IMG/VR virus record: IMGVR_UViG_3300035670_000751
Span: 1-34,939 of that record
DNA: 34,939 nucleotides
DNA from: a virus
Strand: one strand, 5' to 3'
The position numbers were made by a program, and so were the translations under genes. Shown here one piece after another: positions 1 to 34,939 of the stretch (positions within the stretch are counted from its first letter, which is position 1; each line of letters opens with the position of its first letter). Below the pieces are notes generated by a model, which was not told the origin of the DNA, made no database searches, and saw nothing but the letters and a program-made list of their open reading frames with translations.

Positions 1-127
1 CCATTCTGCTCAATCTGCCCTATTCCTATGCCACACAAGTTCTTTGGTCATAGCTTGGCAGACAGAGCTACAGACTTACAGTTGATTAAGTCTACAGTTA
101 CAAGACAGATCCTTGACAATATGTATA
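1..127. repeat. Terminal direct repeat, left copy (circular-contig overlap)
   Basis: These 127 bases are identical to the last 127 bases of the window (34813-34939). Both copies lie inside the portal coding sequence and in the same reading frame, so joining them gives one uninterrupted gene. A length of exactly 127 is a common assembler k-mer size, so the simplest reading is the overlap of a closed circular assembly, not a biological terminal repeat. Confidence 0.95.
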
Positions 128-1065
128 TGACCAACAGCCCTAGAATGGGTGTTGTTGAAGGTCAAGTAAACCTAGATGACTTATTGACAGTTACTGCCAA
201 TGGTATTGTCCGAATGAAGAATCCACAAGCGATTGTTCCTTTGACAGTTCCACCAACAGCAGCTCAGTCATTCCCATTGTTAGACTACCTAGACCAAGTT
301 CAGTCTAAGAGAACTGGTGTAAATGAAGTCCAGCAGGGCTTGAATCCAGACATCTTGCAGAACACTACAGCCACAGCAGTTGCTGCAATGCAATCGGCTG
401 CAGCAGGTAAGGTCGAGATGATTGCTAGAGTCTTTGCTGAAACAGGTGTAAAAGACCTATTCGAGAAGATCCTTCAGCTTCTATGCAAGTACCAAGACAA
501 GGCTAGAGTTATCCGCTTAAGAGGCAAGTATGTCTCTATCGACCCAAGAGAGTGGGTAAATGGCTTTGACATCTCAATCAATGTCGGTCTTGGAACTGGT
601 AACAGACAAGAGCAGATGGCTATGATTTCTATGGTATTGGCAAAGCAAGAAGAAATCCTAACTACTATCGGTGTGAATAACCCATTGGTAGACCTTGGAC
701 AGTATCGCAATACCTTGGGTAGATTCATTGAGTCTGCTGGCTTTAAGGATTCAAGCGAGTTCTTCAAAGAGATCAGTCCAGAGCAGTTGCAGATGATGGC
801 TCAACCACAGGAACAGCAAGAGAACCCACAGGTTCAAGCTATGATGGCTCAAGTTCAGGCACAGATTCAAGCAGAACAAGCCAAGGCACAGGCTGAGATC
901 CAGTTGGCTAGAGAGAAAGCAGCAGCTCAGATGCAGTTGGAGCGAGAGAAGTTTGAACAGCAGATGGCTCTGAAGCAACAAGAGTTTGAGTATGAAGCCC
1001 AGTTGAAGGCTATGCAAATTGGAGCTAAACTTAGCCCTACCGCTAACATACCGAATGTCTTGTAA
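1..1065 (+). CDS. Portal protein, C-terminal part (continues from the right end of the window)
   Basis: This is the 3' part of the portal gene. The frame is open from base 1, and the 5' part lies at 33844-34939; after removing the 127-base overlap the whole gene is about 677 codons, close to the P22 portal (725 residues). The portal forms the dodecameric ring at the capsid vertex through which DNA is packaged and ejected. The part here has the alpha/beta core, then from about base 770 a Gln/Ala/Glu/Lys-rich helical tail with many QAQ and EKAAAQ runs, consistent with a coiled-coil barrel or crown like that of P22-type portals. The first in-frame ATG at base 28 is internal, not the start. The stop overlaps the next gene as TAATG. 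Confidence 0.9.
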   Translation, partial: PFCSICPIPMPHKFFGHSLADRATDLQLIKSTVTRQILDNMYMTNSPRMGVVEGQVNLDDLLTVTANGIVRMKNPQAIVPLTVPPTAAQSFPLLDYLDQVQSKRTGVNEVQQGLNPDILQNTTATAVAAMQSAAAGKVEMIARVFAETGVKDLFEKILQLLCKYQDKARVIRLRGKYVSIDPREWVNGFDISINVGLGTGNRQEQMAMISMVLAKQEEILTTIGVNNPLVDLGQYRNTLGRFIESAGFKDSSEFFKEISPEQLQMMAQPQEQQENPQVQAMMAQVQAQIQAEQAKAQAEIQLAREKAAAQMQLEREKFEQQMALKQQEFEYEAQLKAMQIGAKLSPTANIPNVL

Positions 1066-1295
1066 TGAATAAATCAGAAAGAGCAAGAGTATTACTAAGT
1101 GATGAGTTTTTCATGGGACTTGTGGAAAACCAAAAACTGTTGTATAAAAACAACATATTCAATAGTTCTGAGGATGATGTTGAATTAAGAGAGAAATCTC
1201 TCATCAAATACAGGGCTATAGAGGAACTCTTATCTAGTATCCAAGCTATCGCAGATGATAAGCAGATACAAGAGAAGAAGTGGAAGATTTTGTAA
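1065..1295 (+). CDS. Small conserved protein between portal and scaffold
   Basis: A 76-residue protein, highly charged and predicted mostly helical, with no membrane segment or catalytic motif. Its ATG shares the A of the portal stop codon (TAATG), so translation is probably coupled to the portal. Small helical proteins with an N-terminal ARxLLSxEFF-like pattern commonly sit at this position between portal and scaffold in P22-like and freshwater podophages. Their function is not known to me; an assembly accessory or a TerS-like partner would fit the position, but that is a guess. Confidence 0.75.
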   Translation: MNKSERARVLLSDEFFMGLVENQKLLYKNNIFNSSEDDVELREKSLIKYRAIEELLSSIQAIADDKQIQEKKWKIL

Positions 1296-1313
1296 ACAAC
1301 CGAAAGGTAAACA

Positions 1314-2303
1314 ATGAGTGAAAACACCAATCCAAATGGAAGTGTTAGTGTAAACGAAGCAGCTAGTGCATTTTTGTCTTTGATGGACTCACCTACTGAG
1401 GAAGCGCAAGCTCAACCAGAGGTAGACCAACAAGAACAGGAATCTGAGGAAGTTGAGTATTCAGCCGAATCAGACGAAGGTTCAGAGGACTACACAGATG
1501 AAAATGCAGAAGAAACTGAATACCAAGAAGAAGAAACCCAAGAACCCCAGCGATTCAAAGTCAAAGTAGACAATGAGGAGATTGAGGTCACCTTAGAGGA
1601 GCTTCAGCAAGGTTACAGTCGCACAAAGGATTACACAAAGAAAACTCAGGCTTTGGCTGAGACTCGCAAGGCTGTAGAAGCCGAGAAAGCGAGAATCGAA
1701 GAAGCAAAGCAGTTGCGAGACACTTATGCTCAAAGGCTTGAAGTAATTGAAAAGATGCTCAATCAGACACCTGACAATGAGAATCTTTCTGAGTTACGAG
1801 AGTCAGATCCTATTGGCTATGCTATCAAGGTCGCAGAGAGAGCAGAGAAAGAAAAGCAATTGCAAGCAGTTCAAGCTGAGAAACAGCGCATTGCACAACA
1901 GCAACAGGCTGAACAGCAAGAACAGCTACAACAGCATTTGGCTCAAGAGGCTCAGAAACTTAGGGAGTGGATTCCTGAGTTTAGGGATGAGGCAAAGGCA
2001 GACTTGGCTCGCAAAGAGATTAGAAACTATGCAAAGTCAATCGGCTTCTCAGACCAAGAACTAGCTACTGTATATGATGCAAGAGCAGTTCAGACACTCT
2101 ACAAAGCCATGCAGTATGAGAAGTTGATGAAGGGCAAAGGGGTAGCCACTAAAAAGGTATCCGAAGCTCCTAAGACTCTAAAGGCTGGAGCAGCTCAACC
2201 ACAGGGTAGCTCTGAGCAAGAAGCAGTTAAAAAGCAGTTCCAGAAACTCCGCCAAACAGGCAAGAAACAGGATGCTGCGAAACTTTTTGAAAAATTTATT
2301 TAA
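1314..2303 (+). CDS. Capsid scaffolding (assembly) protein
   Basis: 329 residues lying between the portal block and the major capsid gene, the standard position of a scaffold. Residues about 25-75 are extremely acidic (runs of E, D and EE). A short beta-type segment (RFKVKVDNEEIEVTLEELQQ, near residues 80-100) follows, then a long Gln/Glu/Lys/Arg coiled coil to about residue 220, and finally a basic C-terminal tail rich in KK and KKQ. An elongated helical protein with a basic capsid-binding C-terminus is typical of P22/phi29-type scaffolds. It would direct coat assembly inside the procapsid and then leave. Upstream sequence GAAAGGTAAACA supplies a ribosome site. The call rests on position and composition. 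Confidence 0.82.
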   Translation: MSENTNPNGSVSVNEAASAFLSLMDSPTEEAQAQPEVDQQEQESEEVEYSAESDEGSEDYTDENAEETEYQEEETQEPQRFKVKVDNEEIEVTLEELQQGYSRTKDYTKKTQALAETRKAVEAEKARIEEAKQLRDTYAQRLEVIEKMLNQTPDNENLSELRESDPIGYAIKVAERAEKEKQLQAVQAEKQRIAQQQQAEQQEQLQQHLAQEAQKLREWIPEFRDEAKADLARKEIRNYAKSIGFSDQELATVYDARAVQTLYKAMQYEKLMKGKGVATKKVSEAPKTLKAGAAQPQGSSEQEAVKKQFQKLRQTGKKQDAAKLFEKFI

Positions 2304-2315
2304 AGGAAATTAATA

Positions 2316-3278
2316 ATGCCTACATATACAAAATATGACGCTATTGGTCAGCGTGAAGATCTATCAGATGTAATCTATAACATCTCTCCAACAGATACAC
2401 CAATCATGTCATCTATTGGTAAGACTAAAGCTACTGCTGTAAACCACGAGTGGCAAACTGACAGCTTGGCTGCTGCAACTACTGCAAATGCTTTAGTTGA
2501 AGGTGCTGATGCTACTTCTGCTACTTTGTCTCCAACAACTCGCTATGGCAACTTGACACAAATCGTTGGTAAGACTGTTCAAGTTTCTGGTACTTTGGAA
2601 TCAGTAGACAAGGCTGGTCGTAAGTCTGAGAAGGCTTATCAGTTGGCTAAGGCTTCTGCTGAAATCAAGCGAGACATTGAGACAATCATTACTGCTAACC
2701 AAGCTAAAGTTGCTGGTGATGGTTCATCTACAGCTCGCAAGATGTCATCATTGTTGTCTTTCATCAAGACAAACACTTCAGTAGGTGCTGGTACAACTAC
2801 TGCTGGTGCTGATCCTACAACTATCGGTGTATCTGCTCGTGTAGATGCTGACACAACTCGCACTTTCACAGAAACAATGTTGAAAGAGGTAGTTCGTGAA
2901 GTATTTACTTCTGGTGGCACTCCTTCAGTATTGTTCGTATCTCCAGCATTGAAGCAGACAGTATCAGGCTTCACAGGTTTGGCAGCACAGCGTTTCCAAG
3001 CTCCATCAGCTTCTGGAAACATCACCATCCTCGGTGGCGCTGACATTTATTTAAGCGATTTCGGTCAAGTTTCTATCGTTGCTGATAGATTCATGCGCAG
3101 TCGTGATGCTTTGGTACTAGACCCAGAATATGCAGCTCTTGCATACTTGCGCCCATTCCAGACTATCGAATTGGCAAAAGCTGGTGACAGCGACAAGACA
3201 CAAATCTTGGCTGAATTGACTCTTGAAGTTAAGAACGAAGCAGCTCATGGTGGTGTGTTTGACCTTAATGCAGCTTAA
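2316..3278 (+). CDS. Major capsid protein, SU10/DUF5309 type (HK97 fold)
   Basis: 320 residues. The N-terminus (TKYDAIGQREDLSDVIYNIS followed by PTDTPIMSSIGK) and the middle segments matching EWQTDSL, RKSEKAYQLAKASAEIKRDIE and VSPALKQTVSGFTG are characteristic of the phage SU10 major head protein family (DUF5309), a variant of the HK97 fold. It polymerises into the icosahedral shell on the scaffold encoded just upstream (12-base gap). Codon use is noticeably uniform and enriched for GCT, ACT and CGT compared with neighbours, consistent with very high expression. The ribosome site AAAGGAAATTAATA precedes the ATG. A hairpin and a possible promoter follow the gene. Confidence 0.92.
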   Translation: MPTYTKYDAIGQREDLSDVIYNISPTDTPIMSSIGKTKATAVNHEWQTDSLAAATTANALVEGADATSATLSPTTRYGNLTQIVGKTVQVSGTLESVDKAGRKSEKAYQLAKASAEIKRDIETIITANQAKVAGDGSSTARKMSSLLSFIKTNTSVGAGTTTAGADPTTIGVSARVDADTTRTFTETMLKEVVREVFTSGGTPSVLFVSPALKQTVSGFTGLAAQRFQAPSASGNITILGGADIYLSDFGQVSIVADRFMRSRDALVLDPEYAALAYLRPFQTIELAKAGDSDKTQILAELTLEVKNEAAHGGVFDLNAA

Positions 3279-3306
3279 TTGACTATTGCAAAATAGTTGG
3301 TAGAAT
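3279..3306 (+). promoter_or_regulatory. Candidate sigma70-type promoter downstream of the capsid gene
   Basis: TTGACT (3279-3284) is followed after 16 bases by TAGAAT (3301-3306). Each hexamer differs from the sigma70 consensus at one position. It lies in the only sizeable gap of the head operon and would start transcription inside the hairpin at 3303-3334. The match was made by eye; chance is not excluded. Confidence 0.35.
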
Positions 3307-3334
3307 TGGGGGTGGGGAAACTCACCCCTAATTT
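3303..3334 (+). terminator. Strong hairpin with GAAA tetraloop after the major capsid gene
   Basis: The core is GGGGTGGG (3309-3316), loop GAAA (3317-3320) and CTCACCCC (3321-3328), eight pairs with one G-U. The stem extends outward through further A-T and G-U pairs to about 3303/3334. There is no long T run after it, and the ribosome site AGGAG (3337-3341) begins directly downstream. It may be a partial terminator, or a structure that protects the 3' end of abundant capsid mRNA and lowers expression of the next gene. Confidence 0.6.
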
Positions 3335-3347
3335 CTAGGAGAGCAAA

Positions 3348-3671
3348 TTGTCTAAACTAGGCAAACTCAAGCAAAATCAGAATGTTTATGCAGATGGTGA
3401 TGGCGGACTAATCATTGAGACCAAGGTCGATTTAAGTCAAATCATTGAGCATAACAAACAGCAATTCAATGAGAGAAGTGGCAAGACTGGCTGGGGTGAA
3501 GAAATACTAGACCCTAGAAACAAGATTGCTCATATACCAGACATCATTGTTGATGAACTAAACAAAAAAGGCATTATGCGAGGCTATGCTATTTTGGATT
3601 GGACAGCAATGAAAAAATGGTTAAATGACCCTGTCAATGCAGTATTTCGTACAAGAGGTGGGGTTATCTAA
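3348..3671 (+). CDS. Conserved phage protein of unknown function (TTG start)
   Basis: 107 residues starting with TTG at 3348, chosen because AGGAG lies seven bases upstream and no ATG gives a comparable start. The protein is soluble and mixed alpha/beta, with a conserved-looking middle (GWGEEILDPRNKIAHIPDII) and an ending RTRGGVI. No known domain was recognised. Homologous-looking proteins are common in freshwater podophages directly upstream of the glycosyltransferase, so a virion or head-associated role is possible. The stop overlaps the next start as TAATG. Confidence 0.75.
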   Translation: MSKLGKLKQNQNVYADGDGGLIIETKVDLSQIIEHNKQQFNERSGKTGWGEEILDPRNKIAHIPDIIVDELNKKGIMRGYAILDWTAMKKWLNDPVNAVFRTRGGVI

Positions 3672-4300
3672 TGGATAAAGTAGGAATCTGTATCCCTGCA
3701 AGGGGACAAGTAGAAGTAGGTACTGCCTTTGATTTGGCAGCTTTGGTGAACTATACAAATAAGAACTCAAGAATAGAGGTCAATCTCTATACTTCTATGG
3801 GAACTTTGATATTTGACCAAAGAAACAATATGGTTCAATCGGCTCTAGAAGATGGATGCACTCATATTCTGTTTATTGATGCAGATATGAGATTCCCTAA
3901 AGACAGCCTGATTAGACTGTTAAACCACAACAAAGCAATTGTAGGTGTAAATGCGACTACTCGATCAGAGCCAGTCAAGCCTACAGCAAAGACACTAGAG
4001 GTATTTGATGACCATGTTGTATGGCATCCAGTATTCTCTAAGGGCAAGAATGGCATTGAAGTAGTAGATGGCATAGGCTGTGGAGTCATGCTGATTGATG
4101 CCTGTGTATTTAAAGATTTAGAGAAACCTTGGTTTTACTTTGAGCAATTGCCACAGGGTAAGATTCTAGGTGAGGACATCTACTTCTGTATTAAGGCTTC
4201 AGATGCTGGCTTTAAGACTTATGTAGACCATGATTTATCACAGGAAATTAAGCATATTGGCTCTTACCAGTATGGATGGCACAATATAGAAATGGATTAA
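3671..4300 (+). CDS. Family 2-like (GT-A) glycosyltransferase
   Basis: 209 residues with a GT-A layout: a short beta-strand start (KVGICIPARG), the segment THILFIDADM with the DxD metal/nucleotide-sugar motif at D70-A-D72, then GIGCGVMLIDACVF and the acceptor/catalytic region GEDIYFCIKASDAGF (E168, D169), followed by H187 and H195 as possible metal ligands. This pattern is typical of phage family 2-like transferases that add sugar from a UDP- or GDP-donor. Its place between capsid and adaptor genes suggests glycosylation of virion proteins rather than of phage DNA, but the acceptor cannot be read from sequence. GAGGTGG upstream is the ribosome site. Confidence 0.82.
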   Translation: MDKVGICIPARGQVEVGTAFDLAALVNYTNKNSRIEVNLYTSMGTLIFDQRNNMVQSALEDGCTHILFIDADMRFPKDSLIRLLNHNKAIVGVNATTRSEPVKPTAKTLEVFDDHVVWHPVFSKGKNGIEVVDGIGCGVMLIDACVFKDLEKPWFYFEQLPQGKILGEDIYFCIKASDAGFKTYVDHDLSQEIKHIGSYQYGWHNIEMD

Positions 4301-4302
4301 AT

Positions 4303-4923
4303 ATGGCATTTACCAACTACTCAGCACTAAAGACTACGATTGCTAGTTATCTAGGTAGAACAGACCTGACAACTATGATCCCAGACTTTATTACTTTGGC
4401 TGAAGCTCGCTTGCAAAGAGAATTGAGAACTCGTCAAATGCTGAAGTCGGCTACTGCTACTATGACTGGTGGAGATCCTACTGTTGGACTTCCTGCAGAC
4501 TTCCTAGAGATGCGAGATCTATATATCCAAGGTAACCCAAGGATGCCTGTATCTTATCTGTCACCTAGTGCCTTCACAAGAGATGCTAGGGCAGATGAGT
4601 CTGGCTTACCTGTTTACTACACAATCCTAGCCTCTGAGTTCCTATTTGCACCTAAACCAGATGGCAACAAGACACTAGAAATGCTTTACTACTATAAGCC
4701 TGAAGCATTGTCAGACAGCAACCCAAGCAATGTCTTTTTAGCTAACTACCCTGATTTATTGTTGTATGGTTCATTGGCACAAGCCGAGCCATACCTAATG
4801 AATGATGCAAGGTTAGCTGTTTGGGCATCTTTGTATGCAGACACACTCAATCTAATTGAGACTGCTGACGAAAACTCAGAATATAGTGGTATCCCATTAC
4901 AAATGAAACTAACTTCCAGATAA
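4303..4923 (+). CDS. Head-tail adaptor protein, SU10 type
   Basis: 206 residues from ATG 4303. An in-frame start 27 bases upstream would overlap the glycosyltransferase and lengthens the N-terminus beyond the family pattern, which begins MAFTNYSALKT. The features ITLAEARLQRELRTRQM, LPADFLEMRDLYI, SYLSPSAF and a final ASLYADTLNLIETADENSEYSG match the adaptor family of SU10-like and other podophages (functional counterpart of P22 gp4). The protein forms the ring joining the portal to the tail nozzle. The helical N-terminus binds portal, and the beta-rich middle contacts the nozzle. Confidence 0.82.
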   Translation: MAFTNYSALKTTIASYLGRTDLTTMIPDFITLAEARLQRELRTRQMLKSATATMTGGDPTVGLPADFLEMRDLYIQGNPRMPVSYLSPSAFTRDARADESGLPVYYTILASEFLFAPKPDGNKTLEMLYYYKPEALSDSNPSNVFLANYPDLLLYGSLAQAEPYLMNDARLAVWASLYADTLNLIETADENSEYSGIPLQMKLTSR

Positions 4924-4932
4924 GGATTAATC

Positions 4933-5319
4933 ATGGCTGCAATGTCAAACTATTTAGAAAATGCTCTAATCAATGCAACTCTCCGCAATACTTCTTACAC
5001 AAGCCCAACAACAGTTTATGCTGGCTTGTTCACTAGCGATCCTACAGATGCTGGTTCAGGCACAGAAGTAAGTGGTGGATCTTATGCTCGCAAAGCAATC
5101 ACCTTTGGCGCACCTAGCAATGGTGCATCAGTTAATAGTGCTGCTGTAGAGTTCGACCAAGCCACAGGAAACTGGGGAACAATCACTCATTTTGGTATCT
5201 TTGATGCTTCTTCTAGTGGCAACTTGCTATATCATGGAGCATTGACAGCTTCTAAGACCATTGAAACTGGTGATGTATTCAAGTTCGCTACTTCTAGCGT
5301 ATCTGTAACTTTAGCTTAA
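4933..5319 (+). CDS. Small structural protein, Gp80-like
   Basis: 128 residues. The pattern MSNYLENALINATLRNTSYT, then VYAGLFTSDPTDAGSGTEVSGGSYAR and a beta-rich remainder (ITHFGIFDASSSGNLLYHGAL, FKFATSSVSVTLA) is a widespread phage structural family, often named Gp80-like. Its role is probably in the tail or as an appendage. The ATG at 4933 has AAGGA nine bases upstream; a second ATG nine bases later (4942) could be used instead. It follows the adaptor by nine bases. Confidence 0.72.
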   Translation: MAAMSNYLENALINATLRNTSYTSPTTVYAGLFTSDPTDAGSGTEVSGGSYARKAITFGAPSNGASVNSAAVEFDQATGNWGTITHFGIFDASSSGNLLYHGALTASKTIETGDVFKFATSSVSVTLA

Positions 5320-5327
5320 GGTGAGTT

Positions 5328-5720
5328 ATGTCTACAATCGTAACTAGAGCTGGAAAAGGCTCACCACTAACTCATACAGAAGTAGACAATAACTTTACCA
5401 ATTTAAATACTGATAAAGCAGAAGATAGTTCTGTAGTTAAGCTAACTGGTGACCAGACAATCGCTGGCACTAAGACATTTAGCTCTACCATTACAGGATC
5501 AATTACTGGCAATGCTGGAACAGCTACAAATGGTGTAGTTACTACTGGAAGTTATGCAAATCCTTCATGGATCACCAGCCTAGATGATGGCAAGGTTCTT
5601 CCTTCAATGTCAGGTAATTCTGGTAAGTATTTAACAACAGATGGAACAAATAGTGCATGGGCTGCTGTTGATGCTGACCCTGCAGGTACAGCAGTAGCTC
5701 TCGCAATCGCTCTAGGATAA
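5328..5720 (+). CDS. Tail fibre-type repeat protein
   Basis: 130 residues. The N-terminus holds the motif GSPLTHTEVDNNFTNLNTDK, found near the start of many tail fibres of aquatic phages. It is followed by TGDQTIAGTKTFSSTITGSI, a fibre repeat, and by GKYLTTDGTNSAW. The protein is short, Ser/Thr/Gly-rich and low in charge. It lacks a recognisable receptor-binding tip, so it may be a fibre anchor or one segment of a multi-part fibre. A GGTGAG ribosome site sits in the gap. Confidence 0.7.
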   Translation: MSTIVTRAGKGSPLTHTEVDNNFTNLNTDKAEDSSVVKLTGDQTIAGTKTFSSTITGSITGNAGTATNGVVTTGSYANPSWITSLDDGKVLPSMSGNSGKYLTTDGTNSAWAAVDADPAGTAVALAIALG

Positions 5721-5723
5721 ATT

Positions 5724-6050
5724 ATGCCAAATACTTTTAAAAACTACTTAACAGCTAATGTGGGAACTTCAGCCACTACAGTTATAACAGGTGCTAGTGG
5801 AGCACAGACTACTGTAATCGGTATGACTGTTGCTAACACAACTACTAGCACAGTAACTGCTTCTGTGACTCTGACTAGTGGTGCTACTACAGTATTCCTA
5901 GTTAAAAATGCTAGTGTTCCTGCTGGTGGTGCTTTAGTGCCTATCGGTGGAGACCAGAAAGTAGTAGTAGAAGCTAGTGATGTTATTCAGGTGCAGTCTA
6001 GTGCATCATCTTCTTTAGATGTTATCGTCTCAGTCTTGGAGATAAGCTAA
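5724..6050 (+). CDS. Small beta-sandwich virion protein (putative)
   Basis: 108 residues, almost entirely alternating hydrophobic/Thr/Ser strands (TTVIGMTVANTTTSTVTASV, TTVFLVKNASVPAGGALVPI) and low in charge. The pattern is like an immunoglobulin-type or appendage beta-sandwich. Similar short proteins beginning MPNTFKNY lie among the structural genes of many freshwater podophages. It starts three bases after the preceding stop and ends in a TAATG overlap with the next fibre gene. Its function is unknown; a head or tail decoration is the likely role. Confidence 0.65.
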   Translation: MPNTFKNYLTANVGTSATTVITGASGAQTTVIGMTVANTTTSTVTASVTLTSGATTVFLVKNASVPAGGALVPIGGDQKVVVEASDVIQVQSSASSSLDVIVSVLEIS

Positions 6051-6613
6051 TGGGCTATCTAGGAACTAAACCTGCTAATGCAGTATTAACTTCAGAGCAG
6101 ATTGGTGATGGAGTTATTACTACTGCTGACTTAGCTAATGGTGCTGTAACAGATGCTAAGATTGCAGCAATGGCAGCAAGTAAGCTAACTGGTCAAGTAC
6201 CTGCTGGTAACGCTGTAAGCGGTAGTGTTATTCAAGTAGTTCAAACAGCAACTTCAAGTGGGTTTACATCAAATGGCTCAGATGTTACTGTTCTAACTCA
6301 ATCCATTACACCATTATCAACTTCAAGTAGAATCTTAATTAGTGCAAACTGTACCTATATAGACAACAGAGCAGGCGGTCGAGATATGCACATTAAATTT
6401 AGAAGAAATGGTACAGTTTTAAGCATTGATTCATCAGCTAACTATACCTTCTATTTATACCAAGCTAATGGTCAAACACAAGTTCCTTTTGGTGGTGTGT
6501 ATTTAGATTCGCCAGCCACAACATCTTCAATAACATATAGCATTGTTTTATTTGGAAGCACTACAGTAACAATGTCAGGATGTCATTTAATTCTTATGGA
6601 GATTGCAGGATGA
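6050..6613 (+). CDS. Tail fibre protein with C-terminal beta domain
   Basis: 187 residues. The start MGYLGTKPANAVLTSEQIGD, followed by GVITTADLANGAVTDAKIAA, is a typical fibre N-terminus of aquatic phages in which ADLANGAVTDAKI repeats form a triple-stranded shaft. The C-terminal half is a beta-rich domain (SSRILISANCTYIDNRAGGR, GGVYLDSPATTSSITYSIVL) of the kind used as a fibre tip. Together with the small XkdW-type gene overlapping its 3' end it forms one fibre cassette. Confidence 0.78.
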   Translation: MGYLGTKPANAVLTSEQIGDGVITTADLANGAVTDAKIAAMAASKLTGQVPAGNAVSGSVIQVVQTATSSGFTSNGSDVTVLTQSITPLSTSSRILISANCTYIDNRAGGRDMHIKFRRNGTVLSIDSSANYTFYLYQANGQTQVPFGGVYLDSPATTSSITYSIVLFGSTTVTMSGCHLILMEIAG

Positions 6614-6870
6614 CATTACATGAAGCAATTATTTCATTAAATCCACAAGTAACAGGTATTTGTGGTAGTGTTGCCTACGATGCTAACGAACAAATAGTTG
6701 AATATGACTTAGCTGCAGCAGAAGCATTAGTAGTAGCCAAAGAATATCAAAGAAAAAGAGCTGTTGCTTATCCATCTATTCAAGACCAACTAGACACACT
6801 TTATCATGGTGGCTATGAAGCATGGAAAGCTACTATCACAGCAGTTAAAGAGGAGTTTCCAAAGCCATGA
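6610..6870 (+). CDS. XkdW-like small tail protein
   Basis: 86 residues from ATG 6610, which overlaps the previous stop as ATGA. An in-frame start 30 bases upstream lies deep in the fibre gene and is less likely. The C-terminal segment YPSIQDQLDTLYHGG followed by YEAWKATITAVKEEFPKP is the signature of the XkdW family, small proteins encoded next to tail fibres. The role is not established; a fibre-assembly or attachment factor would fit. The gene is translationally linked at both ends by ATGA overlaps. Confidence 0.78.
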   Translation: MTLHEAIISLNPQVTGICGSVAYDANEQIVEYDLAAAEALVVAKEYQRKRAVAYPSIQDQLDTLYHGGYEAWKATITAVKEEFPKP

Positions 6871-7739
6871 GCTATATCGGTAACGAACCCATAGTATCAG
6901 CAACTAGGACAGTAACTGAAGTTACAGCTACTGCTGGTCAAACTGTATTTACTGCTAATGGTGGATACACAGTAGGATTCTTAGATGTATTCATTAACGG
7001 ATCTAAACTAACTTCTGCAGACTTCACAGCTACTGATGGCTCTACAGTTACTTTAACTGAGGCTGCTCAAGCAAGCGATATAGTTAGACTAGAAGCACTA
7101 GGAACTTTCTTGACTTCTTCTGCCATGTCTAATGTGAACCCAAGCTACACAGGCACTCTTACAGGCGGTACTGATGTTGTAAACATTGGTTCTGGACAGG
7201 TGTATAAGGATGCCTCAGGTAACTTTCACATAGGAACAACAACCACAGCAGGTAAGCTTACCGTTTCTGGAAAGATAAGAACTCTTGGTGGTGATATAGA
7301 ACTTGACTCTGGTCAGATAACAACCAACTCAGGCAGTGCCCCTTTACGCCTTGGTGTTGATGGAGTTGAGAGAGCAAGATTAAATAACAACGGAGATTTT
7401 CAATTTAACTCAGGTTACGGCTCATTTGCTACTGCTTACGGATGTCGTGCATGGGTGAACTTTAACGGTACTGGTACTGTAGCTATTCGTGGCTCAGGTA
7501 ATGTGTCTAGCATTACAGATAATGGTACTGGTGATTACACAGTAAACTTTTCTGCTTCTATGCCTGATGCTAACTACGCAACACCATGTACTTTATCAAA
7601 TGATTTAGGTAGCGTTACAAATGGTTCTCTTTTTTGGAAAGTAGCTACTCAATCATCATCTGCTGTAAGAGTTCTTGCTTTAACTCCAGCTGGTGCATTT
7701 TTTGACCCTAATTACTATGCTGTTTCAGTATTCCGCTAA
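6867..7739 (+). CDS. Tail fibre protein
   Basis: 290 residues. The N-terminus (MSYIGNEPIVSATRTVTEVT, then AGQTVFTANGGYTVGFLDVF and INGSKLTSADFTATDGSTVT) is a fibre attachment module shared by many cyanophage and freshwater-phage fibres. The shaft follows (GKLTVSGKIRTLGGDIELDS). The tip from about residue 190 reads CRAWVNFNGTGTVAIRGSGN then TDNGTGDYTVNFSASMPDAN, a very widespread receptor-binding or tip domain. The start overlaps the XkdW-like gene as ATGA. Confidence 0.82.
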   Translation: MSYIGNEPIVSATRTVTEVTATAGQTVFTANGGYTVGFLDVFINGSKLTSADFTATDGSTVTLTEAAQASDIVRLEALGTFLTSSAMSNVNPSYTGTLTGGTDVVNIGSGQVYKDASGNFHIGTTTTAGKLTVSGKIRTLGGDIELDSGQITTNSGSAPLRLGVDGVERARLNNNGDFQFNSGYGSFATAYGCRAWVNFNGTGTVAIRGSGNVSSITDNGTGDYTVNFSASMPDANYATPCTLSNDLGSVTNGSLFWKVATQSSSAVRVLALTPAGAFFDPNYYAVSVFR

Positions 7740-7754
7740 TCAAAAGGACTAATT

Positions 7755-8069
7755 ATGAATCAAAGAATTATTTACCCTACTGATGATGGCGGAGTTGCTA
7801 TTATTATCCCAGCTCCTGAGGCTCGCAAGCAAGTTTTAGTATCAGAAGCTGTTACTGAAACTGTGATTGTTCCTGCAACGGAAGACACTCCAGAACATGA
7901 GCAAACCAATGTTATAGCACCAGCTGTCTATAGAGATGAAACTGATGATGAGTTCTTAGCATGGGTTGCTGCCAAGGATGTACCTGAGGGTAAGCCTTAT
8001 AAGATTGTGGATGTAGCAGACATTCCAGAAGATAGAACCTTCAGAAACGCTTGGGAGTATCAAGAATGA
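7755..8069 (+). CDS. Small fibre-associated protein
   Basis: 104 residues, acidic, with the recurring phage pattern RIIYPTDDGGVAIIIPAPEA at the start and DIPEDRTFRNAWEYQE at the end. Such proteins follow tail fibre genes in many phages and are usually annotated as tail proteins. A chaperone or accessory role is inferred from position only. AAAGGA lies upstream of the ATG, and the stop overlaps the next start as ATGA. Confidence 0.68.
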   Translation: MNQRIIYPTDDGGVAIIIPAPEARKQVLVSEAVTETVIVPATEDTPEHEQTNVIAPAVYRDETDDEFLAWVAAKDVPEGKPYKIVDVADIPEDRTFRNAWEYQE

Positions 8070-8302
8070 TTGTTATTAATGTAAACAAAGCTAAAGAGAT
8101 TAAGAAAGAGCAACTTCGTGCTGAAAGAACTCCTTTGTTACAAGCTCAAGATGTAGCCTTTCAAAGAGCATTAGAGAGTGGTGCAGACACTACAGAGATT
8201 GTTGCTGAGAAGCAAAGACTAAGAGACATTACCAAACTTTGTGATACTGCTGAGTCTATCGAAGAACTAAAAGCTATTACTGTGGAGAAATCTAATGACT
8301 AA
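8066..8302 (+). CDS. Small helical fibre-associated protein
   Basis: 78 residues from ATG 8066 (ATGA overlap with the previous gene; the in-frame start at 8051 is less likely). It is almost entirely helical and charged: INVNKAKEIKKEQLRAERTP, LLQAQDVAFQRALESGAD, then IVAEKQRLRDITKLC. The pattern (I-NV-KA..I....R..R......D..F..A.E.G.) recurs in small proteins next to tail fibres of many proteobacterial phages. A fibre-assembly chaperone is the most reasonable guess. Confidence 0.68.
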   Translation: MIVINVNKAKEIKKEQLRAERTPLLQAQDVAFQRALESGADTTEIVAEKQRLRDITKLCDTAESIEELKAITVEKSND

Positions 8303-9356
8303 AGCAAGAGATTTATCTCAGATTCCTAACGCTACTCTAGCGTTCCGTAATAGAATCATCAATGGTGCAATGATGATTGACCAGCGTAATGCTGGTGCTA
8401 GTGTTACTCCTAACTCAGGTGATAGTAAATACCCAGTAGATAGATTTCTTTGTTATGCAAGCCAAAACACTAAATATACTGCTCAACAAAATGCTGGCTC
8501 TGTAACACCGCCAGTAGGATTTAGAACTTATCTCGGCATGACTTCTTCTTCAGCATACTCTGTTGGTAGTAGTGATTTATTCTTTTTAATTCAAAATATT
8601 GAAGGTTTTAATACTGCTGATTTAGGTTTTGGAACTGCAAACGCTTCTACAGTTAGTGTAAGTTTTTGGGCTCGTAGCTCTTTAACAGGGACTTTTGGTG
8701 GTGTATTGCAAAACTCAGCACAAAATAGAAACTATCCGTTTAGCTACACAATTTCAGTAGCTAACACTTGGGAGTATAAAACTGTAACAATTGCTGGTGA
8801 TACAACAGGAACATGGATTGGTGCTACTAACGGTATTGGCATGAGATTGTTATTCTCTTTGGGAACTGGCTCAACATACGCTGGAACTGCTGGTTCATGG
8901 ACTAGCTCTGAAGTTTATGGTGTTACTGGTCAAACAAACTTAGTTGGCACTAACGGAGCAACCTTCTACATCACAGGTGTTCAACTAGAAAAAGGCTCTA
9001 CTGCTACTAGCTTTGATTACAGACCTTATGGTACTGAGTTAGCTTTGTGTCAGAGGTATTATCAAGAGGCTAGAACTGCAAGTGGCTACGGTAGCGGTTC
9101 AACAACAGTGCAAATTTCAGTTTCATTGGTTTGTTCAATGAGGGCTATACCATCAATTTCAAAAACTTCTGGGACTATGCGGTTTACTGACGGTATATCA
9201 AACTACGATTCTACTACTGCTCCAAGCAGTTATTTTGGTAACAGTAGTGGTGGTTCATTAAATCAAGGTGGTTATAGCGGTTTAACAGGGCAAAGACCTC
9301 TTGTTATGGATGGTCAGGCATCTTATGCTGGTTATACTTTTAGTGCGGAGTTATGA
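8295..9356 (+). CDS. Tail fibre / receptor-binding protein with carbohydrate-binding-like domain
   Basis: 353 residues. The N-terminus FRNRIINGAMMIDQRNAGAS, a Tyr-Pro-Val-Asp-Arg-Phe segment near residue 50, a beta-rich jelly-roll-like middle (VSVSFWARSSLTGTFGGVL, WEYKTVTIAGDTTGTWIG) and the sequence YITGVQLEKGSTATSFDYRP then CQRYYQEAR near residue 255 are a common module of phage receptor-binding proteins, often linked to carbohydrate-binding folds. The region from about residue 260 to the end is the variable tip. It overlaps the preceding gene by eight bases. Confidence 0.8.
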   Translation: MTKARDLSQIPNATLAFRNRIINGAMMIDQRNAGASVTPNSGDSKYPVDRFLCYASQNTKYTAQQNAGSVTPPVGFRTYLGMTSSSAYSVGSSDLFFLIQNIEGFNTADLGFGTANASTVSVSFWARSSLTGTFGGVLQNSAQNRNYPFSYTISVANTWEYKTVTIAGDTTGTWIGATNGIGMRLLFSLGTGSTYAGTAGSWTSSEVYGVTGQTNLVGTNGATFYITGVQLEKGSTATSFDYRPYGTELALCQRYYQEARTASGYGSGSTTVQISVSLVCSMRAIPSISKTSGTMRFTDGISNYDSTTAPSSYFGNSSGGSLNQGGYSGLTGQRPLVMDGQASYAGYTFSAEL

Positions 9357-9514
9357 TGGTTACATATAAATTAATTAATGATTTAGACGGAAACCCAAGG
9401 AATGTTGTTCGTTCTGATGGATGGTGCATCCCATTTGACCCAGCCAACACGGACTACCAAGAGTACCTAAAGTGGGTAGCTGAAGGCAACGAACCATTAC
9501 CTGCGGATGAGTGA
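9356..9514 (+). CDS. 52-residue fibre-associated protein (hand-called)
   Basis: A short gene starting ATG GTT ACA at 9356 (GGAG five bases upstream; an adjacent ATG at 9353 is the alternative) and ending TGA at 9514. The C-terminal part CIPFDPANTDYQEYLKWVAE then GNEPLPADE is the signature of small proteins encoded after tail fibres in many phages. Function is unknown. It overlaps the fibre stop upstream (TGATG) and the next start (TGATG), so it sits in the same translational chain. Confidence 0.8.
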   Translation: MVTYKLINDLDGNPRNVVRSDGWCIPFDPANTDYQEYLKWVAEGNEPLPADE

Positions 9515-10062
9515 TGAGTAAATATACAGATCAATATGTTCTGTATGGCTACTGGGATTATGGCTATTCTGAAGGTGATGTCCTTGCTACAGATGGCGCA
9601 GGATCAGTCACAGGCATAGCAACAGTAGTTCCTAATGGCAATGCTATCTATTCTTTCTCTGGATCGCTTACAGGTACAGCTAACTCTACAGGTCTAGGAC
9701 TAAGACAAAGGCTTGCTGATAGCTCTATAACAGCCACAGGAAGCGCAGAAGGTCAATCTACTAGGGTTAGGTTCTTTAACTCTAATATCAATGCCACAGC
9801 GACTACTACAGGTCTTGGCGGTCTTGTTGCTAGTGCAGCAGGATCTATCAATGGATTAGCTCTTGTTACTAGTGCAGGTAGTGGCATATTCGCAGGTGCA
9901 TCAGTAATTAATAGCTTTACCATTACTGGAGCGACAGGTTATATTTATGGTGAAGAATGGAGCAATGTAACAGCCGATTCAAATACTTGGACTGCAAGCT
10001 CTGTGTCATCTAATAATTGGACAGATAAAACTACAGGAAGCAATCAATGGCTACAACAATAG
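9514..10062 (+). CDS. Gly/Ser/Thr/Ala-rich putative virion protein
   Basis: 182 residues from ATG 9514, sharing its A with the preceding stop; the GTG one codon earlier is less likely. The start KYTDQYVLYGYWDYGYSEGD is an aromatic motif seen in small phage virion proteins. The rest is low-complexity and beta-like with imperfect repeats of a GSxTATGSA type, ending in a Trp-containing tail (WSNVTADSNTWTAS, SNNWTDKTTGSNQWLQ). The spaced Trp segments look repetitive. Function is unknown; an appendage or nozzle-associated protein is likely. It overlaps the nozzle gene by 16 bases. Confidence 0.65.
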   Translation: MSKYTDQYVLYGYWDYGYSEGDVLATDGAGSVTGIATVVPNGNAIYSFSGSLTGTANSTGLGLRQRLADSSITATGSAEGQSTRVRFFNSNINATATTTGLGGLVASAAGSINGLALVTSAGSGIFAGASVINSFTITGATGYIYGEEWSNVTADSNTWTASSVSSNNWTDKTTGSNQWLQQ

Positions 10063-11468
10063 ATTTTGGCGAATGGATGCCAGACCAAGCAGGTATTACT
10101 GGAGCTATCCAAGAGGCATACAATGTCATTCCTCAAGCCATTGGTTATGCTCCATTGCCAGAAGCTGTTGATCTATCTGATGCAGCTAGTGAAAACCTTA
10201 CAAATGCTTTTGCTACCAAATTTGGCGGTACAACCACAGTATTTGCTGCAGGAACAACTAAGTTATTCAAGCTAGACTCTAGTGACCTAAGTCTTGATGA
10301 TGTCTCTAAGAGTGGTGGATACACTACTGCTGATCGCTTTTATTTCACACAGTTTGGTCAAAAGCTAATTGCTGCGAATGGTAACTCTAAGCTACAGGCT
10401 TGGGACTTAGGTAGCTCTACAGCCTTTGCTGACTTGGCTGCTGCTGCTCCTACAGCTAAATATGTCACAGTTATTAGAGACTTTGTGGTGGCTGCCAATA
10501 CTTCTAGTGCGCCTTCTACTGTCTACTGGTCAGACATCAATGATGAGACAGACTGGACTCCTAGCGATCTAAGTCAATCTGACAGCCAGATTATTCCTGA
10601 TGGTGGTGACATCCGAGGCATTACAGGTGGAGAGTTTGGTCTAGTATTGCTAGAAAAAGCCATCTCTCGCATGAGTTATGTCGGTGCGCCATTGTTCTTC
10701 CAGTTCGACACAATTGCTAAGAATATCGGATGCTATGAGGCTAACTCTATTGCCCAGTTTGGTAACCTGACATTCTTCTTGGCTGACGATGGGTTCTATG
10801 TCTGTGATGGTCAAGTTGTAAGTCCTATTGGTGCAGAGAAAGTAGACAGATTCTTCTTCAACAATGTAGACCAGTCTAAGCTCAATGAGATGTCTGCTAC
10901 TGTGGATACAATCAGAAAGCTAGTTATCTGGCAGTTTACTGACATCTTTGCTCGCAAGCGATTGATGATCTATAACTGGCAGTCTAAGAAGTGGTCTGAA
11001 GGTGAGACAGATACTAACTACCTAGCACCTATTGCATCTGCTGGCACAACTTTAGAAGCCCTAGATTCATTTGGAAATATGGATACTATTCAGACTTCCT
11101 TTGATAGCCGACTATGGGCTGGTGGTAAGTTTGTTAGTGCTGGCACAAGAGGAGCTAAGATTGTTACCTTCACAGGACAGCCAAAAGAAGGCTTTATAAC
11201 TTCTAGCGATATTGGCAATGGTAGCCAGTCTATTATTACACTAGCCAAGCCTAAGATTGATAATGGCAGCTCTAGTGTAGCTGTTTACTCTAGAAACCTA
11301 TTGACAGCTACTCCTACCTTTGGAACTCCTACTGTTGCAGACTCAGAGAACAGAGTTTCATTGAGATCTAGCGGTAACTACCATAGAGTAAGGGTTTACC
11401 CTACTGGTTCTAACTGGAAGTCAGCTATTGCTGTTGATGTCACCATTGTTCCTACAGGCGGTAGATAA
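10047..11468 (+). CDS. Tail nozzle / tail tube protein (beta-propeller-like)
   Basis: 473 residues. Repeated beta-blade-like segments carry hydrophobic strands and Trp/Phe (FYFTQFGQKLIAANGNSKLQ, YVTVIRDFVVAANTSSAPST, VYWSDINDETDWTP, LTFFLADDGFYVCDGQV, RKLVIWQFTDIFARKRLMIY, WQSKKWSEGETDTNYLAP). This fits the beta-propeller core of podophage nozzle proteins such as T7 gp12, P22 gp10 and their SU10 counterpart. It would sit below the adaptor ring and close the DNA channel. The N-terminus (IDFGEWMPDQAGITG) followed by NVIP is also typical. The exact family cannot be decided without a structural search. Confidence 0.75.
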   Translation: MATTIDFGEWMPDQAGITGAIQEAYNVIPQAIGYAPLPEAVDLSDAASENLTNAFATKFGGTTTVFAAGTTKLFKLDSSDLSLDDVSKSGGYTTADRFYFTQFGQKLIAANGNSKLQAWDLGSSTAFADLAAAAPTAKYVTVIRDFVVAANTSSAPSTVYWSDINDETDWTPSDLSQSDSQIIPDGGDIRGITGGEFGLVLLEKAISRMSYVGAPLFFQFDTIAKNIGCYEANSIAQFGNLTFFLADDGFYVCDGQVVSPIGAEKVDRFFFNNVDQSKLNEMSATVDTIRKLVIWQFTDIFARKRLMIYNWQSKKWSEGETDTNYLAPIASAGTTLEALDSFGNMDTIQTSFDSRLWAGGKFVSAGTRGAKIVTFTGQPKEGFITSSDIGNGSQSIITLAKPKIDNGSSSVAVYSRNLLTATPTFGTPTVADSENRVSLRSSGNYHRVRVYPTGSNWKSAIAVDVTIVPTGGR

Positions 11469-12250
11469 TGTTTAGACGATTACCACCACAAGGCGGTGAC
11501 CAGCGAGCAGTCGCTGAGATTGTCAATAATATTATGGATGGCAAGACCAATAATACTGGTACTGTCACTTTGGCTACTGGATGGGCTACTTCAACCACCA
11601 TTACAGATGCCAGAATCAGCCCAGAATCAGTTATTTTAGTAATTCCATCCTCTGACTCAGCCGAGAATGATGCAGCTCCTTATGGCTCATTTAGTAACAA
11701 TACAGACCAAACTGCTCCTAGTGTTGGGTCTACTGCTGTTGTGGTTTATGACACCACAGAAGAAGCAAGCGGTGTTTATTTGGCTAACAGTTCTAGGCTG
11801 TATGTTAGAAACTATGGAATCTACAATGTCCAGTTTTCGCTACAGTTAAAGAATAGTGCTAATGATGCACAGTATGCTGATATATGGTTCAGAATTAATG
11901 GCACAGATGTTCCAAGAACAGCTAGTCGATTTGACATTCCTGCTCGCAAAAGCAATGGAGATCCTAGCCATGTCATTGGAACAGTCAATGTCTTTTTAGA
12001 ATTACAGGCTGGTGATTATGTCCAAATTGCTGGAACTACAAGTAGCACAGATATAGGTTTGGAATACTATGCCGCCGATACAGGAATCCCAAGACCTGCC
12101 ATTCCTGCTGCTATTGTTACTGTTCAGTATATTGCACCATTGTCATCTGGTAATGTCTATGTCAGCGCACAGACCAAGGGTTCAGCTACTTTGAGCCACT
12201 TTGCTAACGACACAGCAGGTAAAACTTATAAATATGTTGTAGTAGGTTAA
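11468..12250 (+). CDS. Virion protein with C-terminal jelly-roll-like domain
   Basis: 260 residues starting MFRRLPPQGGDQRAVAEIVN, a motif found at the N-terminus of small structural proteins encoded after podophage nozzles. The C-terminal half (YNVQFSLQLKNSANDAQYAD, IWFRINGTDVPRTASRFD, NVFLELQAGDYVQIAG) resembles a C1q/TNF-like jelly roll, as often found at the tips of phage fibres and appendages. The N-terminal part may attach it to the nozzle. The ATG overlaps the previous stop (TAATG). Confidence 0.68.
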   Translation: MFRRLPPQGGDQRAVAEIVNNIMDGKTNNTGTVTLATGWATSTTITDARISPESVILVIPSSDSAENDAAPYGSFSNNTDQTAPSVGSTAVVVYDTTEEASGVYLANSSRLYVRNYGIYNVQFSLQLKNSANDAQYADIWFRINGTDVPRTASRFDIPARKSNGDPSHVIGTVNVFLELQAGDYVQIAGTTSSTDIGLEYYAADTGIPRPAIPAAIVTVQYIAPLSSGNVYVSAQTKGSATLSHFANDTAGKTYKYVVVG

Positions 12251-12295
12251 AAAAAGTTATATCTTTTTCTACAAAACAAGATAAAATTGTGCTAT
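12251..12295 (+). promoter_or_regulatory. AT-rich gap with a weak hairpin upstream of the GNAT-like gene
   Basis: A 45-base AT-rich spacer. AAAAAG (12251-12256) can pair with CTTTTT (12263-12268) around a six-base loop, and the sequence GATAAAAT near 12280-12287 resembles a -10 element without a clear -35. No Shine-Dalgarno sequence precedes the ATG at 12296. It may hold an internal promoter or simply be a spacer. Confidence 0.25.
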
Positions 12296-12688
12296 ATGGA
12301 GCATATATATATAAATCCTAATGAAATCAGAAAGTATTGGGGTTTTGTTAAGGATGGGCTTCTAAAGATACAGGAGAAAAGTCCTGAGTCTTGGATACCT
12401 GAAGATGTCTATGCTCTATGCCTGAATCAACAGGCAATGTTGTGGATCTACAAGCAGGACAACCGATTAGTAGGCTTCTCGGTTCTGCAACCAAATCAAG
12501 GCACTCTGCATATTTGGTGTCTTTATTTTATAAACAATTACCATTTTTTAGAAGCATGGAATCATATCCAAGAGCTTGCAAAAAATGGTGGTGATCGCTT
12601 CATAACCTTTGACTCACACAGAAAAGGATGGAGCAAAACAGCTAGAAAGTTAGGGTTTACCCCTAGAAAATGGATAAAGGAGTTGTAA
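12296..12688 (+). CDS. GNAT acetyltransferase-like phage protein
   Basis: 130 residues from ATG 12296; a TTG nine bases earlier is possible. The order of elements (ESWIPEDVYALCL, QAMLWIYKQDNRLVGFSVLQ, LHIWCLYFINNYHFLEAWNH, and the final GWSKTARKLGFTPRKWIKEL) fits a reduced GNAT fold. Such small proteins lie between the nozzle and the internal-virion genes in many podophages, the position of T7 gp13. Whether it acetylates anything or serves only as a virion-assembly protein is unknown. There is no clear ribosome site, so expression may be low. Confidence 0.65.
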   Translation: MEHIYINPNEIRKYWGFVKDGLLKIQEKSPESWIPEDVYALCLNQQAMLWIYKQDNRLVGFSVLQPNQGTLHIWCLYFINNYHFLEAWNHIQELAKNGGDRFITFDSHRKGWSKTARKLGFTPRKWIKEL

Positions 12689-13738
12689 ATGAGTGGAATT
12701 GGAAAAGCGGTAGGCGGTATTTTTGGTGGTAGTTCTCAGCAGACTGGGACTCAAACTGTCACCAACTCTATTGATCCAATGCTAAAGCCTTATGTTGAGT
12801 TTGGTTTAGGTGAGGCAAAGAGACTATATCAAAGCCCTACTCCATATGCTCCATTCCAGACATATGTCAGCCCATCTAGCCAGACCTTATCTGCATTAGG
12901 TGGCATTGAGCAAAGAGCAACTGCTGGAAGCCCACTCCTTCCTGCTGCACAAGCTCAGTTACAAAAAACAATTTCTGGTGATTATTTATCAGGCAATCCA
13001 TTCTTCCAAGGTGCTTTCCAAGCTGCTGCAAGACCTATTGAACAACAGTTCGGTCAGAATATCATGGATATTCGCTCAAAGGCTTCATCTGCTGGTCGCT
13101 ATGGTTCAGGCGCACAAACAAATCTAGAGAACAGAGCTGCCACAGGTCTATCAACAGCATTGGCTGATATTGGTGGCAAGTTGGCTTACCAGAACTATGG
13201 TGACGAAAGAACTAGACAAGCTAATGCAATCCTTGCTGCTCCTGAGATGGCTGCTGCTGATTACACAGATCCATCTAAGTTGTTGGCTGCTGGCTTGGCA
13301 AGAGAAGGTTACACACAAGCTCAAATTGCAGACCAAATTGCTCGCTATCAGTATGAGATGCCAGAGACTCGATTATCTACATTCTTGACTGGTGTATATG
13401 GTGCGCCTAGTGGCTCTGTGCAAGAAAGACCTATCTATGAGAATCCAACACAACAAGGTCTTGGCAATCTATTGTCTCTTGCTGGTACTGCTGGCATGAT
13501 GGGATGGAAACCATTTTCAGACATCCGCACAAAAGAAAATATCAAGCAAGTTGGCTCAATGGCTAATGGTCTTGGTGTGTATGAGTATGAATACAAGAAA
13601 GAGTTTAAAGACCATCCATCTGCAGGTCATGGCAAGTTTATCGGTGTCATGGCGCATGAAGTTGAGAATGTTATCCCAGAAGCTGTATCAGTCGATTCTG
13701 ATGGATACAAGCATATTGACTACAGCTTAATTAACTAA
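12689..13738 (+). CDS. Ejection/tail protein with C-terminal S74 self-cleaving chaperone domain
   Basis: 349 residues. Residues 1-250 look like an ejection or internal virion protein: a Gly-rich hydrophobic start, an Ala/Gln-rich helical body (RPIEQQFGQNIMDIRSKASS, then GDERTRQANAILAAPEMAA) and few charges. After a linker the C-terminal ~75 residues are a peptidase S74/intramolecular chaperone domain: SDIRTKENIK (Ser277 and Lys282, the expected catalytic pair), GVYEYEYKKEF, GVMAHEVENVIPEAV and DGYKHIDYSLIN. S74 domains help trimers fold and then cut themselves off. They are best known from endosialidases and tail fibres, so one on this gene is notable. A ribosome site (AAAGGAG) lies upstream. 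Confidence 0.82.
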   Translation: MSGIGKAVGGIFGGSSQQTGTQTVTNSIDPMLKPYVEFGLGEAKRLYQSPTPYAPFQTYVSPSSQTLSALGGIEQRATAGSPLLPAAQAQLQKTISGDYLSGNPFFQGAFQAAARPIEQQFGQNIMDIRSKASSAGRYGSGAQTNLENRAATGLSTALADIGGKLAYQNYGDERTRQANAILAAPEMAAADYTDPSKLLAAGLAREGYTQAQIADQIARYQYEMPETRLSTFLTGVYGAPSGSVQERPIYENPTQQGLGNLLSLAGTAGMMGWKPFSDIRTKENIKQVGSMANGLGVYEYEYKKEFKDHPSAGHGKFIGVMAHEVENVIPEAVSVDSDGYKHIDYSLIN

Positions 13739-13746
13739 GGCTTGTT

Positions 13747-14382
13747 ATGGGAATCTTTAATAAGTTAGAAGATGAAACAAAAAACCTATTATCAAATGTT
13801 GATGATGGTGTAAATGACACTATTGGCTGGGAAGGTGTAGCTGCTCTAGTTGCAATGATGATGGGTATGCCAACTGGAACTTTTGGTGGATCATCTGCTG
13901 GTGCTGCTGGTGGGTCTACTGGTTTCTCATTTCTTCCTAGTGGAGAGATGACTGTATTCAGCCCAGAAACTGTTGGTGCAACTAGCGGTGCGACAGGCGG
14001 TGGCTCAAACTTTTTAACTAACCTATTTACTGGAAGCTCTGAGTTAGCTCCACTAAACCCTACTGATTACAGCAGAGCTGTAGAGATGTACCCAACTTCT
14101 AGCGGTAATATCTTTGAACCTGCAGGTATGTCTCCTAGCCAAATCTCATCTATTCAAGGAATGGGTGATATGTCATTGTTGCAAGACAAACTAGCAAGTA
14201 GATCAATGCCTAACTTTGGTGGATCTATGCAGCAACAAGCTGCACAACAGTTAGCACAATTAAATCAAGGCGGTGATTCTAGTGGTGGAATGAGAAAAGG
14301 TCAGGTAATTCCACAAGCTATTTTATCTAGCCTACTAGACCCTAATAATGCTTTAAAAGCATACAGACCAACACTTATCTGA
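13747..14382 (+). CDS. Putative ejection (internal virion) protein, small
   Basis: 211 residues. A helical N-terminus (GIFNKLEDETKNLLSNVDDG) is followed by a hydrophobic stretch (VAALVAMMMGMPTG) and long Gly/Ala/Ser-rich sequence, then a Gln/Ala-rich helix (QQQAAQQLAQLNQGG). The composition and the place between two larger ejection candidates support an internal virion protein released with the DNA. No enzymatic motif was seen. It starts eight bases after the S74 protein and is followed by a GAGG ribosome site for the next gene. Confidence 0.62.
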   Translation: MGIFNKLEDETKNLLSNVDDGVNDTIGWEGVAALVAMMMGMPTGTFGGSSAGAAGGSTGFSFLPSGEMTVFSPETVGATSGATGGGSNFLTNLFTGSSELAPLNPTDYSRAVEMYPTSSGNIFEPAGMSPSQISSIQGMGDMSLLQDKLASRSMPNFGGSMQQQAAQQLAQLNQGGDSSGGMRKGQVIPQAILSSLLDPNNALKAYRPTLI

Positions 14383-14389
14383 GGTAACT

Positions 14390-15652
14390 ATGGCAATACC
14401 AAATTATTATGACAGTTTATTTACTCCAGAGCAGATGTCTGATATTCGCTATCAGGGCATTTCTCAGGGATTACTTGGTCTTGGTCAAGCCTTATCACAG
14501 GCTGGTGCGCCTTCATTGATGCCACAAGGTAGTGGTTTATCTCAAGGTTTAGCTGCATTTAGCCAAGGTTATCAAGGATCTATGGATCGAGCATTGCAAG
14601 ATATGCTTAAGGGCGCACAAGTTAAACAGATGCTAGAAAAGCAGAAGCAAGATGCAGCTTTAAAACAATTATATGCAAGCGCAATGACTCCTCAGTATCA
14701 AACAACACCAGCAGTAGTTCCTGAAGGTCAAACAATGGTTGATGACCAAGGTGTTGAAACTCTTGGTGTTACTCCTGAACAAAAGACCTTAACTGGTTAC
14801 AAATATGATATGAAGCAGATTGTTCCTGCTTTACAGGCAATGGGTAGATTTGATGAGTTAAAAGGTATTGCTGAGGCTCAGAAGGCTGTTCGTCAATCTG
14901 GCTTAATGGGAGATCAAAATGCTCCTAGCCCATTTGCTCCATACTTAATGGCTCAAAGTCCACAAGTAAGACAATTGGCTGAGACCTATGAAAAAGGATT
15001 TAAGTCAGGCACTATTGACGAAGAAACTGCCTATAAGCGCATTGAGTCATTAAGCAAGATGGAAGATTCTTTCTTAGGTAGAAAAGAAGCGCAAGCCGAT
15101 AGACAGCTTACTAGAGATATTGCTCAGGCTGAAAGAGATGCTAAGAAATTAGAGATTCCTGCAGAGCAGCAAAAACAAGTTGTTGGTATCAAAAATACAG
15201 TTAATGCTATTCAAGAGTTCAGAGATGAGTTGCCAAACTTCACTAGATGGAATGCATTAAGTCCCTCTGCAAGAGCTACAATGAACACCAAGTATAGAAA
15301 TATGCTTTTACAGGCTAAAGAAGCCTACAACTTAGGTGTATTGAATGGACCAGACTTGGCTATTTTGGAGTCTATTGTTACTAACCCAACTTCATTCTCT
15401 GGTATGTTTGTTGGTAAAGATACTATTGATACACAGGCTTCAGAGTTAAGCAGAATCATTCAAAATATGGGCGCTGTATCTGTTCTAAAGGTCAAGCCTA
15501 ATGATACTATTAAACCTCAAGCACCAAGAGAAAACTTACCTGCAATACCACAAAATGCTATTAACTTACTAAGAAGCAATCCAAATTTATCTCAGTATTT
15601 TGATGAAAAATATGGCATGGGTGCTTCCAAAAAAGTATTAGGGGAAAAATAA
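14390..15652 (+). CDS. Putative ejection (internal virion) protein, medium
   Basis: 420 residues, largely alpha-helical. It starts NYYDSLFTPEQMSDIRYQGI, then Gly/Ala/Gln-rich helices (GLLGLGQALSQAGAPSLM, FSQGYQGSMDRALQDMLKGA) and a long coiled coil near residues 225-260 (DRQLTRDIAQAERDAKKLE). Many freshwater podophages carry a similar protein in the ejection block. By analogy with P22 gp7/gp16/gp20 and T7 gp14-16 it would leave the capsid first and help form the trans-envelope channel. The assignment rests on position and composition. Confidence 0.68.
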   Translation: MAIPNYYDSLFTPEQMSDIRYQGISQGLLGLGQALSQAGAPSLMPQGSGLSQGLAAFSQGYQGSMDRALQDMLKGAQVKQMLEKQKQDAALKQLYASAMTPQYQTTPAVVPEGQTMVDDQGVETLGVTPEQKTLTGYKYDMKQIVPALQAMGRFDELKGIAEAQKAVRQSGLMGDQNAPSPFAPYLMAQSPQVRQLAETYEKGFKSGTIDEETAYKRIESLSKMEDSFLGRKEAQADRQLTRDIAQAERDAKKLEIPAEQQKQVVGIKNTVNAIQEFRDELPNFTRWNALSPSARATMNTKYRNMLLQAKEAYNLGVLNGPDLAILESIVTNPTSFSGMFVGKDTIDTQASELSRIIQNMGAVSVLKVKPNDTIKPQAPRENLPAIPQNAINLLRSNPNLSQYFDEKYGMGASKKVLGEK

Positions 15653-15653
15653 T

Positions 15654-17249
15654 ATGGCAAATCCTTTTGACCAACTTGATCAAACAGGTGGAAACCCTTT
15701 TGACCAATTTGATGCAAAGCCATTAACAACAGGCAGAGTTGGCGAGTTACTATCTAGAGGCGCTGCTCCTGCAATTACTGGAGCAACTGCTGGTGCTGCA
15801 CTAGGCGCACCTGTAGGTATGTCTGCTCCTGCTGCATTAATTGGTGGTATGGCTGTTCCTATTGGTGATGCTCTTAATACTATTGTTAATGAGCTATCTA
15901 AAGGTAATACAGCAGTAGAGAACTATATTCGTGGCTTAATGGGTAGAGAGCAAACTGCAACACCTATGCAATTGCCAATGGTTTCTAGTATGGTTTCTAG
16001 AGGAATGGAAAAAGTTGGTTTAGGTGCAGAACCTACTTCAACAACAGAAAGAGTTATTGAGGCTGGTGGAGCAGGATTAGCAGGTACAGGATCACAATTA
16101 CCTGCATTGACTCAATTGGCTAAAGAAGGCGCATCTGCTGTAACTAGAAATGTTGCATCTCAGATGGCACAAGCTCCTGTTAGACAAACTGCTGTGTCTG
16201 CTCCTGCATCAATGGTGGCTCAATCAGTTACAGAAGCTACTGGAAGCCCTATTGCTGGCATGATTGCTGGTGCTACTACAGGTGCAGCAGGTGGTGTTAG
16301 ACCTAAGAAACTAGAGAATATACCTACTGCACAAGAATTAAAGCAACAAGCTAATTTGGCTTATCAAAAAGCTAATGAGTCTGGTGTTGTAGTAAATCCT
16401 TCATCATTACAAGCAAAGTTGCCTGAGTTTAAAAATGTTTTAAAAATTGAAGGTTTTGATGCTCAATTGCACCCACAAATCAATGCTGTAATTAGCAGAC
16501 TAGAGACAGAGGTTAGCACTCCTAAAACTTTGCAAGAGATGGAAACTCTTAGAAGAATTGTTAAGTCTCCTACAAAGCAATATGACAATCCAGATCAACA
16601 AAGAATTGCATATAAGTTGCTAGAAGAATATGACAACTATGTTGGCAATTTGTCTAAAAATGATTTAGCTCCTGTGCAGAATCCAGAGAAAGCCTTTGCT
16701 TCACTAAAAGAAGCAAGAAATCTTTATTCTAAGAGCATTAAATCAGACACTATTTCTGACTTAATTGAAAGAGCAGAGATTACTGCTGGTGCTAATTACA
16801 CTCAATCAGGATTAGAAAATGCTTTAAGACAAGAGCTTAAGTCATTGGCTAAAAATCCTAAGAGATTAAATGGATTTACAAAGACAGAGAAAGATGCAAT
16901 TATTGCTGCAGCCAAAGGCGGTAACTTACAAAACTTCTTAAGATATGTTGGTAAGTTAGCTCCTACTAGTGTTATAGCTGGTGGTGGTGCAGTAGGTCTT
17001 GGTTATCTTGCTGGCGGTGCTACTGGTGCTGCTGTATTGCCTGTAATTGGTGGAGCTGGAAGATATGCAGCTACTCGCATGGGTATGCAAAATATGAGAG
17101 ATATTCAGAATTTAGTAGCTTTAGGCAGACAGCCATCAGTAGTTCAAGCTCCTTATTCTTTAGTCCCACAAACAGCAATTAGAGGTCTGTTATCAACACC
17201 AGATGCTACAGGCAGATTTATCCAAGAAGAAAACCCATTAGGATTTTAA
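15654..17249 (+). CDS. Putative ejection (internal virion) protein, large, with glycine-zipper membrane segments
   Basis: 531 residues. The N-terminus carries a tandem NPFDQLDQTGG / NPFDQFDAK repeat. Gly/Ala-zipper hydrophobic segments follow near residues 37-70 (APAITGATAGAALGAPVG, ALIGGMAVPIG) and 190-210 (SPIAGMIAGATTGAAGG), with another at about 440-470 (TSVIAGGGAVGLGYLAGGAT). Between them is a charged helical body (residues ~220-430). Such zippers are typical of ejected proteins that insert into the host membrane. It is the last and largest of the ejection block and starts one base after the preceding stop. Enzymatic motifs were not seen. Confidence 0.68.
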   Translation: MANPFDQLDQTGGNPFDQFDAKPLTTGRVGELLSRGAAPAITGATAGAALGAPVGMSAPAALIGGMAVPIGDALNTIVNELSKGNTAVENYIRGLMGREQTATPMQLPMVSSMVSRGMEKVGLGAEPTSTTERVIEAGGAGLAGTGSQLPALTQLAKEGASAVTRNVASQMAQAPVRQTAVSAPASMVAQSVTEATGSPIAGMIAGATTGAAGGVRPKKLENIPTAQELKQQANLAYQKANESGVVVNPSSLQAKLPEFKNVLKIEGFDAQLHPQINAVISRLETEVSTPKTLQEMETLRRIVKSPTKQYDNPDQQRIAYKLLEEYDNYVGNLSKNDLAPVQNPEKAFASLKEARNLYSKSIKSDTISDLIERAEITAGANYTQSGLENALRQELKSLAKNPKRLNGFTKTEKDAIIAAAKGGNLQNFLRYVGKLAPTSVIAGGGAVGLGYLAGGATGAAVLPVIGGAGRYAATRMGMQNMRDIQNLVALGRQPSVVQAPYSLVPQTAIRGLLSTPDATGRFIQEENPLGF

Positions 17250-17258
17250 GGAACAAAA

Positions 17259-17975
17259 ATGGCAAAGACAAAGATTAGTGAATTTGATATAGACCCATCT
17301 AACAATACTGACATTAACAGTATTAATATTGCTGAAGGCTGTGCGCCTAGCGGTATCAATAATGCTATTCGTCAGCTTATGTCAGACTTGAAAGAGTTTC
17401 AGACAGGTGCATCTGGTGATGACTTTACTGTGGCTGGTGCATTAGATATTACTGGTACTCTAGAACTAGATGGATCTACAGGTAGTGCTGGTCAAGTCTT
17501 GGTATCTGGTGGTTCAGGTACTACTCCATCTTGGGGTAATGCCTTTGTTGCTGGAATGATTATGCTTTGGTCTGGTGCAGCCAATGCTATTCCTAGTGGA
17601 TGGTTATTGTGTAATGGTTCAAATAACACACCAGATTTAAGAAATCGCTTTGTAGTAGGTGCTGGCTCTACTTATGCTGTGGGTGCTACTGGTGGTAGTG
17701 CTGATGCAATTGTAGTAAGCCATACTCATACAGCAACTTCTACTGTAACTGATGCTGGACACCAACACCAATGGGGTGCTAACGAATTTGCTAAAAACAA
17801 AATTAATAGTGGTCAGACATCATCTGATGGTGTGAATGGTCTCGGTGGTGATGCTTTAACAAACTCAGCCACAACAGGCATTACAGTAGCAACAACTATT
17901 GCTTCAACAGGCTCTAGCGGTACTAATGCTAACTTGCCACCTTACTATGCTCTTTGCTACATTATGAAGGCTTAA
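17259..17975 (+). CDS. Receptor-binding protein with phage tail collar domain
   Basis: 238 residues. The N-terminus KTKISEFDIDPSNNTDINSI, followed by NIAEGCAPSGINNAIRQLM, is a shared fibre attachment module. A short shaft (LDITGTLELDGSTGSAGQVL) leads to a collar domain of the T4 gp12 type: GMIMLWSGAANAIPSGWLLC, NGSNNTPDLRNRFVVGAGS, then the His-rich repeats SHTHTAT and AGHQHQW and a final NLPPYYALCYIMKA. In gp12-type fibres such His pairs hold metal at the trimer axis. It probably contacts a surface sugar or receptor. Its separation from the other fibre genes by the ejection block is typical of this phage group. Confidence 0.85.
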   Translation: MAKTKISEFDIDPSNNTDINSINIAEGCAPSGINNAIRQLMSDLKEFQTGASGDDFTVAGALDITGTLELDGSTGSAGQVLVSGGSGTTPSWGNAFVAGMIMLWSGAANAIPSGWLLCNGSNNTPDLRNRFVVGAGSTYAVGATGGSADAIVVSHTHTATSTVTDAGHQHQWGANEFAKNKINSGQTSSDGVNGLGGDALTNSATTGITVATTIASTGSSGTNANLPPYYALCYIMKA

Positions 17976-17977
17976 TC

Positions 17978-18148
17978 ATGTCAGAGCAGACTATTACTGA
18001 AACAGAAGCAAGACTTAATAGCCATGAAGCAGTTTGTGCAGTTAGATATGAAGGAATCAATGCCAGACTAAAAAGGTTAGAGCATATCCTTATCGGAGCT
18101 TGTGGTTTCATTATTGCAATTCTTTTAGGGATTTCTTTAAAGCTATGA
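17978..18148 (+). CDS. 56-residue single-membrane-helix protein
   Basis: Starts at ATG 17978 (two bases after the collar gene); an in-frame start inside the collar gene is unlikely. Residues 1-32 are a charged amphipathic helix (ETEARLNSHEAVCAVRYEGI), and residues 34-54 form one membrane helix (ILIGACGFIIAILLGISL). This N-terminal helix plus C-terminal membrane segment resembles XhlA-type holin accessory proteins, and it lies at the head of the lysis block. The assignment is inference. It is linked to the next gene by an ATGA overlap. Confidence 0.68.
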   Translation: MSEQTITETEARLNSHEAVCAVRYEGINARLKRLEHILIGACGFIIAILLGISLKL

Positions 18149-18597
18149 GAGAGATACTAGTTATATGGGCTTGTCTTATTGGCTTTCTTTTTGCCTATCC
18201 AGCAAAAGCTCAACCTATTGTTACTGAGTCTACTAGCAAATCAGAGACCACAGTAAAGTCTCCACCACCTTCTGCTATCTCTCCTAATATCACCACTATC
18301 AACAATAAGAATTGTTCTACTGGTATCTCTGGAGCAACTCAGACTCAGATCTTTGGTATCTCTTTTGGAGCTACTGTTAAAGATGCTAACTGTGAAATGA
18401 TTGTTAAGGCTGAGTCATTGTTTATGATGCAGATGAAAACTGCTGCTGTATCGGTGATGTGCCAAGACTCTGCTATCTGGTGGGGTATGTGGGATGCTGG
18501 TACTTATTGCCCTGTAGATGGCATGGTAGGGGTTCAAGCTAAAGATTATTGGCTTGCTAACCCTAAGATGATTCCAGACAGACCAAAGATTAAATGA
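18145..18597 (+). CDS. Exported protein of unknown function
   Basis: 150 residues from ATG 18145 (ATGA overlap). A clear signal peptide (MREILVIWACLIGFLFAYPA, cleavage likely after AKA at residue 22) precedes a Ser/Thr/Pro-rich linker (ESTSKSETTVKSPPPSAI) and a compact domain with four Cys. Segments such as KSPPPSAISPNITTINNKN and the ATQTQIFGISFGATVKDANC stretch occur in proteins encoded in many pelagiphage and freshwater-phage genomes. It should reach the periplasm or outer membrane of the host. Its place in the lysis block suggests an envelope function; nothing more specific can be read. Confidence 0.72.
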   Translation: MREILVIWACLIGFLFAYPAKAQPIVTESTSKSETTVKSPPPSAISPNITTINNKNCSTGISGATQTQIFGISFGATVKDANCEMIVKAESLFMMQMKTAAVSVMCQDSAIWWGMWDAGTYCPVDGMVGVQAKDYWLANPKMIPDRPKIK

Positions 18598-19793
18598 AGT
18601 GGCTGGTAGCCTTACTAGCCTGTATTGGCATAGCACAGGCTCAAGTCATTCAACACCAAATCTCGGATGATGGATATGCTAGAGTTCCTTTGCAGTTTGG
18701 CTTTCCTTACTATGGCAGGGTCTTTACTGAATCTTATATGTTCAGCAATGGTGTTGTTGGTTTCCTCAATCCTACAAATCATTGGTGTTGCACAGGATTT
18801 GATCTAAGAACTAACAATGGAACTCCTTTTAGCTTTGCCATCATGCCTTTGCAGACAGACCTTATTAACTACTCAGGTCGGTTCTTAACTGAAGGCACAC
18901 CACAATACCAGCGATATAAGTGGGAGAATATATCCGAGTATGGAGTCCCACAAAACCTAAATACCTTTGGTGTAGAGATTAGACCAAGTGGATATATCGG
19001 TATGCACTATGAAAGTGTTAATATTAGTCCTTGGAGACCTGTAACTATCGGTAGGACAGGGGATGTCGGAGAGTTCCATCAGTATTATCATGGAGCTGGA
19101 TTTACTCAAGGTAGCTTCAACCATATAACAGAATCAACAGGTAATGCCTGTTTGCTCAACCCATTATCTAGCACTAGCTGCGCAGGATACCAAGAAGCCT
19201 ATCTAGCTCAACAATGCTCTATAAGCTCTCTATACAGCCCACAATGCCCTAATTATCAACAGGCATACTTTACAGAACAATGCAGACTTAATCCTCTGTA
19301 TGACAGAACCTGTAGCGGCTATGCACAAGCCTATGCTTTAGCCAATGTCATTGCTCCTAGCGCACCTGCAACTGTGGTTATTGCAAGCGAGCCACAGGTA
19401 GTCGCAGATCCTGTAGTAAACCAAGCTATCGCAGCTCCTTCTCCTACAAGCCAAACTAGTCCTACTAGTGTTATTTCTCGACAGAATACCCCTAGTTCTG
19501 CAACTAGTCAGATAACTAGTCAGACCGAGAAAAAAGAGGAAAAGAAGGAAGATAAGAAAGAGCAGCCAAAAGCACAGATTAAAGCACCAGTTAAAACAGA
19601 AGCAAAGACATCTGATGCTCCTGTAGTTGTAGATAGACCAATTCCTCAATCTCCTCAGATTGTGGATTTGTTGTACCTGCAAATAGTCAAGAGACCTATC
19701 CAAGACAATGGCAAGGCTTTTTACTTCTTAACAAAAAACAGTCAAATTAAGCATGAGGAAATGGTAGATGGACAATATCGAAAAAGAGATTAG
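18594..19793 (+). CDS. Exported NIDO-like protein with Cys repeats
   Basis: 399 residues. A signal peptide (MKWLVALLACIGIAQAQ) precedes a domain resembling the extracellular nidogen (NIDO) fold: LQFGFPYYGRVFTESYMFS, NGVVGFLNP, FAIMPLQTDLI, GVEIRPSGYIGMHYE, residues ~25-175. Three ~20-residue Cys repeats follow (pattern C-x-x-NPLY-x-x-x-C-x-GY-x-x-AY, residues ~185-250), then a disordered Ser/Thr/Pro and Lys/Glu-rich linker, and a short C-terminal domain (VDLLYLQIVKRPIQDNGKAF). The design suggests a protein displayed in the periplasm or outside the cell. Related proteins occur in aquatic phages. Function is unknown; it may act in lysis, superinfection exclusion or adhesion. Confidence 0.72.
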   Translation: MKWLVALLACIGIAQAQVIQHQISDDGYARVPLQFGFPYYGRVFTESYMFSNGVVGFLNPTNHWCCTGFDLRTNNGTPFSFAIMPLQTDLINYSGRFLTEGTPQYQRYKWENISEYGVPQNLNTFGVEIRPSGYIGMHYESVNISPWRPVTIGRTGDVGEFHQYYHGAGFTQGSFNHITESTGNACLLNPLSSTSCAGYQEAYLAQQCSISSLYSPQCPNYQQAYFTEQCRLNPLYDRTCSGYAQAYALANVIAPSAPATVVIASEPQVVADPVVNQAIAAPSPTSQTSPTSVISRQNTPSSATSQITSQTEKKEEKKEDKKEQPKAQIKAPVKTEAKTSDAPVVVDRPIPQSPQIVDLLYLQIVKRPIQDNGKAFYFLTKNSQIKHEEMVDGQYRKRD

Positions 19794-20190
19794 TGTCGGT
19801 GGTTTTAGTTTTAAGCTAACGAATAAGCTAATGGTATTAGTTATAACTATTGCACCTGTGGTCGGTGGTGCATTTTGGGGAGCTTTTGAGTTCTATAACG
19901 ACTATATGAGTATGCGCTCTGCCATTAAGAACTATGTCAGCCCTGACTTTACAGAGTATGACAAGAAGCTGGCGTTGATGGAAGAATCCACAGCCAAAGT
20001 CAATGATTACACTAGAGACATCAAGAATGATATTAAGAATGATGTCCGCAGACTTGAGAAGGTAGTCGAGCAAGTCGAGAGAGATGGCAAGCAGTTATCT
20101 AGAGAAGTAGACAGAGATTTAAGAGAAATGCGAAAAGAAGTAGATAACAAGATTAAGCGAGCCTTAGATAACCCATTATCAAATAACTAG
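19768..20190 (+). CDS. Membrane-anchored coiled-coil protein
   Basis: 140 residues. One membrane helix (LMVLVITIAPVVGGAFWGAF, residues ~22-42) follows a short N-terminal segment. From about residue 65 there is a long, strongly charged coiled coil (RDIKNDIKNDVRRLEKVVEQ, VERDGKQLSREVDRDLREM) that would project into the periplasm or cytoplasm. It overlaps the preceding gene by 26 bases and ends just before the holin. A signal anchor plus periplasmic coiled coil is reminiscent of an inner-membrane spanin, but no lipoprotein partner was found, so the role stays open. Confidence 0.7.
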   Translation: MDNIEKEISVGGFSFKLTNKLMVLVITIAPVVGGAFWGAFEFYNDYMSMRSAIKNYVSPDFTEYDKKLALMEESTAKVNDYTRDIKNDIKNDVRRLEKVVEQVERDGKQLSREVDRDLREMRKEVDNKIKRALDNPLSNN

Positions 20191-20198
20191 GAGTAGGT

Positions 20199-20702
20199 AT
20201 GTTTTCATTAATTTCAACACTAGGCGGTCTATTGGTATCAGGTCTGCCAAAGCTATTAGAGTATTTTCAAGACAAGTCAGACAAGAAGCATGAACTAGAG
20301 CTTTCTAGGATGCAGACTGAGCGAGAGCTTGAGATGATGGAAAGAGGCTTCTTAGCCCAAGCCAAAGTAGAAGAAATCCGCACAGATCAGGTAATGATGC
20401 AGACTGATGCAGAAATGACTAAGGCTGCCTATGCGCATGATGCCAAAGTCCTTGAGAAAGCTGCTCCTTGGGCTTCTACCTTTGTAGCTACAGTTCGACC
20501 TGTAGTGACCTATTTGTTTGTGGCTGAGTTGTTCATTATCAATATCGGTATCGGTATCTACTTGTTCACTCATGGCACTTTGATTACCAATGTTGATGAC
20601 TTTATCAAAGCTACAGATATGATTTTCAGCGAAGATGAGATGGCTATGCTTGGTGCTATTATTGGCTACTGGTTTGGCTCTAGAGGCTGGAATAAGAAAT
20701 GA
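20199..20702 (+). CDS. Holin, GTA/3TM type
   Basis: 167 residues. An N-terminal hydrophobic helix (FSLISTLGGLLVSGLPKLLE) is followed by a long charged helix, then ASTFVATVRPVVTYLFVAEL, FIINIGIGIYLFT and a final MLGAIIGYWFGSRGWNKK. The RPxVTY motif before the membrane helix and the WFGSRGW-type ending are hallmarks of the three-transmembrane holin family known from gene transfer agents and many phages. It would open the inner membrane to release the endolysin, whose gene overlaps it by four bases (ATGA). GGAGTAGGT supplies the ribosome site. Confidence 0.85.
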   Translation: MFSLISTLGGLLVSGLPKLLEYFQDKSDKKHELELSRMQTERELEMMERGFLAQAKVEEIRTDQVMMQTDAEMTKAAYAHDAKVLEKAAPWASTFVATVRPVVTYLFVAELFIINIGIGIYLFTHGTLITNVDDFIKATDMIFSEDEMAMLGAIIGYWFGSRGWNKK

Positions 20703-21178
20703 AAATTAGTGATAAATGCTTAAAGATGATTAAGCATCACGAAGGAGTCAGGACTAAGCCTTACCAATGTCCTGCTCTCCTCTGGACTGTTGGTGTCGGT
20801 CATGTCATTGATCCTAACCATGCCAGAGTACCCATTGCTGATAGAAAGGCTTTGCCTATACCTGCTGGGTGGGACAGGACTCTATCAATCGATGAGGTAG
20901 ACGATATTCTCCAAAAAGACCTAGCTCGCTTTGTGGCTGGGGTTCTTAGGTTATGCCCAGAGACAGCTAACAATCAAAACCATCTAGACTGTTTGGTGTC
21001 ATTCTCATTCAATGTCGGACTAGGCAATTTGCAAAGAAGTCAGGTTAGACAGAAATACAACCGAGGCGACTTTGAAGGTGCTATGGATGAGCTTTTGACA
21101 TGGAATAAAGCTGGTGGTAAAGTCCTCAGAGGATTAGATAACCGAAGAAAAGATGAGAAAGCCTTATTTTTGTCATAA
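20699..21178 (+). CDS. Endolysin, GH24 lysozyme (T4/P22 type)
   Basis: 159 residues. The catalytic arrangement E-8aa-C-5aa-T is present: Glu15 (HHEG), Cys24 and Thr30 in LLWTVGVGH. This is the GH24 triad with Cys in place of the T4 Asp20, an accepted variant of the family. Downstream segments (DDILQKDLARFVAGV, DCLVSFSFNVGLGNLQRS, then FEGAMDELLTWNKAGGKVLR and GLDNRRKDEKALF) fit the C-terminal lobe of phage lysozymes. There is no signal or anchor helix, so release depends on the holin just upstream. It cleaves the MurNAc-GlcNAc bond of peptidoglycan. Confidence 0.92.
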   Translation: MKISDKCLKMIKHHEGVRTKPYQCPALLWTVGVGHVIDPNHARVPIADRKALPIPAGWDRTLSIDEVDDILQKDLARFVAGVLRLCPETANNQNHLDCLVSFSFNVGLGNLQRSQVRQKYNRGDFEGAMDELLTWNKAGGKVLRGLDNRRKDEKALFLS

Positions 21179-21198
21179 TTAACTAGGATACTAGGCAG

Positions 21199-21540
21199 AT
21201 GAAATTAGTAACTCCACCAACTGTTCAAGCGGTATATGAGATGTTAATTTGTCTGCCACCTTTTAATCGGTGGAATCTACCACCATCTAAACAAGTAGGA
21301 TTTGAAGTCCATAAAGATCCTACCTGCTTGGGTGAATACGAGCCAGAACCCCATGTCATCAGGATCTCTGAAGCAAAGAATGGGCATCTGGATACTGTTG
21401 TAAAAACTGTAGCCCATGAAATTATCCATATGAGGCTATACCTAAAGGGATGCAAGAACTGGGATAAGCATGATGCAAACTTTAATGAGTTATCGCATAA
21501 GATTGCTATTACTTTAGGATTTGACCCAAAGGAATTGTAA
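21199..21540 (+). CDS. SprT-like zinc metalloprotease domain protein
   Basis: 113 residues. The zinc site AHEIIHM gives H73-E74-x-x-H77, with KHDANFNELSH downstream supplying a likely third ligand (H91 or H100). This is the gluzincin-like SprT arrangement, here reduced to the catalytic core with no C-terminal zinc ribbon. No signal peptide was seen, so it acts in the cytoplasm if active. SprT/Spartan relatives cut protein crosslinked to DNA; a role in virion maturation, host takeover or lysis timing is equally possible. It lies between the endolysin and a phosphoesterase and overlaps the latter (TAATG). Confidence 0.8.
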   Translation: MKLVTPPTVQAVYEMLICLPPFNRWNLPPSKQVGFEVHKDPTCLGEYEPEPHVIRISEAKNGHLDTVVKTVAHEIIHMRLYLKGCKNWDKHDANFNELSHKIAITLGFDPKEL

Positions 21541-22544
21541 TGACAAAAGCAGTTTGCACAGACCAAGAGTTTATTGAGTTATGGAAACAAGTCCAGTCAC
21601 CATCAGGAATGAGCAAGGCTCTTGGAGTTGATGTTCGTGCCATTATGAGGCGAAGAAATTATCTAGAGGCTAAATACAATATTGCTTTAGTAACTGATAA
21701 TCCTTTAAAGCAAACCATTACTTTTGATAGAAATGTCGCAAAGCAAAAACTAGCTGAGAAGCTAGAAGAAACTAGGCACTCTGTCCGCAGAGGCACAGTT
21801 ATTGAGAATGGCAAAGTAGTAGTGTTTTCTGATGCTCACTTCTATCCTAATGATTACAGCACAGCCTTTAGAGCATTGCTGACATTCATTAAAGCCCACA
21901 AGCCAGAAGTCATTATTAACAATGGTGATGCTTTTGATGGTGCATCTATCAGCCGACATCCTAGAATTGGCTGGGACTCAAAGCCTTCTGTAATCGAAGA
22001 ACTCAAGGCAGTTCAAGACCATTTATCTGCTATCGAAGAAGCCTCAGTCCACAAGTCTAATCTTATCTGGACTCTAGGTAACCATGATGCTCGATTCGAG
22101 AACTTCCTAGCAGCTCAAGCTCCGCAGTATGAAGGAGTCCAAGGGTTTACCCTTAAAGACCATTTTCCACTATGGCAACCTTGTTGGTCATTCTGGATTA
22201 ATGAAGATACTGTGATTAAACACAGATGGAAAGGTGGTCGCTATGCAGGTTCAAACAATACAACCTTTGCAGGAACTTCTATTGTCACAGGTCATACTCA
22301 CCAGTTAAAAGTAGAGCCATTCACAGACTACAAAGGAACTCGCTATGGTGTGCAGACAGGATGCCTAGCTAACCCAATGGGTGACCAGTTCTCTGACTAT
22401 ACCGAGGACAACCCTAAAGACTGGAGAAGCGGATTCGCAGTTTTAACCTTTGTAGATGGCAAGTTGCTACCACCTGAGTTAGTGCAAGTCTGGAATGAAG
22501 ATAAAGGTGAGGTTACTTTCCGAGGAAAGATTTGGACTGTCTAA
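21540..22544 (+). CDS. Calcineurin-like metallophosphoesterase with N-terminal HTH-like region
   Basis: 334 residues. All the core motifs of the family are visible: D98-x-H100 (SDAH), G129-D130 with D133 (NNGDAFD), G180-NHD183 (LGNHDAR), H228 and G251-HTH254 (TGHTHQ). Residues ~8-45 (FIELWKQVQSPSGMSKALGV then RAIMRRRNYLEAKYNI) look like a helix-turn-helix that could bind DNA. Enzymes of this kind hydrolyse phosphodiesters or phosphomonoesters with two metals. As the final late gene, convergent with the early leftward operon and overlapping it by four bases, its substrate is unknown. Host or phage nucleic acid processing is plausible. Confidence 0.85.
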   Translation: MTKAVCTDQEFIELWKQVQSPSGMSKALGVDVRAIMRRRNYLEAKYNIALVTDNPLKQTITFDRNVAKQKLAEKLEETRHSVRRGTVIENGKVVVFSDAHFYPNDYSTAFRALLTFIKAHKPEVIINNGDAFDGASISRHPRIGWDSKPSVIEELKAVQDHLSAIEEASVHKSNLIWTLGNHDARFENFLAAQAPQYEGVQGFTLKDHFPLWQPCWSFWINEDTVIKHRWKGGRYAGSNNTTFAGTSIVTGHTHQLKVEPFTDYKGTRYGVQTGCLANPMGDQFSDYTEDNPKDWRSGFAVLTFVDGKLLPPELVQVWNEDKGEVTFRGKIWTV

Positions 22545-22747
22545 GGGAAAACCCTAACAAGACCTACCAAATAAATAATAACTGCTACAAGCTCCACCAA
22601 GAGCAAAGCATTGTCTCTGTATAGGTAGCCTTGGACTGTCCACAGAAAACTGCCTACAAGCCCAAATAAGAGGTTTAAAGGGTATATATTGATAGAAGTC
22701 AGGGCTATACCTATCAAACACAGTATAGTTCCTGACCATCTAATCAT
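22541..22747 (-). CDS. Small membrane protein, last gene of the leftward operon
   Basis: 68 residues with two to three membrane helices: SGTILCLIGIALTSINIYPL, NLLFGLVGSFLWTVQGYLY and ALLLVELVAVIIYLVGLV. The arrangement with NIYPLN and WTVQGY is common among small phage-encoded membrane proteins, superficially like PnuC or SWEET half-transporters. Function is unknown. Its ATG overlaps the upstream stop as ATGA, and its stop overlaps the convergent phosphoesterase stop. Confidence 0.72.
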   Translation of the reverse strand: MIRWSGTILCLIGIALTSINIYPLNLLFGLVGSFLWTVQGYLYRDNALLLVELVAVIIYLVGLVRVFP

Positions 22748-22845
22748 TTTTGGTTAGCCAAATACTCAGCCATTGTTTTGCGGATAGCTTCTCTGATTAC
22801 TGCTAGTTCATCTTCTGAGAGGGTAAAGTCTTTTTCTAGTGTCAT
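22744..22845 (-). CDS. 33-residue helical protein (hand-called)
   Basis: Reads MTLEKDFTLSEDELAVIREA then IRKTMAEYLANQK, a small acidic helical protein. Both ends are ATGA overlaps with neighbours, the strongest support that it is translated. TLSEDELAVIREAI resembles the ELSDDEIRKVI and ELSDEEIRQIY segments of the larger proteins upstream in the same operon, so it may be a reduced member of that family. Function unknown. Confidence 0.7.
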   Translation of the reverse strand: MTLEKDFTLSEDELAVIREAIRKTMAEYLANQK

Positions 22846-23093
22846 TTCTTTTTAGCCTTTTTAACTGGTTCTTTAATTTGTCGGTAGATCATTAATAAAT
22901 TGTGAACTTTGTCATCCAATTTGGACTCTATATCGTTAAGAATATCTGAGGCAGCCCACAATGCTCCAGAGTCATCACCTAAAGCTCTTTCTGCGCAGAT
23001 GGCAATTATAGACTGACAACTATTTACTTTACAGCTCAACTGCTCAATTTCATTGACCTGATTCCAAAAATCTTTTGCTAGTTCTTCATTCAT
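22842..23093 (-). CDS. Small helical protein of unknown function
   Basis: 83 residues, helical, with three Cys in its first half and a strongly basic tail (IKEPVKKAKKK). The middle (IIAICAERALGDDSGALWAA, SDILNDIESKLDDKV) resembles small proteins of host-interaction regions in proteobacterial phages. No catalytic motif was seen. It is linked by ATGA at both ends. Confidence 0.7.
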   Translation of the reverse strand: MNEELAKDFWNQVNEIEQLSCKVNSCQSIIAICAERALGDDSGALWAASDILNDIESKLDDKVHNLLMIYRQIKEPVKKAKKK

Positions 23094-23239
23094 TTTTCAC
23101 TCGCTTTCTTTAGTAATTCAAGGGTATGTTCATATCCATTTTCAAATGCAACCTTAGATAGACAATACAAACCACCAATAAAATTAAATGTAAGCATTAT
23201 TGGTAAAAATAAAACCATTAAAAATAATCTTGCTTTCAT
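23090..23239 (-). CDS. 49-residue membrane protein with KKASEK tail (hand-called)
   Basis: Starts MKARLFLMVLFLPIMLTFNF then IGGLYCLSKVAFENGYEH and ends TLELLKKASEK. The first ~25 residues form one membrane helix or an uncleaved signal. The C-terminal KKASEK matches the endings of the next two genes upstream. ATGA overlaps at both ends support translation. Function unknown. Confidence 0.7.
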   Translation of the reverse strand: MKARLFLMVLFLPIMLTFNFIGGLYCLSKVAFENGYEHTLELLKKASEK

Positions 23240-23482
23240 TTCTCACTCGCTTTCTCTAATACTGCTTTAGCAATTTTTAATCTAATTTCTTCTTCTGTTC
23301 CAACCCACCAAGTTCCATCAATTACTTTTCTTATTTCATCATCACTTAACTCTCTCAGTTCGTTTCGCTCTCTGAGAATTCGCTCAATCTTCTGAAAGCA
23401 ATACTCATCCCTAGGTATTGATGCGATTTCTTCAGCGTTTAATCCATCCCATGTTTTCATTTCTCACTCGCTTTCTTTAGTA
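23097..23482. repeat. Three-copy short repeat at gene junctions (KASEK-coding)
   Basis: The sequence TCACTCGCTTTCT occurs at 23097, 23243 and 23464, each time extending with small changes into TTAGTA or CTAATA. On the coding (minus) strand it encodes the Lys-Ala-Ser-Glu end of three consecutive genes and supplies GCGAGTGAG(A)AA directly before the next ATG. It therefore covers a stop, a start and a Shine-Dalgarno-like stretch in one unit. Confidence 0.8.
23236..23460 (-). CDS. Small acidic protein with ELSDDEI and KASEK motifs
   Basis: 74 residues. The N-terminus WDGLNAEEIASIPRDEYCFQ leads to ELSDDEIRKVIDGTWWVGTE and a final IRLKIAKAVLEKASEK. The D/E-E-I ... A-x-A-x-L-x-K-A-S-E layout is common in small proteins of Burkholderiales phages, where it occurs in multiple copies. 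It is a paralogue of the next gene upstream. ATGA overlaps at both ends. Function unknown. Confidence 0.75.
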   Translation of the reverse strand: MKTWDGLNAEEIASIPRDEYCFQKIERILRERNELRELSDDEIRKVIDGTWWVGTEEEIRLKIAKAVLEKASEK

Positions 23483-23669
23483 TTGCTCTAGCAAATCCAA
23501 AATAAGATTGTTGATGTGTATAAGGTGATTCCATTGCTTCAATGTATATCTGTCTTATTTCCTCATCACTTAACTCTCTTGGTGCGGTGTAGAGTGCAAC
23601 AATATCGTTTGGATTATCTTCTCTATATGCTTCTCTGTTTTCTTTGATATTCCATGCAACAGGTTTCAT
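23457..23669 (-). CDS. Small protein with ELSDEEI and KASEK motifs
   Basis: 70 residues. It starts MKPVAWNIKENREAYREDNP and continues to VALYTAPRELSDEEIRQIYI and FGFARAILKKASEK. The opening MKPVAW, the central LYTAPRELSDEEI and the closing FARAILKKASE are a recurrent phage protein pattern. It shares its last third with the downstream paralogue. ATGA overlaps at both ends. Function unknown. Confidence 0.78.
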   Translation of the reverse strand: MKPVAWNIKENREAYREDNPNDIVALYTAPRELSDEEIRQIYIEAMESPYTHQQSYFGFARAILKKASEK

Positions 23670-23812
23670 TTTTCAAATAACTCCCTTAATAAATGTTCTG
23701 CCATTATTACTGTCTCTCTGTGTTGTTTTTTTACAACATATCCACCATTAGGTAGCCTTGCTTGCAAAAGTTCATACAGTCTATCTGCCAAATCTACTGG
23801 ATCAATAATCAT
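23666..23812 (-). CDS. 48-residue helical protein (hand-called)
   Basis: Reads MIIDPVDLADRLYELLQARL then PNGGYVVKKQHRETVIMAEH and LLRELFEK. A compact helix-turn-helix-like composition with no Cys. Its ending resembles the family of the next two genes, but without the KASEK core. ATGA overlaps at both ends. Function unknown. Confidence 0.72.
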   Translation of the reverse strand: MIIDPVDLADRLYELLQARLPNGGYVVKKQHRETVIMAEHLLRELFEK

Positions 23813-23988
23813 GGGATAAGCCTCTTGCAACTGTATGGAGTCATTCCTATTCTGAACATTCCCATAACTGAGCAGTCTTGAGCAATTGTGTAGTAAGCAC
23901 CAAGCCCACCAACACTATTGCCAATAACAAAAATAATAACCATTCCGACCAGACTCTTTCTGATCTTCTCAATCCATTCATTAATCAT
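23809..23988 (-). CDS. 59-residue single-membrane-helix protein (hand-called)
   Basis: Starts MINEWIEKIRKSLVGMVIIF; the membrane helix runs from about residue 13 to 33. It is followed by YTIAQDCSVMGMFRIGMTPY then SCKRLIP. Two Cys lie in the C-terminal part (DC..., SCK), as in many small phage membrane proteins that end in a Cys-containing periplasmic tail. The ATG follows the stop of the winged-helix gene with no spacer, and its stop overlaps the next start as ATGA. Confidence 0.75.
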   Translation of the reverse strand: MINEWIEKIRKSLVGMVIIFVIGNSVGGLGAYYTIAQDCSVMGMFRIGMTPYSCKRLIP

Positions 23989-24363
23989 TTAAACCTCTGC
24001 TATGGGGTTAAAAAGCCAATGAGCTGCATAGTCAGGTCTTGGTGTGAACTTTGGTATTCTTCTCAATGGTTCTCTTGTCTTGAGCTTGTATCGTCTGTTG
24101 TATTCTTGCTGGCTGAATGGCAATGGCTTCTCTGCATCTGGTAGATTGCCAGTCTTGTAGTAAACAGTATAAGCACCTGCTTCACTCCTAGCATAGTGAT
24201 CGATATAGACCTGCTTCTTGAAGCGCATCTCTGTCAAATATTTAGAGAATGACTTTAGGCTCAGATTAACTGAGTCTGCCATCTGGTGACAGTTCATTGG
24301 TTCTTTTTGCATCCTGAGTAATAAATACTGGATTCGCTTTTGTTTCATTTCTCTCTGACTCAT
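23989..24363 (-). CDS. Winged helix-turn-helix DNA-binding protein
   Basis: 124 residues. Residues ~5-60 form a winged-HTH-like fold: KQKRIQYLLLRMQKEPMNCH, QMADSVNLSLKSFSKYLTEM (recognition helix around SLKSFSKYLTEM) and RFKKQVYIDHYARSEAG as the wing. The basic, Pro-containing C-terminal half (YKLKTREPLRRIPKFTPRPD) resembles a large set of proteobacterial phage proteins. It is the only clear transcription-factor candidate among the early genes and could bind the repeat at 27081-27101, but no link is shown. AAAGG lies six bases before the ATG. Confidence 0.75.
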   Translation of the reverse strand: MSQREMKQKRIQYLLLRMQKEPMNCHQMADSVNLSLKSFSKYLTEMRFKKQVYIDHYARSEAGAYTVYYKTGNLPDAEKPLPFSQQEYNRRYKLKTREPLRRIPKFTPRPDYAAHWLFNPIAEV

Positions 24364-24374
24364 ATAAACCTTTC

Positions 24375-24431
24375 AAAACTGGGCTACTCGCTGCGTCTGG
24401 TCGGCTAAGTAGTCTCAACCCAAATACCCAG
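24375..24431 (-). terminator. Possible structured element or terminator after the small exported-protein gene
   Basis: In the 91-base gap between two leftward genes, CTGGG (24379-24383) pairs with CCCAG (24427-24431), and CTACT (24384-24388) pairs with AGTAG (24408-24412). On the minus strand the 3' arm AGTAGCCCAG is followed by TTTTG. The two stems are separated by unpaired sequence, so it is a weak terminator candidate. Confidence 0.3.
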
Positions 24432-24454
24432 CATCCGCTTTTGCCCATTGTTAG

Positions 24455-24607
24455 TTAGAAGCAGTTAGTGCTGCAGTTACCACCATAACAACAGGTAGTG
24501 CATATAACCATTCTGCCATTTGAAGTTGTGACTGTGTGTGTAGAGCAATTAGCATAGACAACTGTCGCTGTCATTGCCAACAAAACACCTGCAATAATCT
24601 TTTTCAT
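24455..24607 (-). CDS. 50-residue exported Cys-rich protein (hand-called)
   Basis: A signal peptide (MKKIIAGVLLAMTATVVYA, cleavage before N20) precedes a 31-residue mature peptide with six Cys, including CTTCCYGGNCSTNC. AAGGAG eight bases before the ATG is an ideal ribosome site, so it is very probably expressed. Small exported proteins with the pattern VTTxxGR.xVCTTCC occur in many proteobacterial phages. The mature peptide is probably disulfide-bonded or metal-binding in the periplasm. Function unknown. Confidence 0.82.
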   Translation of the reverse strand: MKKIIAGVLLAMTATVVYANCSTHTVTTSNGRMVICTTCCYGGNCSTNCF

Positions 24608-24616
24608 AATAACTCC

Positions 24617-24853
24617 TTAGAATGGGACATCATCAGCTAGTGGAGCTGCTGTAGGGTTCTGACCTACTTCTCGCTTCTCAATATCTGCAAAGTAGATCCA
24701 TCCATCAAAAGGCACAGGCAAAGATTCAATCTTTAGCATCTCACCTTTACCAGTTTCCAATAAAACACCTACATTGACATAGCGAGTTTTTTCTTCACCT
24801 TGCTTGTTTGTGTAAGTACCTGCTTTAGCTTTTAGTTGTTTCTTGACTGCCAT
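24617..24853 (-). CDS. Small SSB-like protein with acidic C-terminal tail
   Basis: 78 residues. The first part (KKQLKAKAGTYTNKQGEEKT, RYVNVGVLLETGKGEML) is beta-rich with spaced basic and aromatic residues, like a reduced OB fold. The last residues PLADDVPF match the acidic DDxPF tip through which bacterial SSB recruits partners. Genes of this type sit next to annealing proteins and exonucleases in many phages. It would coat single-stranded DNA made by the YqaJ nuclease, whose gene overlaps it by 29 bases. AAAGG lies eight bases before the ATG. Confidence 0.7.
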   Translation of the reverse strand: MAVKKQLKAKAGTYTNKQGEEKTRYVNVGVLLETGKGEMLKIESLPVPFDGWIYFADIEKREVGQNPTAAPLADDVPF

Positions 24854-25454
24854 CTTTTAAACCTTTCAATTTATTTACTGTTTCATTTACTTCATCTAAA
24901 AAAACTACTACTTCTTCTTCGAGCTTTGCAATATATTCATCATCTCGATTTACTCGGACAACAAACAACTGCAAATCCTCTGGAAGCCTTGGATCAAAAG
25001 ACACAAAATCACACCATTGGCGGTTCATCACAGCCATCTGAGTTTGCATCTGAGGAATATACTTTGTAGGTGCTTTACCACTCAATAGAGTAGAAAGATG
25101 AGTTTTAGAGTTTGGGCATTTTATTTCAATAAGCCCTTCTTCTTCAACCATACCATCAGGGCTGCAACCGAAATTAGCAATGGTAGGATGGTCAATAAAA
25201 CCTGTTTCATCCACCAAGACATTTCTATATGCTTCATAAGCCATCCTTGCTTGTGGTTCTGTTTCAGTTCCCCATTGCATAGCTTCATTCTGGTAGAACT
25301 CCTGTTGCTTGCCAGTAAGTCTTTCGAGAACTAAGTCTGTCAAGTAATCTGCTCTAGTGGCTGAGTCCTTCTTAGCCAAGACTGCTGATACTTTACTAGC
25401 AGTTACTTTGCCTAATCTGGCTGCGAACCATTCTTCACTTCTTTGTTCCATCAT
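24825..25454 (-). CDS. YqaJ-type viral recombinase exonuclease (lambda Exo-like)
   Basis: 209 residues. Motifs in order: QRSEEWFAARLGKVTASK (the R-xxW-xxxR-xGxxTAS start typical of YqaJ), WGTETEPQARMAY, the nuclease core CSPDGM with Asp100, and IEIKCP with Glu110 and Lys112. This is the PD-(D/E)xK set of lambda-type exonucleases. The enzyme degrades the 5' strand of double-stranded ends and passes the 3' tail to the annealing protein encoded upstream. The start ATG 25454 overlaps the preceding stop (ATGATG); 25451 is an equally readable start. Confidence 0.92.
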   Translation of the reverse strand: MMEQRSEEWFAARLGKVTASKVSAVLAKKDSATRADYLTDLVLERLTGKQQEFYQNEAMQWGTETEPQARMAYEAYRNVLVDETGFIDHPTIANFGCSPDGMVEEEGLIEIKCPNSKTHLSTLLSGKAPTKYIPQMQTQMAVMNRQWCDFVSFDPRLPEDLQLFVVRVNRDDEYIAKLEEEVVVFLDEVNETVNKLKGLKDGSQETTKS

Positions 25455-25537
25455 CTATCTCCTAACCAAAGGATTAGCCCTACAAAGGCTAACCCTGCCA
25501 AAAAACCTAATAAAAGGACAAGAATTATAGTAATCAT
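25451..25537 (-). CDS. 28-residue membrane microprotein (hand-called)
   Basis: A single membrane helix with almost nothing else: MITIILVLLLGFLAGLAFVG then LILWLGDR. Both ends overlap neighbours (ATGA upstream, ATGATG downstream), and TTAGGAGATAG inside its 3' end is the ribosome site for the exonuclease. It may therefore serve as a translated leader as much as a protein. Confidence 0.68.
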   Translation of the reverse strand: MITIILVLLLGFLAGLAFVGLILWLGDR

Positions 25538-25716
25538 TTTACTTCAGACATCTCTTGAAGAACAAGGGATAAATCGTCTGCATACTTACTACAGTTTTTT
25601 GAAGCCTTGATTGCGTTAGACCAGTCACCTGCTAGACAGTAGTGGTGCAATACCTTTACTTCTGCCATTAGGTCAATCCAAATACCTGAGTAGTCTTTTG
25701 TTTCATCCATCTTCAT
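25534..25716 (-). CDS. Small protein of unknown function
   Basis: 60 residues from ATG 25716; an in-frame ATG 15 bases upstream has no ribosome site, while 25716 has GGAG nine bases away and an ATGA overlap. The core DYSGIWIDLMAEVKVLHHYC followed by LAGDWSNAIKASKNCSKYAD is helical with two Cys and resembles a recurrent small family in early regions of proteobacterial phages. Function unknown. Confidence 0.7.
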   Translation of the reverse strand: MKMDETKDYSGIWIDLMAEVKVLHHYCLAGDWSNAIKASKNCSKYADDLSLVLQEMSEVK

Positions 25717-25874
25717 TTCTCGTTTCTCCATGCTAAGTGCTTATAAGTTTGAAATTTCTCTTGGAATCTTTTATCTTCGCTAGGTGGTGTCCAGCCTAGT
25801 TTTCTGAGTGTTTCAGCAACATTGGTCTTAGCTGCTGGGACATACTGGAAATTAATATTATCAATTAGTTTCAT
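25713..25874 (-). CDS. 53-residue basic protein (hand-called)
   Basis: Reads MKLIDNINFQYVPAAKTNVA then ETLRKLGWTPPSED and KRFQEKFQTYKHLAWRNEK. The middle (TNVAETLRKLGWTPPSED) resembles short phage proteins with a helix followed by GW-P-P. It is basic and soluble. ATGA overlaps at both ends; its end encodes GGAG used by the next gene. Function unknown. Confidence 0.7.
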   Translation of the reverse strand: MKLIDNINFQYVPAAKTNVAETLRKLGWTPPSEDKRFQEKFQTYKHLAWRNEK

Positions 25875-26062
25875 CTTTTCCCCAAATCAAATTCAATAAT
25901 GTCGTTGCTTGCAATGAACTTATTATCCCTTGCATAGTAATTAACTTTTTCTGCAAGTCTTTCGTGAAGTTCTCCTAAGTGATTAGCAGCAAATTCATTT
26001 TTAGTTTCAAATGTTGCTATATCAAAAGCAAATCTAACTCTTATTTTATTTACTCTGCTCAT
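25871..26062 (-). CDS. Small protein of unknown function
   Basis: 63 residues with a strand-helix-strand look: NKIRVRFAFDIATFETKNEF, AANHLGELHERLAEKVNYYA, RDNKFIASNDIIEFDLGKR. No motif was recognised. It lies directly after the annealing protein with ATGA overlaps on both sides, so it may belong to the recombination set. Confidence 0.7.
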   Translation of the reverse strand: MSRVNKIRVRFAFDIATFETKNEFAANHLGELHERLAEKVNYYARDNKFIASNDIIEFDLGKR

Positions 26063-26589
26063 GCTAACTGTGCCTTTCTATCTTCTTTAGCCTTGTTGAT
26101 TCTTACTAAAGCTGCTTTGTCTTTGCTTGCAACCTTGTAGCCATGAGCAAAGTTCTTCTTTAGTTCTTCCATATCTTTTGACAAGATAATCATTTCTTCT
26201 AGCTCTGTGACATCTACAGGCTCTGCATCTTCCTGTGGCAAATCCTCACCAGCATAGATATACAAGCCGATACCATGCAATGCGATAGCCTTGGCTAGGC
26301 ATCTCTGCATAGCTGTATTAACTGCAAAAGCATCTGGGTTAGGAATGGCTTTGTTGCGGTAGTCCATCACAGGTAACTGTGCAGTCATAGACTTGCCAAA
26401 AGCATTGACTGTGCAAAACACCATCACAGTCTCACCAAACAATACTGGCTGACCATAAGACCAAGTAGCCATAGGATCTTGCTGCAACAACTGGTCACAA
26501 GCCCAAGCCCATGACAAATAGCTAAGACCATTCTTCTTTTCAATCTTGCTTGAGACATCAATCTTTCTTAATTCTGCATATTTACTCAT
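26059..26589 (-). CDS. Single-strand annealing protein, DUF1071 (Sak/Rad52-like)
   Basis: 176 residues. Diagnostic segments: GLSYLSWAWACDQLLQQDP, the strand pair VMVFCTVNAFGKSMTAQLPV, then MDYRNKAIPNPDAFAVNTAM followed by QRCLAKAIALHGIGLYIYAG. These are the DUF1071 family motifs, part of the Rad52-like group of annealing proteins. The C-terminal part is acidic, then a basic helix. It should bind single-stranded DNA and pair homologous strands, acting with the YqaJ exonuclease and SSB-like protein encoded downstream. TAGGAG nine bases before the ATG is a strong ribosome site. Confidence 0.92.
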   Translation of the reverse strand: MSKYAELRKIDVSSKIEKKNGLSYLSWAWACDQLLQQDPMATWSYGQPVLFGETVMVFCTVNAFGKSMTAQLPVMDYRNKAIPNPDAFAVNTAMQRCLAKAIALHGIGLYIYAGEDLPQEDAEPVDVTELEEMIILSKDMEELKKNFAHGYKVASKDKAALVRINKAKEDRKAQLA

Positions 26590-26693
26590 TTATTTCTCCT
26601 AAAAAACTTATTAACAAAACTGCGCCAACAAAAATATAGAGCTGTGGACTTACACAATCCTGACATTCTTAGTCTGCGGTATTTGGTTATCAT
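26586..26693 (-). CDS. 35-residue basic microprotein (hand-called)
   Basis: Reads MITKYRRLRMSGLCKSTALY then FCWRSFVNKFFRRNK, very basic and aromatic. The main support is exact ATGA overlap at both ends, matching all other junctions in this operon. Another frame of the same bases reads as a membrane helix (LYIFVGAVLLISFLGE) but has no start codon, so a frameshift or sequence error cannot be ruled out. Its end carries the ribosome site of the annealing protein. Confidence 0.45.
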   Translation of the reverse strand: MITKYRRLRMSGLCKSTALYFCWRSFVNKFFRRNK

Positions 26694-26941
26694 CTCTCAT
26701 CCCATTGAGTTCTTAAGTCCATCTCATAGTTAGCCCTGTCATTGGCATAACCTTCCATGACTTCTACTGTGTGATTCCAGACCCATCTACCCAAAGTCTC
26801 AAAGTCTCTGTTCTCTAGCAACTCTTGGAGTCGCTCACCTTGTTCTTTGCTGGTCTGTTCCATTGCTTCTAGGAAGTTATTAACCTTGCAAGGGTTATAT
26901 TCATCAGCCATAAAGTCATCAACTAGTTCTTCAAAAGTCAT
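26690..26941 (-). CDS. Small acidic protein
   Basis: 83 residues, strongly acidic and helical (FEELVDDFMADEYNPCKVNN, FLEAMEQTSKEQGERLQELL, RDFETLGRWVWNHTVEVM). No domain was recognised. Acidic small early proteins of phages often act as DNA mimics or inhibitors of host proteins, but nothing specific supports that here. AAGGAG nine bases before the ATG marks it as well expressed. Confidence 0.75.
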   Translation of the reverse strand: MTFEELVDDFMADEYNPCKVNNFLEAMEQTSKEQGERLQELLENRDFETLGRWVWNHTVEVMEGYANDRANYEMDLRTQWDER

Positions 26942-26952
26942 TATTCTTCTCC

Positions 26953-27033
26953 TTAAATAAACAAAGCAAACATTGAACCAATAACTGCACCTAAAACTGC
27001 TGCACCCAAAATATCTAACTTAGTAACTTTCAT
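26953..27033 (-). CDS. 26-residue membrane microprotein, first leftward gene (hand-called)
   Basis: Reads MKVTKLDILGAAVLGAVIGS then MFALFI: a single Gly/Ala-rich membrane helix after a short basic N-terminus. AAGGAG lies six bases before the ATG, an ideal ribosome site, and its stop TAA runs into the AAGGAG of the next gene. It is the promoter-proximal gene of the leftward operon. It may be a membrane-acting early peptide. Confidence 0.68.
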   Translation of the reverse strand: MKVTKLDILGAAVLGAVIGSMFALFI

Positions 27034-27133
27034 ATAAACTCCTTAAACAATTAAACTTCAGTAATAGAGATAATGAACTAGAATACTTACTGAATACTTA
27101 CAAATGCAAACTATTTTCTAGGTACTTTCCCTA
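27034..27133. promoter_or_regulatory. Divergent early control region
   Basis: This 100-base AT-rich gap separates the leftward and rightward early operons, so it must hold promoters in both directions or be read through. Rightward, TAGAAT (27079-27084) is a good -10 with a poor -35 (TTCAGT region, 27057-27062). Leftward, TTGCAT (27109-27104) and TATTCT (27085-27080) are spaced 18 bases apart, a weak match. Both candidates overlap the tandem repeat at 27081-27101. Confidence 0.5.
27081..27101. repeat. Tandem 10-bp repeat, candidate operator
   Basis: GAATACTTAC occurs at 27081-27090 and again at 27092-27101, identical, with an 11-base period (about one helical turn). The spacing puts both copies on the same face of the DNA, as expected for a regulator binding as a dimer of like-oriented subunits. 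The position overlaps both candidate early promoters. Confidence 0.65.
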
Positions 27134-27409
27134 ATGCGAGCTAAAAGAGTTGATATTAACCAGAAAGCCATAGTCGAACACCTAAGAGCTATGGGGATGT
27201 CTGTATTCCACTTGCACGAAGTCGGTAAGGGCTGTCCAGACCTTTTGTGTGGCATGAATGGTCAGACATACCTTATCGAAGTCAAGCGAGATGACAAGGC
27301 ATCATTCACACCTGCGCAGCTAGAGTTTCAAAAGACTTGGCAAGGATCACCAGTAGTAAGAATAAATAATCCACAAGAAGCTATTGATTTTGTAAAAAAT
27401 ATGGTTTAA
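27134..27409 (+). CDS. VRR-NUC-type nuclease
   Basis: 91 residues. The compact VRR-NUC layout is visible: N-terminal helix (NQKAIVEHLRAMGMSVFHLH), GKGCPDLLCGMNG with Asp36, LIEVKRD with Glu49 and Lys51, then FTPAQLEFQKTWQGSPVVRI and DFVKNMV. This is a PD-(D/E)xK fold with a stand-alone length usual for phage VRR-NUC proteins. Family members cut branched DNA such as Holliday junctions or flaps, so a role in resolving replication or recombination intermediates before packaging is likely. It is the first rightward early gene. Confidence 0.88.
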   Translation: MRAKRVDINQKAIVEHLRAMGMSVFHLHEVGKGCPDLLCGMNGQTYLIEVKRDDKASFTPAQLEFQKTWQGSPVVRINNPQEAIDFVKNMV

Positions 27410-27498
27410 TGTTTTGACTGGCTAGGTTCGCTACCGAAAAGTGGACTCCTTCACCCACCTGCCAGTTCCTTATAAGTGAAGGCTTTTGAAGGAAAGTT
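27410..27498 (+). promoter_or_regulatory. Structured leader upstream of the replication initiator
   Basis: Two complementary pairs interleave: ACTGGC (27417-27422) with GCCAGT (27461-27466), and CCTTCAC (27448-27454) with GTGAAGG (27476-27482). Both can form together only as a pseudoknot; otherwise they are alternatives in one RNA. The second stem is followed by CTTTT and by the ribosome site GAAGGAAAG. A terminator, an autoregulatory site or an RNA switch are possible; no known class was recognised. Confidence 0.45.
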
Positions 27499-28263
27499 AT
27501 GTATTACTACAAATTCAATATTGCCGACTGGCATCTAGCAACAAGTCACTTAAGCCTAGAAGAAGAAGCCATTTATTTTAGGCTCATAAATTATTATTAC
27601 GACTCAGAAAGTCCTATCCCAGAAGAAACCCAGTCGGTTATTAGGCGGTTAAGACTCGGTTCTTACTCGGAAACTGTTGGGATTATTCTCAAAGAATTTT
27701 TCACTTTGGAATCAGATGGATGGCATCATAAGCGGTGTGATGACGAAATTTCTCAGTACCATGAGAAGGCAGAAGTCAATCAAATCAATGGTAAGAAGGG
27801 TGGTAGACCTAAGAAAACCCAGTCGGTTTCCAAAGATAACCCAGACATAACCTTAACCAAGAACCATAAACCATTAACCAAGAACCAAATAATAAATACA
27901 CCTGAAGGTGTTTCTGAATCTATTTTTAAAGATTACTTAGAAGTCAGAAAAGCTAAGAAAGCCAAATGGACTGAAACAGCATTAAAAGGCTTACAAAGAG
28001 AAGCTGCTAAAGCTAAGATGTCTTTACAAGATGTTATGCAATTATGCTGTGAAAGAAACTGGGTAGGATTTAAAGCTGAGTGGGCTAAACCAGAAGAAAG
28101 CAAGGTAGGGCAATTACCACTAGGAACAGACAAGCAAATAGCTCATGCTTACGAAGTTGAGTGTGGTGGTGATCCTACAAAAGCTAGATTTAACAGTTAT
28201 TTTGAAATGAGGAAGTTTATTGAAGATTTCAGAGATAAACAAAAGCGAACAGTATCGTCATGA
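27499..28263 (+). CDS. Replication initiation protein, DUF1376 (YdaU-like)
   Basis: 254 residues. The N-terminal ~90 residues are DUF1376: YYYKFNIADWHLATSHLSLE, EEAIYFRLINYYYDSESPIP, then QSVIRRLRL and GWHHKRCDDEISQYHEKAE. This winged-helix-like domain is found in phage and prophage replication proteins. A low-complexity linker (KKGGRPKKTQ, LTKNHKPLTKNQ) follows, and a C-terminal helical part (WTETALKGLQREAAKAKMSL, QDVMQLCCERNWVGFKAEW) is typical of helicase-loader partners. With no phage polymerase in the genome, it probably recruits host replication proteins. The linker DNA holds direct repeats. Confidence 0.85.
   Translation: MYYYKFNIADWHLATSHLSLEEEAIYFRLINYYYDSESPIPEETQSVIRRLRLGSYSETVGIILKEFFTLESDGWHHKRCDDEISQYHEKAEVNQINGKKGGRPKKTQSVSKDNPDITLTKNHKPLTKNQIINTPEGVSESIFKDYLEVRKAKKAKWTETALKGLQREAAKAKMSLQDVMQLCCERNWVGFKAEWAKPEESKVGQLPLGTDKQIAHAYEVECGGDPTKARFNSYFEMRKFIEDFRDKQKRTVSS
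27853..27887 (+). repeat. 14-bp direct repeat inside the initiator gene, candidate origin
   Basis: TTAACCAAGAACCA occurs at 27853-27866 and 27874-27887, identical, with a 21-base period (two helical turns), directly followed by an AT-rich stretch (AATAATAAATA). The 11-base core AACCAAGAACC recurs once more at 32268-32278. Repeats inside the linker of the initiator gene next to AT-rich DNA mirror the lambda O/ori arrangement. The repeat also encodes LTKN twice, so coding duplication is an alternative. Confidence 0.55.
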
Positions 28264-28414
28264 GTGCGAAATTAGATTTGTTGCAAGCATGAATTTGTCA
28301 GGAAGAAGAAAGTATTTGGCACTAGTGTTAGATAAGCGAGGAGTAAAGTCGCTTGAAAAACTAAAGGAAGGTTTAACTGAATTATGGATAAAGAACAAAT
28401 CAACCAGAGCATGA
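28220..28414 (+). CDS. Small conserved phage protein (TTG start)
   Basis: 64 residues from TTG 28220, chosen because GAGGAAG lies seven bases upstream and the conserved-looking part begins at YRHECEIRFVASMNLSGRRK, well before the first ATG (28289). The rest (YLALVLDKRGVKSLEKLKEG then LTELWIKNK) is helical and basic. Similar short proteins with ECE-R-V......R..YL..V...RG follow replication genes in many proteobacterial phages. Function unknown. It overlaps both neighbours by tens of bases. Confidence 0.68.
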   Translation: MKISEINKSEQYRHECEIRFVASMNLSGRRKYLALVLDKRGVKSLEKLKEGLTELWIKNKSTRA

Positions 28415-28740
28415 CAACTATAGACCCTAACAAGGCTGTTAGTTTCATCATTGAAAATGCACCAAAGTATGCCGAGGCTAAGAGCCAAAGGGTTTATTTA
28501 GAGAACTTCTTGAAGGTAAAGAAGGCTGATCTCATTATGAAGTGCAATGAGAACTCAATCACTAGAGCCGAGCATTATGCCTTGGCGCATCCTGACTACT
28601 TGGTTATTGTTGAGGGTATCAAGGTAGCAATGCTAGAAGAAGAAAAGCTCAAATACTTCTTAGAGGCTGCAAAGCTAAGAGCTGAGATCTGGCGCACTAC
28701 AGAGGCATCTAACAGAAATCAGGATAGAGCTACAAGATGA
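28384..28740 (+). CDS. Conserved helical phage protein of unknown function
   Basis: 118 residues, all helical: PNKAVSFIIENAPKYAEAKS, QRVYLENFLKVKKADLIMKC, AEHYALAHPDYLVIVEGIKV and AEIWRTTEASNRNQDRATR. The pattern YAEAKxxRVYLEEFxKxKKA ... AYAHPEY ... EVWRTxxASNR is recurrent beside replication genes of proteobacterial phages. It may be a replication or recombination accessory. The stop overlaps the next start as ATGA. Confidence 0.75.
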   Translation: MDKEQINQSMTTIDPNKAVSFIIENAPKYAEAKSQRVYLENFLKVKKADLIMKCNENSITRAEHYALAHPDYLVIVEGIKVAMLEEEKLKYFLEAAKLRAEIWRTTEASNRNQDRATR

Positions 28741-29177
28741 ACGGTAATAACTCCTACTCTCAGAGAAACTCTGGTAGAAATCTAGGTGAGGAGTTATTTG
28801 AGCAATACTGTGAAAGTAAACAGGTATTTTTTAGAAAGCTAGGCTTTGATGAAAAAAGTGATCCTATTCCCAATTTTTATAGCCTTAGTCCTTTTATTAG
28901 GAATATCCCTGATTATCTTGTTGTTGGTAACAAAGGCTCAAGACTGGTTAATGTCAAAGGTACTGCTAATTTCAAGGCATCTGAGATAGCTATGATTCCT
29001 CAGTTTATTGAGTGGTATCACAACAGAGAGTGTCCTCTTTGGTATGCCTTCTGCTTTTCTGGGCAAAATACTCCTACCTTCAGAACCCCTGACCAAGTGA
29101 TTGAATTGTACCAACAAGCCACAGATAAGCAATGGAATGATGGGGTTAAATACAGGACTTTGGATCTTGGCAACTAA
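28737..29177 (+). CDS. Putative PD-(D/E)xK-type nuclease, active-site Glu replaced by Asn
   Basis: 146 residues. The layout is that of a small nuclease fold: helix with Glu19 (GRNLGEELFEQYCESKQVFF), NIPDYLVVGNKG with Asp59, then RLVNVKGTANFK where the usual ExK is Asn72-Val-Lys74, followed by helices (EIAMIPQFIEWYHNRECPLW). The fold is like Holliday-junction resolvases or type II-like nucleases, but the missing Glu may lower or abolish cleavage, leaving a DNA-binding role. It lies among other nucleases and overlaps the previous gene by ATGA. Confidence 0.62.
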   Translation: MNGNNSYSQRNSGRNLGEELFEQYCESKQVFFRKLGFDEKSDPIPNFYSLSPFIRNIPDYLVVGNKGSRLVNVKGTANFKASEIAMIPQFIEWYHNRECPLWYAFCFSGQNTPTFRTPDQVIELYQQATDKQWNDGVKYRTLDLGN

Positions 29178-29433
29178 AGAAGAAAGAAAACACTATGCGA
29201 AAGTGGCAAGTCTCGGATGTTCCCTGTGTCGTTATCTTGGCTACGGAGAATCACCACCTGAGTTACACCATATTAGACGAGCAGGGAAACGAAGTAATGC
29301 GCCAGTCATACCCCTGTGTACCGAACACCATAGAGGAAATACAGGAGTTCATGGAATGGGAAGAAAGGCTTTTGAAAGAAAATATGGGGTTACCGAAGAA
29401 GAACTTTTAGAATATACTTTGGAATTATTATGA
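29167..29433 (+). CDS. Ref-like HNH recombination-enhancement nuclease
   Basis: 88 residues from TTG 29167 (AGGA nine bases upstream), giving MATKEERKHYAKVASLGCSL, the usual Ref-like opening. Upstream in-frame starts at 29137 and 29140 would add residues with no family likeness. Ligands and catalytic residues: C18xxC21, L-H34-H35, C51-x-x-H54-H55 and GNTGVHGMG with H62. P1 Ref is an HNH-type nuclease that, with RecA, cuts in displacement loops; relatives are common in proteobacterial phages. It would work with the annealing system encoded leftward. The stop overlaps the next ATG as ATGA. Confidence 0.82.
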   Translation: MATKEERKHYAKVASLGCSLCRYLGYGESPPELHHIRRAGKRSNAPVIPLCTEHHRGNTGVHGMGRKAFERKYGVTEEELLEYTLELL

Positions 29434-29807
29434 ATATCCATGAGAGACTTCTGAACTGGTCATACTATGTCACTATGTGGCTGGAAGATCCATCCCCAAA
29501 GCAGCCATCTACCTGTCGCTCTTTTGAAAAGAACTACAACCCAGAGCTAGGTAATGTCATGGAAGAAGATTATCCTGATATGCCGAGTATTAATTGGCAA
29601 GATGGTGCTTTAGTGGAATCTTGTATGAGAGACTTACCAGAGCATCATAGGAGAGCCTTAAAAGCCTTCTATATTCAGTTTCCTTATCAATCTAATTACA
29701 GTATTGCAAATTCATTAAGAACAACAGTAAAGAAATTTGAGAATGACTTATCCGAAGCAAAAACCAGACTTTCCAAAGAAATCAACAGGAAGTTACCAAG
29801 AAACTAG
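29430..29807 (+). CDS. Putative late antiterminator, Q-like
   Basis: 125 residues. The C-terminal part MRDLPEHHRRALKAFYIQFP followed by YSIANSLRTTVKKFENDLSE and AKTRL looks like the sigma-region-4-like HTH of phage antitermination proteins (Q/RinA class), in which L-x-x-xHRRAL-xxYI leads to a DNA-recognition helix. Its position as the last early gene upstream of a perfect terminator and the late genes is the place of lambda Q. It would modify RNA polymerase at a late promoter. No promoter pairing was proven. Confidence 0.62.
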   Translation: MNIHERLLNWSYYVTMWLEDPSPKQPSTCRSFEKNYNPELGNVMEEDYPDMPSINWQDGALVESCMRDLPEHHRRALKAFYIQFPYQSNYSIANSLRTTVKKFENDLSEAKTRLSKEINRKLPRN

Positions 29808-29922
29808 ATTATGCGATTGCTGCAAAATAAAAAAGCCTAAATATACTGGTTATATGCAGACATTCAACAATGGTCTTAATCAGCGTTGGCTTTGTGTCGA
29901 TTGCAAGCAAAAAGTAGAGTAA
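29743..29922 (+). CDS. Small zinc-ribbon protein (hand-corrected start)
   Basis: 59 residues from ATG 29743; a TTG two codons upstream is an alternative. A basic N-terminus (TYPKQKPDFPKKSTGSYQE) precedes LCDCCKIKKPKYTGYMQTFN and RWLCVDCKQKVE, a C-x-C-C ... C-x-x-C metal-binding pair typical of zinc ribbons. It overlaps the Q-like gene by 65 bases in another frame. Possibly a nucleic-acid or polymerase-binding accessory to Q. Confidence 0.68.
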   Translation: MTYPKQKPDFPKKSTGSYQETRLCDCCKIKKPKYTGYMQTFNNGLNQRWLCVDCKQKVE

Positions 29923-29931
29923 AATAAGACA

Positions 29932-29964
29932 AAAGCCCTAATAGCTGGAGACTAAAAGGGCTTT
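29932..29964 (+). terminator. Hairpin after the zinc-ribbon gene
   Basis: AAAGCCCT (29932-29939) and AGGGCTTT (29957-29964) are perfectly complementary over eight pairs with a 17-base loop. No T run follows, but the 3' arm itself ends in TTT. It lies between the zinc-ribbon gene and the homing endonuclease and could stop or slow early transcription. Confidence 0.55.
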
Positions 29965-29993
29965 CTAAACAAACCAACTAAAGAGGAGTTGAT

Positions 29994-30494
29994 ATGTCTA
30001 AAAACTATTTTAAATCAAAATACGGAACAATATATGAAATCTTTGACTACAAAGATGGCTCTCTATATTGGAAAAAAAATACAACATCAAGAAACACTAT
30101 AGGAAAGTTAGCTGGAACTTTGGACTCTAAAGGTTATAAGCAAATTAGGTTTGATGGAAAATTAACCCATGAGCATAGGCTAATATTTTTTATGTTTCAT
30201 GGTTACTGTCCAGAGTGTGTTGATCATATTGACGGAAATAAATTAAACAATAGGATTACAAATCTAAGAGAAGCAAGTATTGCAGAAAATCAATACAACA
30301 CAAAAATAAGAACAGATAATACAAGTGGTGTAAAAGGTCTTAATTTTCATAAAGATAGCAATATGTGGTATGTAAGAGTTCAAAAAGATGGTGTGAGATA
30401 TGATGGCGGTCTTTTTAAAAACAAAGATGAAGCAATTGCAAAAGCAGAAAGTTTAAGAGAAAAGTTGCATGGTGAGTTTGCTAGACACAAATAA
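29994..30494 (+). mobile_element. HNH homing endonuclease with AP2 DNA-binding domain
   Basis: 166 residues of coding sequence (MSKNYFKSKYGTIYEIFDYK...). The HNH core has LTHEHRLIFFMFHGYCPECV with His61, then VDHIDGNKLNNRITNLR (His78, Asn82, Asn90), the HNH_3 pattern. Residues ~110-160 (TSGVKGLNFHKDSNMWYVRV, FKNKDEAIAKAESLREKL) are an AP2-type DNA-binding domain. These are free-standing homing endonucleases that spread by cutting alleles lacking them. The gene is visibly more A-rich than its neighbours and stands in its own gap after a hairpin, consistent with an insertion. GAGGAG is a strong ribosome site. No intron boundaries were seen around it. Confidence 0.85.
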
Positions 30495-30581
30495 ATTGTT
30501 GTTGATTCTTAAAAAATATAGTAACATTGCCTTGGGAAAGTGTTTCCTGAACTTTCGTATGAATAGTGAGAAGTGATTTTA
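30495..30581 (+). promoter_or_regulatory. Gap upstream of the late terminator, possible late promoter
   Basis: Non-coding stretch between the homing endonuclease and the terminator. TATAGT (30517-30522) is a good -10, but the best -35 (TTGTTG, 30496-30501) is only 15 bases away. A short hairpin GGAAA-GTG-TTTCC lies at 30535-30547. The position fits a Q-dependent late promoter with an early pause and terminator. Confidence 0.35.
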
Positions 30582-30606
30582 GCCCTAGCAATAGGGCATT
30601 TTTTTT
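30582..30606 (+). terminator. Perfect intrinsic terminator ahead of the late operon
   Basis: GCCCTA (30582-30587), loop GCAA and TAGGGC (30592-30597), followed by A and eight T (30599-30606). This is the clearest Rho-independent terminator in the window. It stands directly in front of the late genes, so late transcription must either start beyond it or be antiterminated through it, as lambda Q does at tR'. Confidence 0.9.
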
Positions 30607-30615
30607 GGGAATTTT

Positions 30616-30984
30616 ATGGACAAGACAACAATCATGGTAGGTCTGCTAGGTGATAAGCCTAAGATGGCTGACAAAAAAGAGGGTGGACTTCTTGAGAGTG
30701 ATGTCTCTGCTTGTCCATTGGCAACACAAGATAAGGTTATCAACGAAGGTAACAAGCGCAAAGCGGTAGTGGTCGCTAACTATACAGACAAGCCAGTAGC
30801 CAAGTGCATGGATTGTGAGTATTTCTGTCCTTCTAAAGATATGCCGACCTGCGGTATTGGTAAAGGTATGGGCTTCTGCGAGAAGTTCGAGTTTATGTGC
30901 AGCGAGAAGAATGGCTGTGATGAGTTCGAAGTAAAGACAGAAGAAGATATGGAAGAAGATATGGAAGGTGATTATGAAGAATAG
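30616..30984 (+). CDS. Cys-rich protein at the start of the late operon
   Basis: 122 residues with eight Cys, seven of them between residues ~64 and 102: KCMDCEYFCPSKDMPTCGIG then GFCEKFEFMCSEKNGCDEFE. The spacing suggests a metal (zinc) centre or small disulfide-rich module. The last 18 residues are Glu/Asp-rich. Such proteins precede the terminase genes in several freshwater podophages. Function unknown. The only ribosome site is GGGAA after the terminator T run. Confidence 0.72.
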   Translation: MDKTTIMVGLLGDKPKMADKKEGGLLESDVSACPLATQDKVINEGNKRKAVVVANYTDKPVAKCMDCEYFCPSKDMPTCGIGKGMGFCEKFEFMCSEKNGCDEFEVKTEEDMEEDMEGDYEE

Positions 30985-31132
30985 TCTCTATGGCAATATC
31001 CATGCAAAAAGAGCTAGGATCAAGGCTGGCTCTGGTGAAAAGATGAACAAGGCTGGTAGCAAGGCTGCTCCTAGTGCTAAAGACTTCAAGGCTGCTGCAA
31101 AGACAGCTAAACCATACAAGGCTAAAAAATGA
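30974..31132 (+). CDS. 52-residue Lys/Ala-rich basic protein (hand-called)
   Basis: Starts MKNSLYGNIHAKRARIKAGS then GEKMNKAGSKAAPSAKDFKA and AAKTAKPYKAKK. Strongly basic, resembling histone H1 tails and a known set of small phage proteins with the GEKM-KPGSKGAP-A--FK--AKTAK pattern. It could neutralise DNA in the capsid or bind nucleic acid. It overlaps its upstream neighbour by 11 bases and the downstream one by ATGA. Confidence 0.78.
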   Translation: MKNSLYGNIHAKRARIKAGSGEKMNKAGSKAAPSAKDFKAAAKTAKPYKAKK

Positions 31133-31290
31133 AAATGACTAAGGCTCAGAAGAAAATTGGCAAAGTAATGGGTGAATATAAAGAAGGCACTCTGCACTCT
31201 GGCAAAGGTGGCAAAGTGGTCACTAACCCAAAGCAAGCCATTGCTATTGCTATGAGTGAAGCAGCTAAAAAGGCTCGCTACAAAAAATGA
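31129..31290 (+). CDS. 53-residue basic protein, DUF6496-like (hand-called)
   Basis: Starts MKMTKAQKKIGKVMGEYKEG and continues to TLHSGKGGKVVTNPKQAIAI then AMSEAAKKARYKK. KVMxEYKEGTLHSGKGGKVVTxxKQAIAIAxSEA is the recognisable DUF6496 signature. It is basic and small and may bind nucleic acid. ATGA overlaps at both ends. Confidence 0.82.
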   Translation: MKMTKAQKKIGKVMGEYKEGTLHSGKGGKVVTNPKQAIAIAMSEAAKKARYKK

Positions 31291-31802
31291 CCTACGAAGA
31301 ATTAGTTGATCAGCTTGTAATGGATATGCGCAGACAGCAGATCCTTGCCGAGCAAAATAGATCACCTTCTTTGTTAGATGTAGATAGATCACCTTCTGAA
31401 AACTTAGGTCAAAATCCTAACAATATGCCATTGATGAACCAGATTTATCAAGGTGCTTCAAGTCCTAACGAAATTCAAGGTAATGTAACCCCATTTACTT
31501 TACAAGGTGGTGGTGGTTCTTTTGCTACTAATAATGTAAAAGGTTTTGCTGGTGGTGGAAGAATTGGCTATGAAACACCAATTAATGAAAGCCAATTGCT
31601 CAATTTGGGTGTAACTGGTGGTGGTGCTGATGTAAGGTTTGGCATGGGAACACCTTTTGAGGGCAAAGATAACCAATATAAGATACAAGCCATTGATGCA
31701 GTTCTTAAAGATTTAGTTAAGAATCAACAGTTTGGAGCATCTGTAGGTAGAGGTGTAAATCAAGATCCATTCTATAGCTTATTCTACAGAAAGGCTTTTT
31801 AA
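31287..31802 (+). CDS. Protein of unknown function, Gly-rich with aromatic C-terminus
   Basis: 171 residues. A helical N-terminus (YEELVDQLVMDMRRQQILAE) is followed by an Asn/Ser/Gly-rich linker and a Gly-rich beta-type region (GFAGGGRIGYETPINESQLL, NLGVTGGGADVRFGMGTP) ending in SLFYRKAF. The alternating pattern and terminal Phe resemble the last strands of a beta-barrel or a Gly-rich virion protein. Placement before the terminase genes gives no clear clue. ATGA at its start and TAATG at its end link it to neighbours. Confidence 0.7.
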   Translation: MTYEELVDQLVMDMRRQQILAEQNRSPSLLDVDRSPSENLGQNPNNMPLMNQIYQGASSPNEIQGNVTPFTLQGGGGSFATNNVKGFAGGGRIGYETPINESQLLNLGVTGGGADVRFGMGTPFEGKDNQYKIQAIDAVLKDLVKNQQFGASVGRGVNQDPFYSLFYRKAF

Positions 31803-32092
31803 TGAAGATTAGAGAAGCTGCCAAGATTCTTGAAAGAATCGGTGTAGATGGCTATAACAAGCCAAAAAGAACACCAAATCATCCTACTAAAAGCCATGTA
31901 GTAGTGGCAAAAGAAGGTGATAAGACAAAGACAATCCGCTTTGGTCAGCAAGGAGTATCAGGATCACCAGCTAAGAAAGGTGAGTCCGAGGCTGATAAAG
32001 CAAGAAGAAAGTCATTCAAGGCTAGACACTCAGCCAATATTGCTAAAGGCAAGATGAGTGCAGCTTACTGGGCAGACAAGGTTAAATGGTAG
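31802..32092 (+). CDS. Conserved basic protein, DUF5872-like
   Basis: 96 residues. GVDGYNKPKRTPNHPTKSHV, VVAKEGDKTKTIRFGQQGVS and GESEADKARRKSFKARHSAN followed by GKMSAAYWADKVKW form a very conserved small phage protein family (DUF5872-like) that also occurs in larger phages. It is basic and probably acts on nucleic acid or in the virion; function unknown. TAATG overlap at the start and a 7-base overlap with the next gene. Confidence 0.82.
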   Translation: MKIREAAKILERIGVDGYNKPKRTPNHPTKSHVVVAKEGDKTKTIRFGQQGVSGSPAKKGESEADKARRKSFKARHSANIAKGKMSAAYWADKVKW

Positions 32093-32244
32093 TAGTCCAG
32101 CTCAAAGGAGTTCCAACAGAGTTTGAGTGCTTGGAAACAAAGTTTGAGTTCCTAGACTACTTATACACAAGACTCATAGACATAGCAGAAGAACTAGATA
32201 CAAATACAATAAACTTTATTGGGGATAGACCAATACTGCATTAG
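32086..32244 (+). CDS. 52-residue acidic protein (hand-called)
   Basis: Reads MVVVQLKGVPTEFECLETKF then EFLDYLYTRLIDIAEELDTN and TINFIGDRPILH. AAGG lies five bases before the ATG. It overlaps the previous gene by seven bases and has normal codon use. No family was recognised; an amphipathic helix lies in its middle. Confidence 0.6.
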   Translation: MVVVQLKGVPTEFECLETKFEFLDYLYTRLIDIAEELDTNTINFIGDRPILH

Positions 32245-32267
32245 TGTTGTATTATTGCAACATCATC

Positions 32268-32278
32268 AACCAAGAACC
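32268..32278 (+). repeat. Third copy of the AACCAAGAACC core, upstream of terS
   Basis: The 11-base core of the initiator-gene repeat (27855-27865, 27876-27886) is repeated exactly here, in the same orientation, in the short gap before the small terminase gene. An 11-mer is not expected to recur by chance often in 35 kb. It may be a packaging or origin-related site, or a binding site shared with the initiator. Confidence 0.45.
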
Positions 32279-32290
32279 GCAAGGATTGGA

Positions 32291-32596
32291 ATGGAAAACA
32301 GTAGCGAAAACAACAATTTAGGAATCGAATCGAATGGTTCGAGGGGTGGACAACCTAACAATCAAAATGCCAAGAAGGGCAAGTTGTTCTATAACGAGCT
32401 AAGAAAAGCTCTAGTTCAACAAGACCAGATAAACCTAAGACGAATAGCAGACAAGCTAGTAGAGAAAGCCATAGATGGTGAGCCTTGGGCTGTTAAAGAA
32501 ATCATGGATCGAGTGGATGGTAAAGCTATTCAAGCAACAGAGATTAGCGGAACTGATGGTGAAGATTTAAAGATGGTGGTCACTTGGCAGAAGTAA
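32291..32596 (+). CDS. Terminase small subunit (putative)
   Basis: 101 residues from ATG 32291 (AAGGA five bases upstream); an in-frame start 72 bases upstream falls in the preceding gap. The sequence RGGQPNNQNAKKGKLFYNEL, RKALVQQDQINLRRIADKLV then EKAIDGEPWAVKEIMDRVDG is the pattern of small terminase-like proteins with a basic N-terminal tail and helical core, followed by KAIQATEISGTDGEDL. It lies directly upstream of TerL with a 13-base overlap. It would recognise the packaging site and regulate TerL. Confidence 0.78.
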   Translation: MENSSENNNLGIESNGSRGGQPNNQNAKKGKLFYNELRKALVQQDQINLRRIADKLVEKAIDGEPWAVKEIMDRVDGKAIQATEISGTDGEDLKMVVTWQK

Positions 32597-33843
32597 TAAT
32601 CCCATACAAACCTAGAGAGCCTCAGCTTGCAATCCATGAGCTGATGGATAAGCACAGATTTGGTGTAGTAGTAGCTCACCGAAGAATGGGTAAGACAGTT
32701 AGTGCTATCAACCATCTGATTAAGGATGCTGTGCTAAATGAAAAAGAAGCTCCAAGATATGCTTATATTGCTCCTACTTATGGACAGGCAAAGCGAGTAG
32801 CTTGGGATTACCTTTGTAAGTATGCAAGACCGCTAGGTGGCACAGCAAATATCTCTGAGTTGCGAGTAGACTTTATGGGCAGAAGAATCCAGTTATATGG
32901 ATCTGATAACCCAGACTCGCTCCGAGGGCAATACTTTGATGGGGTAATACTAGACGAAATTGGTGACCAGAACCCTAAGATTTGGACTGAGATTCTAAGA
33001 CCTGCACTAGCCGACAGATTGGGCTGGTGTTTGTTCATTGGAACACCAAAGGGACAGAACCACTTTAAAGACCTAAGAGACCGAGCAGAAGATACTCCTG
33101 AGTGGGGACTGCTAGAGTTCAAGGCAAGCGAGACAAAACTAGTTCCAGAGTCAGAGCTGAAAGCAGCCAAGGCTGAGATGGGAGATGACAAGTATCAGCA
33201 AGAGTTTGAATGTAGCTTCCATGCTGCTGTAGAGGGAAGTTACTATGGCAAACTGATGAATGACTTGGAAGAAAAAGGCAGAATGGTAGAGGTTACAAGA
33301 GATGACCTATGCCAGACATTTACTGCTTGGGACTTGGGAATGGGTGACTCAACTTCTATTTGGGTGGCTCAGATGACAGGTCAAGAAGTCAGGATCATGG
33401 ACTATGTAGAGAATCATGGACAGGGCTTGGATTGGTATGTCAATTGGATTAAAGACAACAATTGGACTAATGCCTCTCATAAGCTACCTCATGATGTCTC
33501 AGTAAGAGAATTAGGAACAGGGAAGTCTAGGTTAGAGATGCTACAAGGTGCAGGGCTAAATGTAGATGTTTTACCTAGGTTATCTGTTGATGATGGCATC
33601 CAAGCTGTCAGAAGATTATTGCCGAAGTGTTGGTTCAATATGCCTAGAGTTAGACAAGGAGTTGATTGTCTGAGAAACTATAGGAGAGAATATGACGAAA
33701 AGCGCAATGTTTTCTATGAAAAGCCTTTGCATGACTGGGCTTCTCATGGATCAGATGCCTTTAGATACTTGGCAATAGGATTAGATAACACTCAAGGTTC
33801 TTGGTCTAAACCAATACAAATTAATACGAAATGGATTGTATAA
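32584..33843 (+). CDS. Terminase large subunit
   Basis: 419 residues from TTG 32584 (MAEVIIPYKPREPQLAIHEL is the typical family start, and no good ATG precedes the ATPase motifs). ATPase: the deviant Walker A A31HRRMGKT38, Walker B VILDE121-125, motif III GTPKGQNH153-160. Nuclease: Asp250 and Asp255 in TAWDLGMGDSTSIW and the late HGSDAFRY Asp. This is the packaging motor that cuts concatemers and pumps DNA through the portal. It overlaps TerS by 13 bases and abuts the portal ATG. Confidence 0.95.
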   Translation: MAEVIIPYKPREPQLAIHELMDKHRFGVVVAHRRMGKTVSAINHLIKDAVLNEKEAPRYAYIAPTYGQAKRVAWDYLCKYARPLGGTANISELRVDFMGRRIQLYGSDNPDSLRGQYFDGVILDEIGDQNPKIWTEILRPALADRLGWCLFIGTPKGQNHFKDLRDRAEDTPEWGLLEFKASETKLVPESELKAAKAEMGDDKYQQEFECSFHAAVEGSYYGKLMNDLEEKGRMVEVTRDDLCQTFTAWDLGMGDSTSIWVAQMTGQEVRIMDYVENHGQGLDWYVNWIKDNNWTNASHKLPHDVSVRELGTGKSRLEMLQGAGLNVDVLPRLSVDDGIQAVRRLLPKCWFNMPRVRQGVDCLRNYRREYDEKRNVFYEKPLHDWASHGSDAFRYLAIGLDNTQGSWSKPIQINTKWIV

Positions 33844-34939
33844 ATGGATAACAATACTCTCAAAGGCATATTAGAAGCTGAGATTGATAACTCTCTTGGC
33901 TTCATTGAAACTGAGACTACTGATGAGCGCAGAAAAGCTCTCCAGTATTACAACAGAGAACCTTATGGCAATGAAGTCGAAGGTCGCAGCTCTATTGTTA
34001 CTGGTGAAGTAGCCGAGGTAGTAGATGGTGCATTGCCACAATTATTGAGAGTATTTACTCAGTCAGACGAGATGGTTCGCTTTGAGCCTAAAGGTGTGGG
34101 TGACGAGGAGAAGGCTAAACAAGCTACAGAGTATGTCAATTGGGTGTTAAACCATGACAACTCAGGTGTCATCCTGTTCCATAACTGGTTCAAGGATGCC
34201 TTGTTGCAGAAGAATGGTATCGTCAAGGTCTACTGGGATGAGCAGACAGATGTAACCAAAGAGAAGTATAAAGACCTGAATGAAGAAGAATTGACCATGC
34301 TTTTGGCTGATCCAGAGGTAGAAGTGGTCAGTCAGGATATGGAAGAAGTAGCTCCTGCTAGTGTAGACCCAATGACAGGTATGCCAATTCCACCTGTGTT
34401 TTCATACAGCGTTAAGCTAAAGCGCACCAAGAAGAATGGCAAGGTTATTGTTGAGAATGTCCCACCAGAGGAGTTCTTGATCTCTAAGAAAGCCAGAACT
34501 ATTGCTGATGCTCCTTTTGTAGCCCACAGAAAGCTAACCACTCGAAGCGAGTTGGTGGCTATGGGCTTTGACAAGAAGAAGGTAGATGCCTTGCCTTCAT
34601 ACTCAGACCTAACTTACTCTGAGGAAAGAATTGCTCGATTTGACCGAGGCGAGATGCCAGATGAGACAGCAAGCCTAGACCACACAATGCAAGATGTGGA
34701 AGTTATGGAGTGCTATCTCAAGGTCGATATGGATGGAGATGGTATTGCAGAACTCCGCAAGATTGTCTATGCAGGTCAAGAGATCCTAGACAATGAAGAA
34801 GTGGACTTTGTACCATTCTGCTCAATCTGCCCTATTCCTATGCCACACAAGTTCTTTGGTCATAGCTTGGCAGACAGAGCTACAGACTTACAGTTGATTA
34901 AGTCTACAGTTACAAGACAGATCCTTGACAATATGTATA
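33844..34939 (+). CDS. Portal protein, N-terminal part (continues at base 1 of the window)
   Basis: Open to the window edge; the remaining codons are at 1-1065 after the 127-base overlap. The start MDNNTLKGILEAEIDNSLGF followed by RRKALQYYNREPYGNEVEGR, SSIVTGEVAEVVDGALPQLL and VFTQSDEMVRFEPKGVGDEE is the P22/SU10-type portal N-terminus. The region VNWVLNHDNSGVILFHNWFK then DALLQKNGIVKVYWDE is also diagnostic. ATG 33844 directly follows the TerL stop. With its other half it totals about 677 codons. Confidence 0.92.
   Translation, partial: MDNNTLKGILEAEIDNSLGFIETETTDERRKALQYYNREPYGNEVEGRSSIVTGEVAEVVDGALPQLLRVFTQSDEMVRFEPKGVGDEEKAKQATEYVNWVLNHDNSGVILFHNWFKDALLQKNGIVKVYWDEQTDVTKEKYKDLNEEELTMLLADPEVEVVSQDMEEVAPASVDPMTGMPIPPVFSYSVKLKRTKKNGKVIVENVPPEEFLISKKARTIADAPFVAHRKLTTRSELVAMGFDKKKVDALPSYSDLTYSEERIARFDRGEMPDETASLDHTMQDVEVMECYLKVDMDGDGIAELRKIVYAGQEILDNEEVDFVPFCSICPIPMPHKFFGHSLADRATDLQLIKSTVTRQILDNMY
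34813..34939. repeat. Terminal direct repeat, right copy
   Basis: Identical to bases 1-127. Position 34813 is the first base of a codon in the portal frame, as is base 1, so the two halves join without a frameshift. Confidence 0.95.

Follow-up and report, generated by a model that had tools for sequence, protein, structure and literature searches.

There is as yet little answer to the question of how phages acquire and discard small accessory genes while their operons stay intact. In the nin region of phage lambda, small genes, most of them accessory, follow one another with short stop-start overlaps between them. Kroger and Hobom (1982, as cited in PMC7166090) termed it 'a chain of interlinked genes', and a shared linker at its joints was not found described in the literature searched. 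Overlaps of 4 nt are frequent among prokaryotes (PMC6728339, PMC10666635). The ATGA overlap couples translation experimentally in E. coli and Haloferax, and the description of those pairs does not include a sequence shared across unrelated genes (PMC6728339).

The start-associated sequences (SAS) of cluster K mycobacteriophages are 13-bp elements (GGGATAGGAGCCC) with AGGAG, located 3-7 bp upstream of the start codon; most follow gaps of >50 bp, and they occur in one phage cluster (PMC3203893). According to PMC4503421, which describes the work of Arbiol 2010 and Comeau 2014, the T4-type mobile regulatory cassettes called PeSL contain both a promoter and a stem-loop. Phage Rad52-like recombinases carry out relaxed recombination (PMC3945230). 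No description of stop-start linkers like those reported below was found in the literature searched.

Architecture and genes of the leftward operon

The window, that is, the whole stretch of DNA analysed, comprises 34,939 nucleotides of a virus record (IMGVR_UViG_3300035670_000751). Its leftward operon contains the following genes; counts of intact frames refer to relatives.

g01, 26953..27033, minus strand: 26 aa hydrophobic microprotein, AAGGAG start; 10/10 intact, dN/dS 0.51
g02, 26690..26941, minus strand: 83 aa; 13/16 intact, dN/dS 0.38
g03, 26586..26693, minus strand: 35 aa, basic; 16/16 intact, all ending in ATGA, dN/dS 0.33
SAK, 26059..26589, minus strand: Sak single-strand annealing protein; SSAP_Sak 4e-41, dN/dS 0.12
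g05, 25871..26062, minus strand: 63 aa; the position between SAK and g06 holds several alternative inserts, of which this is one
g06, 25713..25874, minus strand: 53 aa; 15 intact homologs, all ATGA-ended, dN/dS 0.17
g07, 25534..25716, minus strand: 60 aa; 18/18 intact, dN/dS 0.32
g08, 25451..25537, minus strand: 28 aa, single hydrophobic segment; 16/16 intact, dN/dS 0.38
EXO, 24825..25454, minus strand: YqaJ-type exonuclease; Pfam YqaJ 3.6e-33, dN/dS 0.15
g10, 24617..24853, minus strand: 78 aa, C-terminal ADDVPF; 15/15 intact, dN/dS 0.14
g11, 24455..24607, minus strand: 50 aa, Cys-rich, signal-like N-terminus; 8/8 intact, dN/dS 0.37
g12, 23989..24363, minus strand: 124 aa, winged-helix-like by eye; dN/dS 0.14
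g13, 23809..23988, minus strand: 59 aa membrane microprotein; 8/9 intact, all ATGA, dN/dS 0.35
g14, 23666..23812, minus strand: 48 aa; borders the variable cassette site on the left, dN/dS 0.34
g15, 23457..23669, minus strand: 70 aa cassette gene, linker K tail
g16, 23236..23460, minus strand: 74 aa cassette gene, linker K tail
g17, 23090..23239, minus strand: 49 aa membrane microprotein, linker K tail; 98% identical copy in L143
g18, 22842..23093, minus strand: 83 aa; borders the variable cassette site on the right, dN/dS 0.21
g19, 22744..22845, minus strand: 33 aa; 6/8 intact, dN/dS 0.17
g20, 22541..22747, minus strand: 68 aa; DUF6552, Pfam 6e-13, dN/dS 0.35

A first-pass annotation had listed 14 junctions, and all of them proved to be exact ATGA overlaps on the minus strand (22744, 22842, 23090, 23236, 23457, 23666, 23809, 25451, 25534, 25713, 25871, 26059, 26586 and 26690), including ATGATG at 25454-25449. 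The sizes it gave for eight small genes were also exact (g01 26, g08 28, g19 33, g03 35, g14 48, g17 49, g11 50 and g13 59 aa). Of the 19 adjacent operon pairs, 14 overlap by 4 nt, whereas the rightward block has 3 such overlaps among 31 pairs (Fisher p=5.5e-6), and ATGA was kept at 84/108 homologous ends in relatives (g02, g03, g06, g07, g08, g13, g14, g18, g19). Co-directed genes and conserved 4-nt stop-start overlaps make the operon a genuine chain of small genes. As an architecture, such an ATGA-overlap chain is ordinary in phages and bacteria. Like lambda nin, the operon is a row of small genes with short stop-start overlaps, but none of its proteins showed nin homology (ninB, rap and others) in PHROGs or Pfam scans. 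The overlaps are of the same 4-nt type as the E. coli and Haloferax pairs (PMC6728339), and translation coupling at the ATGA and linker sites is putative. Ribosome sites had been placed only at 27033, 26941, 26589, 24853, 24607 and 24363. This list was incomplete, as AGGAG precedes EXO (25454/25451), GAGGT precedes 23988 and GGAG precedes 25716. The repeated linker before g16, g17 and g18 also showed anti-SD pairing of about -6.9 kcal/mol, close to AGGAG.

The small frames were intact in nearly every relative, rather than being lost while the bases were kept. The proposed check of dN/dS below 1 gave 0.12-0.51 for the genes represented by 7 or more distinct sequences. For g05, g15 and g16 the set held 1-3 pairs only, and for g17 it contained no relative. 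These values support the small frames as genes under purifying selection. A function is known for just two products, SAK (SSAP_Sak) and EXO (YqaJ), which pass the cut-offs of PF06378 (140.5 bits vs 22.3) and PF09588 (115.4 bits vs 22), respectively. Apart from the match of g20 to DUF6552, the search for known families of the cassette proteins returned only weak Pfam matches below the cut-offs. The ADDVPF end of g10 appears to resemble the SSB C-terminal tip. The earlier claim of membrane or exported products holds, as judged by eye, for membrane segments in g01, g08, g13, g17 and g20 and a signal peptide in g11. The products are putative early, host-interacting accessory proteins.

Shared linkers and breakpoints

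The chain architecture was already known; what the first reading had missed is that the gene ends carry shared linkers. It noted ATGA at three junctions (23457, 23236 and 23090), not that these were one repeated DNA across many phages. The repeat, linker K, is CTAAAGAAAGCGAGTGAGAA followed by ATGA. A further repeat lies inside two of the cassette genes.

Linker K copy 1 (TAAAGAAAGCGAGTGAGAAATGA), 23457..23479, minus strand: g15 tail, stop, g16 start; 43-nt repeat D1
Linker K copy 2, 23236..23258, minus strand: g16 tail, stop, g17 start; repeat D1
Linker K copy 3 (GTGAAAAATGA variant), 23090..23112, minus strand: g17 tail, stop, g18 start; repeat D1
Internal block GAGTTAAGTGATGAGGAAATA (ELSDEEI) in g15, 23556..23576, minus strand: repeat D2; second breakpoint
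Internal block GAGTTAAGTGATGATGAAATA (ELSDDEI) in g16, 23332..23352, minus strand: repeat D2

The exact 18-mer of linker K was found in at least 120 viral stretches, whereas two other window junctions gave 2 and 5 matches, and the reversed-pattern control gave zero in 27 records. The carriers are viral records of 29-202 kb with diverged terminases, and K ends many unrelated small genes in them (66 upstream and 113 downstream protein clusters). The 18-mer occurred 10 times in 257 Gb of prokaryote genomes, about the chance level, so matches in bacterial genomes pointed to no host. The K consensus has a sharp edge at ATGA downstream and decays upstream from -19 to -40; the linker core is about 22 nt, or up to about 40 nt with the upstream extension. 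Its synonymous positions are conserved. An independent upstream 16-mer anchor led to the same K core in 98/131 contexts. A second linker, Q (CTAAGAAAGGCACAAGAGAA followed by ATGA), has the same breakpoint profile. At the joint, K reached 103 unrelated contexts and Q 24, compared with at most 2 for k-mers taken at -60..-50 from the same sample of junctions.

No isolate phage with linker K was found, and linker Q was found in one GenBank phage record of metagenome origin, the circular MW202753, which has two Q linkers. As had been predicted for small genes, the ORFs of about 52 and 146 aa between these linkers are unannotated. Most close relatives of the window phage lack the linkers, which are therefore not needed for the operon. 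No RNA hairpin was found in the linkers, K and Q folding no better than shuffles (z about +0.7). Sites resembling the sigma-70 consensus, from which phage-specific promoters may differ, were below shuffle expectation in the region, and on the minus strand none coincided with any of the three linkers.

Linker and SAS are alike in being short repeats directly upstream of non-structural gene starts, in one orientation and before different families. Unlike SAS, the linker overlaps both the stop and the start codon, part of it is coding sequence, and its carriers belong to several terminase lineages. Its consensus ends at ATG, without the 13-bp sequence, the 3-7 bp spacing or AGGAG. With PeSL, as far as the cited account describes it, the linker shares a repeated gene-boundary sequence proposed to shuffle small genes, and the breakpoint profiles of K and Q show such exchange at a shared boundary. 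It differs from PeSL as described there in joining genes by stop-start overlap and, as far as tested, in having neither promoter nor stem-loop.

Pairs of sites with the same upstream gene (n=71) matched at 93-100% up to ATGA and at about 27-30% after it, and pairs with the same downstream gene (n=29) matched at 98-100% in the last 15 nt and at about 30% beyond -35, with exact-pattern retrieval inflating the identity within the 18-mer. K and Q are interchangeable in these alignments, with 60 + 9 K/Q pairs having one flank in common. The internal 21-nt block also marked breakpoints in a swap test (21 + 111 pairs); in L143, for example, the g16 head is joined to a different body after RELS. These comparisons show sharp breakpoints on both sides, mix-and-match of neighbours and presence across terminase lineages. 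At the sequence level, they demonstrate whole-gene exchange at the linkers across unrelated freshwater viruses, with the gene-to-gene overlap intact.

Natural insertions and deletions were seen both in the g14-g18 interval and in the stretch from SAK to g06, and ATGA is mostly preserved in them. Many insertions between SAK and g06 keep ATGA without a K or Q linker; other insertion routes therefore exist. The insert g05 occurs in L007 and, diverged, in L015. A possible g06 relative in L157 has a KASEK tail at its end, as seen by eye.

Explanations for the shared ends

We consider it probable that the short shared ends are recombination joints, at which promoterless microgenes are exchanged and stop-start coupling is kept. 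In the variable part from g14 to g18, the joints are one repeated linker of about 22 nt, consisting of the 3' end of a gene, its stop and the next start. Recombination between short identical ends would replace, insert or delete whole promoterless genes, the exchange unit running from the ATG of one gene to the ATG of the next. Because the joint contains the stop-start overlap, an incoming gene would already be linked. The ELSDEEI block inside many genes would let heads and bodies be exchanged too. The exchange may proceed by homologous annealing at the linker, carried out by Sak, Erf or enzymes of the host. The window Sak belongs to the Rad52-like superfamily, whose relaxed recombination is a plausible mechanism for exchange at short or imperfect homology, although described for longer homologies than 22-nt joints (PMC3945230). 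In a search of 27 carrier records that covered Sak, Erf and YqaJ, no recombinase was common to the carriers. Sak and YqaJ were rejected in this role, since the records contained no Sak and one YqaJ; Erf was found in 8. More tentatively, accessory microgenes with standardised ends may form a common pool among several freshwater phage lineages, the ends being two interchangeable linkers and one internal block, each of about 21-22 nt. Heads, bodies and whole genes would be reassorted with frame and coupling kept, and the ends would be selected for exchangeability.

The linker might instead be a translation-initiation element, similar to the mycobacteriophage SAS, under selection for ribosome binding. 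It always lies directly on the start codon, K has the anti-SD pairing given above, and about ten linker sites are read in another frame while others have no upstream gene reading in. This explanation seems unlikely, however. Q behaves identically to K although its pairing reaches only -3.5 kcal/mol, and the pairing strength of K is unexceptional against shuffled (29%) or synonymous (18%) versions; ribosome-binding strength was thus rejected as the main cause of linker conservation. The similarity also extends about 40 nt upstream, beyond a ribosome site, and the one-flank identity of linker pairs shows physical exchange.

It is improbable that the linker represents the conserved C-terminal peptide (FARAILKKASEK / FARAILRKAQEK) of a single protein family, with DNA alike because the proteins are recently related. 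K and Q do encode similar peptides, and an LSDEEI-like motif is present in 86/185 carriers, about half. At ten sites, however, an upstream ORF of 57-161 codons ends inside the linker in another frame (..ESE, then stop), and this frame-shifted use already contradicts the peptide reading. Further sites have no upstream ORF at all, dozens of carriers are unrelated proteins, and the conservation of synonymous positions also argues against a peptide alone.

An assembly artefact at a short repeat is very doubtful as the source of the mix-and-match. In its favour, nearly all carriers are metagenome contigs, and with the upstream extension the linker spans up to about 40 nt. However, 16 junctions, 8 of them recombinant versus another junction, were found again in metagenomes that had been assembled separately, although some of these may come from one site; the core is about 22 nt, and the circular GenBank record MW202753 has two Q linkers. 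Least credible of all is that these are ordinary overlapping phage genes with ends shared by chance or low complexity: 4-nt overlaps are frequent in prokaryotes and lambda nin, but the reversed-pattern, other-junction and k-mer controls described above speak against it.

As a recombination joint, the shared stop-start sequence would offer a concrete, testable answer to how small genes come and go in intact operons. The linkers also provide a search tag for hundreds of small genes that annotation can miss in uncultivated freshwater phages, several of them membrane or secreted.

A candidate structured RNA in the operon gap

The one large gap in the operon, 24455-24363, holds a structured RNA candidate that the first-pass annotation had missed.

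Structured RNA candidate, 24381..24446, minus strand: between g11 and g12; 21 matches to its model

It had no Rfam match at E<=0.5. Changes on both sides were seen in 8 of its 14 pairs, with 97.3% of cells paired and 0/500 shuffles, which is consistent with a candidate covarying structured RNA between g11 and g12.

Small genes of the leftward operon

The viral record has a length of 34,939 bases, and its two ends each hold a piece of the portal gene (28-1065 and 33844-34938), which makes it probable that the genome is complete and either circular or circularly permuted. Terminase, portal, major head protein, tail fibre and endolysin are among the rightward genes. The closest head proteins were from freshwater-spring metagenome phages (Manatee Spring, 71%), and the closest among named phages was from Methylophilales phage Venkman (53%). 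The leftward operon has about 18 small genes alongside those for a Sak annealing protein and a YqaJ exonuclease. We infer that it is early because of these two genes and its opposite orientation.

The ATGA junctions and small-gene sizes named in the first-pass annotation all proved exact. Its list of ribosome sites, placed at only six points, was incomplete. Overlaps of 4 nt were more frequent in the operon (14 of 19 junctions) than in the rightward block (3 of 31; Fisher p=5.5e-6), and the gene chain itself resembles lambda nin. Among 80 fetched Sak-gene relatives, the start, stop and length of homologous small frames were nearly always kept. The pooled dN/dS, which the annotation had proposed as a check with values below 1, was 0.12-0.51 for each gene represented by 7 or more distinct sequences; g05, g15 and g16 offered no more than 1-3 pairs, and homologs of g17 were absent from this set. 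On this evidence the small frames are genes. The hydrophobic protein of g20 (22541-22747, minus strand) matched Pfam DUF6552, a family of unknown function (6e-13). The g10 product (24617-24853, minus strand) had no good family match; it and its relatives terminate in DVPF or DIPF, resembling the C-terminal tip of single-strand binding proteins.

A stop-start linker shared by unrelated genes

A 43-nt repeat occupies three consecutive operon junctions (23457, 23236 and 23090, at the ends of g15, g16 and g17). Its core, here linker K, TAAAGAAAGCGAGTGAGAA followed by ATGA, simultaneously provides the C-terminal codons of the upstream gene (KKASEK), the stop and the next gene's start. The 18-mer AAAGCGAGTGAGAAATGA was found in at least 120 viral stretches; 257 Gb of bacterial and archaeal genomes gave only 10 matches, about the chance expectation, and two further junctions of the window, similar in length and taken as controls, gave 2 and 5 matches. 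Across 185 distinct contexts the flanking proteins formed 66 clusters before the linker and 113 after it, with one and the same gene occurring beside several different neighbours. The linkers of any one of 27 carrier records lay on one strand and were mostly clustered, and no reversed pattern was found in these records. Carriers were 29 to 202 kb long, and the similarity of their terminases ranged from 99% identity to none that could be detected; the linkers therefore cross lineages. A core gene, too, can stand behind a linker-type end: at L234:1801 and L235:110 (minus), as judged by eye, a Sak-like gene starts directly after the upstream half of linker K.

Conservation fell from 2 bits to about 0.2 immediately past ATGA, and faded upstream between -19 and -40. 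Because these contexts had been gathered by the exact 18-mer, a second scan used the upstream 16-mer AATACTAAAGAAAGCG alone, and 98 of the 131 contexts thus found ran on into the same core. In 71 pairs with a common upstream gene and different downstream genes, identity was 93-100% through ATGA and about 27-30% beyond. For the 29 pairs with only the downstream gene in common, identity was 98-100% over the 15 nt next to the start, 74% between -20 and -15, and about 30% farther than -35. This sharp loss of identity on either side of the linker is the mark of exchange, with crossovers within the linker.

A k-mer survey of the ATGA junctions of fetched loci revealed a second linker, Q (CTAAGAAAGGCACAAGAGAA then ATGA, with a KAQEK tail), in 24 unrelated contexts in loci not picked for it; in a sample of the same kind, control k-mers taken from -60..-50 reached a maximum of 2. 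A scan for Q likewise gave at least 120 matches, with the same breakpoint profile as for K. The two linkers interchange, with 60 K/Q pairs having a common upstream gene and 9 a common downstream gene. The block GAGTTAAGTGATGAGGAAATA, coding for ELSDEEI inside cassette genes, is a further breakpoint (21 pairs share the head only, 111 the body only). Sixteen junctions were seen again in separately assembled metagenomes, some of which may share one site, and 8 of the 16 were recombinant relative to another junction; this recurrence speaks against assembly artefacts. Between two Q linkers at L413:3539-4218 (MW202753) lie ORFs, about 52 and about 146 aa long, that are unannotated in GenBank.

Action and exchange of the linkers

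At ten sites the upstream ORF enters the linker in another frame and terminates inside it (..ESE*), further sites carry the linker without any upstream gene reading into it, and synonymous positions are conserved upstream of the selected core. These features argue for a linker that works at the DNA or RNA level and not as a peptide. Ribosome binding could conserve such an element, and K does pair moderately; Q, however, pairs poorly and neither linker folds, which makes ribosome binding an unlikely driver.

Homologous exchange between the short identical ends is the simplest reading; it would move ATG-to-ATG units and thereby retain the stop-start overlap. Divergent homology is tolerated by phage Rad52-like recombinases, the superfamily including Sak (PMC3945230), and translation coupling by ATGA overlaps is known (PMC6728339). 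Rad52-like (Sak) recombination may have a role in exchange at the linkers, and their ATGA overlaps may couple translation. Of the 27 linker carriers, 8 had Erf, 1 had YqaJ and none had Sak, so no single one of these accounts for all carriers. The linker is like SAS in position and like PeSL in role, but falls outside the definition of either. No description of a stop-start joint common to unrelated phage genes was found in the open-access papers searched.

In the window's own group, the number of genes between g14 and g18 goes from none (L013) through one (L009) and two (L143) to three (the window) or more; between SAK and g06, relatives have g05, other genes or nothing. As a rule ATGA is retained at both variable sites; the gene caller behind the cassette map is biased to 4-nt and 1-nt overlaps, and homolog-based ATGA counts are free of that bias. 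In L143, the g16 head is fused to a different body past RELS, followed by g17 and g18. Only L012 carried the linker among nine near-complete Sak-related records tested (L012, L019, L022, L026, L042, L053, L059, L064 and L072), and a tenth, L020, had it with one mismatch. Within the group the linker is therefore patchy and acquired.

A structured RNA candidate upstream of g12

24381-24446, minus strand: structured RNA candidate in the operon's sole large gap, just upstream of the g12 start

The pattern, GGGC[AG]AAAGCGGATGC, a variable stem and GCAGCGAGTAGCCC, was matched 21 times, both in relatives and in other phages, among them GenBank MW202710. Changes on both sides were seen at 8 of 14 pairs and 97.3% of cells were paired, counts that lean towards structure because the model was built from 9 of the matched sequences and the alignment fitted to it. 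None of 500 shuffles equalled the candidate by these measures; slid controls scored far lower. The first RNAalifold prediction, on a MAFFT alignment, already had three covarying pairs. The candidate usually lies about 9 nt past the upstream stop and 9-20 nt ahead of the following start, which most often belongs to g12, and it had no Rfam match at E<=0.5. Our first guess is that it may be a cis-acting leader of g12. Elsewhere in the window, an Rfam int-alpA RNA (RF02996; 27415-27482, plus strand; E 5.5e-7, above the gathering score) is flanked by a Holliday-junction-resolvase-like gene and a replication gene.
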